Part shown: positions 1 through 64,000 of the stretch, one piece after another | Layout of the letters: each line of letters starts with the position of its first letter | Position numbering within the stretch: the first letter of the stretch is position 1 | Assembly: GCA_951828385.1 (NCBI GenBank) | Contig: OX639973.1 | Location: 4,517,200-4,581,199 of the forward strand | DNA: 64,000 nt | DNA from: an uncultured Poribacteria bacterium | GTDB taxonomy: Bacteria > Poribacteria > WGA-4E > WGA-3G | Reading direction: 5' to 3' | Notes under the pieces: model-generated | What the model was told of the DNA's origin: nothing | Database searches by the model: none | What the model saw: the letters and a program-made list of their open reading frames with translations, nothing else | Position numbers and translations under genes: made by a program

Positions 1-233
1 CTTCAGAACTTTTAGCGAAAGCCAAGTCGGGGGAAGCGATCCCTTGCAGTGAATGTGAGGGGAAAATCGCCGCCGCCGACATTTTAAGTTTCGTGTTTAA
101 ATTGGGGAAACTCGCGCCGCGGATGGAAAATGCAAACGTTGGTGATATAACTTGCGTCCAATGCCAAGAGGCGGACCCAGATATCAAAATCACGCCGCGT
201 GGTCCCGATGTTAAATTCGTCCGTGGTGGCTAA
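1..233 (+). CDS. C-terminal part of an unrecognised zinc-ribbon-like protein
   Basis: An open frame enters from the left edge and stops with TAA at 231-233, giving 76 codons. It holds two Cys-x2-Cys pairs (CSEC and, about 40 residues later, CVQC), the spacing of a four-cysteine zinc ribbon, and ends in a short basic tail. The family is not recognised and the N-terminus lies outside the window. It is on the same strand as rlmB, 39 bases upstream, with a palindrome between them. Confidence 0.55.
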   Translation, partial: SELLAKAKSGEAIPCSECEGKIAAADILSFVFKLGKLAPRMENANVGDITCVQCQEADPDIKITPRGPDVKFVRGG

Positions 234-240
234 CTTCAAT

Positions 241-261
241 GGGCGGATGCCTTATCCGCCC
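241..261. repeat. REP-like palindrome upstream of rlmB
   Basis: An 8-bp perfect inverted repeat (GGGCGGAT / ATCCGCCC) with a 5-base loop lies just after the stop of the preceding gene. It could terminate that transcript or be a dispersed extragenic palindrome; no T-run follows. Confidence 0.55.
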
Positions 262-272
262 CTACTTCCACT

Positions 273-1013
273 ATGCCTGAATACGTCGTTGGCAGAAACC
301 CAGTCATAGAACGCCTACAGCGTGAGTCTCAAGATGTAGAAAAAATCTGTATCGTTGAAGGGAGCACGCACTCGCGCATCCACCAAATTATCACAATGGC
401 GGAACGGGCAGGTATTCCGATAGAACACTGCACGCGGCGCGAATTAGATAGACTTGAACCCTCCGTGCCACATCAAGGTGTTATTGCTGTTGTGAGTACC
501 CCGCATTATAGTGATTTGTCATCAATACTTGCGAAGGTGCAACACGGGGCGCGCGATGCGCTGTTGGTTATGTTAGACGGGGTTCAGGATCCGAGGAATC
601 TCGGGGCGATCCTCCGAACTGCCGACGCTGCGAATGCCGACGCTATTATCATTCCAAAGAACCGTGCTGTCGGTATCACAGCCGCGGTCCACAAAGCATC
701 AGCAGGCGCATCCGCCTATATCCCTATTGTCAAAGTAACGAACCTCGCCCGCACCATAGACACGCTTAAAAAAGCAGGCATCTGGGTCGCAGGTGCTACC
801 GGAGATGCGTCATTGCTATACACCGATGCAGATTTTAACGGCCCGTTATGTCTCGTGTTAGGCAGCGAGGGGACAGGCATCCGACGGCTCGTCAAAGAGA
901 AGTGTGACTATCTCGTGCATCTACCAATGTTCGGAAAAATTGCGTCGCTCAACGTTTCGGTTGCAGCCGGTGTGCTACTCTATGAAGTGCTTCGGCAACG
1001 TGATGCAAAATGA
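273..1013 (+). CDS. rlmB: 23S rRNA 2'-O-ribose methyltransferase, RlmB/TrmH (SpoU) family
   Basis: This 246-residue protein has the RlmB layout: an N-terminal substrate-binding domain (VVGRNPVIERL near the start, then HQGVIAVV) and a C-terminal SPOUT methyltransferase domain. The three SpoU motifs are visible: NLGAILRTADAA with the catalytic Arg, LGSEGTGIRRL, and SLNVSVAAGVLLYE, which together form the knotted SAM site. E. coli RlmB methylates G2251 in the 23S rRNA P-loop. The length matches the family. No good ribosome-binding site is visible before the ATG. The gene converges on radC with only 5 bases between stops. The exact target nucleotide is inferred from family resemblance. Confidence 0.9.
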   Translation: MPEYVVGRNPVIERLQRESQDVEKICIVEGSTHSRIHQIITMAERAGIPIEHCTRRELDRLEPSVPHQGVIAVVSTPHYSDLSSILAKVQHGARDALLVMLDGVQDPRNLGAILRTADAANADAIIIPKNRAVGITAAVHKASAGASAYIPIVKVTNLARTIDTLKKAGIWVAGATGDASLLYTDADFNGPLCLVLGSEGTGIRRLVKEKCDYLVHLPMFGKIASLNVSVAAGVLLYEVLRQRDAK

Positions 1014-1018
1014 ACCCT

Positions 1019-1768
1019 TCAAATGAATCCCTCTTCCTTTAGACTCACAAAAATGCCGTCCCCGATGACGATATGATCTAATACTTTGATCCCGATTTGG
1101 TTGCCAGCCTCGATCAATTGTTTGGTTGCCCGAATGTCTTCCTGACTCGGTTGCGGGTCGCCAGACGGATGATTATGGACGAGGACGATTGAGTTCGCGG
1201 ATTCCTCAATTGCGAATCGAAAAATTTCGCGTGGGTGAAAGACACTGGCGTTGAGTGTACCTTCAAAGACGGTTGTTTCGGATAACAATTTTTTCCCCCA
1301 AGTCAAATCGTCGTTAAGATCACCAGCGACACCTTTGGTTGTCACGCCGCCTTTGGTATCAAGACATAAGACGCAGACAATTTCCTTTTGTAGGTAACGC
1401 ATTTTAGACATCATCAAGTCGGCGACATCGGAGGGTGAGGTAATTTTATCTCGCTCGGCATGGAAACGTGCCAATCGCTTGCCGAGTTCGAGTGCTGCGA
1501 CGATCTGTGCTGCTTTCGCTTCACCGACGCCTTTGATTTTCTCAAATTGCTTAGATTTGTAATCAGCCATCCGTTTGAGGTCACCTTCAAGTGCTGTAAG
1601 GATCTGTTCGCCGAGTTGGATCGCACTCGTTCCTTGGAAGCCGCTTTTGAGAATAATCGCTAAGAGTTCTGAATCCTTCAGAATCTCTGGCCCGTACTTA
1701 TGAAGCCGTTCACGCGGGCGTTCATTTTCGGGCAGGTCCTTAATTCGCGTACGGTATTCGTCAGACAT
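1019..1768 (-). CDS. radC: RadC-like JAB-domain protein (UPF0758)
   Basis: This 249-residue protein has the RadC organisation: an N-terminal helical region (LPENERPRERL, SELLAIILKSG), a helix-hairpin-helix (KGVGEAKAAQIVAALELG) and a C-terminal JAB/MPN metalloprotease-like domain with the zinc motif HNHPSGDPQPSQED. The cellular role of RadC is unsettled despite the DNA-repair name; many homologues sit on mobile DNA. The start is supported by AAGGG about 6 bases before the ATG. The upstream side faces a long repeat-rich gap. Confidence 0.88.
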   Translation of the reverse strand: MSDEYRTRIKDLPENERPRERLHKYGPEILKDSELLAIILKSGFQGTSAIQLGEQILTALEGDLKRMADYKSKQFEKIKGVGEAKAAQIVAALELGKRLARFHAERDKITSPSDVADLMMSKMRYLQKEIVCVLCLDTKGGVTTKGVAGDLNDDLTWGKKLLSETTVFEGTLNASVFHPREIFRFAIEESANSIVLVHNHPSGDPQPSQEDIRATKQLIEAGNQIGIKVLDHIVIGDGIFVSLKEEGFI

Positions 1769-2796
1769 TGGATCCCTTTCAGTCTCATAGAAAATTTAAC
1801 GGCAATTATACCGGATTTTCCGAATAAAAACAAACGAAATCTGATCTTTAGCAAAGTCATTTGGTTTTATAGTTTGGGAACTCATTCTTAATAGCCACCC
1901 TGCTACCTATACACTGAGAACCTTTGTAGCATAGGCTGTTAGCCTGTGCGTGTATAGGGTTTAAACTAACAATAGACGCTACAAAAGAGAAAACTAAATG
2001 ACCCTGGATCTTTAGGCAGAGCCACTCTTTAGAGATGGAAACTGAAGAGAAGAATGGATGATTGAACAGCTCTGGCTTGACGATCAGGACCATTCAGTTC
2101 TCGGTTTTTTGTCCAATTTTAGACCCTCCCAGGCCCGGTAGGTTCGGTTTGCACCGCACCATAGGTGTCAATTTTAGAAACAACAACCGTCGCGGTTCCC
2201 AGGTCCGGTAGGGTTTTTGATAGGGTGTTTCTTCGCGGTTTCCTAACCGAACCGGATACTCCGCGGAAACCTTGACGGCTTCAAAAACCTTTTGAATCCC
2301 GTCGCAGTCCCCAGACCGGATACTCCGCGAAAGCCTTGAAAACTTCAAAACCCTCTTAAATCCCGTCGCAGTCCCCAGACCGGTAGGTTCGGTTTCCCAA
2401 CCGAACCGGATACTCCGCGAAAACCTTGAAAACTTCAAAACCTTCTTCAGTCCCGTAGGGTTTATTTCCTTGGGGTTTTTGCTTGGGTGTTTCTGCGGAT
2501 TTCTTCAGTATGTTTATAGCAGCGTGTGACCAAAAAGACCCAGGTTTCCCTGTAAGGGCGGAAACCTGTATAGAGACTGCTACAAAATGCTATGAAAACC
2601 CCTAAATTGACACCTATGGTGCGGTTTTGCGGTGTACACACCCAAATTTTGCCCACACGCGGAGACCAAATTTGTCTTTGCTTTACATTTGCGATCTGCA
2701 TTCCTAACCGCACCGGACTTCTAACAAATTACCGAATTAATTTTTTAATCTTCATCAAGAAAAAATGCGCATAAAAGGTGTGAGGCCCCGGTGACG
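1769..2796. repeat. Gene-free stretch filled with dispersed composite repeats
   Basis: No convincing gene lies here. From about 2100 to 2760 it is built of short units that recur near 61.9-62.3 kb. These are a CCGGTAGGTTCGGTTT unit (about 2135 and 2381), a unit starting CCGGATACTCCGCG (about 2252, 2316, 2406), an ATAGGTGTCAATTTTAG unit (about 2163, inverted at about 2604) and TTTTTGCTTGGGTGTTTCT (about 2474). The stretch GGTTCGGTT-tccc-AACCGAACC near 2390 is a 9-bp hairpin. Open frames through it are shadows of the repeats. Confidence 0.75.
1923..1949. repeat. Short hairpin repeat, copy 1 (TTTGTA..CTGT.AG..TGTG)
   Basis: A 27-base unit with a 5-bp stem AGGCT-gtt-AGCCT. Related copies at 42849-42875 and 59105-59130 keep the outer sequence and the loop, but the stem reads AACCT/AGGTT and AAACT/AGTTT, so paired bases change together. 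Confidence 0.6.
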
Positions 2797-2850
2797 CAAT
2801 TTTTGCGTATGGATCTACAATTTTTGCGTGTTCTTAAGCAATTTTTGCGT
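2797..2850. promoter_or_regulatory. Three 12-bp sites at exact 21-bp spacing, likely activator sites
   Basis: The 12-mer CAATTTTTGCGT occurs at 2797-2808, 2818-2829 and 2839-2850, so start-to-start distance is 21 bp twice, two turns of the helix. The array lies about 190-245 bp upstream of a sigma-54 promoter at 3040. That is the usual place for binding sites of a sigma-54 enhancer-binding protein. Identity and phasing are seen directly; the function is inferred. Confidence 0.6.
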
Positions 2851-3039
2851 ATGGACAACAGGTAGGAGATCGCGAACAATCCTCATTCCTGCAGCAAGTG
2901 CCGCCTTTTTTTGAAAAAAGTTGCAGTTTCTGAATACCTCGGAGAACCGAGTGTGTGTTTATGTTTTAGACGGATGACAGCGGGAAATCTCTTTGGAATG
3001 TCAGCGGTTTTAGCACGAATTAGTGTTTTCGGCCGGACA

Positions 3040-3056
3040 TTGGCACGAAACTTGCT
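3040..3056 (+). promoter_or_regulatory. Sigma-54 (-24/-12) promoter
   Basis: TTGGCACG at 3040-3047, AAAC, then TTGCT at 3052-3056 match the sigma-54 consensus almost base for base, with GG and GC separated by exactly 10 bases. Transcription would start near 3067, about 110 bases before the ATG at 3177. Confidence 0.8.
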
Positions 3057-3176
3057 TGCTTAACTATTAAAGTCTGGGCAAATGATGTCCATTCTATGTT
3101 GCGTTTCCAATTTCATAAAGACGAACGGGCGAGTAGCAAATGCCTATCGCCCGTGGATAATATAAGGAGATTTACC

Positions 3177-3953
3177 ATGCGTTTTCAGAACCTTACGATA
3201 ACCCTCACCTTGACGTGCCTCTCCATCGTAGCCATCGTAGCATTGGCACTCCTCCCGATAACCGACGCAATCGGTAACTGGTCGGGTCCCGACAGCTCCA
3301 AAAGTTATTCGAGGTCTGATCTGGATGTCCATGAACAAGGCTGGTCGCTGAGTGCCAGTTTATCCGCCAGTAGTGGCGGTGCCTCTGCTTCTGTCTCCCC
3401 CTCCATTCATACTGTAGGGGTTTTTACATCAGAGAAGACATACAGCGGATCGGCGAATGTGCGCCCCTGGCGAGATGCCGGCAAACGGATAACCTACTAT
3501 AATTGTGCAGATTATTGCTCTGAATGCTCGGGCAGCAATGGGCTTGGTCACCCGCTGGTGGTAGATTTCAAATACGATGAAGATCCTAAGCATGAAACCA
3601 TTTTCGCAACAGTGGACATGGTGACCCAAGTTCAGGTTTGGGGCAGAGAAAAACACTTGAGAACTAGAGAGTACATTGGGAGTACAGTGTCAACGACTGT
3701 GGGGATTGGTGATTATGCGTCTGCAACGATGGGTGGTGAGCAGTTCTCGTGGACAGAAGGTGGCGTGAAATACTGGGAAATCAGCAAGAATAATAGAACG
3801 AATCCCGAGTCAGGTCCCTCTAACGGGACCGAGGCTGGGGTGGATAATTGGTCGGCGCGTAGCGGTGCCGAAGCGTCATTCGATTTTGAAGATGCTAGCG
3901 ATTCTTCTATCAATGAAGTTAACACTTATAATTCTGTAACCTATACGCCATAG
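3177..3953 (+). CDS. Secreted protein of unknown function, sigma-54 controlled
   Basis: The ATG at 3177 follows AAGGAGATTTACC, a strong ribosome-binding site; a longer frame starting at 3096 lacks one. The 258-residue product begins with a signal peptide (MRFQNLTIT, hydrophobic stretch, cleavage probably near Ala-Ile-Gly at residues 32-34). The mature part is Ser/Gly/Thr-rich, with a small cluster of cysteines (YNCADYCSECSG) and many alternating polar/hydrophobic stretches suggesting beta structure. I do not recognise the family. It is the first gene after the sigma-54 promoter and is followed by a hairpin and a second exported protein gene, so both may form one transcription unit. Surface or extracellular location is inferred. 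Confidence 0.7.
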   Translation: MRFQNLTITLTLTCLSIVAIVALALLPITDAIGNWSGPDSSKSYSRSDLDVHEQGWSLSASLSASSGGASASVSPSIHTVGVFTSEKTYSGSANVRPWRDAGKRITYYNCADYCSECSGSNGLGHPLVVDFKYDEDPKHETIFATVDMVTQVQVWGREKHLRTREYIGSTVSTTVGIGDYASATMGGEQFSWTEGGVKYWEISKNNRTNPESGPSNGTEAGVDNWSARSGAEASFDFEDASDSSINEVNTYNSVTYTP

Positions 3954-3976
3954 CTAGCAGTTTCTATGAACCCTCG

Positions 3977-4001
3977 GCGGTACCACCACGGTGGTTGCCG
4001 C
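3977..4001 (+). terminator. Intergenic hairpin between two exported-protein genes
   Basis: GCGGTACCACC-acg-GTGGTTGCCGC forms a near-perfect stem, 24 bases after the stop of the preceding gene. There is no T-run, so it is more likely a processing or attenuation hairpin than a full terminator. Confidence 0.4.
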
Positions 4002-4030
4002 TGGGGTAACATGATAAAGGAGGTTACGTT

Positions 4031-5704
4031 ATGTTCCGCGTGTTCCGCAAACCCCATTTAATTGTGATCCTACTTTTGGTGCTGCTCGGTAGTCTCTTTT
4101 TCCTCTACCGTCACGCCTGGATCCCAGGGGAAGGACTAAACCCATCCAGTGAGGAGTCCCGTTCCTCATCTGAAAAGGATGCCGCGCCGACATCGCATTC
4201 GTCCTGGCTGCCTGTGCCGAGTGGCTCGCGTGTCCACTTGCATCCATTAGCGGACCCGGTGAAACTTGCCGAGGCAAAGCAACAGATGGTCGGTTCATGG
4301 GACGAATGGCTGGATGCCACCATAGAAGTCCTACTTGCTGAAGCCATTCTATATGGGAAAGTTGAAACCTCAACTCTCAGCATGTTCTGGGTTGAAGATA
4401 CCCTAGAGGAGGTGGCACAGCGGCGCGCCTGGCTCCGGGAAGTGCTCACACGGCATATAAAACATCACAAAGTGTGGCTGAAACCGCCCCCCGAATACCC
4501 AGGAGGGCTGGTACCAGTCTCCGAATTGGGTAAGTATCAGGGGGTTTACCCACCCACCCCCGAGTCTCTTATCGCCGCGTTTGATGCGGTCTTTATGGAT
4601 CGGTATCCGAAATCGTCGGCATTCATGGACGAACACTATCCGAAAGAAAGGTGGCTTGGAACGCTGTTTGAGAAGGGAGTGCACCTTGAAGAATACGCGG
4701 ATTATAGTTATTATCTCGGATTGCGAAAGCAGCTGCTTCGGAAAAAAGAGAAACCCGAAGAGTGGCGTTCCGGGGTATTCGGCATTCCGATTACCACTGA
4801 CTTTGACGAATATGCAGACGGGTTCCTTGACCGGAAGATCTGGGAATACAGCATCGTCCAGAAGGTGCGCGCAGAGAACCCTGATACATCACCGACGGTT
4901 TACTTCCCCGCCGAACACCCCGATAAGTATTATCCCGTAGTAGGAAAAATGACCTATGTTAACTTAGGCCCTAACCGAGAACGCATGAGTGCGTCGGGAG
5001 TGCTCTTGACTGATGAACAGAAGGATAATCTCTGGAAAAAAGGGATTGAACCGGAAGATATAGAGATCGTCTATATTGATGACAATGGCAATGTGCTCTC
5101 CGAGCCGCCGTCTCTTATCAATGAACGGACGCTCATTTTGCAAGGCGTGTCCGAATTTGACGGGGTCAAAGTCACACCGGAGAACTATGAGTCATTGATA
5201 GGTGTGCCAATGCCTGTGGAGTGGTTAGAAAACTATGAACAGCGCGAAACACAAACGACCGGCCCTATACCTACTGATCCAAACGAAGCTATCCACACCG
5301 TGGCACGCGATGCCATGCAAGCCAAGCACGCGCGATTCCAAGAGGGGCTCCGTGAACTTGAAAGATTTATCAGCATGAGCGATACTGAGTTTCAAGCAGC
5401 ACTTGACCAACGTTTCACACCCCAGCTCCCCGAACTCCCGACCGCAGAACGACTTGAAAATCAACTCTGGTCGGAGGCACAATCCGCGCTGATGACACCC
5501 GCACGTTTTGAGGCAGCCCTGAAAATCCTTGAACAATACGGCCCCGAAGAGGGCATGCAACGGCTCTCCAAGGCAGACCCGAAAGCCGCGGCACAGGTGA
5601 AACGCGTCTTCGGCGGCACCTCGGCCCCCGAACAACCGCCTAAACCGCCAACGCGCCCGAAACAGCGGGAAGGAACAGCACCGCCTGAACCCAACGCACC
5701 GTAG
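4031..5704 (+). CDS. Large membrane-anchored protein of unknown function
   Basis: The start is fixed by AAAGGAGG seven bases before the ATG. The 557-residue product has one N-terminal hydrophobic segment (residues about 10-27) with basic residues before it, which fits a membrane anchor or uncleaved signal. The rest is hydrophilic and rich in Glu, Pro and Tyr, with helical C-terminal stretches (about 420-520). It ends in a Pro/Lys/Arg-rich tail (PPKPPTRPKQREG). No enzyme motif is recognised. It follows the sigma-54-controlled secreted protein and is followed 10 bases later by a broken membrane gene. Confidence 0.65.
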   Translation: MFRVFRKPHLIVILLLVLLGSLFFLYRHAWIPGEGLNPSSEESRSSSEKDAAPTSHSSWLPVPSGSRVHLHPLADPVKLAEAKQQMVGSWDEWLDATIEVLLAEAILYGKVETSTLSMFWVEDTLEEVAQRRAWLREVLTRHIKHHKVWLKPPPEYPGGLVPVSELGKYQGVYPPTPESLIAAFDAVFMDRYPKSSAFMDEHYPKERWLGTLFEKGVHLEEYADYSYYLGLRKQLLRKKEKPEEWRSGVFGIPITTDFDEYADGFLDRKIWEYSIVQKVRAENPDTSPTVYFPAEHPDKYYPVVGKMTYVNLGPNRERMSASGVLLTDEQKDNLWKKGIEPEDIEIVYIDDNGNVLSEPPSLINERTLILQGVSEFDGVKVTPENYESLIGVPMPVEWLENYEQRETQTTGPIPTDPNEAIHTVARDAMQAKHARFQEGLRELERFISMSDTEFQAALDQRFTPQLPELPTAERLENQLWSEAQSALMTPARFEAALKILEQYGPEEGMQRLSKADPKAAAQVKRVFGGTSAPEQPPKPPTRPKQREGTAPPEPNAP

Positions 5705-5714
5705 AGGAACACAA

Positions 5715-5992
5715 ATGAAACTTCACACGATTACCAAACACATCGGGGCAGCCGCACTGCTCCTCCTGATACTACTCGTGGGAGGTTCGATACGCCTGCA
5801 GGGGCTCCCCACCCTTCCCACCGGGCAGTTTGCCTCCAACGATGCGTACCTTTATTACTCGCATGCGGAATCGGTCTCGCTTACCTCGCCCTCCAGCGCG
5901 AAACCTTCACGCAAAGCATCTATCCACTTGATATAATAGAAAATCCGGAACACCTCAAAACAGCACTTGAGGCGAGGGAGGTCCGCAAATGA
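5715..5992 (+). pseudogene. Chimeric remnant: start of an STT3-like membrane protein joined to the tail of another gene
   Basis: The frame starting at 5715 (RBS AGAGGA) encodes a membrane segment followed by a stretch ending NDAYLYY. That resembles the first transmembrane helix and the following D-x-Y region of large STT3/PMT-like glycosyltransferases, then runs out of frame to a stop at 5934. From about 5863 a different frame reads CGIGLAYLALQRETFTQ and continues to a TGA at 5990-5992, which overlaps the next ATG as ATGA. An abrupt frame switch with two unrelated-looking halves fits a deletion that fused two genes. Family resemblance of the first half is from memory; the origin of the second half is unknown, possibly a secretion or pilus gene. 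Confidence 0.5.
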
Positions 5993-6483
5993 AACTCACT
6001 TGGAAACACCTCAGCATTCTCGGAACCGTCCTCCTTTGCTATCCTTTACTCGCACACATCCAGTGGAGCCGGGGCCTAGAACAGCCACCCAAAAAAGTTT
6101 ATGTTGTTCATGACATGGCGCGAAAAAAAACTGTGAAAAAAAACAAGAAACTCTACGCGCACCTGATACCGAAGCCCGTTGACACGCAGGAACAATTTTT
6201 GCAAACCATTCTTGAGAGCAACATCTTCGCGCCCCTCGGGTGGGAACCAACAGAGGCAACCCCCACCTATCGACTGCTCGGCACATATGTCCCGATTGCA
6301 CAGAAAATAGATGCAACGGCTATCTTACAAGAGACAACGAAAACGGGTGCTATCAAGGTCGTCTCCATCGGTACGAAACTTGGTGCAGACACTGTCGTCT
6401 TTGACATCCAACCGAAACAGGTGGTGCTGAAAAAAGGGAAACAACGGATAACCCTCACGCTTGGTAAATTTCAATTCTTATAG
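5989..6483 (+). CDS. GspC-like type II secretion/pilus inner-membrane protein (weak match)
   Basis: This 164-residue protein has an N-terminal membrane helix (residues about 6-23), a basic linker, then a small beta-rich domain. The pattern FLQTILESNIFAPLGW followed by YRLLGTY resembles the N..(I/L)F..L...L.G. signature of GspC homology regions or PilP-like domains, which link inner- and outer-membrane parts of secretion or pilus machines. The ATG overlaps the previous stop as ATGA, so it was translationally coupled to the gene whose tail survives just upstream. Its stop codon TAG lies at the outer end of a terminal repeat sequence (AGGACTTACGCA at 6482), so the original C-terminus may have been altered by an insertion. 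Neighbouring decay suggests it may no longer function. Confidence 0.45.
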   Translation: MKLTWKHLSILGTVLLCYPLLAHIQWSRGLEQPPKKVYVVHDMARKKTVKKNKKLYAHLIPKPVDTQEQFLQTILESNIFAPLGWEPTEATPTYRLLGTYVPIAQKIDATAILQETTKTGAIKVVSIGTKLGADTVVFDIQPKQVVLKKGKQRITLTLGKFQFL

Positions 6484-6493
6484 GACTTACGCA
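6482..6493 (+). repeat. Solo terminal repeat AGGACTTACGCA
   Basis: These 12 bases are identical to the terminal inverted repeat of the small element at 59084-59203. No matching inverted copy is seen nearby, so this is a solo end or a decayed element. It supplies part of the stop codon of the preceding gene. Confidence 0.6.
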
Positions 6494-6562
6494 CTCCTCT
6501 TATAGTAAAGTCGAAAAATAATTTAACATATTATTAGATTTATGTGAGACTCTAAGTCTTAA

Positions 6563-6778
6563 CAATGTCCAGAAAAACGCCAAGTCTATCTTGATGCGTT
6601 TGACCTTGACATTTTCTCAACCCGATTGCTGATTGTTGGCCTCGTTTTCTTTGCGGTGGTTGCTGCAGGCACGCAGCTGTATAGTTGGCATGTTAGACAC
6701 ACCACTGAAGCGGAGTTAGAACGGCATGACCAATTTTTACGAGTCTGCTACGGTAGTCCTTGCCCGATGTGCAACTAA
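6563..6778 (+). pseudogene. Remnant of a membrane-protein C-terminus
   Basis: A frame open from 6563 to the TAA at 6776-6778 has no ATG. It encodes one clear membrane segment (LLIVGLVFFAVVAAGTQLY) and a tail ending CYGSPCPMCN. The composition looks like genuine coding sequence. It may be the surviving 3' part of a gene lost when the region around 5.7-6.5 kb was rearranged. The family is not recognised. Confidence 0.35.
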
Positions 6779-6804
6779 TGGTCAGAAAACTTTTTTCACT
6801 ATCA

Positions 6805-6830
6805 GGCGGGTAATCCATGGGTTACCCGCC
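6805..6830 (+). terminator. Hairpin GGCGGGTAA / TTACCCGCC
   Basis: A 9-bp perfect stem with an 8-base loop lies 27 bases after the stop of the membrane-protein remnant. No strong T-run follows. Confidence 0.45.
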
Positions 6831-6920
6831 ATACAAGGTTGTGTTGTTTGTGAAAAAGCATGTTTCAAGCATATTCGCGTTTTCCTGTAAAGTGTTGATA
6901 TGCCTTCTCACGCTACTAAA

Positions 6921-6963
6921 AAAATCCTGCTGATGTCTTGAAGGGCATCGGCAGGATTTTTTT
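6921..6963 (+). terminator. Strong intrinsic terminator
   Basis: AAAATCCTGCTGATG pairs with CATCGGCAGGATTTT over 15 positions (one G-T pair), with a 10-base loop and a run of seven T. It separates the decayed region from the partner-switching cluster. The A-run on the left arm lets it work in both directions. Confidence 0.8.
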
Positions 6964-7013
6964 GCCGCCTCTGAATTAAACGACTGCTCAGAAAGATTCA
7001 TTTAAATTTCAGG

Positions 7014-7042
7014 TTGACAAATAATTTAAAATGCTGTAAAAT
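7014..7042 (+). promoter_or_regulatory. Sigma-70-type promoter for the STAS gene pair
   Basis: TTGACA (7014-7019), a 17-base spacer and TAAAAT (7037-7042) match the housekeeping consensus closely. Transcription would start near 7049, about 48 bases upstream of the ATG at 7097. Confidence 0.75.
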
Positions 7043-7096
7043 TAAAAGAATAAATTGGTGCTTCAGTTTTTCAGAAAATCAAGAAGGAGAGAATTC

Positions 7097-7438
7097 ATGG
7101 CAACTACGATTCGCCAGCAAGATGGCGTTGCAATTTTGGAACCGAACGGCAAAATAATGGGAGCCTCCGTCTCGGAGTTACGAGACGTGATCACGTCGCA
7201 AATAGATGCCTCCGATGAACCCCGTATCCTCATCAATTTCGAGCGCGTTTCGATGATGGACAGTTCAGGACTCGGTACCCTCATGGGTGCGCATGTCGCT
7301 GCAACACGGAAGAATGGGCGCATCGGTGTCATCCATGTCGGAAAAAACATCAAAAACCTGATTGTCCGAAGCCGGTTGGTCAGTATCTTTGAACATTTTG
7401 ACGACGAGGATGCTGCAGTTTCCGGGCTATCGAGTTGA
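7097..7438 (+). CDS. STAS-domain anti-sigma factor antagonist (RsbV/SpoIIAA-like)
   Basis: The ATG at 7097 follows GAAGGAGAGAATTC; an in-frame start at 7055 lacks such a site. The 113-residue product is a single STAS domain with the conserved phosphoacceptor region MMDSSGLGTLMGA (serine in the D-S-S-G loop) and the end pattern LIVRSRLVSIFEHFDDE. In the SpoIIA/Rsb scheme the unphosphorylated antagonist binds the anti-sigma kinase and frees its target; phosphorylation by the kinase and dephosphorylation by a PP2C phosphatase set the switch. A paralogue follows 67 bases later, and matching kinase and phosphatase genes lie at 11.6-13.2 kb. Confidence 0.85.
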   Translation: MATTIRQQDGVAILEPNGKIMGASVSELRDVITSQIDASDEPRILINFERVSMMDSSGLGTLMGAHVAATRKNGRIGVIHVGKNIKNLIVRSRLVSIFEHFDDEDAAVSGLSS

Positions 7439-7505
7439 GGTTAATCAGCACAATTAAGAGAACGTGCCTATAACCCTGACTAACTATAGTATTTAGGAGT
7501 GAATT

Positions 7506-7856
7506 ATGGCAATCACCGTGTCTGAGAGAGAAGGGGTCGTTATATTTAAACTGAGCGGTAGAATTATCACCCCAGGTATCAAGGAAGTCTCGGAAACCGT
7601 GGCGGAGGCACTCGCAAGGTGCCCCTCACCACCGAGGGTGGTGTTTGACTTTAAAGAGGTAACCGGGATGGATAGTTCTGGGCTCGGGGCACTCATGAAG
7701 GTTTATGCCGACATTCGTCCGCATGGCGGGGCGATTGCGGTGATTAACGTCAACAAACATGTCAAAAACCTCATTGTTATGGCTCGATTAATCACCGTCT
7801 TCAAAAGTTTTGAGAACGAAGATGACGCGGTTGCCGGCTTGATGCGCCATCCGTAG
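7506..7856 (+). CDS. STAS-domain anti-sigma factor antagonist, second copy
   Basis: This 116-residue STAS protein is clearly paralogous to the one just upstream: GMDSSGLGALMKVY carries the predicted phosphorylated serine, and VKNLIVMARLITVFKSFENE matches the upstream C-terminal helix. The start follows TTAGGAGTGAATT. Probably cotranscribed with the first copy from the promoter at 7014. Two similar antagonists side by side suggest two inputs to one kinase or two kinase partners; only one candidate kinase is visible in the window. Confidence 0.85.
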   Translation: MAITVSEREGVVIFKLSGRIITPGIKEVSETVAEALARCPSPPRVVFDFKEVTGMDSSGLGALMKVYADIRPHGGAIAVINVNKHVKNLIVMARLITVFKSFENEDDAVAGLMRHP

Positions 7857-7959
7857 TTTAGATTTGCTTGTAGCGCGTTCGCGAGGCAACTTGTGTTAAA
7901 CTAACATAAGTGTTTTCTAAGTAACACTCGGCTGCCTCGCACTGATAAGGGGGTGCCTC

Positions 7960-8721
7960 ATGATAAAAAATATCCTTGTTGCCATCGGCGATACGGATTA
8001 CGAAAAAAATGCCTTTGAGTACGCCGGTCAATTGGCAGTGCTCTTAGGTACACATCTATCGTGCGTTTTCTTTCAGGACAGCAGCCATGGCGGGAATGCT
8101 GAGGTCGCAGCGACTGTGCTCCGCCGAACAGAAGCGGAATGCTCCCTCTACGATTTTCTCGATTATCACGTTGAGGCGATCGCCGGTAATCCGCGACAGA
8201 TGATATGTGAACAGGCGCACTCCGCTGACCTTGTTGTTGTCGGACTGCCTGAAGATGTCAGAAAACGTCGACTCAAACTGATTCAGAACCAAATTGACGA
8301 TGTTCTACAGCATATCACACGACCGATCATCGTCGTACACGAACAGTGCACACTTTTACGGAAAATTCTCGCGGTCCATCACGGTGATACTTATTCTGAC
8401 CACGCTTTAGGACTTGTCGCGGAGATTGGAGAATTGACAAAGGCGGGCATCCTTGGACTCGCACTTTCAAGTACGCAACCTGAAGCAACGCAGATTAAGC
8501 AGCAGATGGAAGCATACTTGAAATACTATGACGTTCAAACCGATTTCCTGACCGCTCGTGGTTTTACGGTCGCAAATATCTTGGAAAACGCAGAGGAAAA
8601 TGATTGCGATCTCATCGCTTTGAGTGCCAGCCATCACGGTCGGTTGTACGAACTTGTTTTCCAAAGCACCACACAAACTGTTGTCAAACTCGCGAACCGT
8701 GCGGTTTTAGTCACAAGATAG
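7960..8721 (+). CDS. Tandem universal stress protein (UspA family)
   Basis: The 253-residue product contains two Usp folds. The first begins MIKNILVAIGDTDYEKNAFEYA and ends ITRPIIVVHE; the second begins LRKILAVHHGDTYSDHALGL and ends LANRAVLVTR. Usp proteins bind nucleotides and accumulate under stress; the G-x2-G-x9-G ATP loop is not obvious in either half, so this may belong to the non-ATP-binding group. RBS GGGGG lies before the ATG. It sits between STAS antagonists and a histidine kinase, which points to a general stress-signalling cluster. Confidence 0.8.
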   Translation: MIKNILVAIGDTDYEKNAFEYAGQLAVLLGTHLSCVFFQDSSHGGNAEVAATVLRRTEAECSLYDFLDYHVEAIAGNPRQMICEQAHSADLVVVGLPEDVRKRRLKLIQNQIDDVLQHITRPIIVVHEQCTLLRKILAVHHGDTYSDHALGLVAEIGELTKAGILGLALSSTQPEATQIKQQMEAYLKYYDVQTDFLTARGFTVANILENAEENDCDLIALSASHHGRLYELVFQSTTQTVVKLANRAVLVTR

Positions 8722-8772
8722 ACCGCGTGCAAGTCAGAAAGGACTTCTACCGCGCACCTTGTGGAGGCGGAC

Positions 8773-11100
8773 ATGAAGCTTAAGGACGCAACTCACAAGC
8801 ACATATTATCAGGAGAATCCGTTGATTCTCACTGTCTTTTGGAGATTTCCACGGATATGTTCGCGGGTATCAGTTGTGACGGCAGCTTCGTCCCACTCAA
8901 CTCGGCATGGGAAGATATCCTTGGATTCACCGAGTTGGAACTCCAAAGTCAGCAATGGTGGACGTTTATCCATCCCGATGACAGACAGCAAACGCTCGCC
9001 AGAGTTGAGAAGGTTCAAACAGGCGAACGTGACAATGTTAGCTTTGAAAACCGTTTTCAGGCCAAAGATGGGGCATACAAGTGGTTAAGGTGGCGCGTAA
9101 CAAAAGTGCCCGAAAAACAACTCTGTTACCTCGTGGCAACAGATATTAACCGCGAAAAGCGATTGGAAGCGAGATTGAAAGAGAGTGAAACGCGCTTCCA
9201 GCAATTGGCGGTCAAACATGTCCAAGAGGGGGACCTGTTACATACCCTGATGGAAAATACCCCGGACCACATCTACTTTAAAGACACGGAGAGCCGGTTT
9301 ATCCGAATTAACCGTTCTTTGGCAGACCAGTTCGGTTTAGAGAATCCTGCAGACGCGGTCCATAAAACAGATTTTGATTTCTTTACGCGTGAACATGCGC
9401 AGCAGGCATACCAAGACGAGCAAAACGTTATTGAGTCCGGGAAACCGATGGAAGGCAAACAGGAAAAAGAGACATGGCCCGATGAACAAGATACCTGGGT
9501 GTCAACGACGAAAGTACCGATTCGCGATAGAGATGGACGGATTATAGGCACATGCGGCATTTCACGAGACATCACCGAATACTATCGCGCCCAACAGGCA
9601 GTTCGCGATTCTGAAGCGAACTGGCGGTCACTTGTTGAAAGTGTACCTGATATTATCTCAACTCTCGACCTGGAGTATCGCCTTCAATTTGTCAACCGGC
9701 TGCCGCCTACCCTCGAATTAAAACCTGAAGATCTCGTTGGAAAAAGCGTTTTTGATTTTCTGCCTGGAGAACATCACCAACGCATCAAGAAAGCCTGCGC
9801 GAAGGTCATTGAAACTGGCGAACCGACGACCTATGAAGTTCAGGGGCTGATGAGTGGGTATTGGTATGCTTCCTGTATCGGGCCGATTCAGCAAGACGGT
9901 GAGATCATTGGGTTCGTAATGGCATCAACGAATATCACGGATCGAAAGCAAGCGGAAGTTGAGTTACAACATAGTGAAGAACGTTTCCGTCGAGCCGTCC
10001 TGAACGCGCCACTGCCTATCATGATTCATGCTGAGGATGGTGAAGTCCTGCAAATTAGTCGGGCGTGGACAGAATTAACAGGCTACACACTCGAAGATAT
10101 ACCGACAATCTCAACATGGCTGGCGCAAGCGCATAGCCAAGAAACTGAGGAAATCAAAGCACATCTGGCACAGTTGTACCGTTCCATGGAGCGTGTAGCA
10201 GAGGGTGAGTATGTAATTTTTACCAAGTCCGGTAAAAGGCAGATTTGGGAGTTTAGTTCGTCATTGCTTGGGGCACTTCCGGATAAAAGACAACTTGGCA
10301 TTAGTATGGCACTGAATATCACAGAACGCATAAAAACCCAAGAAGCGATGCAACAAGCCAAGGAGACTGCCGAATACGCAAGTCGCGCGAAAAGTGATTT
10401 TCTCGCGAATATGAGCCATGAACTGCGGACCCCTTTGAACGCGATTATCGGGTTCGCTGAGATCCTGCGAGATGAACTTGTCGGAAGTATCAACGCTGAT
10501 CAGAAGGAATGCGTCAATGATATTCATATTAGTGGCCAACATCTGCTGGAGATGATTAACGACATTCTTGATCTTTCAAAAATTGAAGCCGGGAAAATGG
10601 TGCTGCAATTGGAAACATTTTCTATTGTAGAAGCCGTTGAAGAGGTGAACGCGATTATTACGGCGCTCGCTGTGAAGAAAAATTTGGATCTCACCTTGGA
10701 CTATAACCGGAATTGTCCGATTGAAGCGGACCGGGTTAAATTTAAGCAAATCTTCTACAATTTGTTATCCAATGCAGTAAAATTTACCCCAGAAGGCGGA
10801 AAAGTCGCGACCCAGCTGAAAGTTACTGAAACAGAACTGTGTGCCGAGGTTATAGATACAGGTATAGGCATTTCCGAGGCAGATCAAGCAAAGCTCTTTG
10901 CACCGTTTACACAGATTGATACCTCAAAATCTCGGCGGTACGGCGGGACAGGGCTCGGTTTGGCGTTGACGCACAGGCTTATCGTGCTGCACGGCGGTGA
11001 AATCAACGTTAAAAGCCAAGAAGGGCAAGGGAGCAATTTTACTTTCAGAATCCCTCTGCAACCATTAGAGAGCGGCACCGACGCTACATCTACTGCATAG
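8773..11100 (+). CDS. Soluble multi-PAS hybrid-type sensor histidine kinase
   Basis: The ATG at 8773 follows GGAGGCGGAC; a GTG at 8761 is in frame but overlaps that site. The 775-residue protein has four PAS/PAC repeats (roughly residues 15-130, 150-275, 285-400 and 405-525). A HisKA dimerisation helix follows with the phospho-histidine in FLANMSHELRTPLNAIIGFA, then a HATPase domain with N-box NLLSNAVKFTP, G1 DTGIGIS and G2 GGTGLGLALT. No membrane helix is visible, so it senses a cytoplasmic signal. There is no receiver domain of its own; a stand-alone receiver and a receiver-phosphatase follow immediately and are likely partners. Confidence 0.9.
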   Translation: MKLKDATHKHILSGESVDSHCLLEISTDMFAGISCDGSFVPLNSAWEDILGFTELELQSQQWWTFIHPDDRQQTLARVEKVQTGERDNVSFENRFQAKDGAYKWLRWRVTKVPEKQLCYLVATDINREKRLEARLKESETRFQQLAVKHVQEGDLLHTLMENTPDHIYFKDTESRFIRINRSLADQFGLENPADAVHKTDFDFFTREHAQQAYQDEQNVIESGKPMEGKQEKETWPDEQDTWVSTTKVPIRDRDGRIIGTCGISRDITEYYRAQQAVRDSEANWRSLVESVPDIISTLDLEYRLQFVNRLPPTLELKPEDLVGKSVFDFLPGEHHQRIKKACAKVIETGEPTTYEVQGLMSGYWYASCIGPIQQDGEIIGFVMASTNITDRKQAEVELQHSEERFRRAVLNAPLPIMIHAEDGEVLQISRAWTELTGYTLEDIPTISTWLAQAHSQETEEIKAHLAQLYRSMERVAEGEYVIFTKSGKRQIWEFSSSLLGALPDKRQLGISMALNITERIKTQEAMQQAKETAEYASRAKSDFLANMSHELRTPLNAIIGFAEILRDELVGSINADQKECVNDIHISGQHLLEMINDILDLSKIEAGKMVLQLETFSIVEAVEEVNAIITALAVKKNLDLTLDYNRNCPIEADRVKFKQIFYNLLSNAVKFTPEGGKVATQLKVTETELCAEVIDTGIGISEADQAKLFAPFTQIDTSKSRRYGGTGLGLALTHRLIVLHGGEINVKSQEGQGSNFTFRIPLQPLESGTDATSTA

Positions 11101-11159
11101 GAAACCAAGACACAGTGGTTTGATACCACACTACTGCTGGTTTGAACAGAGGATAACTT

Positions 11160-11579
11160 GTGAAAACTGAAAACCCACCTCCAGCTGAAGCACAGACAGA
11201 AACACCGAAGCGGATCTTGGTAATTGAAGACCAAGAGTTGAACCGAAAAGTTGTGCGGATTGTCCTACAATCAAAAGGCTATATAGTTGTAGAAGCAACG
11301 GATGCTGTGGAGGCGCTCGCCAGTTTAGAAGACGTAATACCCCAGTTGATTCTCATGGATATTGCCTTACCCGGACAAAGCGGCGAAGATTTAACGAAAC
11401 GGATCAAAGCAAATCTGGCGTGGGTAGATATACCGATTATCGCACTAACCGCTGCAGCGATGTCTGGCGATAAAGAACGTATCCTCAAAGCAGGGTGTGA
11501 TGATTATCTCAGTAAGCCGATTGATATTAAGGTACTCGTCGAACGTGTAGAAACCCATCTCAGAAGGACAGAAACATGA
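11160..11579 (+). CDS. Stand-alone response regulator receiver (CheY/DivK-like)
   Basis: It starts at GTG 11160 after AGAGGATAACTT. The 139-residue product is a single receiver domain with the phospho-aspartate in LILMDIALPGQSG, the conserved Thr in IIALTAAAM, and Lys in YLSKPI. There is no output domain. Its stop overlaps the ATG of the next gene (ATGA at 11576-11579), so the two are translationally coupled. It probably relays phosphate from the upstream kinase or regulates it. Confidence 0.85.
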   Translation: MKTENPPPAEAQTETPKRILVIEDQELNRKVVRIVLQSKGYIVVEATDAVEALASLEDVIPQLILMDIALPGQSGEDLTKRIKANLAWVDIPIIALTAAAMSGDKERILKAGCDDYLSKPIDIKVLVERVETHLRRTET

Positions 11580-12766
11580 ACGATGAAATGACTTCTGAAC
11601 TGCAAGAAACCGCTAAAGTCCTTGTTGTTGATGATGAACCGAGAAATGTCAAAATTCTCCAAATTCAACTCAAGGCGCGAGGGTATACAGTTTATACAGC
11701 CGCAGATGGACTCGAGGCACTTGGTGTTGTTGAGAAAGAGATGCCAGATCTCATCTTATTAGATATCAATATGCCAAAAATGGACGGTTTTGAAGTTGTT
11801 AAACAAATTCGGACAAATGAAGCCACGGAGTTTATTCCGATTGTGATGATAACCGCACTCCGCGACACGCGTGAAAATCGAATCAAGTCCATTGAAGCAG
11901 GTGCCGACGATTTTATTGAGAAACCTTTTGATAGTTTGGAAGTACTGGCACGGGTCCGATCCCTATTACGCATTAAACACTACCAGGACACACTCGCAAA
12001 ACATAACGCCCGATTGGAAGAAGAACTCCAAATGGCACGGAGCATTCAGGAAATACTCATTCCGCAGAATGGGGTCTTGGAATTATCCGGATTCCGCATC
12101 GCTTCGCGGTGCTGTCCTGAAATGGCTGTCGGTGGTGATTTCTTTGATATATGGGAAATTGCGCCGAACCGTCTCGGCGTTTTTATTTCTGATGTTATGG
12201 GACACGGCGTTTCGGCGGCGTTCGTAACAGTTTTTATTAAAACAGTTTTGGCGGAATTCCAGCAACAGATTGCCGATAACCCAGGATACCTGCTTGAAAT
12301 ACTCAATACGCGTTTTAATGATTTGATTAGTTCACGGTTGTTTATGTTCGCAACCGCCTTCTGCGGTATCATTGATCTCGACAAAGGCGCACTCATCTGT
12401 GCAAATGCCGGGCATTCATTCCCATTTTTGTACAGCACAGACCGAGAGACGTACGACATTATTGGTGATAAGAATACTGGAAACGGGTTGGGAATTTGGC
12501 AGGAATCGGTTTATGAAACTATGCAGTATCCATTTGACCTGTCGAGTAAAATGTTTCTCTATACAGACGGCGTTTATGAAGCGAAAAATCCGCAAGGTGA
12601 AGAATTTACGGTAGAACGCCTCCAAAAATTGGTATCTACTTGCACAGAACAGTCTGCTGCGAAACTTATTGCTCACATCTCGGAGGCGATTGATGTCTTC
12701 ACCGGTACCTGCCCTAAAGAAGACGATCTAACGCTCATTGCTATTGAGGTTGCGGAAGAAGACTAA
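11576..12766 (+). CDS. Receiver-SpoIIE/RsbU-type PP2C phosphatase
   Basis: The 396-residue protein has an N-terminal receiver (DLILLDINMPKMDG with the acceptor Asp, FIEKPF with the Lys), a coiled linker (about 130-160) and a C-terminal SpoIIE-class PP2C domain. That domain has metal-binding motifs GGDFFDIWEI, DVMGHGVSAAFV, ANAGHSFPF and EDDLTLIAIEV. Proteins of this design dephosphorylate STAS antagonists when the receiver is phosphorylated, releasing the anti-sigma partner. It couples the two-component genes upstream to the STAS proteins at both ends of the cluster. It overlaps the stop of the convergent RsbW-like gene by 4 bases. Confidence 0.9.
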   Translation: MNDEMTSELQETAKVLVVDDEPRNVKILQIQLKARGYTVYTAADGLEALGVVEKEMPDLILLDINMPKMDGFEVVKQIRTNEATEFIPIVMITALRDTRENRIKSIEAGADDFIEKPFDSLEVLARVRSLLRIKHYQDTLAKHNARLEEELQMARSIQEILIPQNGVLELSGFRIASRCCPEMAVGGDFFDIWEIAPNRLGVFISDVMGHGVSAAFVTVFIKTVLAEFQQQIADNPGYLLEILNTRFNDLISSRLFMFATAFCGIIDLDKGALICANAGHSFPFLYSTDRETYDIIGDKNTGNGLGIWQESVYETMQYPFDLSSKMFLYTDGVYEAKNPQGEEFTVERLQKLVSTCTEQSAAKLIAHISEAIDVFTGTCPKEDDLTLIAIEVAEED

Positions 12767-13218
12767 AGTTTAAAATCATCGGGTTTCAGGAGACCAAAAA
12801 CGACGCGGACATCGGTACCGCCTGCAGAGTTGGGATGCATCTCGTGGGTATCCGCAAGCGATTTGGCGATGAAAATACCGTGTCCACTTTCACTGCTTGG
12901 CGAACGGTTCTCTTCGATTTCCGAGAGCCTTTCGTGCGTTAACCAACTTTTTTGCCCTGTCCGCGGCGAACCCGTATCTCTCACTAAAATCTCAAGGGAG
13001 TGCGTGTCAATCCTGATGCGCAATTTAACGCCAACCGTGGCATCGACCGAACCGTGATGTATTGCGTTGCTGCAGATTTCATCAATCACAAGTTGGATGT
13101 CTGCCACACGTTTTCTGGAAAATCCGAGGTTTTGTGCAAGGTTACCAATAAATGCTCGAATCGGTTCTATATAGAAGACAGCGCTCGGAATTTTAAGTTT
13201 AATGTCTGCTTTTGCCAT
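12763..13218 (-). CDS. Anti-sigma factor serine kinase (RsbW/SpoIIAB-like)
   Basis: The 151-residue protein is a single HATPase_c (GHKL) domain: N-box VIDEICSNAIHHGS, a DTGSP loop and G2-like SESGHGIFIAKSLAD. This is the pattern of RsbW/SpoIIAB kinases that phosphorylate STAS antagonists and bind sigma factors or other targets. The STAS gene at 13239 lies 20 bases upstream on the same strand, forming the classical antagonist-kinase pair. No sigma factor gene follows, so its target lies elsewhere or is not a sigma factor. Confidence 0.85.
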   Translation of the reverse strand: MAKADIKLKIPSAVFYIEPIRAFIGNLAQNLGFSRKRVADIQLVIDEICSNAIHHGSVDATVGVKLRIRIDTHSLEILVRDTGSPRTGQKSWLTHERLSEIEENRSPSSESGHGIFIAKSLADTHEMHPNSAGGTDVRVVFGLLKPDDFKL

Positions 13219-13238
13219 GTGCTAAAATCTGTTTCGTT

Positions 13239-13583
13239 TTAAAATGCGGCAAGGGCACTGTTTTCTGACTCATAGATTTCGACGACACTCGAAGCACCGA
13301 TCAGATTGAAAGTGCGTGTTAAATTATCGGCGAGGGCACAAATCTTAAGGTCTCCACCGTTTTGGCGAAGCCGTTTCGCAACACCCACCAAGGCACCCAC
13401 AGCCGTACTGTTAATATGACTCACCTGACTAAGATTGACAACAATTCTCTCGACTTTTTCGGCTAAGAGGTCCTCAAGTACCTTCCGTAAATCAGACGCT
13501 GCATAACTACTCAAGTCTGTTTTTATCTCGAGAATTTTGATCCCGGACTCCTCCCGGAGTTTCATTAATTTTGTCGAATCCAT
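13239..13583 (-). CDS. STAS-domain anti-sigma factor antagonist paired with the RsbW-like kinase
   Basis: ATG at 13583 is preferred over an in-frame GTG at 13592 because GAGAGG sits directly before the GTG but 8 bases before the ATG. The 114-residue STAS domain has the acceptor region HINSTAVGALVGVA, where the conserved D-S-S-G is replaced by N-S-T-A, and the C-terminal TRTFNLIGASSVVEIYES. The Ser in N-S-T could still be the acceptor. It is more distant from the two STAS genes at 7.1-7.9 kb than they are from each other, suggesting a dedicated partner for the adjacent kinase. Confidence 0.82.
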   Translation of the reverse strand: MDSTKLMKLREESGIKILEIKTDLSSYAASDLRKVLEDLLAEKVERIVVNLSQVSHINSTAVGALVGVAKRLRQNGGDLKICALADNLTRTFNLIGASSVVEIYESENSALAAF

Positions 13584-13892
13584 AGAAATCACCTCTCGTA
13601 GATTGAAACTATGGTAAAATATACAATTACTTCTACATCTTTAATGTTATCCGAAATTAATAAAAAAGTCAAACAAAATTCTTCGGTTCATTCGCGAATT
13701 AAACAAGTTTTGCTCGGTAGAAGTCTGTTCACAGATTAAATTGTGCCGATGAAAAAAATTCTTGTTGCTTTCTTTATGTATTTATGATATACTATTGCGT
13801 AACCGATTTGAAAGTGTTAAAAGCACTTTGAATATAAGGAGGAACTGGCGGATTAACGCGGTTACGCGTTTTTAAATGGACCAGGTATCTTA
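13584..13892. other. Divergent intergenic region between the STAS gene and rpsA
   Basis: About 300 AT-rich bases that must hold promoters for both directions. A forward candidate is TTGCTT (13765-13770), 17 bases, TATACT (13788-13793). Nothing else is recognised. Confidence 0.5.
13765..13793 (+). promoter_or_regulatory. Candidate rpsA promoter
   Basis: TTGCTT, 17-base spacer, TATACT with TGA just upstream. A start near 13800 would give a leader of about 93 bases before the rpsA ATG. Confidence 0.5.
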
Positions 13893-16346
13893 ATGAACAA
13901 CGAACAAGCAAATACAAATGTGTCCACCGTTGATGTGGAAGAAGAAAAACACTCAGCTGAAGGATCGGCTGACGTGAATCAGGAAGTAGTGGGCGAGACA
14001 GAGACGCCAGAAGCTGTGCAAGCAGCTTCAACAACCGATGCAGATGTTGAGGGACAAGAGGAAGTCAAGAGTAGTGAAGAAGCAGCAACTGCTGACGATA
14101 CTGATCCCAAGCAAGCTGATGAGGCGGACTCCGAAGCAGCAGTAGAAGCAGGCGTTAGCGATCCTGATTCTGAGGAAACGACAACCTCTACTGATGAAAC
14201 AGGACTTGAAGAGACAGCAGAAGTTGCTGTTACTGAGGTTGATGCTGATTCTGAAGAAGCAACAACGCCTACTGATGAAACAGCCCCGCCTGAGGAAGCA
14301 GCGGCTGCAGCGGAAGAGCCGCCGGAGCCGATGAGCCCAGAATCTCTTGAGGAAGCGTATGATAATTCGATAAAGGCGTTTACGGACGGAGAGATTGTTA
14401 AAGGTGTTGTCGTAGATGTCAATCGTGATGAAGTCATGATTGATATCGGCTTTAAATCTGAGGGGTATATCCCCGCAGCAGAATTTGAGCCTGGGCAAGA
14501 CGGGGTGCCGGCTGTCCAGGCTGGCGATGAAATCGATGTCTATATCGTGCGGCGTGAGGACTCCGAAGGGCAAATCGTCCTTTCGAAGAAGATAGCCGAC
14601 CAAACCCTCATTTGGGACGAAATAGCAACCGCGTATGAGTCCGGGGCACCGGTGCAGGGGCGTGTTACTGAGCGGATTAAGGGCGGATTGCGCGTGAGCG
14701 TCGGATCCCTACGTGGCTTTTTACCGGCTTCACAGGTTGAGCTACGTCCTATCCAGAACCTTGAGCAGTATGTCGGCCAGACGCTGGAGATGAAAGTTAT
14801 CAGCTTGAGCAAGCGGCGGCATAATATCGTTTTATCGCGTCGCGCATGGTTGGAAGCTGAGCTCGTCCAAAAGCGATCAGAAGTTCTCAAAACACTTGAA
14901 GTTGGTCAACTGATAACAGGTGTCGTGAAAAATATTACCGCTTTTGGGGCGTTTGTTGACCTCGGCGGCGTTGATGGTTTGCTCCATAAAACAGATATGG
15001 CATGGAAGCGGATCCATCATCCGTCCGATGTCGTTTCGGTTGGCGAAGAGATTGAAGTCCAAGTTATCGGTATCAGCCAAGAAAACGAGAAAATTTCGTT
15101 GGGCTTGAAACAGAAGACTCCTGACCCCTGGGCAAACATTGAGGAAAAGTATCCAGTCGGAGCCTCAGTTCGCGGGGTCGTCGTCAACATTGTGAACTAT
15201 GGCGCGTTCTTACAACTTGAAGAAGGCGTTGAAGGGCTAATTCATGTCTCTGAGATGGCATGGACACGGCGTAATGTCGCCCCTTCACGCATCGTCAATA
15301 AGGGGGACGAGATTGAAGCCATTGTGCTTGAAATCTCACGTGAGGACAAACGCATTTCACTTGGACTCAAGCAGCTGCAACAGAACCCATGGGAACTCTT
15401 GGAACAGAGATCGCCTGTCGGTAGCAAGATCATCGGGCGTATCCGAAACTTGACAAGTTTTGGCGCGTTTGTTGAAATTGAACCCGGAATTGACGGGTTG
15501 ATCCATACTTCTGACCTCTCGTGGACTAAACGCGGTGCCGCAGCCAATGAGGCACTTAAGGAAGGTAGTGAGATTGAGGTCGTTGTCCTACAGATTGACG
15601 CGGCTGAACGCCGAGTCTCATTAGGACTCAAGCAGACACAGCCTGATCCCTGGGAAGAAGTACCCGAGAAATATAAGGTCGGTTCTGTGGTCCGAGGTAA
15701 GGTTGTTAATCTCACGAGTTTTGGCGCGTTTACCAAGCTTGAAGAAGGCATTGAAGGGCTGATTCACATCTCTGAACTCGCTGATCGGCGCATTGAAAAG
15801 CCGGAGGAAATTGTCTCCGTAGGCGATGAGTTAGACTTAAAAGTGATTAACCTATCACCGAAAGATCGGCGCATCGGCTTGAGTTTAAAGGCACTCCTTG
15901 CTGAGCAAGAGCGCGCCGCAGCACCTGATGAAGCAGAAAAGCCAGCAAGAACACGTTCCGATCGCCCATCTCGCTCACGGCGAGAACGGGAACCGAGACG
16001 CCAATTGCCGGCACGCGAAGAGACTGTCACCACATTGGGTGCCTTGCTTAAGGAGGAAATGGGCAAGTCAAACGCTGAGAATGCTCAGAACGTTGAAAGC
16101 CCTGAGAGCGTTGAAGACGTTGCAAGCGTCGAAAACGTTGAGAATACTGAGAACGTTGAAGACGTTGCAAGCGTCGAAAACGTTGAGAGTGCCGAGGGGT
16201 CTGAGAGCGCTGAGAGCATTGAGAGCGTTGAGAGCGTTGAAGACGCTGAGAGTGCTGAAAGTGCTGAGAGCGTTGAAGGCACCGAAAATGCGGAAAACTC
16301 TGAAAGCACGGAAGATCCCGAGAACACCGAAAACTCTGAGAATTAG
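13893..16346 (+). CDS. rpsA: 30S ribosomal protein S1 with six S1 domains and long acidic tails
   Basis: The 817-residue protein has six S1 RNA-binding domains between about residues 155 and 665. The last four carry the typical G..V.G.V.N(I/L)T.FGAF core and the sequence GLIHxSE/TD. S1 helps mRNA bind the 30S subunit during initiation. Residues 1-150 are a Glu/Asp/Thr/Ala-rich disordered region. The last 150 residues are first Arg-rich (about 670-700) and then a Glu-Ser-Val-Asn low-complexity repeat. Typical six-domain S1 is about 560 residues, so both tails are additions. AGG lies 7 bases before the ATG. The core identification is firm. Confidence 0.93.
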   Translation: MNNEQANTNVSTVDVEEEKHSAEGSADVNQEVVGETETPEAVQAASTTDADVEGQEEVKSSEEAATADDTDPKQADEADSEAAVEAGVSDPDSEETTTSTDETGLEETAEVAVTEVDADSEEATTPTDETAPPEEAAAAAEEPPEPMSPESLEEAYDNSIKAFTDGEIVKGVVVDVNRDEVMIDIGFKSEGYIPAAEFEPGQDGVPAVQAGDEIDVYIVRREDSEGQIVLSKKIADQTLIWDEIATAYESGAPVQGRVTERIKGGLRVSVGSLRGFLPASQVELRPIQNLEQYVGQTLEMKVISLSKRRHNIVLSRRAWLEAELVQKRSEVLKTLEVGQLITGVVKNITAFGAFVDLGGVDGLLHKTDMAWKRIHHPSDVVSVGEEIEVQVIGISQENEKISLGLKQKTPDPWANIEEKYPVGASVRGVVVNIVNYGAFLQLEEGVEGLIHVSEMAWTRRNVAPSRIVNKGDEIEAIVLEISREDKRISLGLKQLQQNPWELLEQRSPVGSKIIGRIRNLTSFGAFVEIEPGIDGLIHTSDLSWTKRGAAANEALKEGSEIEVVVLQIDAAERRVSLGLKQTQPDPWEEVPEKYKVGSVVRGKVVNLTSFGAFTKLEEGIEGLIHISELADRRIEKPEEIVSVGDELDLKVINLSPKDRRIGLSLKALLAEQERAAAPDEAEKPARTRSDRPSRSRREREPRRQLPAREETVTTLGALLKEEMGKSNAENAQNVESPESVEDVASVENVENTENVEDVASVENVESAEGSESAESIESVESVEDAESAESAESVEGTENAENSESTEDPENTENSEN
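16109..16188 (+). repeat. 45-bp-period direct repeat inside the 3' end of rpsA
   Basis: A 35-base sequence starting CGTTGAAGACGTTGCAAGCG occurs identically at 16109-16143 and 16154-16188. Further degenerate GAGAGCGTTGA units fill 16070-16330. In-frame repeats of this kind change length easily by slippage. Confidence 0.75.
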
Positions 16347-16393
16347 GGTTCACGCCATAATCTCAGATCCATATTTTGCTATTTCAACTGTAC

Positions 16394-16415
16394 GGGTGGG
16401 TACACGTACCCACCC
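16394..16415. repeat. Palindrome upstream of metK
   Basis: GGGTGGGTAC and GTACCCACCC form a 10-bp perfect stem with a 2-base loop, 48 bases after the rpsA stop. It may end rpsA transcription or be a mobile palindrome; the following bases (CTTGTCTCTTGT) are only mildly T-rich. A second imperfect stem (CTCTTGTGG / CCACAGAG) follows. Confidence 0.5.
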
Positions 16416-16504
16416 CTTGTCTCTTGTGGGAAGACTTAACAATCCACAGAGACCGTACCCTACAAAACAGCGTGGAATAGATACATAGAGTAGGAGAGAC
16501 AGAA

Positions 16505-17629
16505 TTGAGCAAAAATTTTCTGTTTACGTCCGAATCTGTCACTGAAGGACACCCAGATAAAATTGCAGACCAGATCTCTGACGCGGTACTTGATACTATA
16601 TTTACAAAAGACCCGATGGGTAGAGTCGCCTGTGAAACCTTGGTGACAACCGGACTTGCCGTCATCACAGGTGAAATCACGACTACCGCTGACTATGATG
16701 CACAACAAATCGCACGGAAAGTCCTTACCGATATAGGTTATACGGATATTGAATACGGTTTTGATGCCGAACGAAGTGCTGTGTTGAGCATTATTGATAA
16801 ACAGTCGCCAGATATCGCAATGGGGGTCAACCCCGGCGGTGCAGGAGACCAAGGATTGATGTTTGGATACGCATGCACCGAAACCCCTGAATTGATGCCA
16901 CTACCGATTACCCTCGCCCATCAATTGGTACGACAGTTGGCAAAGGTTCGTAAAGAGGGTACCCTTCCCTTTATCCGTCCCGATGGAAAATCTCAGGTAA
17001 CTGTTGAATATGTTGACAACACACCTAAAACGGTGACCACAGTTGTTATCTCCTCTCAGCACGATCCGGATGTTGCGGATACTGAGTTACGTGAAGCAAT
17101 TATTGAAGAGGTCATCCAAAAAATTATTCCTAAAAGCCTCCAATCTCCAGACATCAAATATCATATCAACCCTACCGGACGTTTTGTGACTGGCGGGCCA
17201 CAAGGAGATGCCGGGTTAACAGGCAGAAAAATTATCGTTGATACGTATGGCGGAATGGGACGCCACGGCGGAGGCGCACTCTCAGGAAAAGATCCGACCA
17301 AAGTAGACCGGAGCGCAACTTATGCAGCACGACACGTCGCCAAAAATCTCGTTGCAGCGGGACTCGCAGAACGGTGTGAAATCCAGATCTCCTATGCAAT
17401 TGGCAGAAGAGACCCTATTTCTATTATGGTAGACACGTTTGGCACGGGTGATGAAGAAGCACTCACGAAACTGGTCAACGCGCACTTTGACTTGACCCCA
17501 GCGGGTATTATTGAACGGTTGAAATTGCGCCAGCCTATCTATCAGAATACTGCCGCGTATGGACATTTTGGGCGCGAGGAACCCGGTTTTACTTGGGAAG
17601 AGACCGATTACATAGAAAAACTCCGGTAA
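16505..17629 (+). CDS. metK: S-adenosylmethionine synthetase
   Basis: The 374-residue protein shows all MetK signatures: [17 protein letters not shown] (ATP/metal site), [12 protein letters not shown], and [20 protein letters not shown] (phosphate-binding loop). It makes SAM from methionine and ATP as a tetramer in the cytosol. The start is TTG at 16505, giving [17 protein letters not shown], with AGGAGAG about 7 bases upstream; no better ATG exists. Slightly shorter than the E. coli enzyme. The next gene is ahcY, so the pair covers making SAM and removing its product SAH. Confidence 0.95.
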
Positions 17630-17670
17630 ATTGAACGTATTCGAGAATACCGGTGAACAAAAGGAAATTA

Positions 17671-18933
17671 ATGAACTACGATATTAAAACGACAGCACTC
17701 GCAGGGGCAGGCAAACAACGCATTGATTGGGCAAACCGGTTCATGCCCGTTTTAGATTCTATCCGCACACGGTTTCAAAATGAACGTCCGTTGGATGGGT
17801 TAAAAGTAGCCGCATGTCTCCATGTCACCACTGAAACCGCGAACTTAATGAAAACACTAAAATCAGGCGGTGCCGAAGCCGTTGTCTGTGCATCGAACCC
17901 TCTGAGTACGCAGGATGATGTCGCCGCATCTCTCGTGGTTGACGAGGAGATCGGTGTTTTTGCCATTAACGGTGAAGATACAGAAACCTATTACAAACAC
18001 ATTGATGCTACCCTTGATTTACAACCCGCTATCACTATGGATGACGGTGCCGACCTTGTTTCCAGGCTTCACTCTGAAGAGACGAATCCTGCGTTAGTTG
18101 AGCAAGTCGTTGCAGGAACGGAAGAGACAACAACCGGTGTTATCCGACTCAAGAGTATGGCGGCTGAAGGCGTGCTGAAATATCCGATTATCGCTGTAAA
18201 CGACGCACGGACAAAACATTTTTTTGATAACCGATACGGGACCGGACAAAGCACATTGGACGGTATCATCAGAGCAACGAACCTGTTAATTGCCGGAACG
18301 ACAGTTGTCGTCGCGGGGTACGGGTGGTGCGGCAGAGGTGTCGCGAGTCGCGCACGCGGCTTAGGGGCGAACGTGATCGTAACCGAAGTTACCGCCTTGA
18401 AAGCATTAGAAGCGGTGATGGACGGGTTCCGAGTGATGCCGATGCAGAAGGCGGTTCAGGAAGCCGACCTCATTATAACGCTCACAGGCGATATTCATGT
18501 TTTGCGTAAGGAACATTTTGAGGCGATGAAAGACGGCGCGATTATCGCGAATTCCGGTCACTTCAACGTCGAGATTGACATTCCTGCGCTCGAAAAATTG
18601 AGCGTTGATAAAAGAAGTGCGCGCCCCTATGTAGACGCTTATGCGCTTGAAGATGGTAGGAAACTCTACCTTATCGGTGAAGGCAGATTGGTGAACCTTG
18701 CTGCTGCCGAAGGGCATCCGGCAAGCGTTATGGATATGAGTTTTGCCAACCAGGCACTCTCTCTTGAATACATCGCTAAAAACCGTGATCATCTTGAAAA
18801 TCGAGTGTACGATGTTCCTGAATCCATTGACGAGACCGTTGCACAACTGAAATTACAGGCATTCGGTATTGAGATTGACACACTCACGGCAGAGCAAGAG
18901 AAATATCTCAACTCCTGGGAAATGGGAACTTAG
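17671..18933 (+). CDS. ahcY: Adenosylhomocysteinase (SAH hydrolase)
   Basis: ATG 17671 is chosen over GTG 17653 because AAAAGG precedes it; the protein is then 420 residues. Motifs include [32 protein letters not shown], the NAD-binding loop [18 protein letters not shown] and the C-terminal [13 protein letters not shown]. It hydrolyses S-adenosylhomocysteine to adenosine and homocysteine and relieves inhibition of methyltransferases. The length of about 420 places it with the shorter form common in archaea and many deep bacteria. It follows metK by 41 bases and is very likely cotranscribed. Confidence 0.95.
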
Positions 18934-18961
18934 CATCGTTTTTTCTTTGTGAGGGATGCGT

Positions 18962-19192
18962 ATGAAGAAATCAGAAATTGTGGAAGGCGTGATATTACTC
19001 GTGTCGGCAGTATTATTGTTACTCATCTGGGCGGCATCTTCTCAGGCGATGCAACTCCCGCCGACCTTGGTAAAAGTACTGAGTTTTTCACAGTATCCAT
19101 TAGTCGTCCTGCTTGCCGTAATTTTCGTTCGCCGACTGCGACGGATTGTCCGCGCATTCCGAGAAAATAAAAATAGACCGGGGCCTTTCTGA
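18962..19192 (+). CDS. Small two-helix membrane protein
   Basis: Two ATGs are possible (18956 and 18962); GAGGG lies 6 bases before the second and touches the first, so 18962 is preferred (76 residues). The product has two hydrophobic helices (VILLVSAVLLLLIWAAS and YPLVVLLAVIFVRRL) and a very basic tail. The family is not recognised. It lies 28 bases after ahcY on the same strand, so probably the same transcript. Confidence 0.6.
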   Translation: MKKSEIVEGVILLVSAVLLLLIWAASSQAMQLPPTLVKVLSFSQYPLVVLLAVIFVRRLRRIVRAFRENKNRPGPF

Positions 19193-19221
19193 TTTTATTT
19201 CAGCCAGAAAGGCGAATACCC

Positions 19222-19524
19222 ATGAAAGAGCAGAATACATACGTCGAATACAGTCGTTCTGAGATAGACACACAGCCAGATGAGACCGAGTGGAGCCGCT
19301 TTGATGCTCTAACGGACGCGGACATTGACGCTGCTGCAGCGTCTGATCCGGACGACCCTAAAACGGATGCCACCTTCTGGAAAGATGCAACCGTGGTAAT
19401 GCCAGAAAATATTATCACTATTGATATAGACCTTTTGGAGTGGTTTAAGACACATGCACCTGACTATGAAACGCAGATTAACACAGTTCTTCGGGAATAC
19501 GTTGAGGCAAACGCCGACAGTTAG
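19222..19524 (+). CDS. BrnA-like antitoxin without a BrnT partner
   Basis: The 100-residue protein ends in IDIDLLEWFKTHAPDYETQINTVLREYVEA, the ribbon-helix-helix-like motif of BrnA antitoxins (D.(D/E).LEWFK....Y...IN..LR.Y). The N-terminal half contains the usual DALTDADIDAAAASDPDDP. BrnA normally sits just downstream of brnT, a ribonuclease toxin, represses the operon and neutralises the toxin. The upstream gene here is a small membrane protein, not brnT, so this is an orphan. It may act as a stand-alone DNA-binding regulator. Confidence 0.75.
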   Translation: MKEQNTYVEYSRSEIDTQPDETEWSRFDALTDADIDAAAASDPDDPKTDATFWKDATVVMPENIITIDIDLLEWFKTHAPDYETQINTVLREYVEANADS

Positions 19525-19604
19525 CTAATTTTCTACCCAGAATCATGATGCGAAAAAACGAAGATAGTTGATAATTCAAGACATGTCATAAAAGGATTCA
19601 CAAT

Positions 19605-20510
19605 ATGGGGGTTTTGGTCGTTGGAACGGTGACTTTAGACACAGTAGAAACACCAAGCAAACGCGTTGAGGATGTCCTTGGGGGTTCTGGGGTCTATGCT
19701 GCTGTCGCAGCGAGTTTTTTTGCGAACACTGTTCAGCTTGTCGGTGTCGTCGGTGCTGATTTTCCGCATGCCTACACAGACTTCCTCCAAACGCGCGGCA
19801 TTGATCTCCAAGGATTAGAGCAGGTTGAGGACGGCAAATCGTTTCGATGGGGCGGGCGTTATACTGAAGACTTTAACGTACGCGATACCCTCTTCACAGA
19901 ATTGAATGTTATTGAGGATTTTCAGCCCGTTTTGCCTGAAACTTACAAAGATACCCCGTATCTTTTCTTAGCAAATAACTCACCTGTGTTACAGTTGAGT
20001 ATCATTGAACAAGCGACAAACCCAAAGCTTATTGTCTGTGATACGATGGATTTTTGGATTAATGAGCAGCGGGAGGCATTAGAGGCACTCTTAGCACATG
20101 TAGATGTCCTCATCTTGAACGATAGTGAAGCGCGACTCTTGACGGGTGATGCTAACTTGGTGCGCGCCGCTGAAACAATTCTACGCTATGGTCCAGAGCG
20201 GGTTATCGTCAAAAAGGGCGAGCACGGTGCAATCAGTGTCACGGAATCGTCCTACTTCAACGCACCAGCATATCCGCTCACACAAGTAACCGACCCGACA
20301 GGTGCAGGCGATAGTTTCGCCGGTGGGATGATGGGATACCTCGCTTCTGTTGGAGGGACATCGGAGGCAGCGATACGGAGTGCTATGGTATATGGCGCGG
20401 TTGTCGCCTCTTTTAACATTGAAGATTTTAGTGTCAATCGACAAAAACGTGTAGTGCTTGCCGAGATTTCATCTCGATATCGTGAACTGCAAGACGCAGC
20501 CCGTTTTTAG
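19605..20510 (+). CDS. PfkB-family carbohydrate/nucleoside kinase
   Basis: The 301-residue protein has the ribokinase-fold signatures: an N-terminal GGSGVYAAVAASFF region and the C-terminal anion-hole motif DPTGAGDSFAGG with the catalytic Asp. These enzymes phosphorylate sugars or nucleosides with ATP. The substrate cannot be read from the sequence. Alternatives are an ADP-heptose/fructose-type or adenosine-type kinase; adenosine would make sense next to ahcY but is speculative. RBS AAAGGATTCACAAT precedes the ATG. It converges on lpdA with a 4-base overlap of stops. Confidence 0.85.
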   Translation: MGVLVVGTVTLDTVETPSKRVEDVLGGSGVYAAVAASFFANTVQLVGVVGADFPHAYTDFLQTRGIDLQGLEQVEDGKSFRWGGRYTEDFNVRDTLFTELNVIEDFQPVLPETYKDTPYLFLANNSPVLQLSIIEQATNPKLIVCDTMDFWINEQREALEALLAHVDVLILNDSEARLLTGDANLVRAAETILRYGPERVIVKKGEHGAISVTESSYFNAPAYPLTQVTDPTGAGDSFAGGMMGYLASVGGTSEAAIRSAMVYGAVVASFNIEDFSVNRQKRVVLAEISSRYRELQDAARF

Positions 20511-21895
20511 CGCAGGCTGTGGATTGCCCTATCGTACGCCGCTTCAGCCGATTCCATTACTATTTCTGAGAGGGTCGGATGTGCATGAACAGTGTGTGCT
20601 ATATCTGCGGCAGATGCTCCCAAACGGACCGCGACCGCGGCTTCATGGATAAGCGTTGAAGCCTGTGCCCCGACGATATGAACGCCAAGAATATCCCCGC
20701 TATCGGCATCAGAAACAGTCTTAACAAACCCGTCCGTCTCGCGGAGTCCCAACGCCTTTCCGTTTGCAGCATAAGGGAATCGTCCTATTTTCACCTCGTA
20801 ACCTTCATCCGTCGCCTCTTTTTCTGTCATGCCGACGTGTCCTATTTCAGGCAAGGTGAAAACACACCACGGAATAACTTGGTAATCCATCTCAACAGGG
20901 GTGCCGAGACAGTTTTGTGCCGCAATCTTTCCTTCTGCTGACGCGACGTGTGCTAACAAGTACCGGCTTGCGACATCTCCAACGGCATAAATACCCGGAA
21001 TATTCGTCTGCAGCCTTGTATCCACAACGATTTTTCCGCCTTCTGTGCGAACGCCAACCTTTTCTAATCCGATGTTCTCAGTGTTGTAACGTCTCCCGAT
21101 TGAGACAAGCATCTTTTCTGCTGTAATCTCTTCGCCGGATTCAAGTGTCGCTGTTACACTTGCATCCGATTTTTTGACGTGGGTAAGTTTCGCACCGGTG
21201 TGGATGGTGATGCCTTTTCGCTTCATGAAAAGTTGGATGTGTCGGATAACTTGGACATCCTCAGTCGCCAAAATAGTCGGAAGGAGTTCCAACACAGTCA
21301 CCTTACAACCGAGTGCGTTAAAGATTGAGGCAAACTCGCAGCCTGATACACCGCCACCCACAATCAGTAGGCTTTCGGGCAGTTCTGTAAGGTTGAGAAC
21401 GCCGGTTGTCGTCAAGACTTGGCTCTCATCAATTTCAAAGACAGGTGGCTCCGCAGGTTCGGAACCCGTGGCGATGATTATATTTTTCGCATGCAGCTGC
21501 TCGGTTGTACCATCGGATTTGCTGACGCTAATGGCGTTTCTATCGGTAAGTGTTGCTGTTCCGTTGAAGGTATCAACCCCATTTGCCTTCAGGAGTTGTG
21601 CGATACCGCCTGTTAACTGCTGGATGACTGCGGTTTTGTGAGTCAATACCTGTGGATAGTCAATTGTAGCTTCACCACTGATATGCACACCGAAGTCAGG
21701 TGCTTCCTGAACTTGAGTCGCGAGGTTAGCAACAGCAAAAAGGGTTTTCGTCGGGATACACCCTCGGTTCAGGCAGGTGCCGCCCCACTCTCCTTTTTCT
21801 ATGAGGCAGACGCTACCACCGAGTTGTGCCGCTTTAATAGCTGCAACGTATCCACCGGGTCCCCCGCCAATAATTCCGACATTGTATGTAGACAT
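20507..21895 (-). CDS. lpdA: Dihydrolipoyl dehydrogenase (E3)
   Basis: ATG at 21895 is preferred (AGGAGCGGTT before it); an upstream in-frame ATG at 21934 adds 13 non-homologous residues. The 462-residue flavoprotein has the FAD loop GGGPGGYVAAIKAAQLG, redox disulfide GGTCLNRGCIPTK, NAD loop IVGGGVSGCEFASIF, the FAD motif GIYAVGDVA and the C-terminal base region HAHPTLSE. It reoxidises lipoamide in 2-oxoacid dehydrogenase and glycine cleavage complexes. No other complex subunit is nearby. Confidence 0.93.
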   Translation of the reverse strand: MSTYNVGIIGGGPGGYVAAIKAAQLGGSVCLIEKGEWGGTCLNRGCIPTKTLFAVANLATQVQEAPDFGVHISGEATIDYPQVLTHKTAVIQQLTGGIAQLLKANGVDTFNGTATLTDRNAISVSKSDGTTEQLHAKNIIIATGSEPAEPPVFEIDESQVLTTTGVLNLTELPESLLIVGGGVSGCEFASIFNALGCKVTVLELLPTILATEDVQVIRHIQLFMKRKGITIHTGAKLTHVKKSDASVTATLESGEEITAEKMLVSIGRRYNTENIGLEKVGVRTEGGKIVVDTRLQTNIPGIYAVGDVASRYLLAHVASAEGKIAAQNCLGTPVEMDYQVIPWCVFTLPEIGHVGMTEKEATDEGYEVKIGRFPYAANGKALGLRETDGFVKTVSDADSGDILGVHIVGAQASTLIHEAAVAVRLGASAADIAHTVHAHPTLSEIVMESAEAAYDRAIHSLR

Positions 21896-21974
21896 AACCG
21901 CTCCTGTTTTATGAGATGCATAGAATTTTAGCACAATGACTGAGGGTTGTCAAGTTGAGCCAACAGCAGAAAAA

Positions 21975-22003
21975 TTGAAAATTTATCGTTTATATGGTAT
22001 ACT
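21975..22003 (+). promoter_or_regulatory. Promoter of the helicase-methyltransferase locus
   Basis: TTGAAA (21975-21980), 17 bases, TATACT (21998-22003) with an extended -10 TG at 21995-21996. A start near 22010 gives a short leader before ATG 22039. Confidence 0.65.
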
Positions 22004-22038
22004 CCAATAAACTCTATAGAAAGAAAGTTTAGATTGGT

Positions 22039-25000
22039 ATGCAGATTCCGACACTCATTGACAATATAGAAGGGAACACCCTCCAAAAAGTTCTCGAAAG
22101 CCTCCTCGTAAAAAGTATCCGTTTAGATGTAGCGACCGGCACATTTGAAATTGGTGCATTTCTATCGCTCGGGAAAACGTGGCGGCACTTAGATGGGATT
22201 CGTCTCTTGATGGGTGACGAGACGACAAAACGCACAAAAGAGCATCTCATCAGAGCTCTCCGAGAAGTCACCGATGCCAATATTGAAGCCGAAAAGGAAC
22301 AGGATGACACCCTCCACGGGCTTGCTGCTGTACGCGAAGCAATTCGCACAGGACAAATTACCGTTCGCGTTTACGATAAAGCCAAGTTTCATGCGAAACT
22401 CAACTTAATGCACGCCCAAAATTCCAGTCCTGTTGACTTCGCTACCGTCGGCAGTTCCAACTTCACCCGTCCAGGCCTCACCCAAAACGTCGAGTTAAAT
22501 TCCTTCATCACAGATGCAACGCATATTGAAAAGCTCAGTGATTGGTATAATGCCCGTTGGGAAGAAGCCTCTGAGGTGAAGGAGGAACTGCTTCGGACGA
22601 TTGAACGACATCTTAGAGAATATCCACCGTTTACAGTTTATGCAAAAGCACTGCACACCTACTTTAGGGGACGCGAAAAACCTGCCGATGAGTGGGAAGA
22701 AAAGGAATCGGTGATTTACCGCACGCTTTCGCAGTACCAAAAAGATGGTTACCACGCCGCTCTCCAGATAGCCGATACATGGAATGGCGCGCTGATCTGT
22801 GATGGTGTCGGTAGCGGGAAAACGTACATCGGCTTGATGTTACTTGAACGCTATCTCAGAGACAACAAACGCGTCCTGCTCATCACCCCCAAATCGATTG
22901 AGGAAAGCGTTTGGAAAAGTCAGATTAATCGCCAACTTGAACCGAAGTATGGTCGTCTACTCCGCGAGCACTACGATATAAGTCGACATACCGATTTCGG
23001 TCGCCAAGGTCGGATAAGCGAAGGTAATCTTAAGTACTTTCGAGAACACAAGGACGTTATTATTATAGACGAAGCACACCATTTCCGAAATCCAAGTTCC
23101 AACCGCGGACGGCTTCTCATGGAACTTGCCAGAAACAAAAAACTCTATCTCCTCACCGCTACGCCGATCAATAACAGTGTCAACGATATTTCTCATCTGA
23201 TTAACTATTTCGCGCAGGGCAACAGCGGGCACTTCGCCAGCATCGGCATGCACGATTTCCGTAAGCACTTCCGCGATATTGACAAGAAGCTTGAGGATGA
23301 GAACGTCGAGATTGCCGAACAGGTTGAAGAAGACGATCTCCTTCGCCAAAATCCTGTGCTAAAACAAGTGCTCATTCAACGGAGTCGCAAATATATCAAG
23401 GATGCTGAGATGGAATCAGGAACACATATCCTCTTTCCAAAACGTGTTATAGAGCCTACCGTAGATTACTCACTCCGTCGAGTTTATCGAACGCTCTACG
23501 ACGAACTGCAAGCTGCCTTCGACCGACATGATCCGTTTCTCAATCTGGCAATTTACAACACTGTCAAGTATCATAAAAATCCAGAAAAACAGATTGAACA
23601 GCGCGAAAAGCAGGTTATCGGTCTTATCCGGACGCTTGTGCTCAAACGTTTAGAAAGTTCATGGAAAGCGTTTGAAGTAACTGTTGAAAATCTGCTTCTC
23701 AAGATGACAGGCTGGCTCGAGAAATACGCCCCAGAACGTTTTGAAATGTGGAAAGGCACAAATCGGAGGTGGTGGAGCGTTGTTCAGGAACACATACTTG
23801 AACGACTCCAAGAGGATGGCATCTCACGACAACGTAACCGAGTAAACCTACAGCGTTTTGTTGATTCCAATCCATCTGAAGAAGAAGACGACCTCGCTTC
23901 AATTGAAACCGAAGACGATTTCATTCTGGACGACCATGATGTAGACATGTTATTTGACGATGTTGTGGACGATATGAACTTCTTGACCGGTCTCCTCAGT
24001 CGAATCTATAGGCTTTTCTATGCTGACGAGTTGGCTAACGAACCTGATACACAGCAAGATGATAAACTCCAGCAGCTTCTAAAACTGTTAAAAAAGCATC
24101 CGAATAAGAAAATACTGATCTTTAGCGAATTCTGTGACACGGCTCGCTACCTTGACAAACAGTTGCAGCAAGCAGGTTTTAAGAATATAGAACAAATTGA
24201 TAGCCGACGCAAAGTAAACCGTGAAGAAATTATTGAACGATTTTCGCCATGCTACAACAGTAGATCCCCTGAAAGTGTTGAACCGGTTCAAACGCTAATC
24301 ACGACAGATGTCCTCGCTGAAGGTCTCAACTTACAGGACGCTTCTATTATCATTAATTACGATTTACATTGGAATCCAGTCCGACTTATGCAGCGCATCG
24401 GTAGATTAGACCGACGGCTTGACCCAGCAATTGAGGTGCTCCTCAACCGTACAGACCCTACCGTTCACGTCTGGAATTTCCTGCCACCAACGGAGCTTGA
24501 TGACATTCTCAGACTCCGAAGACGCGTTGATGGCAAAATTCTTCGGATCAGTCGTACCCTCGGTATTGAAGGGCAGTTTGTTTCGCCTGATGATCCTGAC
24601 GAGACAATCCGACTTTTCAATGAACGCTATGAGGGCACGGAAAACACTGAGGAACTGATGAATCTTGAACGTCAACGCATCTCTGAATTACACCCTGAAC
24701 TGTGGAGACAACTGCCAAATCTTCCGATGCGTCTTTTTTCTGGCAAAGGTGTAGACGACGAGCCGCCACCTTTCCTCAATCGCGATGGTGAATCTGTCCC
24801 ACTTGATCGTGTCGGTAACCCTGGAGTTTTCTGTTGTTATGAGATGCCAAACGGCGAAATTAAGTGGTATTTCTACGATACTTACATAGAAGACGTTATT
24901 GATGACATTGAGGCAGTCTGGCCCGAGGTGCGTTGTGATATCGAAACGGCGTGCTGGACTGAGGACGGACCGGGAGCACTCGTGGATGCCCGTAAAAAAA

Positions 25001-25092
25001 TTGAACGCTACATACGCAACAAGTATCTCAAGCATATACAGACATCCATGGGTGCAAAATCTAAACTTATCGCATGGATGGAAATTTCATGA
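22039..25092 (+). CDS. PLD-nuclease/SNF2-type helicase fusion (defence or restriction protein)
   Basis: This 1017-residue protein joins two parts. Residues 1-200 form a phospholipase D-like nuclease domain with one HxK motif (KFHAKLNLM, His118/Lys120) followed by GSSNFTRPG. Residues about 230-850 form a superfamily 2 SNF2-like helicase: Walker A GVGSGKTYIG (about 254), DEAH box IIDEAHHFRN (about 343), LLTATPINN (about 371), and motif VI in MQRIGRLDRR (about 785) after LAEGLNLQDA. The C-terminal 150 residues are unassigned. PLD-helicase fusions next to an N6-adenine methyltransferase are typical of restriction-like defence loci. The helicase would move on DNA and the PLD part could cut unmethylated DNA. 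RBS is weak. It is followed 31 bases later by a small gene and then the methyltransferase. Confidence 0.88.
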   Translation: MQIPTLIDNIEGNTLQKVLESLLVKSIRLDVATGTFEIGAFLSLGKTWRHLDGIRLLMGDETTKRTKEHLIRALREVTDANIEAEKEQDDTLHGLAAVREAIRTGQITVRVYDKAKFHAKLNLMHAQNSSPVDFATVGSSNFTRPGLTQNVELNSFITDATHIEKLSDWYNARWEEASEVKEELLRTIERHLREYPPFTVYAKALHTYFRGREKPADEWEEKESVIYRTLSQYQKDGYHAALQIADTWNGALICDGVGSGKTYIGLMLLERYLRDNKRVLLITPKSIEESVWKSQINRQLEPKYGRLLREHYDISRHTDFGRQGRISEGNLKYFREHKDVIIIDEAHHFRNPSSNRGRLLMELARNKKLYLLTATPINNSVNDISHLINYFAQGNSGHFASIGMHDFRKHFRDIDKKLEDENVEIAEQVEEDDLLRQNPVLKQVLIQRSRKYIKDAEMESGTHILFPKRVIEPTVDYSLRRVYRTLYDELQAAFDRHDPFLNLAIYNTVKYHKNPEKQIEQREKQVIGLIRTLVLKRLESSWKAFEVTVENLLLKMTGWLEKYAPERFEMWKGTNRRWWSVVQEHILERLQEDGISRQRNRVNLQRFVDSNPSEEEDDLASIETEDDFILDDHDVDMLFDDVVDDMNFLTGLLSRIYRLFYADELANEPDTQQDDKLQQLLKLLKKHPNKKILIFSEFCDTARYLDKQLQQAGFKNIEQIDSRRKVNREEIIERFSPCYNSRSPESVEPVQTLITTDVLAEGLNLQDASIIINYDLHWNPVRLMQRIGRLDRRLDPAIEVLLNRTDPTVHVWNFLPPTELDDILRLRRRVDGKILRISRTLGIEGQFVSPDDPDETIRLFNERYEGTENTEELMNLERQRISELHPELWRQLPNLPMRLFSGKGVDDEPPPFLNRDGESVPLDRVGNPGVFCCYEMPNGEIKWYFYDTYIEDVIDDIEAVWPEVRCDIETACWTEDGPGALVDARKKIERYIRNKYLKHIQTSMGAKSKLIAWMEIS

Positions 25093-25123
25093 GAACAATT
25101 TTGATAAGGGGAGGCAGCGACAG

Positions 25124-25693
25124 ATGCTTGATAATATTGCACACGATATTCAAAAGGTTCACAACTTTGAATCTTTAGTCGATTTTTTACGAGATACGCT
25201 CTATTGGCCCATTCCGGACGAAGGACTGGAGTTTGAAGAAATTACCTATGACTGGTCCGCAGAAGATCTTAGACTTGACGCTAACACCGAAGCCAGAATT
25301 ATTAGTTGTAGACAATTGCAGCTTTACGATCTCGAATTTGATTTATCTGCGATGGTGCGTAAATCTAATGGTAAAACTGATACCTATCAGCAGCTGCAAC
25401 TTTTAGATTTAGATTCGCTGGATAACCAACAACCGTGGGGTATCTTCTTTATTGAATTTTCAGATGACGTGGAACTTGATGCCTGCAAAACCCTTTTACG
25501 CCGAGTCCTTCGAGGACTCGTTGATGGACCCAATCATAACGTTTGGCTTCCATTTTGGGACTATGATAGACTGCTTTTTATCTGTACTACCACCAGTTTT
25601 CAAGATATTAGTTTTGCGTCCTTCAGCGGTGGGAAAAATCGTCCTATTGTTGATGACTATATTCTACTGCACTATTTCCGATTGGATTCATAA
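25124..25693 (+). CDS. Stand-alone copy of the methyltransferase N-terminal domain
   Basis: The ATG at 25124 follows GGGGAGG; a longer frame reaches back to 24899 but overlaps the helicase coding region. The 189-residue product aligns end to end with about the first 155 residues of the next protein. Examples are NFESLVDFLRDTLYWPIP against DFDTLLDFLREELDWPIP, QPWGIFFIEF against QPWGIFFLQF, LLRRVLRGLVD against ALRRVLRGLVE, and LLFICTTTSFQ against LLFICTTTDYQ. It has no methyltransferase motif. It is therefore a free recognition, docking or specificity module made by tandem duplication, with an extra insertion in the middle. Gene order and spacing (10 bases to the next ATG) indicate one operon. 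Function is unknown. Confidence 0.82.
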   Translation: MLDNIAHDIQKVHNFESLVDFLRDTLYWPIPDEGLEFEEITYDWSAEDLRLDANTEARIISCRQLQLYDLEFDLSAMVRKSNGKTDTYQQLQLLDLDSLDNQQPWGIFFIEFSDDVELDACKTLLRRVLRGLVDGPNHNVWLPFWDYDRLLFICTTTSFQDISFASFSGGKNRPIVDDYILLHYFRLDS

Positions 25694-25702
25694 GGAAACC
25701 GA

Positions 25703-28690
25703 ATGCCATACATAACACCAAACAATATTCATAACATCCGTGACTTTGACACCCTCTTAGATTTTCTACGCGAGGAACTTGATTGGCCTATTCCCGAAAA
25801 CGTTGAACTCGAAGATATTGCCTTCCCTTGGACCGCCGAAGACCTTGATCTCGATGAACTGACTGAAGAATTGGTCATTAACTGCCAACAGCTGCCCCCT
25901 TTCTCGACCAGTCAACCGACGCTTGGAATTTTTGAGGACACTCAGCCGTGGGGTATCTTTTTTCTCCAATTCGACAGCGAAAAGGTCTATCGCACTGCGC
26001 TCCGTCGTGTCCTCCGTGGACTTGTTGAAAGGCGAGATCGGGACGCAAGCCTACCTGCATGGAAACACGACCATCTCCTCTTTATCTGTACCACAACCGA
26101 CTATCAACGCTTTGCCTTTGCACACTTCGCTGCCACTGCGGAAAACTGGCACCGTGCTGTGCTATCTATCTTCTCTTGGGAACAGGGAGATACACATATC
26201 CGTACGCTCTGTGAATATAACCTTCCCGCGCTCGCCTTTCCAAGCGACGGCTTTTCAGATGACACAGCATGGTTAAAAGCATGGCAAGAAGCATTTGATG
26301 TAGAGACAGTTACCGATAAATTCTTTCGTGATTACCAAAGTGTCTTTGCCCAAGTAGAAGCCGCTGTTGAAGGTATTCCAGAAGACGAAACAGAAACACG
26401 CCGACTCTACACGCAGCGTCTCTTTAACCGATTGATGTTTCTCCGTTTTATTGAAAAGAAAGGATGGCTTACCTACAACGGTAATCGCGATTACCTCCGT
26501 TCCCTCTTTGATGCAACAGAGGCACAAACAGACGAAAACTTTCTCAATGACCGACTCTATTGGGCATTCTTTCATGGGCTTGGTAACCCTGCGAATTTAC
26601 CTCAGGATTTGGCTGAGGCTGTTGAACGGCGCGGTGAAGTCCCGTTTCTCAATGGCGGACTCTTTGAAATGCAGGAATATGACAACCGCAACGCTGTCCA
26701 TATTCCAAATGACAAATTTTCCGAAATCCTGAAACTTTTTGAGCGGTACAATTTCACGGTAACCGAATCCACCCCCCTTGATATTGAGGTGGCAGTCGAT
26801 CCAGAGATGCTCGGAAAGGTATTTGAAGAACTCGTAACCGGTAGACACGACACCGGCAGCTACTACACACCGCGCCCAGTGGTCTCCTTTATGTGCCGCG
26901 AGAGTCTAAAAATCTGCCTCCAGAATAAAACCGACGAGACACCGGAAACCCTCAAGGCGTTTGTTGATGATGGGGATGCAACGGAAATTCGCAATCCAGA
27001 GAAAGTGTTACAGGTGCTGCAGACGCTTCGGATATGCGATCCGGCGTGTGGCAGCGGTGCCTATCTACTCGGTATGATGAGCGAGTTGCTCCGCTTGCGA
27101 GACGCGCTCTTCCAAAGTAAAGAGATCGACTCAAAATCAACCTATCAACGCAAACTTGACATCATTCAGCAAAACCTCTACGGCGTGGATAAGGACGAAT
27201 TCGCTGTCAATATCGCTATGCTCCGCTTGTGGCTCAGCCTTGCAGTCGATTACGAAGACGATACCCCAGAACCATTGCCCAACCTCGACTATAAAGTAGC
27301 AACGGGGGATAGTTTGACCGGTCCCGCACCCGAACAAATCAGTCTCGCGAGTCACTTGATTGACCAGATTCAGGAACATCAAGCCGAATTTCTGGTCACC
27401 TATACTGATCCAGAGAAACAGAGGCTCCGGGAGGAGATTGCTGAACTCAGAGGACATCTCCAAGAATGGCAAGCAAGCGATGATGAATTTGTCTGGCAGG
27501 TTGAGTTTCCAGAAGTATTCCAAGAGGGCGGATTTGATATTGTTATTGGTAATCCGCCCTACGTGCGTCAAGAACTCATCAGGCCGATTAAGCCGACTTT
27601 AAAAAGATTGTTCCCGGAAGTCTATATAGGAACTGCGGACCTCTACGTCTACTTTTACAAACGTGGAACGGAGCTGCTTCGTGTTGGTGGAGTTCTCACG
27701 TATATCTCCTCTAATAATTTTCTGAGGGTAGCCTACGGGGCAAGACTCCGATTGTTTTTTACTAGTGAAGTGTGCTTACATAGACTTCTTGATTTTGGAA
27801 ATGTTCCAGTTTTTGGCGCGAGTGTAAACACTTGTATTGTCCTTGTTGAAAACACTACACCGGGTGGAGAGGCATTTTTCGCCGCTACTTTTCGTGACGA
27901 GGCGGATGTTTCTCGTCTCTCTGATGCGTTTCAAGGGCGTGCTTTTTCCATGAATACCGGGGATTTATCACCTGATGGATGGGCATTGACATCACCGGAG
28001 GCACTGAAATTGCTCAGGAAACTAAAAGACATCGGAGTGCCGTTGGGAGAATATGTGGATATGGGTTTCTATATGGGGGTGAAAACTGGATGTAATGCTG
28101 CATTTGTCATCGATGAATCTGTAAGTCGGCAGTTAATTGCTGAAGATATTAACAGCAGTGAACTCATAAAACCGGTGCTGAGAGGTAGGGGGCTTAGCAG
28201 ATGGAAAACCGAGTCAGTGAAAGAATATCTGATAACAGTAGCGAGCAGTGTAAATAGAGAGTGGCCCTGGTCAGATGCAAGAAACGATTTAGAAGCAGAA
28301 CGGATTTTCGCTGAAACCTATCCAGCAATCTATCAACATCTGAGCAATTATCGGGAACGGTTGATTGCACGCGATGATCAGGGAAGATTTTATTGGGAAC
28401 TCCGTTCTTGTGCCTATTATACCGAGTTTGGAAAGCCGAAAATTGTTTATACACAAACAGCAAAATTGCTCTACGCGTGCTATGACACAGGGAAGGCATT
28501 TGGATTAAACAATGTATACTTTATACCTACCAATGACCTTTCCCTACTTGCTATTTTAAATAGTCAGCTTTTTGATTGGTACGCTCGGCACAAATTTTAT
28601 AGTCTTAATGATCCCTGGGCGGGTGGAGGTTTGCAGTTTTTTGCACAGTACATGGAGAAGGTCCCAATTGTACTGCCTACGGTTTTTTAG
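25703..28690 (+). pseudogene. Eco57I-like N6-adenine DNA methyltransferase, 3' end cut off by insertions
   Basis: The open frame gives 995 residues. It has an N-terminal domain (1-155) shared with the preceding gene, a linker helical region, a methyltransferase core with motif I DPACGSGAYLLGM (about 446) and motif IV IVIGNPPYVRQEL (about 616), and a C-terminal target-recognition-like region (GVKTGCNAAFVID, RGRGLSRWK). The last residues MEKVPIVLP run straight into a TAG that belongs to the IS3 end. The normal C-terminal helical tail of this family is found 2.5 kb downstream at 31184-31369. All catalytic motifs are intact, so the truncated protein might still methylate, but the full-length gene is broken. 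Confidence 0.88.
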
Positions 28691-28747
28691 GCCACTCCCT
28701 AAAACAAGATTGTGCTATAATACAATCTCACTGAAAGGAGTTATCTA

Positions 28748-29032
28748 ATGGCCAAACGAAGAAAATTCACCTCCGAGTTTAAGACGGAACTCGTTCTGGA
28801 GGTTCTTAGCGGTGCGACTTCTCAAGCAGAAGTGTGTCGGCGTCATAATCTCAATGAGGACCAACTCTCGAAATGGAAGCAGCAGTTTCTTGAAAAAGCC
28901 CCCTCGCTGTTTGATTCTACTGATAAACCGTCCAGCGATGCGGAGAAGCGTATCACTCACCTTGAGCATCTCGTTGGGAGAATGGCCGTGGCGTTAGACA
29001 TCCAAAAAAAACTATTGACATGGTTGGACTAA
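28748..29032 (+). CDS. IS3-family transposase OrfA
   Basis: The 94-residue protein has an N-terminal helix-turn-helix of the IS3/IS911 type (RRKFTSEFKTELVLEVLSG, QAEVCRRHNL, LSKWKQQFLEKA) and a leucine-zipper-like C-terminal helix. OrfA binds the element ends and, fused to OrfB by frameshifting, forms the active transposase. RBS AAAGGAG precedes the ATG. Confidence 0.92.
   Translation: MAKRRKFTSEFKTELVLEVLSGATSQAEVCRRHNLNEDQLSKWKQQFLEKAPSLFDSTDKPSSDAEKRITHLEHLVGRMAVALDIQKKLLTWLD
29004..29011 (+). other. Programmed -1 frameshift site of the IS3 element
   Basis: Eight consecutive A residues include the heptamer A AAA AAA in the correct phase (codons AAA at 29006 and 29009) just before the end of orfA. 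orfB is in the -1 frame and overlaps orfA, as needed for production of OrfAB. A slippery run in the right phase is seen; frameshifting itself is inferred. Confidence 0.7.
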
Positions 29033-29868
29033 CGTTGTCTGAGAAGCGATGCTTCATTTCGGCATTGCAAAAGGAGCATTCCGTGCGAGATATTTCTGGC
29101 ATCCTCGGTGTCAACCGGGGTAGTTTCTATTATCACCGCCAAGAGGATCCGTCCGAAGCCGTCCTGCGATCAGAAATAGAGAAACTTGCTGGACAGTATC
29201 CGAGATACGGGTATAGGCGTATCACGCAGTTGCTACAGCGTCAGGGATACACCGTTGGAACCCGACGCGTCGCCCGGTTGATGAAAGAGAAGAATCTCTT
29301 AGTCTCCGTCAAGCGTGCCGGTCAAACCACAAAATCGCTTCAGGCGGATAAACCTTGGAGCAACCTGCTCGAAAACCTTGACGTTTCTCATCAGGATCAG
29401 GTCTGGGTTTCCGATATTACATACGTCCGTCTCAAGGGACGCTTCATCTATCTCTGCCTGCTCATGGATGTTTTCACCCGGATGATCAGAGCTTGGCAAC
29501 TCAGTCAGCACTTGAACCAATCTCTGACGCTCAAACCGCTGAAAGAGGCATTGGACCACAGCGTCCCGGAGATTCATCATTCCGATCAAGGCGTGCAGTA
29601 TCTTTCAAAGGTCTATATTACCACGCTCGAAGCACATGGCATTGAGATTTCCGTCGCCCGTCGCGGATGCCCTTGGGAGAACGGATATGCTGAAAGACTC
29701 ATCCGCACGCTCAAAGAGGAAGAAGTTGACATCAATGACTATCAAAGCATCACCGAGGCGAGAGATCGCATCGGACATTTTATCGAACAAGTGTATAATC
29801 AGAAACGTCCACATTCGGCGTTAGGATATTTGACACCTATCGAATTTCAACGACAAAACTTGTCTTAA
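29020..29868 (+). CDS. IS3-family transposase OrfB (DDE integrase)
   Basis: The 282-residue reading frame has the IS3 OrfB layout: HTH_21 region (RYGYRRITQLLQRQGYTVG) and an rve integrase core with the DDE residues in VWVSDITYV (first Asp), IHHSDQGVQY (second Asp) and WENGYAERLIRTLKEEEV (Glu). It ends YNQKRPHSALGYLTPIEF, as usual. The catalytic set is complete, so the element may still be active. Confidence 0.93.
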   Translation: MVGLTLSEKRCFISALQKEHSVRDISGILGVNRGSFYYHRQEDPSEAVLRSEIEKLAGQYPRYGYRRITQLLQRQGYTVGTRRVARLMKEKNLLVSVKRAGQTTKSLQADKPWSNLLENLDVSHQDQVWVSDITYVRLKGRFIYLCLLMDVFTRMIRAWQLSQHLNQSLTLKPLKEALDHSVPEIHHSDQGVQYLSKVYITTLEAHGIEISVARRGCPWENGYAERLIRTLKEEEVDINDYQSITEARDRIGHFIEQVYNQKRPHSALGYLTPIEFQRQNLS

Positions 29869-29926
29869 CTTTGCTAAATTGTGGCCTAAATAAGCGTATG
29901 CACTTCACAATAGCCGATGTCAATAA

Positions 29927-30124
29927 CCCCCGACTGAAGTCGGGGGCTTGTGCGAAGCGTATACCAAACGTTCACTCCACAAGTTAAACTATTTTCTACA
30001 GTAAAATATCGTAATATCTGTGGTGGTTCACAAAAGTATTTAGGATACTCCCCTCGTCCTATATCAATGCCGATATTACGATCTGGAAGGGGCAATATAC
30101 AACCCGTAAGGGAGATTACAAACG
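29927..30124 (+). ncRNA. Candidate omega RNA (HEARO-like) of the IsrB element
   Basis: The 198 bases before isrB contain no gene but several nested pairings. These are the 8-bp terminal hairpin (29927-29946), CTTGTG/CACAAG (29947-29952 with 29978-29983), and an 11-bp perfect long-range stem ATCGTAATATC (30008-30018) with GATATTACGAT (30072-30082). IscB/IsrB proteins use an RNA transcribed just upstream of their gene, with the guide at its 5' end taken from sequence outside the element. Here that would be bases just left of 29927. Structure is seen; function is by analogy. Confidence 0.65.
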
Positions 30125-31153
30125 ATGTTTGTTCCGGTGACGAGTCAAACAGGTCAGAAGTTGATGCCTACGCATGCTAACAAGGCGGGCGTGCTGATTA
30201 AGAAAGGTTTAGCCACGCCCTATTGGTCTAATGGGATATTCTGTATCCGGCTTAACTATGCTACCGAAGACGCATACACACAAGATATAGTCGTCGGTGT
30301 AGACCCCGGTAGCAAGAAAGAAGGCTTTACCGTCAAATCAGAGGCACACACTTACTTGAATGTGCAAGCAGACGCTCACGGGACTGTCGGCAAGAAAGTC
30401 GCGAAGCGTAGTGAGTTGCGTAGAAGTCGGCGTTCACGAAAATGTCCGAATCGCAAACAGAAAAAGCACAATCTATCTAATAGAGACCGTATCCCCGCAG
30501 GCACGCGTGCGAGATGGGATTGGAAGTTAAGGGTTCTTGATTGGCTTTCTAAACTCTATCCACTCACGCATGTCTGCGTTGAAGATATTAAGGCGCCGAC
30601 GATACAACGTGCAAAGAAGTGGAATCAATCGTTTAGTCCTTTGGAAGTCGGTAAACAGTGGTTCTATAGCGAAATCCAAAAGCGTTGGGAACTCTACACT
30701 TTACAGGGTTGGGAAACCAAAGAGATACGGGATAGGTTAGGTCTCAAGAAGTCTTCAAAGAAACTATCAGAAACCTTTGACGCACACTGTGTAGACAGTT
30801 GGTGTCTGGCACATCATAGCGTAGGCGGTTTGGATATACCCGATAACACGACGCTTCTGTGTATCTCACCGATACCGATAAAACGCAGAGAGTTGCATAG
30901 GCAACAGGAAGCGAAAGGCGGTAAACGCACACGGGTGGGCGGAACTCTATTAGGGAAAGGATTGGTCAAAAACACACTCATTCGGCATGTCAAATACGGA
31001 TTAGCCCGACTCGCTGGCGTTAACGCAAAGGGTTTGTTTTCAATATACAGTATGGAAAACAAACGATTAACCACGGGGGCGAAGCGGTCTGATTTCAGAG
31101 TGCTAACACGTCTTAACTTTTACTACAAGAGCGGTGTTTCCTCCCCTGAATGA
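30125..31153 (+). CDS. isrB: IsrB, HNH-less IscB-type RNA-guided nickase
   Basis: The 342-residue protein has the IscB/IsrB order: an N-terminal PLMP-type domain (VPVTSQTGQKLMPTHANKAG), RuvC-I with Asp60 (VGVDPGSKKEG), an Arg-rich bridge helix (about 94-114, RRSRRSRK), RuvC-II with Glu153 (VCVEDI) and RuvC-III with His221/Asp224 (FDAHCVDSW). About 65 residues separate RuvC-II and RuvC-III, with no HNH motif, which distinguishes IsrB from IscB (HNH inserted there). Known IsrB proteins of about 350 residues nick DNA using an omega RNA. The stop codon lies within the right-end hairpin. AAGGGAG lies 12 bases before the ATG. All RuvC residues are present. Confidence 0.85.
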   Translation: MFVPVTSQTGQKLMPTHANKAGVLIKKGLATPYWSNGIFCIRLNYATEDAYTQDIVVGVDPGSKKEGFTVKSEAHTYLNVQADAHGTVGKKVAKRSELRRSRRSRKCPNRKQKKHNLSNRDRIPAGTRARWDWKLRVLDWLSKLYPLTHVCVEDIKAPTIQRAKKWNQSFSPLEVGKQWFYSEIQKRWELYTLQGWETKEIRDRLGLKKSSKKLSETFDAHCVDSWCLAHHSVGGLDIPDNTTLLCISPIPIKRRELHRQQEAKGGKRTRVGGTLLGKGLVKNTLIRHVKYGLARLAGVNAKGLFSIYSMENKRLTTGAKRSDFRVLTRLNFYYKSGVSSPE

Positions 31154-31183
31154 ATTCAGGGGTTTCCACACCGAAGATAAGAG

Positions 31184-31369
31184 ATGACATCAACACAGAA
31201 AGCAGAGTTGTCACGTCTCGTCAAGCAGATATTAGCAGACCCGCAAAGCGATGGCGTACGTGATGTTGAGCGGGAGATAGACGAGTTGGTGTATCAGCTA
31301 TATGGGTTAACAGATGCGGAGATTGAACTGATTAAGCAGACATATCGTGATGCTGGCATGGAGGTGTAA
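31184..31369 (+). pseudogene. Detached C-terminal tail of the methyltransferase
   Basis: The 61 residues (STQKAELSRLVKQILADP near the start, then EREIDELVYQLYGLTDAEI) are the helical tail that normally ends Eco57I/type IIG methyltransferases. They match what is missing from the frame that stops at 28690. Between the two parts lie an IS3 element and an isrB element. An in-frame TAA lies 6 bases before the ATG, so it is not translated as part of the larger protein. It could only be made as a separate peptide if at all. Confidence 0.85.
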
Positions 31370-31411
31370 TCGGATTCAATAAAATTCCTCATTCTTTCAA
31401 TGATGTATGTT

Positions 31412-33772
31412 TTATGCCTCTTCGGTCTCCAAAAATGCTCGGAAGGCTTTATGTATCTGAAAACGTTCTTCTGTTCCTTTCCTGTTTGCGAATTTCCTAG
31501 CCATAATTTTGTTCTTGCGAGAATTCTCCGGTTCTTCAGAAAAAATAAAACTATTTTCTCTTACTTCTATTCCGAGGAATGTTAAGTCATGAAGAAGGTC
31601 AATTGTAGATTCTATCCTGTCTTCTGAAATCCCTGCTAATTTTAATGTTTCTGTTACTTGCTTCTTCCGCAAAATAACGGGCATTCCAGCAAACTCATAG
31701 ATGGCATCTTCAAGATTTATATCGGGTGAAGTATTTTCTGCCTTAATACTATCAAGGACTTGCGAGAAATACTGTTTCTCTGCCTCAAATATATCTTCTT
31801 CTTCTATCAATGGATGCCTTTTATTAATAGCTGTTGTTACTGCAGTATTTACGAAATAGATAATGTCTCTTGGTCTTTTCAAGATAGTATTGATTATATA
31901 TTCTCTAGTGGGTATTCCATTAACGGTTGAGCAGAAGTATTGGTCCCATAAGATAGTCGATTCTGGTGTATCAAACGAGGAACAAAATCGTTCTTCTATT
32001 ATGGACAACAGTTCTGGATCATTCCACTTTAGTAGAGAATAAGTCATTTTGTCTGGTTCATTGGCAACTTGCCTAATCCTATAAAAAATGTCGGACCGGA
32101 GAAAAATAGTAAGACTAAGTTTTATTCTTTGCTGTTTACTACTTTGCTGTTGAAGTTCTATAGGAAGTTGTTTGGCTACCTCTAGTAAACTCCACAAAAT
32201 TTCAGACAAGGCATCTATGTCGTTTTGCCGTTCCCACGCCTGGTCCAAATTATCAATTAGAATAGCGATCCTTTGCTCATTTGATAAGAGATTGCCTAGT
32301 TCTATCCGCAATTGTCTCAAAGTGTGACTGTGCAAAATCTCAGAGACTGAAGAATGAATGTTTTCATCATTGGATCCTTCTATTTTTTCTTTAATGTCTT
32401 GAGTACATATCTCTAATCTTGTGGAAAAATCTTCACAAATTATTTCCCTATTTTTCTCAGCAAAGTTGAAGAAACGCTCTGCTGCGTCGGTACTCCGAAC
32501 CGATGGCGGATTGTTATAAACCGTATGGGCAATTTCAGTCAGGAGCAAAAATTTCCATAGGCTTTCTACTGCAGATACTTTATCTTTTCGATGTTGATAC
32601 TGTTTTAGAAGATCTACTACCGCTAGCATCTGGGATCGTTGTGGTTTTATTACACATACCACATTTCGCTGGTGCCTATTGAGTTCATCTTTTAATTTTA
32701 TCAAGTTAGCAGTTTTGCCTGACCCTTTGCGACCAACAAATAGAGTTTGATTACCTCTCACAGCATCGTCGTATGCAGCTGTTGGAATAAAGTATTTCTC
32801 TACTAGACTTTCTTCTTCATATTCAGCGACATGATCTCCAAAACGTAAACTCCTAAGATCTCTAGCTAATTTTGCTGTATGTTGAACCCCAGTTGCTTCT
32901 TGTATGGTTTTCAGAGTTTGTTCTATAGGAGGGATCCACTCGTTCAAATATCTAAGTGCCTCTGCTGCTGTTTTATAAGATCTAAGGTCATCACGAAAAT
33001 CAATAGGTGGTAGGAAATCGTCCTCGGCAAGCATAAGCAACGGCTTTTTCCAACCATAAGCCATACCACAAACCAAGGCGTGTCGAGCAGTTTGAATGTA
33101 TCCACCTTCTCTTTTAAGACTCATAAAGTGGCAAACCATACCGTTACAGTTAAAAACATTGCTGCCATACCAAGCCAACGACTGGACAGTGGATTCACGA
33201 GGGTCATCAATAGTAATTCTTTTGGCGAATGTTTTTTGAAGTAAATTAGACACGCGGACAGCGGCTTGGTCTTCGTGCTCTCTTTTCAAGTGAAAAATGC
33301 TCGGATAACTATTATCTTTTAGACTAGGTTTTATTTCATCCTTGAAAAGTGTATTCTCTATGCTCGCGTAGGGTCTTTCCTTATGGAAACCCTTAACGAT
33401 GTCATCGGAATTGCAGCACCGAGTGTATGCAACGGTACTCAAAACTCCCAACTGATTAAACAATTTTTTTGCTTCTGTATATGTGTCATCAAATATTAAC
33501 CAGATCCGTTTATCATGAGCTATTGCATAGCCGAGTTCAAACATCACATTGTGGTTCAATCCTGTCAAGTCGGCAAAGAAGAGTTCAGCTTCGTCGATTT
33601 CTTGACGGATGGTTTTGATAATAAAATTTCCGCTGGGATTGCATTCCTCCCAAGATTTTATATTTACTAGCCTACTTTTATTTATTTTAGGAACAGCGTC
33701 TCGGATTGCCTCTTTTAAAGTGTCTCCACTTGATGGATACGCAAAAAATGCTTTTGGAGTTGTGTTTGCCAT
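31412..33772 (-). CDS. P-loop ATPase (Sll1717-like) with two N-terminal deoxyribosyltransferase/TIR-like domains
   Basis: A promoter at 33857-33885 lies inside the longer open frame (to 33910). The start is therefore ATG 33772 with AAAAGGA upstream, giving 786 residues. Residues 1-150 form a nucleoside 2-deoxyribosyltransferase/TIR-related fold: FFAYPSSGDTL, a conserved Trp-Glu-Glu, and AELFFADLTGLNHNVMFELGYAIA with the Asp and Glu typical of these folds. A second similar unit spans about 185-300 (HALVCGMAYGWKKPLLMLAEDD). Then comes a STAND/AAA-like ATPase with Walker A LFVGRKGSGKTANLI (about 343) and Walker B AILIDNLDQAW (about 502), and a helical C-terminus ending in a winged-helix-like region. 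This resembles P-loop ATPases of the Sll1717 group. The sensor-effector design suggests an NAD- or nucleotide-acting defence protein; this is inference. Confidence 0.75.
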   Translation of the reverse strand: MANTTPKAFFAYPSSGDTLKEAIRDAVPKINKSRLVNIKSWEECNPSGNFIIKTIRQEIDEAELFFADLTGLNHNVMFELGYAIAHDKRIWLIFDDTYTEAKKLFNQLGVLSTVAYTRCCNSDDIVKGFHKERPYASIENTLFKDEIKPSLKDNSYPSIFHLKREHEDQAAVRVSNLLQKTFAKRITIDDPRESTVQSLAWYGSNVFNCNGMVCHFMSLKREGGYIQTARHALVCGMAYGWKKPLLMLAEDDFLPPIDFRDDLRSYKTAAEALRYLNEWIPPIEQTLKTIQEATGVQHTAKLARDLRSLRFGDHVAEYEEESLVEKYFIPTAAYDDAVRGNQTLFVGRKGSGKTANLIKLKDELNRHQRNVVCVIKPQRSQMLAVVDLLKQYQHRKDKVSAVESLWKFLLLTEIAHTVYNNPPSVRSTDAAERFFNFAEKNREIICEDFSTRLEICTQDIKEKIEGSNDENIHSSVSEILHSHTLRQLRIELGNLLSNEQRIAILIDNLDQAWERQNDIDALSEILWSLLEVAKQLPIELQQQSSKQQRIKLSLTIFLRSDIFYRIRQVANEPDKMTYSLLKWNDPELLSIIEERFCSSFDTPESTILWDQYFCSTVNGIPTREYIINTILKRPRDIIYFVNTAVTTAINKRHPLIEEEDIFEAEKQYFSQVLDSIKAENTSPDINLEDAIYEFAGMPVILRKKQVTETLKLAGISEDRIESTIDLLHDLTFLGIEVRENSFIFSEEPENSRKNKIMARKFANRKGTEERFQIHKAFRAFLETEEA

Positions 33773-33856
33773 TATATCTATGTCCTTTTTTGACGATTTT
33801 GCCTTGCTACTGTTATCGGTGGAGTGAAATGGAAAACATACTATATGCGCGCCCAT

Positions 33857-33885
33857 ATCATAGCACATTTCGGCAGAAAAATCAA
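33857..33885 (-). promoter_or_regulatory. Promoter for the ATPase gene
   Basis: On the minus strand, TTGATT (33885-33880), a 17-base spacer and TATGAT (33862-33857). Its position shows that translation must start downstream, at 33772. Confidence 0.6.
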
Positions 33886-34071
33886 GTGTATTTTGTTTCA
33901 GCAAAATCACTTAGTACTCGGTCTTAAATCCCGGCAGTGCGCGATGTGTTCATTTCTGACATATATTGATTGGTGTGTAAGTTGTATAGGTTGAGAAATG
34001 CAAAAATTAAGTTAACTCAGCAAGTCTATTGAAGGTGTAAGATAGCGCGGGTGAGGAGACTCGCTTTTCCT

Positions 34072-34100
34072 TTGCTGGACACGGTTTCAGATGTTATAAT
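34072..34100 (+). promoter_or_regulatory. Promoter for the candidate HEPN gene
   Basis: TTGCTG (34072-34077), 17 bases, TATAAT (34095-34100). It is divergent from the ATPase promoter, about 210 bases away. Confidence 0.6.
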
Positions 34101-34186
34101 TAATGGTACAAATAAATTAAAGCGGTAGAGTTTAAAGTTTATCCGAATGTCCCAATCTTTGGTAGAAATGAGGAGAAGATGAAATT

Positions 34187-35890
34187 ATGAGCATTGATGC
34201 AGACCGGGAGCGGCTATCACAAGCACGTAACTTGGAGTGGATTGGGCGAAAATTAAAAGCGACTGAAATGGTGACCGTGTACCGGGAGATGGGTACTCCT
34301 CGGGATTACTTCATTTTTTCTGCTTTGATTCCTCCAGATCAAATCGAGTACATACTTTCTAATGAACATATGAATTCAGGGGATCCAGAAAGTATGAATG
34401 GTATGCCCGCGGCTTATTGTCCCTCAGGCGAAAGTGAAATTAAATACTTTCGTTGGGGTGTTGATGAAGATATGTATGGGGCAGAACCTTTAGTTATCAA
34501 GCGCTGGTTTGGTGGAATGGAGGAGAATTATATCGAGATTTTAGAAGAATTTCGCCTTTTCCATAATCTCTATCACGAGAAAGAAACAAATACATATATC
34601 AAGATTGATGATGCAGGGAATAAAAGTAAAATCGCTATCGTTAAACCTGATGAGGTTCAGATAAGGTGCCAGGAAATTCGGCAGTTTTTAGCTATCAAAG
34701 AGTTGTACCTGTCAAGGCTGTTTGTATTCGATGAGTATTCGACATATTCCCTTCAAGAACTCGGACTCAGCGAGGATGAACCATGTAAATTCACGAGGCA
34801 GGATCTCATATTTTGTAGGCATCACTATTATGCTGTTTCTGCGTCTTTATCTAGTTTCTCTTCCTACCAAGGATTTCGATCGGCTAGTAGACTGAGAGGA
34901 AGGAGACTTATTGAACCTCTACCGAAGTCTAAGAGCGGTTTAGGGGATTTTGCTGAGGAACCTAAGTATGTCGAATTCATCGTTGACGTTGACGATAACG
35001 GTGATAACGTTTATTATACGTGTAACCCATATAAGTTGAGCCATTTTCCTGAAGAAAACGCAGCTGGAAAGCTTACGCTTGTCCATTTCGATAAGCAGGT
35101 TTTGGATAAGTACTACAACGAACCCAGTAAATACAGTGTTGAGGATTCAATGCTGAGGTGTGCCTCATTGTGGAGTATAAAAATTGACAACCACGCCCCC
35201 GACAAAGTTTGTGTATTCTTAGATGAACTTGGGATTTCTCTGCCTTACGCAGAACAAGAACATTGGCGGGTCCATAACATTCCACCAGAAGGGGGTATGA
35301 GTAAAACCTTTTATAGGCGGATGGTTCGGGGAGAGTGGGCAAGTTCAGATCAACCGGATCACTTGTTCAAGCAAAGCCATGAGCAGTTGCAAAAGGCATG
35401 TGATGAGCATCTGGCTTGGCAGTTGTTGAAACCTCTCGGTCCTGGAGATGAGTACCGCCTCAAACGCTTAAGGATCCCAGTTAGTGATGAACAGTGTGAT
35501 TTTGATGATTTAATTCAGGATCTTCAAACGATATTAATCGAATCAATAAATGTAAAAGGACTCAAGCGGCTTTTACCTGAAGCGGAGAGGGTGAATCTTA
35601 AAGGTAAACGGAGCATTGAGGTTCTTGGAGAGGTCCTTAGTTTCCATTCAGTTGAAGATGCCAATCACCGAGTCTCTTTTTTACAGAAACTTCAGACATT
35701 GCGATCCAAGGGGAGTGGCCATCGAAAAGGGGACGACTACCAAAAAATTGCTAATTACTTTGGGGCTGATAGTCTGGGGCAGCGAGAAGCATTCGTCGGA
35801 ATTCTCAAACAGGCTTTGGATACCGTTGAATTTCTCACCTCTGTGGTGCGTAGTGGCAAACTCAGTGATAAAAACGATGCTGGTTGTTGA
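34187..35890 (+). CDS. Large protein with a C-terminal HEPN-like motif, function unknown
   Basis: The ATG follows GAGGAGAAGATGAAATT. The 567-residue protein has no signal peptide or membrane helix. The C-terminal 110 residues are helical and contain LQTLRSKGSGHRKGDDY, an R-x5-H (Arg506/His512) of the kind that forms the active site of HEPN ribonucleases. The rest, including YREMGTPRDYFIF and HWRVHNIPPEGGMSKTFYRR, is not assignable by eye. It diverges from the ATPase gene and ends at a good terminator. Setting and motif suggest an RNA-cleaving defence effector, but the domain call is by motif alone. Confidence 0.6.
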   Translation: MSIDADRERLSQARNLEWIGRKLKATEMVTVYREMGTPRDYFIFSALIPPDQIEYILSNEHMNSGDPESMNGMPAAYCPSGESEIKYFRWGVDEDMYGAEPLVIKRWFGGMEENYIEILEEFRLFHNLYHEKETNTYIKIDDAGNKSKIAIVKPDEVQIRCQEIRQFLAIKELYLSRLFVFDEYSTYSLQELGLSEDEPCKFTRQDLIFCRHHYYAVSASLSSFSSYQGFRSASRLRGRRLIEPLPKSKSGLGDFAEEPKYVEFIVDVDDNGDNVYYTCNPYKLSHFPEENAAGKLTLVHFDKQVLDKYYNEPSKYSVEDSMLRCASLWSIKIDNHAPDKVCVFLDELGISLPYAEQEHWRVHNIPPEGGMSKTFYRRMVRGEWASSDQPDHLFKQSHEQLQKACDEHLAWQLLKPLGPGDEYRLKRLRIPVSDEQCDFDDLIQDLQTILIESINVKGLKRLLPEAERVNLKGKRSIEVLGEVLSFHSVEDANHRVSFLQKLQTLRSKGSGHRKGDDYQKIANYFGADSLGQREAFVGILKQALDTVEFLTSVVRSGKLSDKNDAGC

Positions 35891-35945
35891 AGTGGTAACT
35901 TAATCGTATGAGATGCAGACTGCAAACACATGGGTTTCTGCTATG

Positions 35946-35980
35946 GGGTTTTGATCTATGGATAGGTCGAAACCCTTTTT
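35946..35980 (+). terminator. Intrinsic terminator of the candidate HEPN gene
   Basis: GGGTTTTGATCTA-tgga-TAGGTCGAAACCC with minor mismatch, followed by TTTTT, 55 bases after the stop. Confidence 0.75.
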
Positions 35981-36006
35981 CTTTTGAAGGCGTATCAGTG
36001 CTAAAT

Positions 36007-36035
36007 TTGACAAAAAGGGCGAGGCGTGCTATAGT
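36007..36035 (+). promoter_or_regulatory. Promoter of the disrupted ggt gene
   Basis: TTGACA (36007-36012), 17 bases, TATAGT (36030-36035): near-consensus, 29 bases before the ATG. AGGAGAAAGAAG gives a strong ribosome-binding site. Confidence 0.7.
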
Positions 36036-36064
36036 GGTATCAGTCTATAAGTAGGAGAAAGAAG

Positions 36065-36298
36065 ATGTTTGATGGGTATTCCCCAAACCGATTTGGACCT
36101 GGACGCTCCGCTGTCATCTGCCAACATGGCGCAGTGGCAACGAGTCAGCCACTTGCCGCACAGGGCGGGTTGCAGATTCTAAAGGACGGTGGAAATGCTG
36201 TTGATGCGGCGGTCGCAACTGCCGCGATACTCAACGTCGTCGAGCCAATGTCAACCGGTATCGGTGGCGATGCTTTCATGCTGATCTACCGGAAACAC
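36065..36298 (+). pseudogene. ggt: Gamma-glutamyltranspeptidase, N-terminal fragment
   Basis: About 78 residues match the start of bacterial gamma-glutamyltranspeptidase: [53 protein letters not shown]. After about 36298 the homology ends and the frame runs into the left end of the TnpB element (stop at 36358). The final residues of the same gene reappear at 37814-37891. The catalytic Thr region and most of the protein are missing, so this is a deletion plus insertion, not a simple interruption. Confidence 0.88.
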
Positions 36299-36345
36299 TT
36301 TTTTGGGGGAGGGCAAGCGATTTTTATCAAATTTCGGTGTCAAAA

Positions 36346-37813
36346 CCCCTTGCTTTAGCTGGGGAATGTAGACACCGCCTTAGTGAATGAGACCAAACCT
36401 TCGGAAAAAAGATTTGACATTGTGTTGAAAGTGTGGTTTAATTAATGGTATCACACTGACAGACATAATCAGCGTTACCGCCCCCTTTCCAGTAACGGGC
36501 GGGGACCCCGGTAGCGTGTCTGTCTACCTACTGATTAGAGGTTAAAAGTGTGGAGTGTGAATCTCTATGCGAAACACGAAACATAAACTTTTTTACGATA
36601 AGACGTTGAAGTCTCTGCACACTGATTTTGATATTTGTGGTATTGTGCGTAATCACTTCCTTGGGTTGTGTATGCGATATAAACGCCGGTATGGTAAGGG
36701 ACTTTCGTATTCCAAGATGTCTGCTCATTTGACGAAACTCAAGAAACTTGAGAAATACAAGCATTGGAATATCCCTTACTCGTGGTCGTTACAAAATGTT
36801 GTGAAGCGTTTAGCACAATCCTTTCGCGAAATGAAAACGCTCGGTAGAGGCCACCCGAAGTTCAAGGCATGTAAGAAACACAAGGGCATGACGTTTAGCG
36901 GTAAACAGGTCAAAATAGAGAAAGTATTGGACAAGCAAAAGCATAAAAGAAATCACCCAACGTATCGTATGCGTCTCAATGGGCGTTGGTATCGTTTTGC
37001 GCTGCATAGAAAGATAGCGGGCGAAATCACACAAGTTCAAGTGACACGAGACGCTCTCGGAGACGTGTATATCACGCTCACTGAAGACTATAACGAAGTC
37101 AAACCCGAACCCAAGACGGGTCAAGCTGAAGGGTTCGATATGGGTATCAAAGACTTCCTGACTGGCAGTGACGGACACCGATATACTTCTCCTATGTTTT
37201 ACAAACAGAACGCTGATAAGTTAGCCAAAGCACAAAAAGTTCATTCCCGCAAGGTCAAAGGTTCTCATAACAGAGAACGCGAACGTAAGAACGTTGCGCG
37301 TATCCATAAAAAGACTGAAAATCAGAGAACAGACCACCATTGGAAACTTGCGATAGACCTCTGTCAAAAGTTTGATATTTTGTTCTTTGAAGACCTGAAC
37401 CTTCGCGGTATGAAAGCCCTCTTTGGTAAACAAGTTTCGGACCTTGCCTTCGGTGAGTTCATGCGGAAACTCAAACACCAATCTAATAAACGCAATCGTT
37501 TTGTATTTACGATTGGACGCTGGACACCGACGACAAAATGCTGTTGTGTTTGTAATCATAAAAACGACAATCTCACGTTGGAAGATAGAGACTGGACGTG
37601 TCGAAAGTGTGATACACACCTTGACCGGGACCAGAACGCTGCTATGAACATTCTTAAGGAAGGGGTAGCTTCCTTTGGCTTAGGAGTTGTAAGACCTATC
37701 GTTTTGCTTGGCAAGATTGTAGGCTACTCCGTTGAAGCGTCCAGTTCGCTTCTGAAATCCACAAATGCTTTCGCATAAAGTTTGCGGAGGTTTCCCCATG
37801 CTTTAGCTGGGGG
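36346..37813 (+). mobile_element. IS200/605-type element carrying tnpB only
   Basis: The ends show related imperfect palindromes: CCCCTTGCTTTAGCTGGGG at 36346-36364 and CCCCATGCTTTAGCTGGGGG at 37794-37813. The shared loop TGCTTTAGCT also occurs at 62463 and, reversed, at 49265. No tnpA is present. The element lies between the two ends of a ggt gene. In this class the omega RNA covers the 3' end of tnpB and the right end, and its guide is the host sequence after the right end, here the ggt tail from about 37814. Confidence 0.8.
36567..37778 (+). CDS. tnpB: TnpB, RNA-guided nuclease of IS200/605 elements
   Basis: The 403-residue protein has the full TnpB pattern: N-terminal wedge/REC region, RuvC-I Asp191 (EGFDMGIKDFL), RuvC-II Glu275 (LFFEDLNLRGM), a zinc ribbon CxxC (326/329) plus CxxC (345/348), and RuvC-III Asp355 (LDRDQNAAMNI). 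Asp191 has the same number as in the studied ISDra2 TnpB. TnpB cleaves DNA next to a short motif using an RNA from the element's right end, which helps keep the element after excision. It looks intact. RBS is weak (GTGTGAATCTCT). Confidence 0.92.
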   Translation: MRNTKHKLFYDKTLKSLHTDFDICGIVRNHFLGLCMRYKRRYGKGLSYSKMSAHLTKLKKLEKYKHWNIPYSWSLQNVVKRLAQSFREMKTLGRGHPKFKACKKHKGMTFSGKQVKIEKVLDKQKHKRNHPTYRMRLNGRWYRFALHRKIAGEITQVQVTRDALGDVYITLTEDYNEVKPEPKTGQAEGFDMGIKDFLTGSDGHRYTSPMFYKQNADKLAKAQKVHSRKVKGSHNRERERKNVARIHKKTENQRTDHHWKLAIDLCQKFDILFFEDLNLRGMKALFGKQVSDLAFGEFMRKLKHQSNKRNRFVFTIGRWTPTTKCCCVCNHKNDNLTLEDRDWTCRKCDTHLDRDQNAAMNILKEGVASFGLGVVRPIVLLGKIVGYSVEASSSLLKSTNAFA

Positions 37814-37891
37814 TCTATCACCGACCCGTCTTTTGACACGCTCGTCGCAGGTTCAGATCCGAGACGTGATGGGTGTGCAGTCGGCTATTGA
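37814..37891 (+). pseudogene. ggt: Gamma-glutamyltranspeptidase, C-terminal fragment
   Basis: Twenty-five codons in the correct strand end SDPRRDGCAVGY and stop at TGA 37889, which matches the typical end of gamma-glutamyltranspeptidase (GSDPRxDGxAxGY). It begins directly at the right end of the TnpB element. About 450 residues between this and the 5' fragment are gone. Confidence 0.85.
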
Positions 37892-37908
37892 GACTCAGGA
37901 GAATGTAC

Positions 37909-37937
37909 TTGACTTTCGGCTTAAATTGAGGTATAAT
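37909..37937 (+). promoter_or_regulatory. Strong promoter upstream of gltB
   Basis: TTGACT (37909-37914), 17 bases, TATAAT (37932-37937). A start near 37944 leaves an untranslated leader of about 370 bases. Confidence 0.75.
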
Positions 37938-37943
37938 ATTAAA

Positions 37944-38315
37944 GACGAATAGCCGGTTTTGACTCAAGGATTGAGGACTGAACCGAAGCATGTAAGCCCG
38001 CCAAGCCGGTCGCGAATCACTGTTGATGCGATCGCTGATCGCTGTTGATTCAAGAGGCTCTCTCTTGCCTTGGGGCGCGCTATTTTCGGCAGGATACGAG
38101 TAGTCAGCGTCCGACTTAAGCCGTACAACAGACCTACCAACCCTGAAAGCGAAGTCCGTTTTCCGATGTGTTTGTATCCTTATAAAAAGGGCTATGGCTG
38201 AGGCACGCGAATCTCGCCCCGCAAATTAAATACGAAACGGCGAGGCATAAGGAACTCGCTCTACAATGCCAATGCAAAAGAAACATAGAAGAATGTATGG
38301 AGAGTTAGTTTAGAA
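37944..38315 (+). ncRNA. Long leader of gltB or separate small RNA, class unknown
   Basis: No gene is visible in these ~370 transcribed bases. Short pairings can be seen, for example CTCAA-GGA-TTGAG near 37963 and GAATCA...TGATTC around 38014 and 38046, and the sequence is GC-richer than the neighbouring gaps. It does not show the marks of the glnA-type glutamine riboswitch, RNase P RNA, SRP RNA or tmRNA. It could be a novel regulatory leader for glutamate synthase, a 6S-like RNA, or simply a long untranslated region. Confidence 0.35.
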
Positions 38316-41300
38316 ATGTACAAAGATATAAATGAAAAAGATGCTTGTGGCGTTGGTTTTATCGCGAACCGCTTCGGGAATCGGAGCCATGAGATTATCA
38401 AGATGGCGACGCAAGCGGTAACAAATTTGACGCATCGAGGCGCAGTGGCGGCTGACGCAAAGACAGGTGACGGGGCAGGTATCTTAACGCAAATCCCTGA
38501 AAAACTATTCCAAAAAGCACTTGAGAAGCTTGGAGTCCACTTAGCGTCAATAAATGATATGGGTGTCGGGATGATTTTCTTGCCACGACACGACCAGAGC
38601 GCACAAGCGCAGGGACGCGCACTCGTCGAAAAAACGTTACAACAATACGGCGTGCCGCTCCTCGGATGGCGTTCGGTGCCTCTGGACCTTTCTGCGCTTG
38701 GGACCAAGGCTTTGGAAACGATGCCGGAAATTCAACAGGTGTTGGTCGGGCGGCCAGAACAACTTCCAGACGACGCTTTTGAAAGACGCTTGTACCTGGT
38801 ATGCAAGGAGTTAGAACATCGTATCACGGCAACAGGACTTGACGAATTCCATATCGCATCCTTTTCGCATCGAACAGTTGTCTATAAAGGGTTGCTGGTA
38901 GCACCGCAGCTCTCGCAATTTTATCCGGACTTAGAAGATTCAGATTTTGAGGCAGCACTTGCTGTTTTCCACCAACGCTACAGCACAAACACCTCTTCGA
39001 CATGGATGCTCGCTCAACCCTTCCATACACTGGCGCACAACGGTGAAATCAACACCTTGATGGGCAATCGGAACTGGATGCGAGCCCGTGAAGCCGACTT
39101 GCAGTCGCCCCTCTGGAACGAACATATCCAAAAGCTTGTGCCCATTATTGATCAGCACGGCAGCGATTCGATGAGTTTGGATAACGTGTTGGAGTTGCTA
39201 ACACATTCTGACCGAGATATCCTACACGCCATGATGTGTCTGATCCCGGAGGCGTATGAACAGATTCCGGATATGCCGGATGTGCTCAAAGCCTGTTACG
39301 AGTACCTCTCATGTGTCAGTGAACCTTGGGACGGACCCGCAGCAGTCGCATTTACGGATGGTGTCGTCGTTGGCGCGAGTCTGGATAGAAACGGTTTACG
39401 ACCCGCACGCTATAAAGTTACAGAAGACGGAACCGTTGTCATGGGGTCTGAGGTCGGTATTATTGAACTCGACGACAGGTGTGTTGTCGAAAAAGGGCGG
39501 TTGGGACCAGGACAGATGATTGCTGTAGATACAGCACAAGGGAAACTGCTAAAAGATTTGGAGATTAAGCGGACGGTTGCTGAGCGGAAACCTTATGCGG
39601 AGTGGGTGCAGAAAGGCATCGTAACGCTTCCCACTGAAAAAGACGGTGCTTCTGCGACGACGGAGCCTGTTCCTGAGCAGCTGCCGATCTACCAGAAAGC
39701 CTTCGGCTATATGACCGAGGATGTAGAGCGATTTATCAAGCCTATGGTAACAGAAGCGAAGGAAGCGATTGGTTCGATGGGTGATGATACACCCCCTGCT
39801 GTGATTTCTCGGCACCCTCGCTCGCTCTACAGTTACTTCAAACAACGTTTTGCTCAGGTAACGAACCCCCCTATTGACTCGATCCGGGAACGCTTGGTGA
39901 TGTCGCTCACAACTTACCTCGGGCGGCGGCATAATCTACTCACGGAAACTGACGCACACGCTCGACTTATCCGGTTGCCTTCACCCATCCTGACAAATAC
40001 AGATTTACAAGCTTTACGGGAATTGGATATATCCGATTTTCAGATAGAAACGCTTTCTGTCTGTTTTCCAATATCTTCTGGTGAACAAGCGTTGGAAACC
40101 GCGTTGGAAACGTTATGTCAACGTGCCTCCGAGGCAGTTGATGCCGGAACAACACTTCTCGTGCTAAGCGATAAAGATGTTAACCCTGATGCCGCACCGA
40201 TTCCGATGGCGCTTGCTGTCGGTGCTGTCCATCACCATCTGATTCGAGAAGGAAAACGGATGCAGGTCAGTCTTATCGCTGAAACCGGAGATGCAAGGGA
40301 AGAACACCATTTTGCTGTTCTCATCGGTTATGGCGCAGCGGCAGTCAACCCTTATCTCGCCTTTTCAACGATCATTCAGCTCGCTACGGATGACGAACTC
40401 GCAGGGCTCACAGCAACGAAAGCCGTTGAAACCTATAAGGCAACCCTCGAAAAAGGGATTTTGAAGATTATGGCGAAGATGGGGATTTCGACAGTTTCCA
40501 GTTACCGCGGGGCGCAGATTTTCGAGGCACTTGGTGTCAATGCCACAGTTATTGATAAGTGCTTTACAGGCACCACATCACGCTTGAGTGGTATCGGGTT
40601 TACTGAAATCGCTGCAGAGACGCTCCATTTTCACACAAAAGCGTTTTCAGGAACCGAAGACAACGCATCGCTTGAAGAGGCAGGCTATTTTCGGTTCCGT
40701 AGAAATGGTGAATTCCATGCGTTTAATCCAACAGTGTTTAAATCGCTCCACAAGTTTGTCAAGGCTGGTAAGTCGGAGGATTATGAGAAATATGTTGACG
40801 CTGTTGAGACCGGTGAGCCTTCGAGTTTACGTGATTTGCTTGCATTCAAACCGAGCACGCCTATCCCGATTGAAGAGGTAGAACCCGCGGAGGATATCGT
40901 GCGTCGTTTTACAACCGGTAGTATGTCTTTCGGAGCGTTGAGCCGTGAAACCCACGAAACCTTGGCAATCGCAATGAACCGCCTCGGGGCAAAATCTGGA
41001 AGTGGCGAAGGGGGTGAAAGCCCTACACGCTTCAAGCCGCAGTCGAATGGCGACCTTGCTTCGAGTGCTATCAAACAGGTAGCCTCCGGACGTTTCGGTG
41101 TCACACCGACATACCTAATTTCGGCGAGAGAATTGGAAATTAAGATGGCGCAGGGGTCGAAACCTGGGGAAGGCGGACAGATACCAGGGCACAAAGTAAC
41201 CGCTGAAATTGCCTCTATCCGCCACTCTGTCCCGGGAGTTCCGCTCATTTCGCCGCCACCGCACCACGATATTTATTCTATTGAAGATTTGGCGCAGCTC

Positions 41301-42809
41301 ATCTATGATTTGAAGCAGGCAAATCCGCAGGCAAAGGTCGCCGTGAAACTTGTGTCCGAATTTCTGGTTGGGACCATTGCATCAGGCGTAGCAAAGGGAT
41401 ACGCCGATGTCATCCAAGTCAGCGGACATGAAGGGGGTACCGGGGCATCACCCCTGAGTTCTATTAAGAACGCAGGGACACCTTGGGAACTTGGACTTGC
41501 AGAAACGCAACGCGCACTGGTGGAGAACGAATTGCGAGATCGTGTTGTTTTGCGGGCAGACGGCGGAATGCGTTCTGGTCGCGATATTGTGATCGCCGCT
41601 ATGTTGGGGGCAGAAGAATACGGCTTCGGCACAATAGCAATGGTTGCAACCGGGTGTGTTATGGCGCGACAATGCCACCTCAATACATGTCCGGTCGGCG
41701 TAGCTACGCAAGACCCCGCGCTCCGGGCAAAGTATCCAGGTACGCCAGAGATGGTTGTTAACTTCATGCTCGGCGTAGCAAACGAGGTGCGAGCGATGCT
41801 CGCGAATCTCGGACATAGCTCTTTGAACGACATTATTGGGCGTCCTGAATTGCTGCAGCCCGTTGACCTTGCGGATTATCCTAAGGCCGCAATGCTTGAT
41901 TTAAGTGAAATTCTGACCCCGGCGGATCCAACGGGTACGCAGCCGCGCTATCATCTACAGGAACGGAACGACCGAGAGGACATTCCGCTGGACGATCAGA
42001 TTCTCGTGGATGCAGCGGAAGCAATTGATCAGAAAACATCGATCCAACTCTCCTATGCTATCCGAAATACGCATCGGACGGTAGGCGCGAAATTATCCGG
42101 TGAAATCGCGAGGCGTTATGGCGACACAGGTTTGCCGGATAGAACAATTCAGTGCCATTTTGAGGGCAGTGCCGGACAGAGTTTCGGTGCCTTCTGTATT
42201 AGTGGTGTGCAATTCGTATTGACAGGCGAAGCGAATGACTATGTCGGCAAAGGTATAGCGGGTGGAGAGCTTATTATCAAACCCGCTTCAAGAGTGCCGT
42301 TCCAAACTTATGAAAATACGATCATTGGAAATACGGTCTTGTACGGCGCGACGGGGGGGACACTCTATGCAGCGGGCGGTGTCGGTGAACGGTTCTGCGT
42401 CCGAAATAGTGGTGCAACTGCTGTCGTTGAAAGTGTCGGGGACCACGGTTGCGAATACATGACCGCCGGTACAGTCGTGATTCTCGGCGAAACAGGTAGA
42501 AACTTTGGCGCTGGGATGACAGGCGGTACCGCCTATGTCTTGGACGAAAAGGGGCAATTTGAGAAGAAGTACAACTCGGATTGGGTAAAAATAGAAAAGG
42601 TAACCGGTGAGACAGATATTAAGAGCCTGATGGCACTTATACAAAATCATGCGACCTACACCGGTAGTCAACATGCTGAGAATATGCTCACCCATTGGGA
42701 GGACTTCCTTCCGCACTTTTGGAAGGTTGTAACACCACCACCGCCACCGCTGCCGGCACCCGTTCAACTTAAAAGGAGAGCCACCTCTCGGAGAGCGCGG
42801 AAGCGATAG
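38316..42809 (+). CDS. gltB: Glutamate synthase large (alpha) subunit
   Basis: The 1497-residue protein has the complete GltB order. An N-terminal class II glutamine amidotransferase comes first; its nucleophile is Cys11 in DACGVGFIANR, after a 10-residue propeptide. Then come a central domain, an FMN-binding synthase barrel (SGEGGESP, GGQIPGHKV, SGHEGGTGASP), a [3Fe-4S] site (CHLNTCPVGVATQDP) and a C-terminal beta-helix with GG.LYAAGGVGERF. It transfers the amide of glutamine to 2-oxoglutarate to make two glutamates. The C-terminus adds a Pro-rich then basic tail. The small subunit gltD is not adjacent. Confidence 0.95.
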   Translation: MYKDINEKDACGVGFIANRFGNRSHEIIKMATQAVTNLTHRGAVAADAKTGDGAGILTQIPEKLFQKALEKLGVHLASINDMGVGMIFLPRHDQSAQAQGRALVEKTLQQYGVPLLGWRSVPLDLSALGTKALETMPEIQQVLVGRPEQLPDDAFERRLYLVCKELEHRITATGLDEFHIASFSHRTVVYKGLLVAPQLSQFYPDLEDSDFEAALAVFHQRYSTNTSSTWMLAQPFHTLAHNGEINTLMGNRNWMRAREADLQSPLWNEHIQKLVPIIDQHGSDSMSLDNVLELLTHSDRDILHAMMCLIPEAYEQIPDMPDVLKACYEYLSCVSEPWDGPAAVAFTDGVVVGASLDRNGLRPARYKVTEDGTVVMGSEVGIIELDDRCVVEKGRLGPGQMIAVDTAQGKLLKDLEIKRTVAERKPYAEWVQKGIVTLPTEKDGASATTEPVPEQLPIYQKAFGYMTEDVERFIKPMVTEAKEAIGSMGDDTPPAVISRHPRSLYSYFKQRFAQVTNPPIDSIRERLVMSLTTYLGRRHNLLTETDAHARLIRLPSPILTNTDLQALRELDISDFQIETLSVCFPISSGEQALETALETLCQRASEAVDAGTTLLVLSDKDVNPDAAPIPMALAVGAVHHHLIREGKRMQVSLIAETGDAREEHHFAVLIGYGAAAVNPYLAFSTIIQLATDDELAGLTATKAVETYKATLEKGILKIMAKMGISTVSSYRGAQIFEALGVNATVIDKCFTGTTSRLSGIGFTEIAAETLHFHTKAFSGTEDNASLEEAGYFRFRRNGEFHAFNPTVFKSLHKFVKAGKSEDYEKYVDAVETGEPSSLRDLLAFKPSTPIPIEEVEPAEDIVRRFTTGSMSFGALSRETHETLAIAMNRLGAKSGSGEGGESPTRFKPQSNGDLASSAIKQVASGRFGVTPTYLISARELEIKMAQGSKPGEGGQIPGHKVTAEIASIRHSVPGVPLISPPPHHDIYSIEDLAQLIYDLKQANPQAKVAVKLVSEFLVGTIASGVAKGYADVIQVSGHEGGTGASPLSSIKNAGTPWELGLAETQRALVENELRDRVVLRADGGMRSGRDIVIAAMLGAEEYGFGTIAMVATGCVMARQCHLNTCPVGVATQDPALRAKYPGTPEMVVNFMLGVANEVRAMLANLGHSSLNDIIGRPELLQPVDLADYPKAAMLDLSEILTPADPTGTQPRYHLQERNDREDIPLDDQILVDAAEAIDQKTSIQLSYAIRNTHRTVGAKLSGEIARRYGDTGLPDRTIQCHFEGSAGQSFGAFCISGVQFVLTGEANDYVGKGIAGGELIIKPASRVPFQTYENTIIGNTVLYGATGGTLYAAGGVGERFCVRNSGATAVVESVGDHGCEYMTAGTVVILGETGRNFGAGMTGGTAYVLDEKGQFEKKYNSDWVKIEKVTGETDIKSLMALIQNHATYTGSQHAENMLTHWEDFLPHFWKVVTPPPPPLPAPVQLKRRATSRRARKR

Positions 42810-42817
42810 ATTCCTGA

Positions 42818-42945
42818 TTATAGTGAACCCCAAAAATAAATAAACATCTTTGTAGCATAACCTGTTAGGTTGTGCCAGTCTGAATGCCTGTTATAGGCAT
42901 TCAGACTGTTTGAAAGTGTCCAATTAATTCTAAACTTTACTATAA
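42818..42945. mobile_element. Small MITE-like element after gltB
   Basis: Terminal inverted repeats TTATAGTGAA (42818-42827) and TTTACTATAA (42936-42945) match at 9 of 10 positions. The interior holds copy 2 of the covarying hairpin repeat (42849-42875) and a second stem AGTCTGAATGCC-tgttat-GGCATTCAGACT near 42879-42908. There is no coding capacity. Related TTATAGTAAA sequence occurs at about 6499. Confidence 0.6.
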
Positions 42946-42970
42946 AATACCATATCAATAGTGCAAAAAA

Positions 42971-42996
42971 AAAAGGCAGCAAATGCTGCCTTTTTT
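42971..42996. terminator. Bidirectional terminator between gltB and exbD
   Basis: AAAAGGCAGCA-aa-TGCTGCCTTTT, an 11-bp perfect stem with an A-run on the left and a T-run on the right, between convergent genes. Confidence 0.85.
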
Positions 42997-43012
42997 AATT
43001 AAGTTGCGTTCC

Positions 43013-43435
43013 TCAGTCTTCTTCCGATACCGCGAAAGCGATTTCGAGTCCTTCCGTTTTACTGGAGCGCATTTTCGCCCGCTCTACCACGTCAATGACA
43101 TCCCCGTGCTTGGCACGTTTGTCTGCCTTGATAATCAGAGTGCTGATCTGGTTTTCATGAGCCGCAATGAAAAGCTCCATATCTTCCAGTGTCCCCATCA
43201 CTTGATCATCAATCGAAATCTGTCCGTCACTGCTAATGAAGAGATTAAACTTCTTCCGTGTAAATTCGTGCTGCGTTGAGGAATCGGGTAAGGTGATGGT
43301 GAAAGGCGGTTGAGCTTTCATGACAGCAGACACCATGAAAAAGATGAGTAACAAGAAGACACAATCAATCATGGGTGCCATCGGAATGTCGTCTTCTTCA
43401 GTTGTTTTCCGCCGTTTCGCTAAGTTTAAAGCCAT
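43013..43435 (-). CDS. exbD: ExbD/TolR-family biopolymer transport protein
   Basis: The 140-residue protein has the ExbD layout: short cytoplasmic N-terminus, one membrane helix with the conserved Asp (APMIDCVFLLLIFFMVS), and a periplasmic domain. With ExbB it uses the proton gradient to energise TonB- or Tol-type outer-membrane work. RBS GAAGGAGAATTCAG precedes the ATG. It is the last gene of an exbB-exbD-exbD run on the minus strand and ends at a shared terminator. Confidence 0.88.
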   Translation of the reverse strand: MALNLAKRRKTTEEDDIPMAPMIDCVFLLLIFFMVSAVMKAQPPFTITLPDSSTQHEFTRKKFNLFISSDGQISIDDQVMGTLEDMELFIAAHENQISTLIIKADKRAKHGDVIDVVERAKMRSSKTEGLEIAFAVSEED

Positions 43436-43489
43436 CTGAATTCTCCTTCTATAGAAAGAGGATTTACTATTGCAATCGCTTGAGGGTTG

Positions 43490-43939
43490 TCAGTCTCTCG
43501 CGACGATAGCGAATCCGATTTTATCTATACCTGACTGTTTCGCAATATCCATCACCTGCACAATCTGTTCATGCAGTACGTCCCGCTCAGACTGGATGAT
43601 TAGCATGTTCTTGGATTCTTCCGGTGCGTTGATGAATTGGTTGAACATTTCTTCGACCTGGACGACCACATCATTCAACACCATAGTGCCTTTATCCTCA
43701 CCGGGTTCTGGGTTCGCTATCCGGACAGTGAGTCCTTTCGGTTTGTCAGGCGACGGTTTCCCCGGTGGGGGAAGCTGCACGCGAAGGCCCGGAATCGGCG
43801 AGAAGGTTGTTGACACCATGAAGAAGATTAGGAGCAGGAACACGCAATCAATCATAGGTGCCATACTGAGCGTTGGCGGCTTACGTTCTCTTAACTTGTT
43901 CGCAAGCAAGCTCAATTTGGCTTCACCGACTTGTTGCAT
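43490..43939 (-). CDS. exbD: ExbD/TolR-family protein, second paralogue
   Basis: The 149-residue protein again shows LSMAPMIDCVFLLLIFFMVST with the channel Asp, followed by a Pro-rich periplasmic stretch (LPPPGKPSPDKPKG) and the TolR-like domain ending IAKQSGIDKIGFAIV. Two ExbD-like subunits next to one ExbB suggest a heteromeric channel. RBS AAAGGAGACTTTGAA. It lies between exbB and the other exbD. Confidence 0.88.
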   Translation of the reverse strand: MQQVGEAKLSLLANKLRERKPPTLSMAPMIDCVFLLLIFFMVSTTFSPIPGLRVQLPPPGKPSPDKPKGLTVRIANPEPGEDKGTMVLNDVVVQVEEMFNQFINAPEESKNMLIIQSERDVLHEQIVQVMDIAKQSGIDKIGFAIVARD

Positions 43940-44052
43940 TTCAAAGTCTCCTTTCTCGTTAATGAGACGAGGGTTAAGGTTTAGGAGCCTAATACCCTAC
44001 AAAGTTTCTCAGAAAAGGGCGGGCAGAATCACCCGCCCGTTCTGTTCCAAGA

Positions 44053-45057
44053 CTATGCACCGCTGGATTCACCAATAATCAGCTGATTGACGATTTCGGT
44101 AGAAACCTGTGAAATTTCAACCATGTGTCTGTTAACCCAGCTATCGAAAAGTTGGAAGAAAATCAAGCACGGAATAGCGACTGTCAAGCCAGCAGCAGTT
44201 GTGAGAAGTGCCTGTGAGATACCGCCTGCGAGCTGCTGCGGGTCACCGGTACCTTCAAGTGCGATTGTGGTAAACGCACTAATCATACCTGTAACGGTTC
44301 CAAGCAAGCCGAACAGCGGCGAAACGACTGCGACTGTACCGAGAACGGGTAGGTTTCTTTCCAGTTCAGGGATTTCAAGGAGACTCGCTTCCTCAATGGC
44401 TTCCTGAATTTCTTCTTTGCTAATATCGCGTTCTTCAATTTGGGCTTGGCTATATCGCAGCAATCCTGCTTTAAGAACATTCGCGAGGGGACCGCCGGCT
44501 TCTTCACAAGTCGAGACGGCTTCCATAATGTTCTCTTTCCGCAATGAGTCAGCGATACTGGCGATGAACTGTTCGGTTCCGATTCGAGAACGGCTCCGCA
44601 CAAAGGTGAAAAGTCTTTCAATAATGAAGGTTAATGCCGTGATCGAGCAAAGGGCGAGTGGCCAGAAGACGAATCCGAACTTCTGGAAGAAAGTAACGAT
44701 ATTATCCTTTTTAGTCATTTTGAGCGGGACGTAATGATCCCCGCCATTAATGACGCTTACAGGTTTTCCTTCTCGCGGACCGTACCCGTCTTTGTAGATA
44801 CTAATCAGGTAACGGCCTGCAGGGATGCCTGATTTTTCATACTCGCCATTGGCATCAGTTGTTGCGGTATGTTCTTCTCCACCTATGGCAACAATTCTGA
44901 CATCAACGTCAACAATTGGGCTCTGTGCTGTGGTTGTATCGAGAATTTGACCGCGGACGGTTCCACCACTGCCTCCAGCGTCGTCTTGCGCGAAAGCGAT
45001 GCCGCCATACATAGTGACACAAGCAACTAACAGTAAAACAAAACTAAAACGTATCAT
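44053..45057 (-). CDS. exbB: ExbB/TolQ/MotA proton channel with N-terminal CarboxypepD_reg-like domain
   Basis: The 334-residue protein starts with a signal peptide (cleavage after GGIAFA, about residue 23). Next comes an extracytoplasmic Ig-like carboxypeptidase-regulatory domain (about 30-115; ADANGEYEKSGIPAGRYLISI type). A three-helix ExbB/TolQ channel domain follows (FFQKFGFVFWPLALCSITALTFIIERL, then GTVAVVSPLFGLLGTVTGMI and LTTAAGLTVAIPCLIFF). Standard ExbB lacks the N-terminal domain, so this is a fusion that may contact peptidoglycan or a partner in the periplasm. RBS AAGGAGGACAAGAACGA. Probably the first gene of the exb operon. Confidence 0.85.
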   Translation of the reverse strand: MIRFSFVLLLVACVTMYGGIAFAQDDAGGSGGTVRGQILDTTTAQSPIVDVDVRIVAIGGEEHTATTDANGEYEKSGIPAGRYLISIYKDGYGPREGKPVSVINGGDHYVPLKMTKKDNIVTFFQKFGFVFWPLALCSITALTFIIERLFTFVRSRSRIGTEQFIASIADSLRKENIMEAVSTCEEAGGPLANVLKAGLLRYSQAQIEERDISKEEIQEAIEEASLLEIPELERNLPVLGTVAVVSPLFGLLGTVTGMISAFTTIALEGTGDPQQLAGGISQALLTTAAGLTVAIPCLIFFQLFDSWVNRHMVEISQVSTEIVNQLIIGESSGA

Positions 45058-45400
45058 TCGTTCTTGTCCTCCTTAGGGGACTTGCCGATTGTGTTGCAGC
45101 AAGTCTCTACAAGTTATCTCATAAAGTGCTATATGGATAAGGCACGGGAACCGCACCTTAAAACTCAGTCTTATTTTTTAACGCGTGAGCGTTCCATCTA
45201 CACAAATCTTCAGGTTAGGAATCAATATCTATATTTGTGGACTATCCCTACTATTTACAATGCCGTTTCCATTAAGAACACCCGAGTGCTTGAAAAGTTA
45301 CGCGCTTTATTTCAGTGTTGCTGAAAACGGCGTTGGCGATGATATTGATAGATGTGGTATCGCTGGACACGAAACGGTGTCCAGCGATACACAAAAACAT
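45058..45400. other. Intergenic region with a long perfect hairpin
   Basis: Besides the exbB upstream region it holds a 14-bp perfect stem (45357-45370 with 45377-45390) that lies just after the stop of the minus-strand lipoprotein gene. No convincing gene is seen. Confidence 0.5.
45357..45390 (-). terminator. Long hairpin after the outer-membrane lipoprotein gene
   Basis: GTATCGCTGGACAC pairs perfectly with GTGTCCAGCGATAC around a 6-base loop, 10 bases after the stop at 45401 (minus strand). No T-run follows, so it may protect the mRNA end or assist termination. Confidence 0.55.
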
Positions 45401-48400
45401 TTAGAAGCCCATCATTGCTCGCACGAAGGTGGTGTTACTCGTCGTGTGGTCGAGCAAGATAGTCGTTCGTCGATAACCCGCGAGGATGACGATGTTGAAC
45501 CCAAGCCATTCACCGCGGTTGATCGCTTGGACTTCAAAGATTCGCGTTCGCAAATCCGGTCTGTAGAGTACGGGTACATCTTCATCTTCCGGGAAGTTTG
45601 TCAAATAGTTTTTGAAGTTATTATCTCGGTTCGTGAATTTCCGGTATTGGAAACCGCCAAGGATGTTCATCCTTTGCGAGAACTGATAGTCAAGCCGTAC
45701 GCCGAGCACGTCTTCACGACTTCTGCGATTGAAGCGTAAGTATTCGACAGGTTCGTTATCAGTAGGAACGAACTGACGTGGGTTGAGCGCGTCAGGAATT
45801 TCCTCAGCACCACGGTCAAACGCTCGATCCCAGATGTACTTCACCATCGGCGTAAGGGTCAAATCTTCACCGATTCTATCGACAAATGGAAGGTCGCCGA
45901 GCGGGATTTCGTATCTCGCTTTGAGAATGGTCTGCTGGTTGCGGATATCGCGTTCCGGATAGCGCCGCGTTTTCCAGTTTTCAGGATCATAGATTAAGCC
46001 TGGATCCTCGGGATCCAGCGCATTAATCCCGTGGTCAGGATAGAACGGGAATTCGCGTCTTTCACCGCCCGCACGAACCTGTTCAACGGGTACCATAAAG
46101 TCGACGCGTTGATCGGCAGTAAGCGGATCACTATCGTCGTCGGGGTCCACTGGCTCAATTTCTTTGAAAATCGCATCTGCTTCATCCTGTTCGTACTGTT
46201 TTTGCAGCACAACAAGGAATTTTGCTTCCAGTGTGAGGTTCGGAACAGCGGTATAAAGGAACTGGAGCGTTGTTGTATTCACACGAGCGTTATGGAAATC
46301 AAGTTCATCGGAAATTTGAACGGGTTCCAATTCACCAACACGCAGCGTAATCGTATAATCTGGAATATCGTCTTGGACTCGGACGAAACGGTTTTGGAAG
46401 AGCACAGTTCCAAAATCAGGGATGTCACGTTGATAGGTGACATGTAAGTATTTGGAGTCATTCTGCCGTCGACTTGAGACTTCATTTTCGTTGAGCCATC
46501 CGACTTTGAGTGAAAGGTTATCAAGGAGGTCATATTCGGCGAAAACATGGTAGCCTTCCCTGTCTACTCCATACTCATACTGCGGTTCAAAATCGTCCTC
46601 AAGTGAATCGATCGTGCCGTTGTTATTCAGATCAACCAGGTCCGTGAAGACCGGTGGATCGGCATCAAAGATGAGGAAATCTTCTTGGAAGTCCAAAACG
46701 CCGTTCTGATCTCTATCGTCGGCGCGGGGTAGGACCCCATCGAAGTCGATGTCATCCGGCCAGTCATCGTCATCATCATCATCTTCAATAAGGGCGTAAT
46801 TCGTTTCATCCCACGGATCTTGTTCAGACTGTGATTCAGGTGTCCGCGGGAGTGAGTACGGTTGATCCCTGTCGGTATTAGAACCGAAATTGAGATAAGT
46901 TGTCGTGTAACCCGGATCGATATGATAGTAGACCCCTTCGAGGTACAACTTTCCAAAACGAGATTTGAGTTGCACGAACCATGCGGTTTCTCTTCCAAGG
47001 GCTCCGTCGCCGCTTTCATCGGTGCCGTCGCCACCTAACATGGCTTCAAATTTTTCACCTGTGGTCTCAGAGTAGGTAGGTATCCCATTTGCGTCTAACG
47101 GCAAGCCAGTAGCAGGATCAACGGAGATACCCGTTTCTTCCTCACCATCTTCGCCTTGGATGGTTGTTTTCAGTCGGCTGAATCCAATCTGATCTTTCGG
47201 AATGGTCGGATACTGCTTATATTTTCCGTTGATAGAGTAGTGTGCTCGGAGAAAGACATTGCCAATAGTACCTTCTAAATCAAGCCCATAGAGAAGAGCT
47301 GCGCGTGCCGCGCCGTAACGATAACTGATTTTACGCGGTCTGCCTTCACCTTCCCAAGCACTCGGATTATCTAAGAGGGTTGCTCGGTTACTGGTATAAT
47401 CCGAAGATTGCCCGTAGTTACCGGGGGCTTCAATAACATCACGGTACGGCATCTGGATGTGACCGTCTTCAGTTTTAATCCATTCTTGGATTTCGGGATC
47501 TGACTCGGCTCTGTTAGCAGCACTGGACCCGATAACGGCGATGTTGTAATCACCGGCTACAATCATTTCAAAGTTAACGGATTGAACGGTGCGCGGGTCA
47601 GCATCAATTTGATACGCGCCTTCTGAAAGGAGTTGTGCTACATCCGGAGAAGGTGCGCCGTCTGGATCAACGAAAACAATGACGGCTTTCATCTTATTGA
47701 AGCCATCAACGATCTTCCATGATCCATCAACAGAATCACGAATATCAGAAGGCAGTCCTCCGACAGGCATCGGGATGACATTGCTAATATCAAGGGTTTC
47801 TGTAATCGTTTCGGTAGGTAACACTGTCGGTTCAGCACCCTCTTCAATTTCTTCGGGCGTTAATTCTTCCAAGGCTTGCGTGACAACAGTGACCTTCATC
47901 TCTTTGAAAGCTGCACCGACACCGCCCTGAATATTCTCACTATGTACATCTGGATCAAAGCCGGAGAATCGAGTGACAATAACGTGATTGTCTTCCGGTG
48001 AGTCATCTCGGAAGATAACTGAAATTGATTCCGGCGGGGTATTGGCTACAGTACCCATAAGCGGGTTTTCAACACGTTCCGGGTGTTCTTTGTGAAGATT
48101 AACATAAGTGAACCCGATACGGAAGATGTCGCCTAAAAGCCCTTGTGCCCGGAAACCGACAAGGCGCGCGTTTTCAAGGTGCCGTACGCCAGCGTCTTCG
48201 TTGAGACCGTTCCGACGACCAAGCGTCGGGGCAAGGTTCGCCGCTGCGTCTGTCAATTGGACAGGGTTTGAGATACGAGAATTGATGAGCGTGAAAAGGT
48301 GCCGTTCCTGCGCGAAAGAGATGTCCCACCGAAGCCCATCAAACTCTGTTTTATAGAGAATGTATCGGTTCGGGAATAGCGTGGACGGCTTAAAACGCAT

Positions 48401-48784
48401 GCTATCACCGATAGCAAACTCTGTGTATCTGCCACGGTAACTATCTTCAGTTAAGACCGTTCTATCCAACTGTGCTGAGAATCTTTCACTATCCAGCTGA
48501 CCTGTCCAACCAACGAACAATTCACCGTTTTGGTCAAACTCTTTCTGCTCGCGATAGTTGTAGACCTCGTTACCTTCAAGCAGCTCTTTTCCAAATAGAT
48601 CATAGAAGAATTGCGGCTCTTCTTCTAATTGGAAACGCGCTGAGAATTTAGAACTCCCCTCAATCGTTGGCAATAGGGGTTCTTGTGGACCAAGGCTCTG
48701 CGCGCCACAACCATAAAGCACGAAAGCACTCAGAATACAGGTCGCTACAAGTAAAACATCAAGTGATTGTTTTAGCCTGTTCAT
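45401..48784 (-). CDS. Large outer-membrane lipoprotein, probable beta-barrel, with EF-hand-like loops
   Basis: The 1127-residue protein has a lipoprotein signal (FVLYGC, lipid Cys26). The mature part is rich in alternating polar/hydrophobic strands with aromatic ends, and the chain ends ...FVRAMMGF, the terminal aromatic typical of outer-membrane barrels. Near residues 690-730 are two calcium-loop-like motifs, DRDQNGVLDFQED and DLNNNGTIDSLED, next to a poly-Asp run. It may be a surface or barrel protein energised by the adjacent ExbB/ExbD genes, though no TonB box or plug was recognised. RBS AAGGAGG is 12 bases upstream. Family not recognised. Confidence 0.65.
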   Translation of the reverse strand: MNRLKQSLDVLLVATCILSAFVLYGCGAQSLGPQEPLLPTIEGSSKFSARFQLEEEPQFFYDLFGKELLEGNEVYNYREQKEFDQNGELFVGWTGQLDSERFSAQLDRTVLTEDSYRGRYTEFAIGDSMRFKPSTLFPNRYILYKTEFDGLRWDISFAQERHLFTLINSRISNPVQLTDAAANLAPTLGRRNGLNEDAGVRHLENARLVGFRAQGLLGDIFRIGFTYVNLHKEHPERVENPLMGTVANTPPESISVIFRDDSPEDNHVIVTRFSGFDPDVHSENIQGGVGAAFKEMKVTVVTQALEELTPEEIEEGAEPTVLPTETITETLDISNVIPMPVGGLPSDIRDSVDGSWKIVDGFNKMKAVIVFVDPDGAPSPDVAQLLSEGAYQIDADPRTVQSVNFEMIVAGDYNIAVIGSSAANRAESDPEIQEWIKTEDGHIQMPYRDVIEAPGNYGQSSDYTSNRATLLDNPSAWEGEGRPRKISYRYGAARAALLYGLDLEGTIGNVFLRAHYSINGKYKQYPTIPKDQIGFSRLKTTIQGEDGEEETGISVDPATGLPLDANGIPTYSETTGEKFEAMLGGDGTDESGDGALGRETAWFVQLKSRFGKLYLEGVYYHIDPGYTTTYLNFGSNTDRDQPYSLPRTPESQSEQDPWDETNYALIEDDDDDDDWPDDIDFDGVLPRADDRDQNGVLDFQEDFLIFDADPPVFTDLVDLNNNGTIDSLEDDFEPQYEYGVDREGYHVFAEYDLLDNLSLKVGWLNENEVSSRRQNDSKYLHVTYQRDIPDFGTVLFQNRFVRVQDDIPDYTITLRVGELEPVQISDELDFHNARVNTTTLQFLYTAVPNLTLEAKFLVVLQKQYEQDEADAIFKEIEPVDPDDDSDPLTADQRVDFMVPVEQVRAGGERREFPFYPDHGINALDPEDPGLIYDPENWKTRRYPERDIRNQQTILKARYEIPLGDLPFVDRIGEDLTLTPMVKYIWDRAFDRGAEEIPDALNPRQFVPTDNEPVEYLRFNRRSREDVLGVRLDYQFSQRMNILGGFQYRKFTNRDNNFKNYLTNFPEDEDVPVLYRPDLRTRIFEVQAINRGEWLGFNIVILAGYRRTTILLDHTTSNTTFVRAMMGF

Positions 48785-49264
48785 TACTTTGTTTTTCCTC
48801 CTTGGAGATAATGAATCGGATGTTTAGGTACCGGAACTGCGATATGAATATTTCGTCATTCGCGCTCCATACCCCGGTTTCCGACAAAAACCTTAGGAAA
48901 TGGATGAAAACTGCTTTGCGTGTAACGATAAGGGGCAAAATTGCGTTAGTTGAGAATAGCACCTATTCAATTTTTGCTTTTCGTCACTGCCGGATAGAAT
49001 ATCCGTAAATTGCGAATACCGCGCGAGGCGGATAAAAGCGAGTCTCCTTCCAACAAATTAAGGGTTTGTTTTGCGGAATTTTCAATAAACATGTACTAAA
49101 ATGCCTGCAAAACTGTTCTTAGCCTTTAAAATAGCACTGATTCAAATTTCTGTCAACTTTTATTTTTAACAGAAAACGTACGCATTGGGGTGGAATTTCC
49201 GATAAGCATACCACAAATGTAATATATTTTCAACTTTAATATCAGTACTATTTATTGACTGCCT

Positions 49265-49284
49265 CCCACAGCTAAAGCAGTGGG
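49265..49284 (-). repeat. Isolated IS200/605 right-end palindrome
   Basis: Read on the minus strand, GGAGGAATCCCACTGCTTTA and the following bases match the right end of the TnpB element at 37787-37813 (GGAGG, CCCA, TGCTTTAGCT, GGG). No tnpB lies nearby, so this is a relic or a solo end. Confidence 0.6.
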
Positions 49285-49446
49285 ATTCCTCCGTTCTTGT
49301 TTCAACGTTTATCACGTCCAGAAATTTATATAAGTCTTCGCAATGCCAACGGATGTATAAATACCCGGTTGCGCATTGGACATACTATAATTATACTACA
49401 ATTTAAGAAAAATTGACATTTTTTTTACAAAGTTATCAAAATAATA

Positions 49447-49472
49447 AAACCTCGAACCGAAATTCGAGGTTT
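49447..49472 (-). terminator. Terminator of the Wzz-like gene
   Basis: AAACCTCGAA and TTCGAGGTTT form a 10-bp perfect stem with a 6-base loop, 30 bases after the stop at 49502 (minus strand), followed by an AT-rich run. Confidence 0.7.
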
Positions 49473-49501
49473 CATTATTTCTAAATAAGATGCAACGCCC
49501 T

Positions 49502-50914
49502 TCATTTTTTCAGGTTCACAGCGGTCCTATTAAAATATTCAATAAATAAGACAGCTGTAACACCTAAAACTAAGCCAGTGATTCCGGCGATAACAAGAAT
49601 AAACCGAAGTTGAGGGCTAACAGGAATTTTTCTCGGTGTGGCACGGTCAACGATTTCAATGCCGCCTATCTGGTTGCGAGAGGTCGGCATCTTAGATTCA
49701 GCGTATAATATTTCAGCTTCAAGCGAACGTTTGGCAATTTCTTCAGCCATCGCGTTGGTTCGCTGAATCTTGGTGCCCTTTTCTGTGAAAATAATCTGAT
49801 TTTCCGGGATCTGTTCTATTAATTTCGCCAATTCAGTTTCGAGTGTGCTCTGTTCCCGTTTGAGACGTGCCACGGCATTTTCGTATCGCGAGAGATCCGG
49901 AACAAGTGTTATTAATTGATTCTGCATATAAGTGTAATGTGCAGAGACCCCGGAGGTAACCGTTGGCGTTATTGATGAGGTTGCCTTATTTTTTTTCTCG
50001 ATTTCAGCGATTTGTGCGTCAAATCCTTCCAACGCTGATGAAGTTGTACCAACTTTTTTTTCAGCAGCGATACGTTGTGATTCGAGGTCGAAGAGTTTTT
50101 CCTGCTGAAAGAGCCAAACCGGATTATAAGATGTAGTTTCTGAGAGTTGCGTCTGCTTAGGCGCATTTTGGAGTTGTTCTTTTAGGTATGTAATACGGGC
50201 GTTCGTTGCGTAGAGTTGCTGTTGATTTGTCTCAAGACCTTCCCGAACACGGGCAAGGCGGTCAAGCAGATTCGTGAGCGTCGGCACCCATGTTTCTGGG
50301 CTTCCATTATCACGAACAAATGTGAGGAGGCCGTCTAAGCCTTCATCTGTTTCCGTTTCGATTTTGCGTTGTTTATTTTCGAGGAACTCCATAAGTTTGC
50401 TGAGTTTCGTTTCTTCATCGCCACGCCGCAACATTTGCATATCTTTTGCAAGTTGGTTGACGAGGAGTGCAGCATTCCGTTCACCGCCTTCTGCTTCGGT
50501 TAATTCAACCGAAAGCGTGATATAATCAGAATCTGGGTTTACCTGTGCCCTCAGCACGCGTTTGAGTTTACCAACCGGTGGGAAAAGCGCAGCTGCATCC
50601 GCGTGCCCATTCTCCTCAAGGTTTTCTATTGCTGTATTTAGCATAGACTCTGTAGAAAATCGGGTGCTGATTGTTTCCATCTCTCGGCGGTCAACACCAC
50701 CGGAGAGCACATCTTGGAACAGGTTTGCTGAAGGAAGGGAAGAGGTTGCACTCGGTTGGACGAGTATTAAAATGGAGGCAGCGTAAGTTTTAGGCAAACG
50801 GAGCGAGATAATTAGGGCGGTTCCTAACACTAATAGGAGAGTTAGGCAGAGCGTAAAACCATGCTTTCGGATGAGTTGAAAATAATCGCGTAGGTGTTCC
50901 TCCTGTTGCGGCAT
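49502..50914 (-). CDS. Wzz/GumC-type polysaccharide chain-length or export protein
   Basis: The 470-residue protein has the Wzz topology: membrane helix at about residues 16-36 (LCLTLLLVLGTALIISL) followed by the Pro-containing segment LRLPKTYAAS. A long periplasmic coiled-coil region comes next (about 150-400), then a C-terminal Pro-rich motif (RATPRKIPVSPQLR) and second membrane helix (FILVIAGITGLVLGVTAVLFI). Such proteins set the length of, or open the way for, O-antigen, capsule or exopolysaccharide. No tyrosine kinase domain is present. No other polysaccharide gene is adjacent, which is unusual. Confidence 0.82.
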   Translation of the reverse strand: MPQQEEHLRDYFQLIRKHGFTLCLTLLLVLGTALIISLRLPKTYAASILILVQPSATSSLPSANLFQDVLSGGVDRREMETISTRFSTESMLNTAIENLEENGHADAAALFPPVGKLKRVLRAQVNPDSDYITLSVELTEAEGGERNAALLVNQLAKDMQMLRRGDEETKLSKLMEFLENKQRKIETETDEGLDGLLTFVRDNGSPETWVPTLTNLLDRLARVREGLETNQQQLYATNARITYLKEQLQNAPKQTQLSETTSYNPVWLFQQEKLFDLESQRIAAEKKVGTTSSALEGFDAQIAEIEKKNKATSSITPTVTSGVSAHYTYMQNQLITLVPDLSRYENAVARLKREQSTLETELAKLIEQIPENQIIFTEKGTKIQRTNAMAEEIAKRSLEAEILYAESKMPTSRNQIGGIEIVDRATPRKIPVSPQLRFILVIAGITGLVLGVTAVLFIEYFNRTAVNLKK

Positions 50915-50972
50915 GAATGTACGGTATTTCTACCCGCCCTTTGGGTTAGAAATTGCCCCTCCTTCTCTGGGC

Positions 50973-51539
50973 TTATAGGTTATTGGCACTGCGAATTTCT
51001 TCCTCGTTAAAGGCTTCATCATGCCACTCGGCTATACGCCATTCGTCATTTCTCTTTTCAAAGATAAAAATGTTATCACCTTCGGCGTAGGCACCGGTAT
51101 AGCCACCCTCAAGCGTTTGACCGTCCGACACAAAAAATTGGATTCTGTAATGATTGCGAACCTCGGCCTCTGTGCCATCATCGTTCATAGTAATCTCTGG
51201 TGGTGAAGAGAGCTCTATTTCTATATCTTGGAACCGATCAAAGACGCGAGTGGCAGAGGCGCGTTCCTCTCGGATATCATCAAACTCAACGTCGTCCGTT
51301 TTATCGCCATCGGTTCCCATATCAGAGACATAAAGGAAGCCATCTTCCCAGAAGGTGTTAATGTACGTGTTAACATCTTCCGTTTCGTAACCTTCTCGCC
51401 ATCGGTCTAAGACACTGCTGATTTGAAGGAGCTCTTCAGCCGGAATTTCTCCGACCTTATCAGCGTCTCCACACCCGATAAAATTTGCAAGTAGGAGTAA
51501 GATGAGTACGCCGCTGACTTTGGCGAAATTCCTAAACAT
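50973..51539 (-). CDS. NTF2/SnoaL-like lipoprotein
   Basis: The 188-residue protein has a lipoprotein signal (ANFIGC, Cys23). The mature domain begins with helices (ISSVLDRWREGYETEDVNTYINTFW) and ends in strands (NIFIFEKRNDEWRIAEWHDE), the pattern of SnoaL/NTF2-like cone folds used for binding small ligands or, in calcium-kinase II-like relatives, for assembly. RBS AAGGAGG is well placed. Function unknown. Confidence 0.72.
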   Translation of the reverse strand: MFRNFAKVSGVLILLLLANFIGCGDADKVGEIPAEELLQISSVLDRWREGYETEDVNTYINTFWEDGFLYVSDMGTDGDKTDDVEFDDIREERASATRVFDRFQDIEIELSSPPEITMNDDGTEAEVRNHYRIQFFVSDGQTLEGGYTGAYAEGDNIFIFEKRNDEWRIAEWHDEAFNEEEIRSANNL

Positions 51540-51578
51540 AATAAGTATCCTCCTTTTTAAGTTTTTTTTTAATTTAAA

Positions 51579-52142
51579 TTAAAAGGTTTTAACAATACCA
51601 AAATAAAAATGTGAAGGGGTCGCACCGATTTCGATCCCCAATTTTTCAATATTTTGTGCATCCTGTTCAATAGATTGAATCAGGGTAGTCGCGTTATAAA
51701 AGTTAGCACTCACGTAAGAATCGATAAGGCTATACAGCCAAATACCGATGCCGGTATACATGAAAAATGTCCTGAGTTTGTACCTCTGGTTCGCATATGC
51801 GTAACTCTCTAATATCACTTTTTCATTAGAGAAAGGATCCCACACCAACTTTTCATAAGCCTCGTAGCGATTCCTAAAGGAATTTTGCGCTAACAAGACA
51901 CCGACAATAGAACCGCCTACCCCCAAGGCAGTTAGACTCCCTCGGAAGTAACTACGACTGTGAAATTGGCCCCATCCCGGAAAAACAGCGGAACGCACTA
52001 TAGCACCGATCGGCGAAACAAGTTTAACTTGTTCCGCCGTTTCAGGTGTTTGCTGTTCGGTATTTGTGTTGTTTTCAGCCTCCTGTGCAAAACCGGCATG
52101 GAGGTTGAATAACAAAAGTGAAATAATTAACAATAATCGCAT
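51579..52142 (-). CDS. DUF5683-like membrane protein
   Basis: ATG at 52142 gives a clean signal peptide (MRLLLIISLLLFNLHAGFA); a GTG at 52160 is the alternative, and neither has a good ribosome-binding site. The 187-residue protein contains VRSAVFPGWGQFHSRSYFRG and ALGVGGSIVGVLLA, the pattern of DUF5683 (consensus S...PGWGQ.Y.......G), then FFMYTGIGIWLYSLIDSYVSA. Role unknown, probably envelope. Confidence 0.65.
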   Translation of the reverse strand: MRLLLIISLLLFNLHAGFAQEAENNTNTEQQTPETAEQVKLVSPIGAIVRSAVFPGWGQFHSRSYFRGSLTALGVGGSIVGVLLAQNSFRNRYEAYEKLVWDPFSNEKVILESYAYANQRYKLRTFFMYTGIGIWLYSLIDSYVSANFYNATTLIQSIEQDAQNIEKLGIEIGATPSHFYFGIVKTF

Positions 52143-52197
52143 TGGGTATGTAGACTTCACACATTCAAACGGTTATGCGAAGCCAGCACTGCTCCTA

Positions 52198-53901
52198 TTA
52201 ACGGCGCCGTTTCGTCCGTTGTGTTTTCCGACTTCGATCGTCATCGTCATCGTCGCTGCTACTGCTCGAACTGCTACGCGATGAACTCGAACTTGATGTC
52301 GTTGGACGCGTCTGGGTTTTTGTAGAAGATGAGCGGCTTACGCTTGATCTTGAACGCGACGCACTCGAGCTTGAGCGACTCACGCTTGATCTCGAACGCG
52401 ACGCACTCGGGCTTGAGCGACTCACGCTTGATCTCGAACTCGAGCTTGAACGGTTCACGCTTGATCTCTCGCGCGATGGACTTGTCGTTGAACGACTTAC
52501 GCTTGATCTCGAACGCGACGCACTTGAATTTGATGTCGTGGTTCTATATTTCGGGCGCGAGTTGCTGCTTGTGCTTGACGAGAACGACCGGTTCGACGAA
52601 GAAGTAGAACGTCTGTAAAGCGGTGTCGTCCGCTGTGTCTCAGACCTTCTGTAGCGATTCACGTCCTGCGTTGTAGCCGTAGAATAACGCCGCTGCTGAT
52701 TGAGTGCCCTCGTTGTACTCCCTGAAGCATAAGTGCTTTTTCGGACGTTGCTTTGCCGGAGTGTTGAGGCAGTAGAAGCACGGGTACGTAGTTTCTGCGT
52801 AATAATTGATTGGCGCGCAACGCGTTCCGTCGTCGCCGGAGTCTGTCGCCGGTGGTTTTCGAGCGTGGTTCGGACGCTCCTCCGTACTGCTGTTCGATTT
52901 TCGCCTCGGTTGTTCACTGATAATCGGCTACGACTGTACTGCCGACGGGTTGTTTCGTGCTGTGCACTCCAGCGATTCAACTGCGTCCGTCGTTGATAGA
53001 CCTTCGGCGTGCCACGGTAGTAACTTTGGTACGAACCGTAATACGGCGAATAGTAGCGGTAGTAAGCACTTGGATAGTAGCCACGGTAGCGTCCGAGATA
53101 CCCACCATAATACGAACGGATTGACAGATAGTGGTGGTCGTAAACCGGGTAACTCCAGCGGAGATAGTAGTCGTAGTCCGTCGCGTAATAGACAGGCCCA
53201 TCGTAAAAGTAGAGGTAAGTGTAACGATGCCACGGACGCCAACGGTAGGTCGGTGTGTAGCGTTGAATGACTCTCACTTTTGGCTGCCTGCGATACGTGG
53301 AAACCTCAAGATACTCTACATCAATCTGCTCGCCACCTTCGGCAACAATATGAAGTTCCATCCATCCATCTTTGACATGACCGACTGCAGGAATTTTAAT
53401 ATGTTCTGAGCGGTTTTTCGCGCGGAGCACAAAAGTGTCGCCGTAACGTGTCTCTTTAGCATTTTCGTCGTAGTAACCGCTGCGTGTTGTTTCGCGTTTC
53501 GTATTACGGATCCAGGCGCGACCTGCGATCGGTTCTTCATAGTCTTCAATTTCTAAACGGTGCGGTTCTCCTCGGTATCGCACTAAAACTTCAATATACT
53601 GTGTCCCTGTCGGAATTTCAAAGAGATATACCGCGCTGGCAATTGCAAATTCGTATTCGTCTGTGTTCTGAGCGTCATTTGCCCAAGCGGTGAGTCGAAC
53701 GCCGTCTTCAAAGCGTGGACTGGCGGTGATCGTCGCATTTCCGCGCTCTATCCACTCATCAACATCGCTTGCAACACGATGCTCGCGACTCAACCGGTCT
53801 GCGTAATAATCGTAATCAGCATTCGCCGGGGTTAACAACCCAGCGATTACAAAACAGCTGATGAGACATGCTACGCTTAAAGTCGAAATCCGGGTCTTCA
53901 T
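52198..53901 (-). CDS. Exported protein with Tyr-rich middle and long Ser/Arg-repeat tail
   Basis: The 567-residue protein has a signal peptide (cleavage near TPANA, residue 28) and a beta-sandwich-like N-terminal domain (about 30-210) with ordered strand patterns. A Tyr-rich stretch follows (about 215-300, many YYxxY), then an Arg/Thr-rich region. The C-terminus of about 150 residues is built of SRSSVSRSS-type repeats, ending in a poly-Asp patch and RKTQRTKRRR. The tail resembles eukaryotic SR domains in composition only; in a secreted bacterial protein it is more likely a charged, flexible wall- or matrix-binding tail. RBS ATAGGAGGAACATTCC is strong. Confidence 0.7.
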   Translation of the reverse strand: MKTRISTLSVACLISCFVIAGLLTPANADYDYYADRLSREHRVASDVDEWIERGNATITASPRFEDGVRLTAWANDAQNTDEYEFAIASAVYLFEIPTGTQYIEVLVRYRGEPHRLEIEDYEEPIAGRAWIRNTKRETTRSGYYDENAKETRYGDTFVLRAKNRSEHIKIPAVGHVKDGWMELHIVAEGGEQIDVEYLEVSTYRRQPKVRVIQRYTPTYRWRPWHRYTYLYFYDGPVYYATDYDYYLRWSYPVYDHHYLSIRSYYGGYLGRYRGYYPSAYYRYYSPYYGSYQSYYRGTPKVYQRRTQLNRWSAQHETTRRQYSRSRLSVNNRGENRTAVRRSVRTTLENHRRQTPATTERVARQSIITQKLRTRASTASTLRQSNVRKSTYASGSTTRALNQQRRYSTATTQDVNRYRRSETQRTTPLYRRSTSSSNRSFSSSTSSNSRPKYRTTTSNSSASRSRSSVSRSTTSPSRERSSVNRSSSSSRSSVSRSSPSASRSRSSVSRSSSSASRSRSSVSRSSSTKTQTRPTTSSSSSSRSSSSSSSDDDDDDRSRKTQRTKRRR

Positions 53902-54283
53902 GGAATGTTCCTCCTATGTTCGTGTCCTTCATTTGGCATTGCCGATAGGTTTTTATACCTATTGCGCGCGGTGCCGCGTGAATGTCAAAACTCCGTTATC
54001 CTCTTAATCGCAAAACTATTATGGAAATAATACAATTTTCTCCAAAAATTGTCAAGAATAATCAAAATTAACTGATTCTTCTCTGACTCCGATGTTCTGA
54101 TCACAATTCCCGGTTTAAGATGGACAGGCTTATCTAACGTGAGTTTGTTAAAAACAAGACTTCGTATTTCTCGTAGGGGGTTTTTGCTTGAGGGTCTTTG
54201 CTTGGGTGTTTCTGCGGATTTCTTCAAGGTCCCCTCGCCCGTAGGATTAGGCGACCTAACCCCTACAATAGTTCCGACACTTT
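53902..54283. repeat. Intergenic gap with a dispersed-repeat copy
   Basis: The stretch 54177-54225 (GGTTTTTGCTTGAGG, then TTTGCTTGGGTGTTTCTGCG) is the same repeat seen near 2474, 62090 and 62157. The short frame at 53985 is not convincing. No gene is supported. Confidence 0.6.
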
Positions 54284-55021
54284 TTAGCTTTTAGGTATGA
54301 GTTTAATACCTCTCTTTTTCGCATGCTCACGGGCAAGTGGTGTAATAATCGCTTGTTTTGCATAAACCAACTCTTGCACATTCGCGTCCAGATTTGAAAT
54401 AGTCGTCGCGCTAATTAGAGGTCTGTCCAAACTCGCGGGTGAGTCGTCTGTTCTCTTCTGAATCGACTCCGCAATCTGCATCGTAGGTACCCATTTAACG
54501 CCAAGTTCGGATAAAACGTTTACATATTCAACCTCAATCGCATTAATTTTTGCGGATGCCGCATTTTGATGACTAAGGGCATCGGGAACTGCTATGACTC
54601 TTTTTCCTTTAGAGAGGGCTTCATACACAAGATAAGTACACGGTGTGTCTACTAACCTTAACGCGAGTTTTGCAGCCATCGGATGCGAGAGAACAGGAAG
54701 CACAATCTGCTGATAAGTCTTCACAAACGTTGCTATATCGGTGAGTGTATCCTCCCGCAGAACGTTCTCTTCGCCAAATATCGCATGAATCGGTTCCGGA
54801 TTTATGACTTTAGTTGCGAGATCGGATAAAATTATTGTAATTTTCCATCCATCTCGCATGCAGGTCTGAAGCTGCTGGAGCGGTTCATCCAATTTGAGTT
54901 GCGTCGCCCCAAAAATAGCGAGTAGTTTTTTCTCGTCTGCAGTGTGCGTAGTGGTAGATGCTTGCGCCTCGAGTACCCTCTCTACGATTTTCCGAATTTG
55001 GTCAATCAGTTCTTGGTTCAT
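54284..55021 (-). CDS. BMC-associated flavoprotein-like protein
   Basis: The 245-residue protein starts with an amphipathic helix (MNQELIDQIRKIVERVL) of the type used as encapsulation peptide in microcompartment enzymes, then a linker. A flavoprotein (HFCD)-like Rossmann domain follows (KKLLAIFGATQLKLDEPLQ, IVLPVLSHPMAAKLALRLVDTP, SKGKRVIAVPDALSHQNAAS). It ends AIITPLAREHAKKRGIKLIP, a tail seen in other BMC-locus proteins. It follows pduL by 24 bases. Encapsulation and cofactor are inferred. Confidence 0.7.
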   Translation of the reverse strand: MNQELIDQIRKIVERVLEAQASTTTHTADEKKLLAIFGATQLKLDEPLQQLQTCMRDGWKITIILSDLATKVINPEPIHAIFGEENVLREDTLTDIATFVKTYQQIVLPVLSHPMAAKLALRLVDTPCTYLVYEALSKGKRVIAVPDALSHQNAASAKINAIEVEYVNVLSELGVKWVPTMQIAESIQKRTDDSPASLDRPLISATTISNLDANVQELVYAKQAIITPLAREHAKKRGIKLIPKS

Positions 55022-55045
55022 GTTGTTTCAAAGTATACGGAGTAC

Positions 55046-55750
55046 CTAACGTACGATTTCAACAGGTTCGCCACCGTTCAAACCTGCGGCATTGGAATCA
55101 TCGGTATCTAAGTGCATCTGAAGCACATAACTTTCATGAATTTTCGGACGAACATTTTCAAGGGTCAGAGCACGTTCACCCGGGAAGTGTACCTTTAGAA
55201 GCTCTCCGTCGCGAATATTGAGCGCGTCAGCATCGCTCGGTGTCATGTGGATATGCCGTGTCGCGCAGATGGCACCTTCCTCTAAATAGACACTTCCTGC
55301 GGGCCCGATGAGGGTAATAGGTTCCGCACCTGCAAGATCGCCTGAGTCTCGAATAGGAGGGCTTAACCCGAGCCGAATCGCTTCGGTTTGGGCGACTTCT
55401 ACTTGCGAGTAATCCCGCACGGGGCCAAGGATACGAACAGCTTCAATAGCGCGCATCCGCTTTCCGACGATGGTCAATGTTTCGTTCGCAGCGAACGCTT
55501 CGGGTTGATAGAGAGGCGCATAGACAGTGAGTTGGTGTCCGGCACCGTAGAGAATCTCAAGGTGTTCTTGCGTTACATGGGCATGTCGTGCGGAAACACC
55601 CACCGGAATTTGCTGCTGCTGTGTGACGGCATCACAGGCGCGACTTCCGGCATCACAACTTCTCAAAGCACAACCACTACACGCTTGGTCCGTCGTCAGT
55701 CTATTCACGACACGGCGGGTAATCAATTCAACAAGGGCACGGTCTGGCAT
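55046..55750 (-). CDS. pduL: Phosphate propanoyltransferase PduL
   Basis: The 234-residue protein contains the PduL double domain with zinc ligands in VGVSARHAHVT and ATRHIHMTPSDA and the conserved GPAGSVYLEEGAICA and MHLDTDDSNAAG. It converts acyl-CoA and phosphate to acyl phosphate inside microcompartments, recycling CoA. An amphipathic N-terminal helix (PDRALVELITRRVVNRL) looks like an encapsulation peptide. Between them is an unusual four-Cys stretch (CSGCALRSCDAGSRAC), not typical of PduL and possibly metal-binding. Neighbours are a BMC shell gene upstream and a flavoprotein downstream. Confidence 0.9.
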   Translation of the reverse strand: MPDRALVELITRRVVNRLTTDQACSGCALRSCDAGSRACDAVTQQQQIPVGVSARHAHVTQEHLEILYGAGHQLTVYAPLYQPEAFAANETLTIVGKRMRAIEAVRILGPVRDYSQVEVAQTEAIRLGLSPPIRDSGDLAGAEPITLIGPAGSVYLEEGAICATRHIHMTPSDADALNIRDGELLKVHFPGERALTLENVRPKIHESYVLQMHLDTDDSNAAGLNGGEPVEIVR

Positions 55751-55824
55751 CTATGATTCGCCTTTTCTGTTAGGATATTCCAAACGTTCTTAGGCAACGT
55801 ATGGTCAATCCATTTACGAATAGT

Positions 55825-56100
55825 TTACGCTTTCTTTAAGATAGTTTCGACTTCAGCATGTGGACGTGGAATGACATGAACAGAAACAACTTCGCCGACG
55901 CGTGCAGCGGCTTCTGCCCCCGCATCCGTTGCAGCTTTCACTGCACCGACATCACCACGCACCATGACGGTCACGTAACCGCCACCGACTTGCTCGTAAC
56001 CGACGAGTTGGACATTCGCCGCTTTCACCATTGCATCAGCAGCTTCAATACTCCCAACCAAGCCTCTCGTTTCAACTAAACCCAATGCATCTCCGGTCAT
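55825..56100 (-). CDS. Microcompartment shell protein, BMC-H (EutM/PduA-like)
   Basis: The 91-residue protein is one BMC domain: [44 protein letters not shown], then [13 protein letters not shown]. Hexamers of this protein tile the facets of the shell. RBS AGGAGG is present. With only one shell gene, pduL and a flavoprotein, the pentamer (EutN/CcmL) and signature enzyme needed for a full compartment must be elsewhere. Confidence 0.95.
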
Positions 56101-56214
56101 ATTAATTCTTGTAGCCTCCTATTGAAAATCCAGGCAAAAATAAAAGTAAATCTTCGCGCACAAAAATTGAGGGCAGTCCAGCGAAACGCTAAACACCACA
56201 CTCTTTAAAGTATA

Positions 56215-57102
56215 TCACAATCTTCCGATTTTTTCAAGTAAAAAACCAAAGACATGATTATGCCCTTTACTGACATCTTTTTCTGCTTTGTCAACTTCAC
56301 CCAATTTTTGGTGAACAAAAGCGCGCCAGTAATAGACCTGTATGAGGGCATTCGGTTCGCCTTGCCATGTCTGAATTGCGTCTGTGAGAAGTTCTATAGT
56401 GTATCTATAATCTTGAGTTGCTGACGCATGTTCTCCCAAATGTGTGTAAGTCTCGGCACGACTGATATAGGCACCGGCGAAACGCGGCTCCAAAGCAATG
56501 GCTTGGTTGAGATCCGCCAATGCGACCTTTAAATGCCTCTTATCACCTTGCGTGGAAAGTTGGAGGTAGACGTTGCCGCGGGCGTAGTACGCCGTCAGAG
56601 TCGGTTGGTGCTTAATTACAGTATCGTAATCGGCGAGCGCATTCTGAACATTGCCGCCCTCAAAGTAGGTTTCCGCACGTTTCTGCATGACAGAGGCGTT
56701 CCATCTTCTTTTAAGCGAGGCAGAGTAGTCTTCAATAGCGCGTTGCATGTCGCCTAACGATTGATATGCATCACCGCGGCTTGCGTAGGCATCGGCTTGA
56801 TATCTTTTGAGTTTTAACGTTTCGGTGTAATCTGCGATAGCGGTTTCGTACTGTGCAGAGCGGTAGTAAGCGAGTCCGCGTTTCACATAAGCTTCAGCAT
56901 ACTTTGGCTCAATCTCAATCGCACGTGTAAACGCTTTGATCGCTTGTGGAAGTTGCCATGATCTCAGCGATGCTGTTCCCTCTTGAACGTATATCTGTGC
57001 TTGCCGGTCCATGCCTTTTATCGCGTCCCACGTTACAAAGCGAGAGGCGAGAAGGATGGTGAGGATCAGTACAGGGGTCATGATGTAAATGAGTGGTCGC
57101 AT
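56215..57102 (-). CDS. Membrane-anchored TPR protein
   Basis: The 295-residue protein starts with a membrane helix (PLIYIMTPVLILTILLA). It continues with about six tetratricopeptide repeats: A..AF.RAIEIEPKYAEAYVKRGLAYY, then AIADYTETLKLK, AIEDYSASLK, ALADYDTVIK, ALADLNQAIALEPRFAGAYISR. TPRs mediate protein contacts. It is the last gene of a three-gene minus-strand run with the phosphoesterase and the peptidase. Confidence 0.82.
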   Translation of the reverse strand: MRPLIYIMTPVLILTILLASRFVTWDAIKGMDRQAQIYVQEGTASLRSWQLPQAIKAFTRAIEIEPKYAEAYVKRGLAYYRSAQYETAIADYTETLKLKRYQADAYASRGDAYQSLGDMQRAIEDYSASLKRRWNASVMQKRAETYFEGGNVQNALADYDTVIKHQPTLTAYYARGNVYLQLSTQGDKRHLKVALADLNQAIALEPRFAGAYISRAETYTHLGEHASATQDYRYTIELLTDAIQTWQGEPNALIQVYYWRAFVHQKLGEVDKAEKDVSKGHNHVFGFLLEKIGRL

Positions 57103-57114
57103 GATGTGGGGCTG

Positions 57115-58113
57115 TTAGTCAGATTTCGGTTTTCCAGCTTTGTCGTACAGATGATGAATATTCACCCCTAACTTCAGCGCGTGGACGGAGGTGTATGTTT
57201 CTGATAGGTCAATTTCAATATAAGTTGGGATGCCGGGCAAGCCGCTATAGCCCGTTGAAAAAATGAGTTGATTGTTACCGAATGTCGCTATACCGTCTCT
57301 GACGTTTTGTGACGGAAAATAATGAATCGGGGTATGTCCGACAATAAGGAGATTGGCGTGGAGGGTTTCAAGAAAAGTTTTTATATGTCTTAAAGTGTAT
57401 CCACCACTATACGCGATAGTAGGACGATGCCAGAGAAGTTCTTCAACGGTTTTAGGGCTCGGATTAACGAGATCCGTAAGACTGGTGATGAAACGCGGGG
57501 GACCGGCGTGAATACCGACAAAACCGTTTTTTGCGATAACAACCGTTGGTAAATTGACAAGGAATTCGTAGTGAGCATCCGTCATTCTCTCAATGAAATT
57601 GAATTGCTCATAATAGGAGCCGAGGTGGCTATCGTACAATAAACGAATGAATCGTTCTCGGTTTTCTGTTGTCATCCCCTGTTTCTTCAGCATCGCGTAC
57701 GCATCTGCAGCGGCAAATTCGTGGTTACCTCGGAGGTAGATGAGTCTTTTGCCTTTATCGCCGAGTTGTTTTTGGAGTTCCATAACCCGGTCAACAATTA
57801 AAGTATCACCAAAAGGCGGGTGTCTCGGTTCATCTGGCTTATAGTCAATTGCGTCACCGAGTATCAATCCGTAGACATCTTCATCCGCTTGAATCCGCTC
57901 GACAAGTTTTGTGAGTCGCAACCATTGATTAAAGTCGTCCCAATGGGCATGCAGATCGGAAACGATGTAGACAGTGCCATGGTCCGGTAGAACAAGGACA
58001 TGTCCGTCGCGCGTGAGTTGATCAGGGTACTGTGAGAGTTGTTTCGGTTGTGCTATCGCCACGGCAGCGAGACAAATAAAACAGAGGGCAATGTAAATCA
58101 GCGAGGTATTCAT
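57115..58113 (-). CDS. Exported metallophosphoesterase
   Basis: The 332-residue protein has a signal peptide (cleavage after AAVAIA, about residue 21) and a calcineurin-like phosphoesterase core with all metal motifs: YIVSDLHAHWDD, LILGDAIDYK, LRGNHEFAAAD, IVGHTPIHY, plus GIHAGPP. It resembles Ser/Thr phosphatase or Ap4A-hydrolase types. Substrate unknown; periplasmic location inferred. It overlaps neither neighbour (5 bases to the peptidase, 12 to the TPR gene), so an operon is likely. Confidence 0.85.
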   Translation of the reverse strand: MNTSLIYIALCFICLAAVAIAQPKQLSQYPDQLTRDGHVLVLPDHGTVYIVSDLHAHWDDFNQWLRLTKLVERIQADEDVYGLILGDAIDYKPDEPRHPPFGDTLIVDRVMELQKQLGDKGKRLIYLRGNHEFAAADAYAMLKKQGMTTENRERFIRLLYDSHLGSYYEQFNFIERMTDAHYEFLVNLPTVVIAKNGFVGIHAGPPRFITSLTDLVNPSPKTVEELLWHRPTIAYSGGYTLRHIKTFLETLHANLLIVGHTPIHYFPSQNVRDGIATFGNNQLIFSTGYSGLPGIPTYIEIDLSETYTSVHALKLGVNIHHLYDKAGKPKSD

Positions 58114-58118
58114 GAGTG

Positions 58119-59027
58119 TTAAGTCCTGAAGAATGTATCCACGGTATCTTCTTGTTGTGCGAGTTTATTGAGGTGCCGTTGTCTACGATTCCGGCGGACC
58201 AGGTAACCGAGGAGTGCTAACCCGCCGAGACCGCCCCAGAAAAAGTAGGAATTGGAGAAGAGGGATGCCCATCGGTAACGTTCCGCCAATGATTCACGCC
58301 AAAGGACATCAAAAGTCGCAAGATCCCATCCAACTACGGCTTCAAAAGCGGTATTGAAGTTGTTACCTGTATGGAGTTCCGAAATAAGCGCAAACAGCAC
58401 ATCCCTACCTTTGACTTCAACCAGCCAACGGACGGCATCTTGGCTCTGGGCGTATGCCAAATCCGCACCGGCTTGTGAACGTGGGAAACCTCGCGTGAGT
58501 TCTTGAAGCGGTAAGATAGATTTAGAGAAAATATGCTTTAGCAACGTTTCGTGACGACTCGGCACCCATTCCTCGGCAAAGTAGATCGCGATGCCTTCTA
58601 TAAACCACAGCGGGATTTCTTTGACGGCTTTGCGGGTACACTGTCCGAAGAGCACATGCGCGATTTCGTGCCGAAGCACTTGTACTAACTGCAGTTTCGC
58701 CAGGGCAATGTGTTGCGGGTTTTGAATAACGATACGTCTGCTTAACGGGAAGGCGCAACCGACTGCCCAATCCTGAATTGGGGCGTGAACGGAAGCCTGA
58801 AATTCTTCTGCTGTATCGCAGACCCAGATATCAATCATTCCTGCCGGAATACGGTCTGTTAATTGTGGCAGTTCGGCATAGAAATCCTCAGCAATCTGAA
58901 GAATTGACGTTGGATCTGCTGTGCCTTCTTGATAGTAGACCCGGAAATGTTTGCTTTCCACCGACTCCCACGTGGCAGATGCTGAAAAAATGGGCAGTAT
59001 CAATAAAAGGAACACAAAACTCTTCAT
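58119..59027 (-). CDS. Peptidase MA-like gluzincin with C-terminal membrane anchor
   Basis: The 302-residue protein has a signal peptide (FSASA, about residue 18) and an N-terminal domain (SKHFRVYYQEG, AEDFYAELPQLTDRI). The zinc motif is VLRHEIAHVLFG (HExxH), followed by a downstream acidic ligand in PLWFIEGIAIYFAEEW, the gluzincin pattern of the peptidase MA family. A C-terminal membrane helix (WGGLGGLALLGYLV) and basic cytoplasmic end suggest anchoring with the protease domain outside. First gene of the operon with phosphoesterase and TPR protein. Confidence 0.82.
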   Translation of the reverse strand: MKSFVFLLLILPIFSASATWESVESKHFRVYYQEGTADPTSILQIAEDFYAELPQLTDRIPAGMIDIWVCDTAEEFQASVHAPIQDWAVGCAFPLSRRIVIQNPQHIALAKLQLVQVLRHEIAHVLFGQCTRKAVKEIPLWFIEGIAIYFAEEWVPSRHETLLKHIFSKSILPLQELTRGFPRSQAGADLAYAQSQDAVRWLVEVKGRDVLFALISELHTGNNFNTAFEAVVGWDLATFDVLWRESLAERYRWASLFSNSYFFWGGLGGLALLGYLVRRNRRQRHLNKLAQQEDTVDTFFRT

Positions 59028-59083
59028 AATCTTTCTATTTCAAGGGAAGTGAGTTAATAACCGCATACATTTTGAATTGTGAT

Positions 59084-59203
59084 AGGACTTACGCATGCCG
59101 CTCTTTTGTACCACAAACTGTCAGTTTGTGACACAAGAACGCTGTGTTTTCCGAAAAATTTCATCTAACAGAACAGGCTACCGTCAAAATTGCGTAAGTC
59201 CTG
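59084..59203. mobile_element. 120-bp MITE with 12-bp perfect terminal inverted repeats
   Basis: AGGACTTACGCA (59084-59095) and TGCGTAAGTCCT (59191-59202) are perfect inverted repeats. TTGTGAT occurs directly outside both ends (59077-59083 and 59204-59210), which fits a 7-bp target duplication with one extra base at the right end. The interior contains copy 3 of the covarying hairpin repeat. No coding capacity. Single ends occur at 6482 and 63406. Confidence 0.8.
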
Positions 59204-59221
59204 TTGTGATTTGTATGCCAT

Positions 59222-60478
59222 CTAAGGATCTACAACAGTGCCCATAAATAGTAGGGTTTTTGTCTCATTATCACGAATCGCGAAGAAGAAAGGTCTGTTT
59301 GCCATGAACGCCGGTGGCGCACTGGTTGCGCGAATCCCAACACTAGTTACTGCTGCGGCTTCAGTGCCTTCTTCATTGACTTCGACGACGGCTTTATGGA
59401 GCACTTCTCCGATATACAAGTTTTGACCCAAAGCCTCTAAATCTGCCATCCGACTGAAATCTGCAAGCCCCGGTGCAAACGCGATACCCATACCGAGGGA
59501 GTGCAGCGGGGTGTTAAGCGTTTTTTCATATTCCAACTTAAATTTAGGCATGCTGAGGAATACTTCTTGTTCGCGAAACTGCGACACCCAACGCTCCCAA
59601 TTCTCAGTGTTTAAACCCTCTAAAAAGGTGTTGAGGTCAGACTCACGATACGGAAGGAAGATGTACATACTTATGCGTCCATCGCCGTAAGGAAGACTAA
59701 TCGCTTGGAACTTTGCTTCATGGTTTTCATAGTACGAATAATCACCTGTCCTTGTCATCATAGGGACCTGCTCTTCGTCACCAGTTGCAAGATAAAAAGT
59801 GCTGTCGCGCGTGCGTGACGGGTCGAATTCTGTCTGCCACGTCCCTTTGAAATAGATGGCGTTAATCAGAAATAACACCATATCCGGATTGATTTCATCA
59901 AGGATTTTTGTAATTTTGCCGTTGGTATTGGTGTTTACCCACTGATTAATTGTTGGTAGCGTGTTTGGGTCCGTAAAATCTAATGTTGAGACCGCCGCTC
60001 CGAAATATTCGGTGTTTCGCTGCAGAAAATCCTGCTTGAACGGAACATCTTGGCGTGCCCAGAGTGAATTTGCAATCGTAAGCACCACTTTCGGGTCTGA
60101 TGTTTGGAGCGCATGGCGCAATCCGGCATAACCGGTGTTTATTGATTCAGAGTCTAACTGTTGTAGATACAGCGTATTCGTCATCGCTTGCTCAGTTTCA
60201 CCGGCTGCTCCGTTTAACGTCATTGCCAAAGCAATAGAAATACTGAGGGGTGAGATAAAAATATTTTGATCTTGCTCAATTTTACGAATGTCATTGAACA
60301 GATCAAAACCGAATTGTGTATTTGCCGTGACGACGTTTGTATCAATAGAAACAGTTTCAGGCGCGTCTTGTCCCTCATCACCAAAGATAGCACTAAGATT
60401 ATTACATCCAGCAAATATTAGCGAAACCAGACATATCAAGCATAGAAAAGATTTCCCGCTTGTCTGTTTCTTATACAT
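59222..60478 (-). CDS. Serpin-family protease inhibitor, lipoprotein
   Basis: The 418-residue protein has a lipoprotein signal (IFAGC, Cys25) and a complete serpin domain: NIFISPLSISIALAMTLNGA, LINAIYFKGTWQTEFD, SMPKFKLEYE, and the hinge VNEEGTEAAAVTS of the reactive-centre loop. It continues to RPFFFAIRDNETKTLLFMGTV. The Gly/Ala-rich hinge indicates an inhibitory serpin. The loop segment VGIRATSAPPAF places the scissile bond near Arg-Ala or Thr-Ser, but this is uncertain. Being surface-anchored, it may block foreign or host proteases. RBS CGGAGAAAATAA. Confidence 0.92.
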   Translation of the reverse strand: MYKKQTSGKSFLCLICLVSLIFAGCNNLSAIFGDEGQDAPETVSIDTNVVTANTQFGFDLFNDIRKIEQDQNIFISPLSISIALAMTLNGAAGETEQAMTNTLYLQQLDSESINTGYAGLRHALQTSDPKVVLTIANSLWARQDVPFKQDFLQRNTEYFGAAVSTLDFTDPNTLPTINQWVNTNTNGKITKILDEINPDMVLFLINAIYFKGTWQTEFDPSRTRDSTFYLATGDEEQVPMMTRTGDYSYYENHEAKFQAISLPYGDGRISMYIFLPYRESDLNTFLEGLNTENWERWVSQFREQEVFLSMPKFKLEYEKTLNTPLHSLGMGIAFAPGLADFSRMADLEALGQNLYIGEVLHKAVVEVNEEGTEAAAVTSVGIRATSAPPAFMANRPFFFAIRDNETKTLLFMGTVVDP

Positions 60479-60504
60479 TTATTTTCTCCGTTTCAAGAGA
60501 TCGT

Positions 60505-61470
60505 TTACCTTTTGTAAAGGTGCGCAACAGCATCGCCATAACCGTTGTAAATCAACGTCGGGAGTCTCTCTCCAGTGCCTATCATCCGTTCACTGGCTTG
60601 AGACCAACGTGGATGTGGAACGTTGGGGTTGACGTTTGCTTCAAAGCCGTACTCCCTCGGTGCAAGCGTGTTCCAAAAGGTGCGCGGCTTCTTGTCCGTC
60701 AACTCAATACTGACAATGGATTTGATGCTTTTGAACCCGTACTTCCAAGGCACGATGAGCCGGATAGGGGCACCGTGTTGTGGCGGTAAAATATGTCCAT
60801 AGATGCCGACAGTGAGTAGCGTCAAGTCGTTCATCGCCTCAGCAAGAGTTAGTCCTTCAAAATAGGGCCACGGCAAGCGAACATCGTGTTGCTGCGGTGC
60901 CATGCTGGCATCCAAAAATGTGAGCATACGGACATATTTGGCTTCAGCTTTCGGCTGCACTTTTTCAAGCAACGCTTTCATCGGAAAACCGACCCAAGGT
61001 ACGACCATTGCCCACGCTTCGACGCAACGGAACCGATAAATCCGTTCTTCAAGTGGCATCTGGTTAATCAATTCGTCCACATCTACCTTCATCGGCTTTT
61101 CGACAAGCCCGGATACCTCAATCTCCCAGGGGCGCGTCTTGAATTTTTCCACTTTTTTCCAAACAGTGCTTTTTGAGGTGGTAAATTCGTAGTAATTGTT
61201 GTAGGTCGCAGCGACAACTTCGTCTGTCATCTGCCGTTCCACAGTGAAGTTTGCGTTGTTTTCTGCGGCAAGTGTTTGTGACCGGAAGGGTTCTAACTGT
61301 TTTTCAAGCCCACTGCCCTGTGCGCAAGCATTTGAAGTGGAAAACAACAGTGCACCTGCGCTTGCCAATCCTAAATCTTTGATGAATTTCCGGCGATTGA
61401 TGTAGTCTGATTCAGATGTTACCTGATTTTCGGGGATTTCCCATCCCTTTGGAATCTTAATATACGCCAT
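60505..61470 (-). CDS. msrP: MsrP/YedY-type periplasmic molybdopterin reductase
   Basis: ATG 61470 is preferred (GGAGG 8 bases upstream) over ATG 61491. The 321-residue protein has a twin-arginine signal (NRRKFIKDLG at residues 25-34). The sulfite-oxidase fold carries the molybdenum ligand Cys149 in YRFRCVEAW, plus VPWVGFPMKALLEKV and PLRLI-type cofactor contacts (GAPIRLIVPWKYGFKS). In E. coli MsrP with membrane MsrQ repairs oxidised methionine in envelope proteins. No msrQ is adjacent. It lies 26 bases upstream of the serpin gene on the same strand, so they may share a transcript. Confidence 0.92.
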   Translation of the reverse strand: MAYIKIPKGWEIPENQVTSESDYINRRKFIKDLGLASAGALLFSTSNACAQGSGLEKQLEPFRSQTLAAENNANFTVERQMTDEVVAATYNNYYEFTTSKSTVWKKVEKFKTRPWEIEVSGLVEKPMKVDVDELINQMPLEERIYRFRCVEAWAMVVPWVGFPMKALLEKVQPKAEAKYVRMLTFLDASMAPQQHDVRLPWPYFEGLTLAEAMNDLTLLTVGIYGHILPPQHGAPIRLIVPWKYGFKSIKSIVSIELTDKKPRTFWNTLAPREYGFEANVNPNVPHPRWSQASERMIGTGERLPTLIYNGYGDAVAHLYKR

Positions 61471-62462
61471 GAGATTTTCCTCCGTTGCCATCTTAATTTG
61501 GTCATTTTCTTTATTTCTCAGAGAAGTCGAGAGCGATGCCTCAGAATATTACGGGTTTAGCGTTGAGTTGCCAATAGTATATATCATTTCTTGTTAAAAG
61601 ACAACCTAAGTTCTAAATTTACGGGTACGCCCAACGAACCTGTTCCAATGTTTGTGGTGCCTAAGTTCTCTATAGTATGTGTTGTAATATGTTTCGTTTG
61701 TAAATCTGGAGGAGTTGGATCTTACTGAAAACCCCCTGAGTCGGGACTCCATAGAGATACATATTCCAGCAATTGAGGCGAATGGGACAAAGGTTATCCA
61801 TTGAGGTTTTCCATTATAGTAGATACCGTAATTACTTGGACGCTCAGCATCGGTGCGGTTAGGCATGCAGATCGCAAATCTAAAGCATTCTCACTGCGAA
61901 GCAAAATTGGGTCTCCGCGTGTGGGAAACCAAATTTGGGTGAGTACACCGCAAAACCGAACCATAGGTGTCAATTTTAGAAATAATAACCGTCTCAAACC
62001 CAGGCCCGGTAGGTTCGGTTTCCCAACCGAACCGGATACTACATGGAAACCTTGAAGACTTCAAAACCCTCTTCAGTCCCGTAGAGTTTATTTGCTTGGG
62101 TATTTCTTCAGAATGTTTATAGCAGCGTTTTCGAGCAAAAACCTTAGCCCTGTAAGGGGTTTTTGCTTGGGTGTTTCTTCAGCATGTTTATATCTACAGT
62201 TGCTAAAATGCTGTGGAAAATCCCTAAATTGACACCTATGGTACACCGCAAAACCGAACCTACCGGATCCGGGGTCGAGGCGGTTATTTTCCCCTAAATT
62301 GACACCTATGGTGCGGTTTCCTAACCGCACCGGATCCTGAAAAAAGGACGAGAAACTCTATAATTTCTTAAAACTAAATGACCCTGGAAAAAGATTGACA
62401 TTATGCCGGGCATACGCGTATAATAGTTATACTTGGCTTTTTTTACCACTCCCCCGTCAAAG
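61471..62462. repeat. Repeat-filled gap, second block of composite intergenic repeats
   Basis: From about 61905 to 62340 the sequence repeats units of the 2.1-2.7 kb block. These are CATAGGTGTCAATTTTAGAA (61962), CCGGTAGGTTCGGTTTCCC (about 62008), CCGGATACTACATGG (about 62031), TTTGCTTGGGTATTTCTTC (about 62089) and TTTTGCTTGGGTGTTTC (about 62159). AAATTGACACCTATGG occurs at about 62225 and 62295 in the opposite sense. No gene is supported here. Confidence 0.75.
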
Positions 62463-62925
62463 CCCCATGCTTTAGCTTGGGGATGTAGACGGCTAAAGGT
62501 GTGAAAGCCAAAAAAAATTTGACTTTCACATAGAAATATAATATAATTACTATTAGCACTTGGTTAGGGTTTCCACCTCTCTCGCTTGAGGGAGTCCTAA
62601 CCTACCCTGTGGAAAGGGTTGTGAGTGTGAAGTGCGACACCACTAAAAACATGTATCGGGCAGTTGACGCGTAATTGAGCGAAAGCTTGGATCGGAGCAG
62701 AGGTGAAAGTCTGCACGTTGTATTGCTGCCCCCTTTTTCGTTTCTCTCCATTTTGGAGAGAGGTAGGCGGGGATAGCCGTGAAAGTTTTTCGCACGATAT
62801 GCCTACGGGGATTTTTCACCCTGTAGGGAATCGCCTACTGGTGGAGACAGCGTAAGACGGTTGACCTTTCGGGAAAACTGCTATTGTCTACGAAGCCGAG
62901 GTTTCCCCTACCTTTAGGTAGTGGG
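62463..62925 (+). mobile_element. ORF-less IS200/605-like element with structured RNA-like interior
   Basis: The left palindrome CCCCATGCTTTAGCTTGGGG (62463-62482) matches the tnpB element's left end. The right end GAGGTTTCCCCTACCTTTAG and following bases (62898-62925) match its right end in position and sequence (GAGGTTTCCCC, then TGCTATCAC like GTCTATCAC). In between there is no tnpB; instead there are several stems, for example CTCTCC-attt-GGAGAG near 62744. It looks like a non-autonomous derivative that still makes an omega-RNA-like transcript. A possible promoter TATAAT lies near 62420. Confidence 0.6.
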
Positions 62926-62934
62926 TGCTATCAC

Positions 62935-63147
62935 GAACGCGTCATGCAACGCGGTATTGAACAAGGTATTGAACAAGGGCAAACAGACGCAAAGCGCGAG
63001 GCAGTTTTCAAACTCCTGCGGCACCAATTTGGAGATATTCCGCAACCCCTTGCCACCCGCATTACCGAAATGCAACGCATCTCGCAGCTGGATGCTCTGT
63101 TTGAGAAGGTGATGGTGGCAAAGACACTTGAGGATGTTGATGCGTAA
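62935..63147 (+). pseudogene. 3' remnant of an Rpn-family (PD-(D/E)XK) nuclease/transposase gene
   Basis: About 70 residues, including QRGIEQGIEQGQTDAKREAV and LLRHQFGDIP, match the variable C-terminal tail of Rpn-type recombination-promoting nucleases. These end in an EQGxEQGxxxG stretch and a helical domain (DUF4351-like). The N-terminal nuclease domain is absent; the sequence starts at the right end of the ORF-less IS200/605-like element. The open frame before 62935 is transposon sequence. Confidence 0.7.
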
Positions 63148-63248
63148 ACGCCTGAGGCATCACACGTAGCCACGCTGATGTGGAGAATTTGGATTGACGC
63201 TGAAAAATACCCTTGATAAGAGGCTGCAGTCAAATAGCAGAAAAAGAG

Positions 63249-63268
63249 GCGCGGTCTTCGGGCCGCGC
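63249..63268 (+). terminator. Hairpin GCGCGG / CCGCGC
   Basis: A 6-bp GC stem extended by AAAG/CTTT-type pairs, about 100 bases after the nuclease remnant. It is probably that gene's old terminator. Confidence 0.55.
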
Positions 63269-63405
63269 TTTGCTCATTGTCTGAACTGTTATTTATGTGA
63301 TTCAATGATTTACAGGATTGGCACTCTTCTGTAATTGACAATCGTCTTGGACAGTATTACCGAATTATTTTTTGAAACTTCATGAAACCGCACCTACCAG
63401 GGAGG

Positions 63406-63417
63406 TGCGTAAGTCCT
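63406..63417 (-). repeat. Solo terminal repeat TGCGTAAGTCCT
   Basis: Identical to the right terminal inverted repeat of the MITE at 59084-59203 and the reverse complement of the copy at 6482. No partner end nearby. Confidence 0.6.
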
Positions 63418-63442
63418 AAAGTTCTATGAAAAAAATATTTTC

Positions 63443-63472
63443 TTGCAACTTTTTGAGATTTTGGTGTATAAT
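63443..63472 (+). promoter_or_regulatory. Promoter of the Cys-rich exported protein
   Basis: TTGCAA (63443-63448), 18 bases, TATAAT (63467-63472); ATG follows at 63532 after CGGAG. Confidence 0.6.
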
Positions 63473-63531
63473 ATCCTAAAGTGTTTTATTCGATTTCCAC
63501 TTTCTGACGAAACAACGGAGTTTATTGCACA

Positions 63532-63972
63532 ATGTTGCGAAAACATCGGCAGGTGCTTATCTTACTCGTAGGGCTATTGTACGTCTATTCGGTGTGCCCA
63601 TTCCTCTGTGCAGCTTTTGAACAAAAGTTCTGTCACGACACACCTCAAGAAGTACTGAGCGAAGATACTGAAGCCCGCGCGATCTGCTGCCAAAACACTA
63701 AAACCAGCACGGCGGGTGAAACCGAAACTCCATCCGAAAGTAGTAAGTCGTGCTGTGCAACTGATTTGGAACTTGTGATTCCAGACATCAGAGACAACAT
63801 CCCCGAATCCCGAGAATTGATCGGACAGTCTCTGGTCTCGATTCTTCCTATCTCGGCGACTTTACCTGTTGCTCCACAGGAATCGTTCAAGACTGCTTCC
63901 ATCCCTTTAGTTTCTACACTTTTCCCTGACCATCCTCTAACCCGTAGAGGTCCCCCGTTTATCCAGTGCTAA
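63532..63972 (+). CDS. Small exported Cys-rich protein of unknown function
   Basis: The 146-residue protein has an N-terminal hydrophobic segment (LILLVGLLYVYSVCPFLCAA) that serves as signal peptide or anchor. A short region with paired cysteines follows (FCHD, AICCQN, SCCATD), then a Pro-containing tail ending RRGPPFIQC. Paired Cys in an exported protein suggests metal binding or disulfides. Similar small proteins are often found ahead of heavy-metal efflux genes, but what follows is outside the window. Family not recognised. Confidence 0.6.
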   Translation: MLRKHRQVLILLVGLLYVYSVCPFLCAAFEQKFCHDTPQEVLSEDTEARAICCQNTKTSTAGETETPSESSKSCCATDLELVIPDIRDNIPESRELIGQSLVSILPISATLPVAPQESFKTASIPLVSTLFPDHPLTRRGPPFIQC

Positions 63973-64000
63973 ATAAATTCCGCGAGGAATTCTTTAAGCA

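Follow-up and report, generated by a model that had tools for sequence, protein, structure and literature searches.

Why should a restriction-type operon carry a free-standing copy of a domain of its own methyltransferase? This question is raised by a small gene in the window, which here means the whole 64,000-nucleotide stretch of DNA that was analyzed. The operon sits on the chromosome of a Candidatus Poribacteria bacterium with a 6.66-Mb single-contig genome, and close relatives carry the same name. Its upstream gene (22039-25092, + strand) encodes a 1017-amino acid helicase protein with an N-terminal PLD nuclease (HxK...GSSN) and an SNF2 motor behind it, in which Walker A, DEAH, and motif VI are present. 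The downstream gene (25703-28690, +) is a 995-amino acid ORF for an adenine DNA methyltransferase with Eco57I (PF07669) and TaqI_C domains and DPACGSG and NPPY motifs; its 3' end is cut by an insertion. By its motifs, with PLD and SNF2 united in a single protein and motif I and NPPY in the neighboring methyltransferase, the pair is a putative restriction–modification (RM) system, the pairing recurs in other genomes, and PADLOC labels the methyltransferase as Type IIG. A variable slot extends from the helicase stop codon to the methyltransferase start (25093-25702, +) and holds the ORF of the 189-amino acid protein, which was confirmed at 25124-25693 (+). A spacer of 31 bp separates the helicase stop codon from the small gene, and one of 9 bp separates the small gene from the methyltransferase; a Shine-Dalgarno-like sequence lies ahead of each of these two genes.

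Residues 7-160 of the small protein aligned by BLASTP to residues 7-135 of the methyltransferase with 41% identity and 58% positives (E 4e-32), a similarity far beyond chance. The initial annotation, made from the sequence alone, was therefore right in describing a separate copy of the methyltransferase N-terminal domain (NTD; 25703-26218, +) in a restriction-type operon. It had also claimed alignment along the whole length of the protein, which applies to residues 7-160 but not further: a gap of ~25 amino acids is needed at small-protein residues ~66-101, which have low confidence in the structural model, and the last ~25 residues form a tail of their own that matches the methyltransferase only in overall fold position. 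This C-terminal tail (G.KNRPIVDDYI..FRLD, 25631-25690, +) is found in most free-standing copies, with the consensus G.KxRPIVDDYIPL..FKLD, and is missing from the methyltransferase NTD. Pfam, NCBIfam, and PADLOC gave zero matches for the small protein, which was accordingly assigned to no known domain family. Searches of phage and plasmid collections with the small protein retrieved no relatives, and the domain profile gave no confirmed relative among viral contigs. The initial annotation knew of no described system with such an arrangement. In agreement, a literature search, with most subscription journals outside its coverage, turned up no account of restriction operons that encode a methyltransferase NTD as a protein of its own.

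The distribution of the gene was determined by a scan of 84 Poribacteria genomes, including inspection of the neighborhoods. The helicase/methyltransferase operon was present in 22 of the 84 genomes, counting G027, where the methyltransferase is off the contig, and not counting a fragment in G050. Eleven of these 22 contained the small gene (G000, G059, G048, G054, G071, G029, G031, G060, G033, G037, and G027), so that the three-gene order of the window recurs across the phylum. The gene lies between the helicase and methyltransferase genes wherever both neighbors are on the contig, and none was found away from the operon among the 84 genomes. The copy in G060 is partial, next to a run of N on a contig that ends before the helicase. 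Operons without the small gene occur in G070, G077, G055, G056, G052, G046, G022, G072, G042, G057, and G034; among these, the helicase is degraded in G052 and was not seen on the contig in G034, and a 26-residue match is left in G046. One copy outside the phylum (G192, L108:11324) looked free-standing but was not counted, as the homology runs on past an in-frame TAG; it is probably a broken fusion. The locus (L108:11324-12499), downstream of a helicase/methyltransferase pair, comprises the NTD copy, the TAG, and a C-terminal part, and the ORFs from 12499 on resemble CRISPR type III (Cmr-like) genes as judged by eye only.

A phylogenetic tree was built from 68 copies of the domain. The free-standing Poribacteria copies, ten of which were part of it, formed one clade (support 100/96), and the 19 proteins in which the NTD is joined to a TRD (NTD+TRD proteins) formed a separate clade (100/100). 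Pairwise dN/dS values of the small gene were 0.12-0.40 for pairs with unsaturated dS, and the bootstrap upper limits were ≤0.75 in every pair tested. For the methyltransferase NTD, dN/dS was about 0.05-0.25, the small gene being the faster-evolving of the two. It has one ancient origin in Poribacteria and has been kept under purifying selection. The initial annotation had allowed for a recent, non-functional duplication in case the gene was absent elsewhere and under relaxed selection; its presence in half of the operon-bearing genomes and its dN/dS values speak against this, and a recent dead duplicate is ruled out by the single clade, the selection test, and the common tail. In a wider sense, a leftover or non-functional copy of the 5' end of the methyltransferase gene would fit the patchy presence of the gene and its damaged-looking copies (an altered tail in G059, no final strand in G033, and the short match in G046), but is very improbable for an old single clade with a common tail and an ORF that is intact across several species and under purifying selection.

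AlphaFold2 predicted an alpha/beta domain both for the small protein (mean pLDDT 74) and for the methyltransferase NTD (pLDDT 79); the 34 of 189 small-protein residues with a pLDDT under 50 are all in a single loop. Foldseek gave no match at E ≤ 0.001 with either model, and a profile search of PDB sequences yielded nothing meaningful. VIA-align matched the small-protein model to the N-terminal nuclease regions of BpuSI (Z 4.8, rmsd 4.4, 116 aligned) and DrdV (Z 4.3, rmsd 4.1, 101 aligned), both at a level reached by chance in common folds; these matches were not listed with the methyltransferase NTD model. The (D/E)xK catalytic motif of PD-(D/E)XK nucleases was not found in the conserved columns of the domain-family alignment, and the only charged residue conserved to >90% across the family is one arginine, a pattern that fits a binding domain better than a catalytic one. 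The missing motif disfavors a catalytic nuclease; the BpuSI and DrdV matches, weak and listed with one model only, would neither establish nor discount a nuclease fold.

The domain matched no Pfam or NCBIfam model and occurs in three architectures: as methyltransferase NTD, in stand-alone specificity-like proteins (NTD+TRD), and as the free-standing protein. It is N-terminal in helicase-paired methyltransferases across phyla, where the specificity domains differ (TaqI_C in the window, Type_ISP_C in L038). The NTD+TRD proteins of Poribacteria have about 450-500 amino acids and are mostly encoded beside a separate ~330-amino acid NPPW methyltransferase and an epimerase gene, as expected if the domain joins subunits. 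This split system was observed at a conserved site in several Poribacteria (e.g. L112:6265-9917, L113:7247-10917, and L119:6706-10697) and has no helicase gene; helicase docking, therefore, cannot be the sole role of the domain. What its contexts have in common is a putative DNA-modifying assembly and not the helicase. Given the lack of a conserved nuclease motif and of any confident fold match in the PDB, we infer a non-catalytic docking or assembly domain, whose binding partner would explain all three architectures. In G028 (L076:6124-17857), five NTD+TRD units stand in tandem, the first of them as part of a fusion with a large methyltransferase (1681 amino acids), possibly as an array of alternative specificities.

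From these data, we tentatively favor the small protein as an optional accessory subunit of the PLD-SNF2 helicase/adenine methyltransferase RM system, in which the methyltransferase NTD would dock and the free copy would form this contact too, be its partner the methyltransferase core, a second NTD, or the helicase. It may thereby compete with the methyltransferase's own NTD or bridge it, and such competition or bridging would set the share of restriction-competent complexes formed. Since half of the operons lack the small gene, it would modulate the core and not be required for the existence of the core. The faster evolution of the small gene, its damaged-looking copies, and the interruption of the core methyltransferase in the window genome weigh against this view. 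The initial annotation had proposed a recognition or docking domain acting as a specificity switch, an inhibitor, or an adaptor that lets the helicase share the methyltransferase interface; these are candidate roles, with no target-recognition module in the domain and helicase sharing as one possibility. The free copy might instead take the position of an NTD+TRD protein, as a minimal specificity-like or chain-terminating subunit, and change the targets that the methyltransferase selects or its stoichiometry. Specificity-like proteins begin with this very domain, and the exchange of small-gene alleles described below resembles specificity-gene swapping; nevertheless, this role is rather unlikely, because a TRD (TaqI_C, as in the NTD+TRD proteins) is missing from the 189-amino acid protein, which has no Pfam match, and it could not itself recognize DNA as NTD+TRD proteins are expected to. 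Expression control is a common need of restriction-type systems, and a protein encoded inside the operon could serve as its transcriptional or DNA-binding controller, analogous to C proteins and apart from complex assembly. Such a function is improbable given that no HTH or other Pfam match was obtained for the small protein, that its homology is to a methyltransferase domain and not to a regulator, and that many operons do without it.

The new feature of the locus is that the slot holding the small gene, from the helicase stop codon to just short of the methyltransferase start, is exchangeable. At this position, helicase/methyltransferase pairs that are closely related differ widely in their small-gene alleles, or have a toxin-antitoxin pair or a PIN gene in its place, or nothing. 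In G054 and G057, the helicase ends are 99% identical up to the stop codon, beyond which the small gene follows in G054 but a Gp49/HigB-like toxin gene in G057; identity returns (95%) in a HigA-like antitoxin gene ahead of the methyltransferase. Between G031 and G033, dS is 0.2-0.5 for the helicase and 0.3-0.4 for the methyltransferase, whereas the small gene is near saturation (dS about 2.6). The opposite applies to G029 versus G031, with a dS of mostly about 1 in the core and of 0.24 in the small gene. In several pairs, homology ends at the helicase stop codon and returns within about 10 bp of the methyltransferase start. Mis-binning of contigs may contribute to the pattern, but it would not give breakpoints at gene ends inside single contigs. 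Gain, loss, or exchange of the small gene has not followed that of the helicase and methyltransferase genes and has always affected the same operon slot, presumably by recombination in the conserved flanks. Its product is old and maintained, and apparently an exchangeable part of a restriction system in sponge-associated Poribacteria.

Elsewhere in Poribacteria, the slot is taken by HigBA-like pairs, a PIN protein, an MqsA-like protein, or a 225-amino acid protein. The corresponding gap in Verrucomicrobia relatives is occupied by an MqsA/HTH plus SecB-like set, NYN, ORF6N, or a pair of AAA ATPase and DUF4276. The first of these was observed in Akkermansiaceae (L040:6479-7958, L038, and L042) as a 141-amino acid ORF, an MqsA/HTH antitoxin, and a SecB-like protein, a toxin-antitoxin-chaperone-like set for which Pfam was run on L040 only.

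A restriction operon with a free copy of its own methyltransferase domain, in a slot shared with toxin-antitoxin and other genes, offers a testable case of how restriction systems are checked or shielded from phage inhibitors. It is possible, though doubtful, that the slot serves as an exchange site for safety or regulatory genes and that the free NTD is a mimic of the core enzyme, either a tunable inhibitor or an anti-restriction decoy, diversified by allele exchange. Taken by itself, the decoy function is unlikely. The free copy would soak up phage anti-restriction proteins that bind the methyltransferase NTD and so shield the core, and allele exchange would track the phage inhibitors. A complete single domain without effector or TRD, its faster evolution compared with the methyltransferase NTD, the exchange of alleles against a near-constant core (G031 versus G033, G029 versus G031), and a slot that also carries toxin-antitoxin and PIN genes, typical back-up functions, are all in line with a decoy. 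However, no inhibitor of the NTD domain is known, and the exchange pattern equally fits regulatory or specificity partners. For the exchange pattern, a decoy would be as good an explanation as the competition or bridging expected of the accessory subunit that we favor.

The arrangement was compared with known systems. Type-2 BR systems comprise loci with an HKD-Snf2 helicase and an N6-methyltransferase of the DUF1156 type, together with a DUF499 ATPase and DUF3780 (PMC12839542). The window operon shares with them the N-terminal HKD nuclease fused to an Snf2 helicase, an adenine methyltransferase, and a further small component. Unlike in Type-2 BR, its methyltransferase is of the Eco57I/TaqI_C type with a different NTD (Pfam gave no match to the DUF1156 N-terminal domain in this protein, and Eco57I and TaqI_C instead), and its small protein is a paralogue of that NTD. 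With regard to DUF499 and DUF3780, the small protein matched no Pfam family, in a scan that covered part of the neighboring ORFs. The CxC-ABC/PbeABCD system is likewise an HKD-SF2 helicase operon with a fast-evolving small protein, SP/PbeB, which is described as mostly disordered and has been proposed as a negative regulator (PMC10853773). For the small protein studied here, in contrast, the predicted structure is largely folded and the sequence shows homology to a portion of the methyltransferase; no ABC ATPase was seen in the window operon. The arrangement differs from both. With Type IIG/Type ISP enzymes, it has in common the organization of a methyltransferase core plus TRD, in agreement with the PADLOC call and with Type_ISP_C in the Verrucomicrobia relatives; it differs in that the N-terminal domain is without a nuclease motif, the nuclease is part of a separate PLD-helicase protein, and the NTD also occurs as a separate gene. 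The ATP-dependent CglI/NgoAVII systems also combine a PLD nuclease, an SF2 motor, and a methyltransferase, but there the PLD nuclease and the helicase are two distinct proteins (R and H/N), and no NTD paralogue is described in the parts of these reports that were covered (PMC4267653, PMC5737866).

In the window genome, METHYLTRANSFERASE is broken: the ORF ends after 995 amino acids versus ~1050 amino acids in intact relatives. From about residue 990 onward, the methyltransferase gene is disrupted by an IS3 element together with an IscB/IsrB-like insert, a point missed in the initial annotation, and with its core methyltransferase broken in this way the operon may be decaying. The combined insertion (28687-31186) consists of an IS3-type element (about 28687-29889, +), whose TTAGGCCAC ends are imperfect and which contains two transposase ORFs (28748-29032 and 29020-29868), and an RRXRR (IscB/IsrB-like) ORF (30125-31153, +). 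The displaced last ~60 residues of the methyltransferase follow at 31187-31366 (+) with 59-87% identity to intact relatives. Just upstream of the RRXRR ORF, a weak, sub-threshold match to HEARO RNA was observed at 29919-30100. Further downstream, on the opposite strand (31412-33910, −), an ORF encodes an 832-amino acid protein, possibly a defense ATPase, for which nucleoside deoxyribosyltransferase and AAA domains gave weak matches.

Follow-up and report, generated by a model that had tools for sequence, protein, structure and literature searches.

Adenine methyltransferases of the Eco57I class, such as CamA and M.BseCI, combine a methyltransferase core with a TaqI_C specificity domain. M.TaqI, with a length of 421 aa, carries a C-terminal specificity domain of the same family. 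Large adenine methyltransferases are also found beside SNF2-type helicases in BREX (PglX/BrxX) and DISARM (DrmMI). Deletion of BrxX is not toxic (PMC11842806), and C-terminal mutations of PglX separate methylation from restriction, according to a paper that cites the mutant study (PMC13326643). Among mobile elements, IsrB elements encode OMEGA nickases, and the target-adjacent motif of DtIsrB is NTGA (PMC9581776).

The DNA analyzed here (the window) is a stretch of 64,000 nt from an uncultured Poribacteria bacterium. Its source genome is a single contig of 6.66 Mb, and the close relatives of this genome are all metagenome-derived Candidatus Poribacteria. In the window, a methyltransferase gene is split by an IS3 element and an IsrB element, as the initial annotation had proposed; the open reading frames were located as described there, and the element boundaries were set by other copies. 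We read this arrangement, with a probability of about 0.78, as a methyltransferase gene, once intact and recently inactivated, that belongs to a defence locus consisting of a PLD-SNF2 helicase and an Eco57I-class methyltransferase.

The 5′ reading frame (25703-28690, plus strand) has 995 codons. It contains an Eco57I domain (PF07669, 9.6e-40), DPACGSG and NPPY motifs, and a TaqI_C specificity domain (PF12950, residues 823-968, 7e-10); by these signatures the product is classified as an Eco57I-class adenine methyltransferase with a TaqI_C specificity domain. PADLOC labels it REase_MTase_IIG, whereas Pfam shows no nuclease domain in it. For the structure of its N-domain, the best PDB hit (Z 5.7) is not a clear match. 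The TAG stop codon lies in the IS3 end, as noted initially, but the last six residues of the frame (VLPTVF) are IS3 sequence as well. The host-encoded part, supported by the domain matches and by orthologues, thus covers residues 1-989 (25703-28668, plus strand) and stops at I989. Related genomes carry intact Poribacteria orthologues (75-82% identity) with uninterrupted open frames of ~1054-1075 aa (1049-1055 aa in most when counted from the start codon). Past the break point, these read ...VPIADRTxxQKAELS...LVYQLYGLTDAEIELIKQTYRDAGMEV, with a C-terminal stretch of the form ...MEKVPIADRTAAQKAELSRLVEQIL...IDELVYQLYGLTDAEIELIKQTYRDAGMEV.

The IS3-family element (28669-29907, plus strand; 1239 bp) has imperfect terminal inverted repeats (TGTACTGCC.../TGAAGTGC...). 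Other genomic copies fixed its ends, i.e. TGTACTGCC... at 28669 and ...GCACTTCA at 29907, which moves the right end from the 29888 given initially. Its orfA (28748-29032, plus strand; HTH_Tnp_1, 1e-15) and orfB with the integrase core (29020-29868, plus strand; rve, 1e-19) lie in overlapping frames, a trait of the IS3 family. The element is flanked by a target-site duplication (TSD) CAAT (28665-28668 and 29908-29911); this duplication has 4 bp, compared with 3-bp TSDs at several other copies. The element is multi-copy in the genome; one copy shows 100% identity across the 1231 bp that were compared. Nested IS3 copies are also present elsewhere in the genome, and some other copies adjoin further IS3 copies.

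The IsrB element (29919-31183, plus strand; 1265 bp), whose boundaries were likewise set by other copies, has no transposase gene of its own. It encodes a protein of 342 aa (30125-31153, plus strand) with RRXRR as the sole family (7.6e-28) and no HNH family; the IsrB structure 8dmb (7.3e-29) scores above any IscB in PDB, and these matches identify the product as IsrB. Directly after the right end stands ATGA (31184-31187, plus strand), an instance of the target-adjacent motif NTGA, which follows the right end in most of the related elements listed. The left end GTCA[AG]T[AG]A combined with NTGA past the right end recurs in related elements, both in this genome and in others. Two copies in the genome show 100% and 99% identity over 29919-31187. 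The genome also contains 12 matches to Y1 (IS200/IS605) transposases, and one TnpA-TnpB element has a right-end hairpin similar to that of the IsrB element. Plausibly, the IsrB element was moved in trans by a genomic Y1 transposase. The 20 nt left of the element, i.e. the guide position, consist of 9 nt of the IS3 end and 11 nt of host DNA. In IsrB elements, an omegaRNA of about 300 nt is expected upstream, with its guide at the left flank; a scan of the whole window against Rfam at gathering thresholds gave no match, including none for an omegaRNA, and a search of the plasmid database PLSDB returned nothing but relatives below 60%.

Between the right copy of the IS3 TSD and the IsrB element, 7 bp of the methyltransferase gene remain (AGCCGAT, 29912-29918, plus strand). 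They align with the VPI-A-D codons of the orthologues and encode the AD of VPIAD. The two elements are thus 11 bases apart (the CAAT duplication plus 7 host bases). Read without both elements, the flanks form a single frame of 1052 codons with zero stops and zero host bases lost. Only one codon differs in kind from the orthologues, at the junction left of the tail (GAT|ATG here vs GAT|CGN), so that the codon reconstructed at the IsrB site may differ from the ancestral one. A rough calculation predicts that chance alone would place ~0.0004 IS3/IsrB pairs at such a short distance in 6.66 Mb; two insertions 11 bp apart are therefore notable, although nested IS3 copies occur elsewhere. A preference of IS3 for IsrB ends was considered and rejected, as all other IS3 copies checked are more than 300 bp away from any IsrB sequence. 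Since 100% identical copies of both elements exist elsewhere in the genome, both movements are judged to be recent, and likewise the break of the methyltransferase gene.

The 61 codons to the right of the IsrB element (31184-31369, plus strand) had been proposed to encode the missing helical tail, stranded behind 2.5 kb of transposons. Our comparisons bear this out. The segment is 78-87% identical to orthologue ends over 60 residues, and its best alignment is to this methyltransferase family rather than to another protein family. PADLOC models of type IIG/II methyltransferases match it at their very ends. As judged from these alignments, 31184-31369 is the true C-terminus of the window methyltransferase; the ATG opening its frame is the NTGA target flank of IsrB, not a native start. 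With a dN/dS of 0.07-0.16, the tail is still constrained like a functional coding sequence. AlphaFold2, applied to an intact orthologue (mean pLDDT 72, pTM 0.64), predicts three helices for the tail (993-1008, 1015-1029, and 1034-1046; in blocks of pLDDT 83-95), in agreement with its helical character suggested earlier.

To what extent the tail belongs to the family can be seen from an alignment of 22 diverse homologues (identity down to 27%). All homologues that reach their natural end extend into the tail region and none ends at the break; structurally, the distant M.TaqI does end there (see below). Nearly all 22 run through the LYGL-type motif. Of the 29 residues that the alignment shows as invariant, two (L1029 and Y1030) lie in the tail, as do 9 of the 63 positions conserved at 90% or more; the invariant Leu-Tyr points to a structural role. 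In the stand-alone specificity-like proteins and the fused proteins of relatives, the tail follows the TRD in all 11 TRD units checked. The absence of the tail from the window methyltransferase is damage to a member of this family and not the mark of another family. The stand-alone specificity-like proteins of relatives are mosaic. Complementation in trans by such a protein was rejected for this genome, as it has no ORF that combines N-domain, TRD, and tail; its TRD matches belong to other methyltransferases and to large ORFs, including one of the FRG/TPR type.

The methyltransferase gene belongs to a recurrent Poribacteria locus, which comprises (i) a PLD-SNF2 helicase; (ii) optionally, an N-domain-only gene; (iii) the methyltransferase; and often (iv) an Sll1717-type ATPase and a 567-aa protein. 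In the window, the PLD(HKD)+SNF2 helicase (22039-25092, plus strand; 1017 aa; Pfam PLDc_2, SNF2-rel_dom, and Helicase_C) is intact and matches PADLOC C3a139 HKD+Snf2. Counting the window, the helicase is full-length in 10 of the 15 genomes that carry its gene. The stand-alone copy of the methyltransferase N-domain (25124-25693, plus strand; 189 aa; homologous to methyltransferase residues 7-148) is a separate gene with its own ribosome-binding site (AAGGGGAGG) and occurs at the equivalent place in seven related loci. Downstream, the ATPase of the Sll1717 family (31412-33910, minus strand; 832 aa; NCBIfam NF047389, 1.2e-81) lies between the tail and the 567-aa gene, with a matching neighbourhood in four related loci. 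The 567-aa protein (34187-35890, plus strand), conserved near the methyltransferase according to neighbourhood comparison, was found in six; it has zero matches in Pfam, NCBIfam, and PADLOC. In this sponge-associated Poribacteria genome, the whole is probably a phage-defence locus.

This locus has been repeatedly eroded in Poribacteria, and both the helicase and the methyltransferase genes were targets. In genome G010, the helicase contains one IS, and the methyltransferase is hit at residue 783 by an IS630-like element. In G029, another IS, accompanied by a 10-bp duplication, interrupts the methyltransferase at residue 507. For both genomes, the IS were called from inverted-repeat sequence at the ends of contigs, as the elements themselves are unassembled there. 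The helicase is frameshifted in G005, and G016 retains only remnants, with most of both genes lost. The initial annotation saw a locus losing, or changing, its modification gene while keeping the helicase. For the window this describes the genes correctly, the helicase being intact and the methyltransferase cut, but loss of modification is not proven, and as a general pattern the statement is not supported by the relatives, in which both genes are broken. The three interrupted methyltransferase genes (in the window, and in G029 and G010 by other elements at other positions) could point to selection that targets the modification gene in particular and retains the restriction partner for some other role. 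The helicases broken in G010 and G005 and the losses in G016 led us to reject such selection as a general pattern, and they fit a locus under general erosion by IS elements; we regard selection against the modification gene as very unlikely.

Possibly, the stump still methylates, and the missing tail merely uncouples the helicase/nuclease, which would leave a locus that modifies and does not restrict. M.TaqI is without a tail; in structural comparison its alignment stops at model residue 991-993 (TaqI 408-413; Z about 22). M.TaqI is active although its chain stops at the position corresponding to the break, so a tail-less enzyme could be catalytically competent. The uncoupling PglX mutations, as described in the citing paper named above, point in the same direction, and the predicted methyltransferase structure also matches PglX/BrxX (Z 26-28). 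However, M.TaqI is a small and distant relative (~20% identity), whereas CamA and M.BseCI, the closest full-length matches, as well as the aligned homologues, reach the tail. The structural role suggested for the invariant Leu-Tyr also argues against a tail-less methylating stump. Overall, we consider a methylating stump unlikely; if it existed, the transposon insertions would have made a solitary enzyme out of a defence methyltransferase, with the chromosome still methylated. It is highly improbable that translation of the tail starts separately at the ATG in the IsrB motif and that the resulting peptide complements the stump as part of a split enzyme. The frame of the tail is open over 61 codons from this ATG, 30 nt past the IsrB stop codon, and its sequence is still well conserved, but the region upstream of the ATG (CCGAAGATAAGAG) has no good ribosome-binding site, the conservation is explained by the recency of the break, and no relative was seen to use a split methyltransferase of this kind. 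Equally improbable is an assembly or binning artefact that joined unrelated IS copies: multi-copy IS elements are classic points of misassembly, yet the matching 4-bp TSD, the in-frame empty site, and a tail adjoining the same downstream genes as in relatives argue against it.

For the preferred reading of a recently inactivated gene, the following course of events is proposed. The IS3 element would have inserted by the usual route that duplicates 4 bp, and the IsrB element, probably mobilised in trans by a genomic Y1 transposase, would have inserted precisely before NTGA, 7 bp away. The insertions may have occurred in either order, and the second would have been neutral after the first element had landed. 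The predicted product is a stump of 989 host-encoded residues followed by six from IS3; the helical C-terminal module usually found after the TRD is missing from it. Such a stump would fail to link target recognition with the other components of the system. With its recognition module cut, the locus would neither modify nor restrict, i.e. the defence locus is probably inactive. The intact helicase would be harmless because recognition is supplied by the methyltransferase; an open helicase gene that does not kill the cell would fit such a role, by analogy with the argument made for BrxX (PMC11842806).

The event is ordinary transposon damage to a defence gene, with a useful natural truncation. 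It provides a clean, base-resolved case of a defence locus being eroded by IS elements in a lineage of sponge symbionts. An allele without exactly the C-terminal helices after a TaqI_C-type recognition domain offers a direct route to the role of these helices. Furthermore, the IS3 end in the guide position of IsrB indicates that such guides can be altered by chance when one insertion nests in another.

With BREX PglX/BrxX and DISARM DrmMI, the locus shares an SNF2-type helicase next to a large adenine methyltransferase that contains a TRD and a helical spacer. The neighbouring genes scanned with Pfam, PADLOC, and NCBIfam gave no match to PglZ, BrxC, DrmA, or DrmB. Membership in DISARM, BREX, or MADS was rejected, as the similarity of helicase and methyltransferase is distant and below cut-offs; a literature search on MADS gave no relevant result. 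As in other IS-interrupted restriction-modification or defence genes, a precise IS insertion with TSD has produced a pseudogene, but here two unrelated elements lie 11 bp apart, one of them an IsrB element without its own transposase. The latter resembles DtIsrB-type elements in protein length (about 350 aa), RRXRR/RuvC, best PDB match (8dmb), and NTGA flank; it differs by the IS3 sequence within the 20-nt guide region. CamA (Z 30) and M.BseCI (Z 25) align with the predicted orthologue structure up to their C-termini, which fall within the tail. They and other Eco57I-class enzymes share the methyltransferase core, the TaqI_C specificity domain, and the C-terminal helices; compared with CamA and M.BseCI, the window enzyme is distinguished by an additional N-domain plus helical region (residues 1-350) and by a PLD-SNF2 helicase as its partner, and has lost the tail. 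M.TaqI, finally, shares the C-terminal specificity domain family and naturally ends where the window protein is broken, but differs in being a natural stand-alone enzyme with about 20% identity.

The 20 nt at which the IsrB element would have its guide (window positions 29899-29918) contain the right end of the IS3 element, so that any putative omegaRNA guide would be a hybrid of IS3 and host sequence. Solo right ends of the IsrB-type element, about 50-59 bp long and lacking the remainder, were detected at loci L060, L061, L062, and L063; one was 100% identical. Perhaps these are one-ended remnants.

Between the helicase and the split methyltransferase gene lies a gene with a good RBS (window 25124-25693), whose 189-aa product consists of the methyltransferase-type N-terminal domain (N-domain) only. 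This gene is also kept in 7 further Poribacteria loci. Comparison of the N-domain fold with the PDB gave no clear match.

The methyltransferase of genome G035 contains, around residue 275, a repeat (GLDPSENNTPLIRGAGGLDPSE...) inserted in frame, and its reading frame stays open (L109:7491-10859; L109 equals L156). In G045, an intact methyltransferase copy adjoins a second one at the same locus, in which a stop codon at about residue 855 interrupts the frame (L096:12925-16137). Two independent assemblies (L097 end, G049; L098 end, G055) both break at the sequence GGATTCTATCGTGGTGTGGTA at the start of the target-recognition domain (TRD), and this shared break suggests that TRDs at the methyltransferase locus are paralogous or variable within the population.

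Elsewhere in the window's own genome, an 890-aa protein combines a TaqI_C specificity domain with an FRG domain and TPR repeats (L113:5689-8358, near 4.114 Mb). Candidate TRDs are further indicated by sequence matches near 2.404 and 4.079 Mb; two other large ORFs with such matches measure 865 and 930 aa.

Stand-alone specificity-like proteins, comprising N-domain, TaqI_C TRD, and C-terminal tail without the catalytic core, were found in three relatives (L111:5127-16863, G038; L110:5276-7753, G023; L112:6681-10229, G048). They include a tandem array of four, adjoining a methyltransferase with a fifth unit fused. The proteins are mosaic: S1 and S3 share 88-98% identity in the TRD but only about 40% in the N-domain, whereas S3 and S4 share 93-98% in the N-domain but only about 47% in the TRD; start and tail are kept throughout. 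The novelty of these mosaics possibly exceeds that of the transposon-split methyltransferase. The mosaic pattern is putative cassette shuffling like that of HsdS, here set within an Eco57I/TaqI_C family.

What the first reader, a model, noticed from the sequence alone, without database searches (positions are those of the whole stretch)
29889..31162. IsrB nickase with a visible omega-RNA-like leader next to an IS3 end
The 342-residue protein has all RuvC residues and bridge helix but no HNH, so it is IsrB rather than IscB. The 198-base leader has an 11-bp perfect long-range stem and two terminal hairpins. The predicted guide would come from bases just left of 29927, that is the 38-base strip between the IS3 end and the element. 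This allows a prediction of what this element recognises or once recognised.
Basis: partly seen in the sequence, partly recalled or inferred. Interest (0 to 1): 0.8.

Follow-up and report, generated by a model that had tools for sequence, protein, structure and literature searches.

The report
Start-codon-targeting IsrB element, spare RBS-like end
The gene is a real RNA-guided DNA-nicking mobile element (IsrB) in a sponge-symbiont bacterium, and comparing it with about 120 relatives suggests that these elements jump in exactly at the start codons of genes and carry a replacement ribosome-binding signal at their right end, so that the invaded gene could still be translated.

Summary
The IsrB is real: RuvC residues intact, no HNH, DtIsrB as nearest solved structure, and a leader with a covarying omega-RNA fold. 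The element is 29919-31183. The 38-base "strip" is 18 nt of the neighbouring IS3's own end, 11 nt of the interrupted host gene (a type IIG restriction-methyltransferase) and 8 nt of the element. The present guide is therefore chimeric; only its TAM-proximal 11 nt come from the target.

Eighty independent insertions in Candidatus Poribacteria show something larger. The right-flank TAM is usually ATGA, GTGA or ATGG. At 28 of 72 ATG/GTG sites it is the start codon of a gene whose Shine-Dalgarno (SD) lies just left of the element (background 4.7%). The right end has a purine SD-like motif, a strongly covarying stem, then 7-10 nt to the ATG. With the stem excised, its anti-SD pairing equals that of native SDs. 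Viral and cyanobacterial IsrBs also sit at start codons and show bridged SDs, direct SDs or stop/start overlaps. TAM letters covary with IsrB TAM-reading residues and transposase guide bases. I infer translation-preserving insertion at start codons; translation was not tested. The window copy is an intragenic exception with a weakened motif.

The parts
28669..29907 (+). IS3-family element with TG..CA ends; TSD CAAT at 28665-28668 and 29908-29911
   Evidence: transpos_IS3 275 bits; five other copies share both outer 18-nt ends, three of them with visible 3-bp TSDs
25703..28668 (+). 5' part of the interrupted type IIG restriction-methyltransferase gene
   Evidence: PADLOC REase_MTase_IIG E=6e-102; intact in relatives
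29908..29918 (+). 11-nt host-gene remnant: the only target-derived part of the present guide (TAM-proximal)
   Evidence: compared with intact homologues
29899..29918 (+). predicted 20-nt guide as it stands: IS3 end plus gene remnant (chimeric)
   Evidence: inference from DtIsrB guide position and length (PMC9581776) and the left end at 29919
29919..31183 (+). whole IsrB element, GTCAATAACC...GATAAGAG, no target duplication
   Evidence: ends shared by three near-identical copies at different sites and by 80 insertions; HEARO model starts at 29919
29927..29946 (+). left-end hairpin CCCCCGACTGAAGTCGGGGG
   Evidence: helix 2 in A2: 94.4% paired, 6 of 7 pairs with changes on both sides
29919..30124 (+). 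omega-RNA scaffold
   Evidence: 92.5% of cells paired, 22 of 42 pairs with changes on both sides, 0/500 shuffles
30008..30018 (+). 5' arm of the 11-bp long-range stem (3' arm 30072-30082)
30125..31153 (+). isrB gene, 342 aa; RuvC D60, E153, H221, D224; TAM-reading R314 and T317
31127..31131 (+). AAGAG: position where most relatives have AGGAG (SD-like), weakened in this copy
31132..31173 (+). right-end outer stem CGGTGT/ACACCG enclosing hairpin 31143-31162, which contains the isrB stop codon
   Evidence: outer helix 97.6% paired, 5 of 6 pairs with changes on both sides
31184..31187 (+). TAM ATGA in the right flank
31184..31369 (+). 3' remnant of the type IIG gene (MTSTQKAEL..GMEV)

Best explanation
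This is an IS200/IS605-type IsrB element, moved in trans by Y1 transposases, that makes an RNP of IsrB and an omega-RNA whose guide is the DNA just left of the element. The transposase target and the IsrB TAM are the same letters: NTG plus A or G on the top strand, that is, often a start codon. Elements that persist tend to sit between a gene's Shine-Dalgarno and its ATG. There the host promoter would transcribe guide, omega-RNA, isrB and gene together. The right end supplies a new translation signal for the gene: a purine SD held about 9 nt from the ATG across a hairpin, or in other lineages a direct SD or an isrB stop overlapping the start. The guide then equals the SD region of the same gene without the insertion, so IsrB would nick empty alleles, which fits a homing or retention role. 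Shown: ends, TAM, covariation, site preference, motif conservation and spacing, empty sites. Inferred: transcription from the host promoter, translation through the bridged SD, nicking, homing. The window copy itself is an intragenic exception with a decayed motif (AAGAG) and a guide cut by an IS3.
For: TAM among 80 distinct sites: ATGA 56, GTGA 10, ATGG 6, ATAA 5, TTGA(TAA) 2, ACGA 1; SD plus ORF of 60 codons or more at 28/72 against 442/9409, p=6e-19. Empty sites are contiguous at SD|ATGA in relatives, with 1-8 guide mismatches at the MR_MLE locus. Downstream ORFs include a serpin, an ABC transporter and a TonB receptor. Median anti-SD energy: native SDs -7.2; right end with stem excised -7.3; right end as is -1.0; background -1.8 to -2.1; p=7e-30. 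AGG at the motif's Arg 53/58 against 10.7% elsewhere, with codon constraint rising at that codon. Outer stem covaries. Viral loci: 30/39 borders at an ORF start against 31.5%; 29/32 start-site viral or cyanobacterial elements have a bridged SD, direct SD or stop/start overlap. Annotated CDSs start exactly at the TAM in Leptolyngbya, Stanieria and Microcystis phage Ma-LMM01. TAM letters covary with IsrB residues: third letter p=3e-10, fourth p=5e-6, and with right-end inner-loop bases read as the Y1 guide. T4 genes 25 and 38 are proven hairpin-bridged SDs (PMC3014915).
Against: No expression data. The ATAA-TAM subgroup (L093, L117, L122, L125, L126) keeps an AAGG-like motif although ATAA is not a start codon, and three Y1-only elements (L135, L138, L140) have AGGG or AAGG at the same foot, so the motif may have another role. 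Start-site use did not differ significantly between copies with and without the motif (27/65 against 1/7, p=0.24). Three of 32 viral or cyanobacterial elements show no rescue feature. Relatedness of sequences inflates the p-values. For viral loci the border was partly chosen by eye.
Confidence: 0.6

Rival explanations
1. Ordinary IsrB element. Start-site enrichment is only purifying selection: insertions inside genes are lost and compact intergenic regions leave few NTGA sites. The right-end purine motif and outer stem serve transposase binding, not translation.
For: Y1-only elements in the same genome share the right-end stem architecture; transposase guide and TAM covary; the ATAA subgroup keeps AAGG.
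Against: The motif lies outside the stem and does not track the transposase guide: ATAA copies have a different guide and keep AAGG. Four Y1-only elements (L133, L134, L136, L137) lack it. Cyanobacterial and some viral elements instead carry a direct SD or a stop/start overlap, which transposase binding does not explain. The stem-excised spacing (median 9) lies within the native range of 4-12.
Confidence: 0.3
2. Start-site insertion exists to switch the downstream gene off, or to make it depend on isrB translation; the right-end structure is a translational attenuator.
For: The isrB stop codon lies in the right-end hairpin loop in most copies and overlaps the next start codon in several viral elements.
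Against: Pairing strength and spacing match functional SDs.
Confidence: 0.1
3. One reading: the guide is the 38-base strip and predicts the current target.
For: Correct side of the element for an IsrB guide (PMC9581776).
Against: 18 nt of the strip are the IS3 end and 8 nt are the element itself.
Confidence: 0.03

Closest known systems
DtIsrB (Desulfovirgula thermocuniculi, PDB 8dmb, PMC9581776)
   Same: Size, PLMP, RuvC, bridge helix, no HNH; NTGA TAM; R323/Q326 correspond to R314/T317 here; best sequence hit (E=7e-29) and best fold hit (E=1.3e-24)
   Different: 28% identity in the structural alignment; shorter omega-RNA scaffold (206 nt against 262 nt). A word search of that paper finds no mention of start codons.
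HEARO RNA, Rfam RF02033
   Same: Match starts exactly at the element's 5' end and spans the model
   Different: 24.3 bits, well under the gathering score of 83
IscB
   Same: RRXRR/PLMP N-terminal half, leader-encoded guide
   Different: No HNH here; NCBIfam IscB model below cut-off
T4 genes 25 and 38 split ribosome-binding sites (PMC3014915)
   Same: SD and AUG brought to working distance by an intervening hairpin
   Different: Ordinary phage genes, not a transposon end

Membership tests
IsrB | RuvC catalytic residues intact | tested here: met
   D60, E153, H221, D224 invariant in 42 sequences
IsrB | No HNH domain | tested here: met
IsrB | PLMP domain and bridge helix, about 350 aa | tested here: met
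   342 aa, KLMPT motif, RRSRRSRK helix; model helix 88-102
IsrB | Upstream structured omega-RNA | tested here: met
   covariation
IsrB | NTG(A)-type TAM on the far side of the element from the guide | tested here: met
   inferred from insertion sites, not from cleavage
IsrB | RNA-guided nicking of the non-target strand | not testable with these tools
   needs protein and RNA
IS200/IS605 superfamily | Subterminal hairpins, fixed insertion motif, no target duplication | tested here: met
   Hairpins and motif; empty sites show no duplication
IS200/IS605 superfamily | Mobilised by a Y1 transposase | tested here: inconclusive
   No tnpA in the element; 12 Y1 genes elsewhere in the genome, some with similar ends
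IscB | HNH domain between RuvC-II and RuvC-III | tested here: not met
HEARO RNA RF02033 | Score at or above Rfam gathering threshold | tested here: not met
   24.3 against 83 bits
Split (hairpin-bridged) ribosome-binding site | SD and AUG brought to functional spacing by a conserved hairpin | tested here: met
   By sequence only, for the family; not met for the window copy itself (AAGAG)
Split (hairpin-bridged) ribosome-binding site | Translation depends on the hairpin | not testable with these tools
   needs a reporter

The most novel reading that the evidence does not exclude
IsrB elements form a class of translation-preserving mobile elements. Their TAM and insertion site is the start codon, their guide is the invaded gene's own Shine-Dalgarno region, and their right end carries a replacement ribosome-binding site (hairpin-bridged, direct, or stop/start coupled), so the element would borrow the gene's promoter without silencing the gene.
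Probability: 0.55. Interest if true: 0.8.

Novelty: new variant of a known kind. Interest (0 to 1): 0.62.

Why it matters
The published IsrB TAM (NTG, NTGA or NTGG) would get a biological reason: it is the start codon. It would explain how a transposon lacking its own transposase and an apparent promoter spreads in dense phage and symbiont genomes, would make the guide a conserved translation-initiation region able to recognise empty alleles in relatives, and gives a natural TAM code (R/Q reading G/A at the third letter; R against Q or T reading G against A at the fourth) useful for choosing compact nickases.

Tried and rejected
Rfam at gathering threshold found nothing. A joined-flank DNA search of the own genome found no second copy of the window site, so protein homologues in relatives were used. 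The first regex for right-end TAMs misplaced several and was redone. An automatic stem finder picked an alternative pairing CAGGAG/CTCCTG in about ten copies; that pairing is not conserved in CGGTGT-type copies, so the alignment-defined stem was used. IscB relatives with HNH showed no clear start-codon junction in a quick look. The PMC searches found no open paper describing start-codon insertion of IsrB/IscB; Weinberg 2009 and Altae-Tran 2021 were not read. From memory only, and unchecked, the HEARO paper may have mentioned ATGA/GTGA insertion sites.

Full report
The window lies in a single-contig 6.66-Mb genome. Its 80 best IsrB relatives, at 66-89% identity, are all in Candidatus Poribacteria records. 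The genome holds ten isrB matches: three near-identical copies (one in the window), four more intact ones at 69-79% identity, one copy split by a frame break (two matches) and one short fragment.

The protein. The 342-aa ORF matches Pfam RRXRR, only the first half of the NCBIfam IscB model and below its cut-off, and DtIsrB as the best solved chain (E=7e-29). An AlphaFold model (pLDDT 81.8) has DtIsrB as best structural match (E=1.3e-24, TM 0.71/0.74). The RuvC residues D60, E153, H221 and D224 are invariant in 42 sequences. There is no HNH.

The ends. Three near-identical copies at different sites share everything from GTCAATAACC to GATAAGAG and nothing outside except ATGA on the right. Hence the element is 29919-31183. 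Rfam HEARO aligns from 29919, though far below gathering score. The leader's fold is supported by covariation: 92.5% of cells paired, 22 of 42 pairs with changes on both sides, none of 500 shuffles as high, and slid controls at 33-41% paired.

The neighbourhood. Upstream is a type IIG restriction-methyltransferase gene that is whole in relatives, reading ..YMEKVPIADRTAAQKAELSRLVEQIL... Here it is broken twice. Comparison with other copies shows that the IS3 has outer ends TGTACTGCC.. and ..GCACTTCA, so it spans 28669-29907 with duplication CAAT. Only CAATAGCCGAT (29908-29918) of the original target remains next to the omega-RNA. The present guide is therefore half IS3 and half gene. Which insertion came first is not known.

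Insertion sites. In 80 distinct insertions from this genome and the relatives, the right flank begins ATGA in 56, GTGA in 10, ATGG in 6 and ATAA in 5; the rest are TTGA(TAA) and ACGA. At 28 of the 72 ATG/GTG sites an open frame of at least 60 codons starts at the TAM and an SD lies in the last 18 nt of the left flank. The rate at other such sites in the same DNA is 442/9409 (p=6e-19). Ten downstream products were scanned; eight have Pfam domains, among them a serpin, an ABC transporter, an enolase-superfamily enzyme and a TonB receptor. Relatives have contiguous empty sites at two tested loci, with the guide region differing by 1-8 of 20 nt.

The right end. An outer stem (97.6% paired; 5 of 6 pairs with changes on both sides) encloses the transposase-type hairpin. 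Just 5' of the stem most copies have AGGAG or AGGA; just 3' of it come 7-10 nt and then the TAM. This part overlaps the isrB C-terminus, but protein coding does not account for the motif: the Arg codon is AGG in 53 of 58 against 10.7% elsewhere, synonymous constraint rises at that codon, replacements at the residue keep AAGG, TGGAG or CGGAG, and in L107 and L112 the isrB stop precedes the motif. Excising the stem changes the median anti-SD energy from -1.0 to -7.3 kcal/mol, equal to native SDs at -7.2; background with the same excision is -2.1 (p=7e-30). The stem-excised spacing has median 9 against a native median of 6, range 4-12. T4 genes 25 and 38 are proven examples of this geometry (PMC3014915).

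Other lineages. Of 39 viral-contig IsrB loci, 30 end at the start of an open frame of at least 50 codons (background 31.5%, p=7e-9). Of 32 viral or cyanobacterial elements at start sites, 26 have a direct or bridged SD and three more have only an isrB stop overlapping the start. In annotated records of Leptolyngbya, Stanieria and Microcystis phage Ma-LMM01 the next CDS begins exactly at the TAM.

TAM code. In Poribacteria the residue aligned with DtIsrB R323 is R with G and Q with A at the third TAM letter (p=3e-10). The residue aligned with Q326 is R with G, and mostly Q or T with A, at the fourth (p=5e-6). The alignment to R323/Q326 rests on motif spacing (K-R-x-x-Q) beyond the reported DtIsrB alignment, so it is an inference. 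Viral elements, scored by eye, agree for the fourth letter (p=1e-4). This matches the published Q326R result. The same TAM letters covary with bases beside the right-end hairpin: TNTCC with ATGA, TNTTG with ATAA, TCCCC with ATGG, CTTCC with about half of GTGA. I read these as the Y1 transposase guide on the bottom strand; this is inference from IS608-type biology (own knowledge). Both machines would thus read one site.

How it works, and limits. I infer that elements are kept where the TAM is a start codon because the right end lets the gene still be translated, while the host promoter makes guide, omega-RNA and isrB. Neither transcription nor translation was measured. The AAGG motif persists in the ATAA subgroup and in some Y1-only elements, so part of its conservation may have another cause. 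The window copy has AAGAG, sits inside a gene and has a damaged guide; it is a poor example of its own family's rule.

Noticed in passing
25703-28668 and 31184-31369: Type IIG restriction-methyltransferase gene broken near its C-terminus by IsrB and IS3; relatives keep it whole.
   Followed up: yes
22039-25092: PLD-domain plus SNF2 helicase just upstream of the IIG gene (PADLOC C3a139 HKD+Snf2, E=6e-70), possibly one defence operon.
   Followed up: no
31412-33910, minus strand: 832-aa ORF with weak matches to ATPases of defence systems; its N-terminus looks by eye like a nucleotide-sensing domain followed by an ATPase.
   Followed up: no
36567-37778: TnpB-family ORF (guided_TnpB above cut-off, IS200_TnpB 219 bits below that model's cut-off), so two RNA-guided families lie within 7 kb.
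   Followed up: no
L133-L140: Y1-only IS200-like elements; several share the IsrB right-end stem architecture with tnpA on the opposite strand: candidate mobilisers in trans.
   Followed up: partly
L177, L185, L195, L203, L209, L213, L215: isrB has no stop of its own inside the element; its TGA comes from the flanking ATGA, overlapping the next gene's start.
   Followed up: partly
L130: An ATAG-TAM IsrB with Q and R at the two TAM-reading positions, as the code predicts.
   Followed up: partly
G000 C1:4960216-4961308 (L008/L009): isrB copy split by a frame break at an SD|ATGA site before an ABC-transporter gene.
   Followed up: partly
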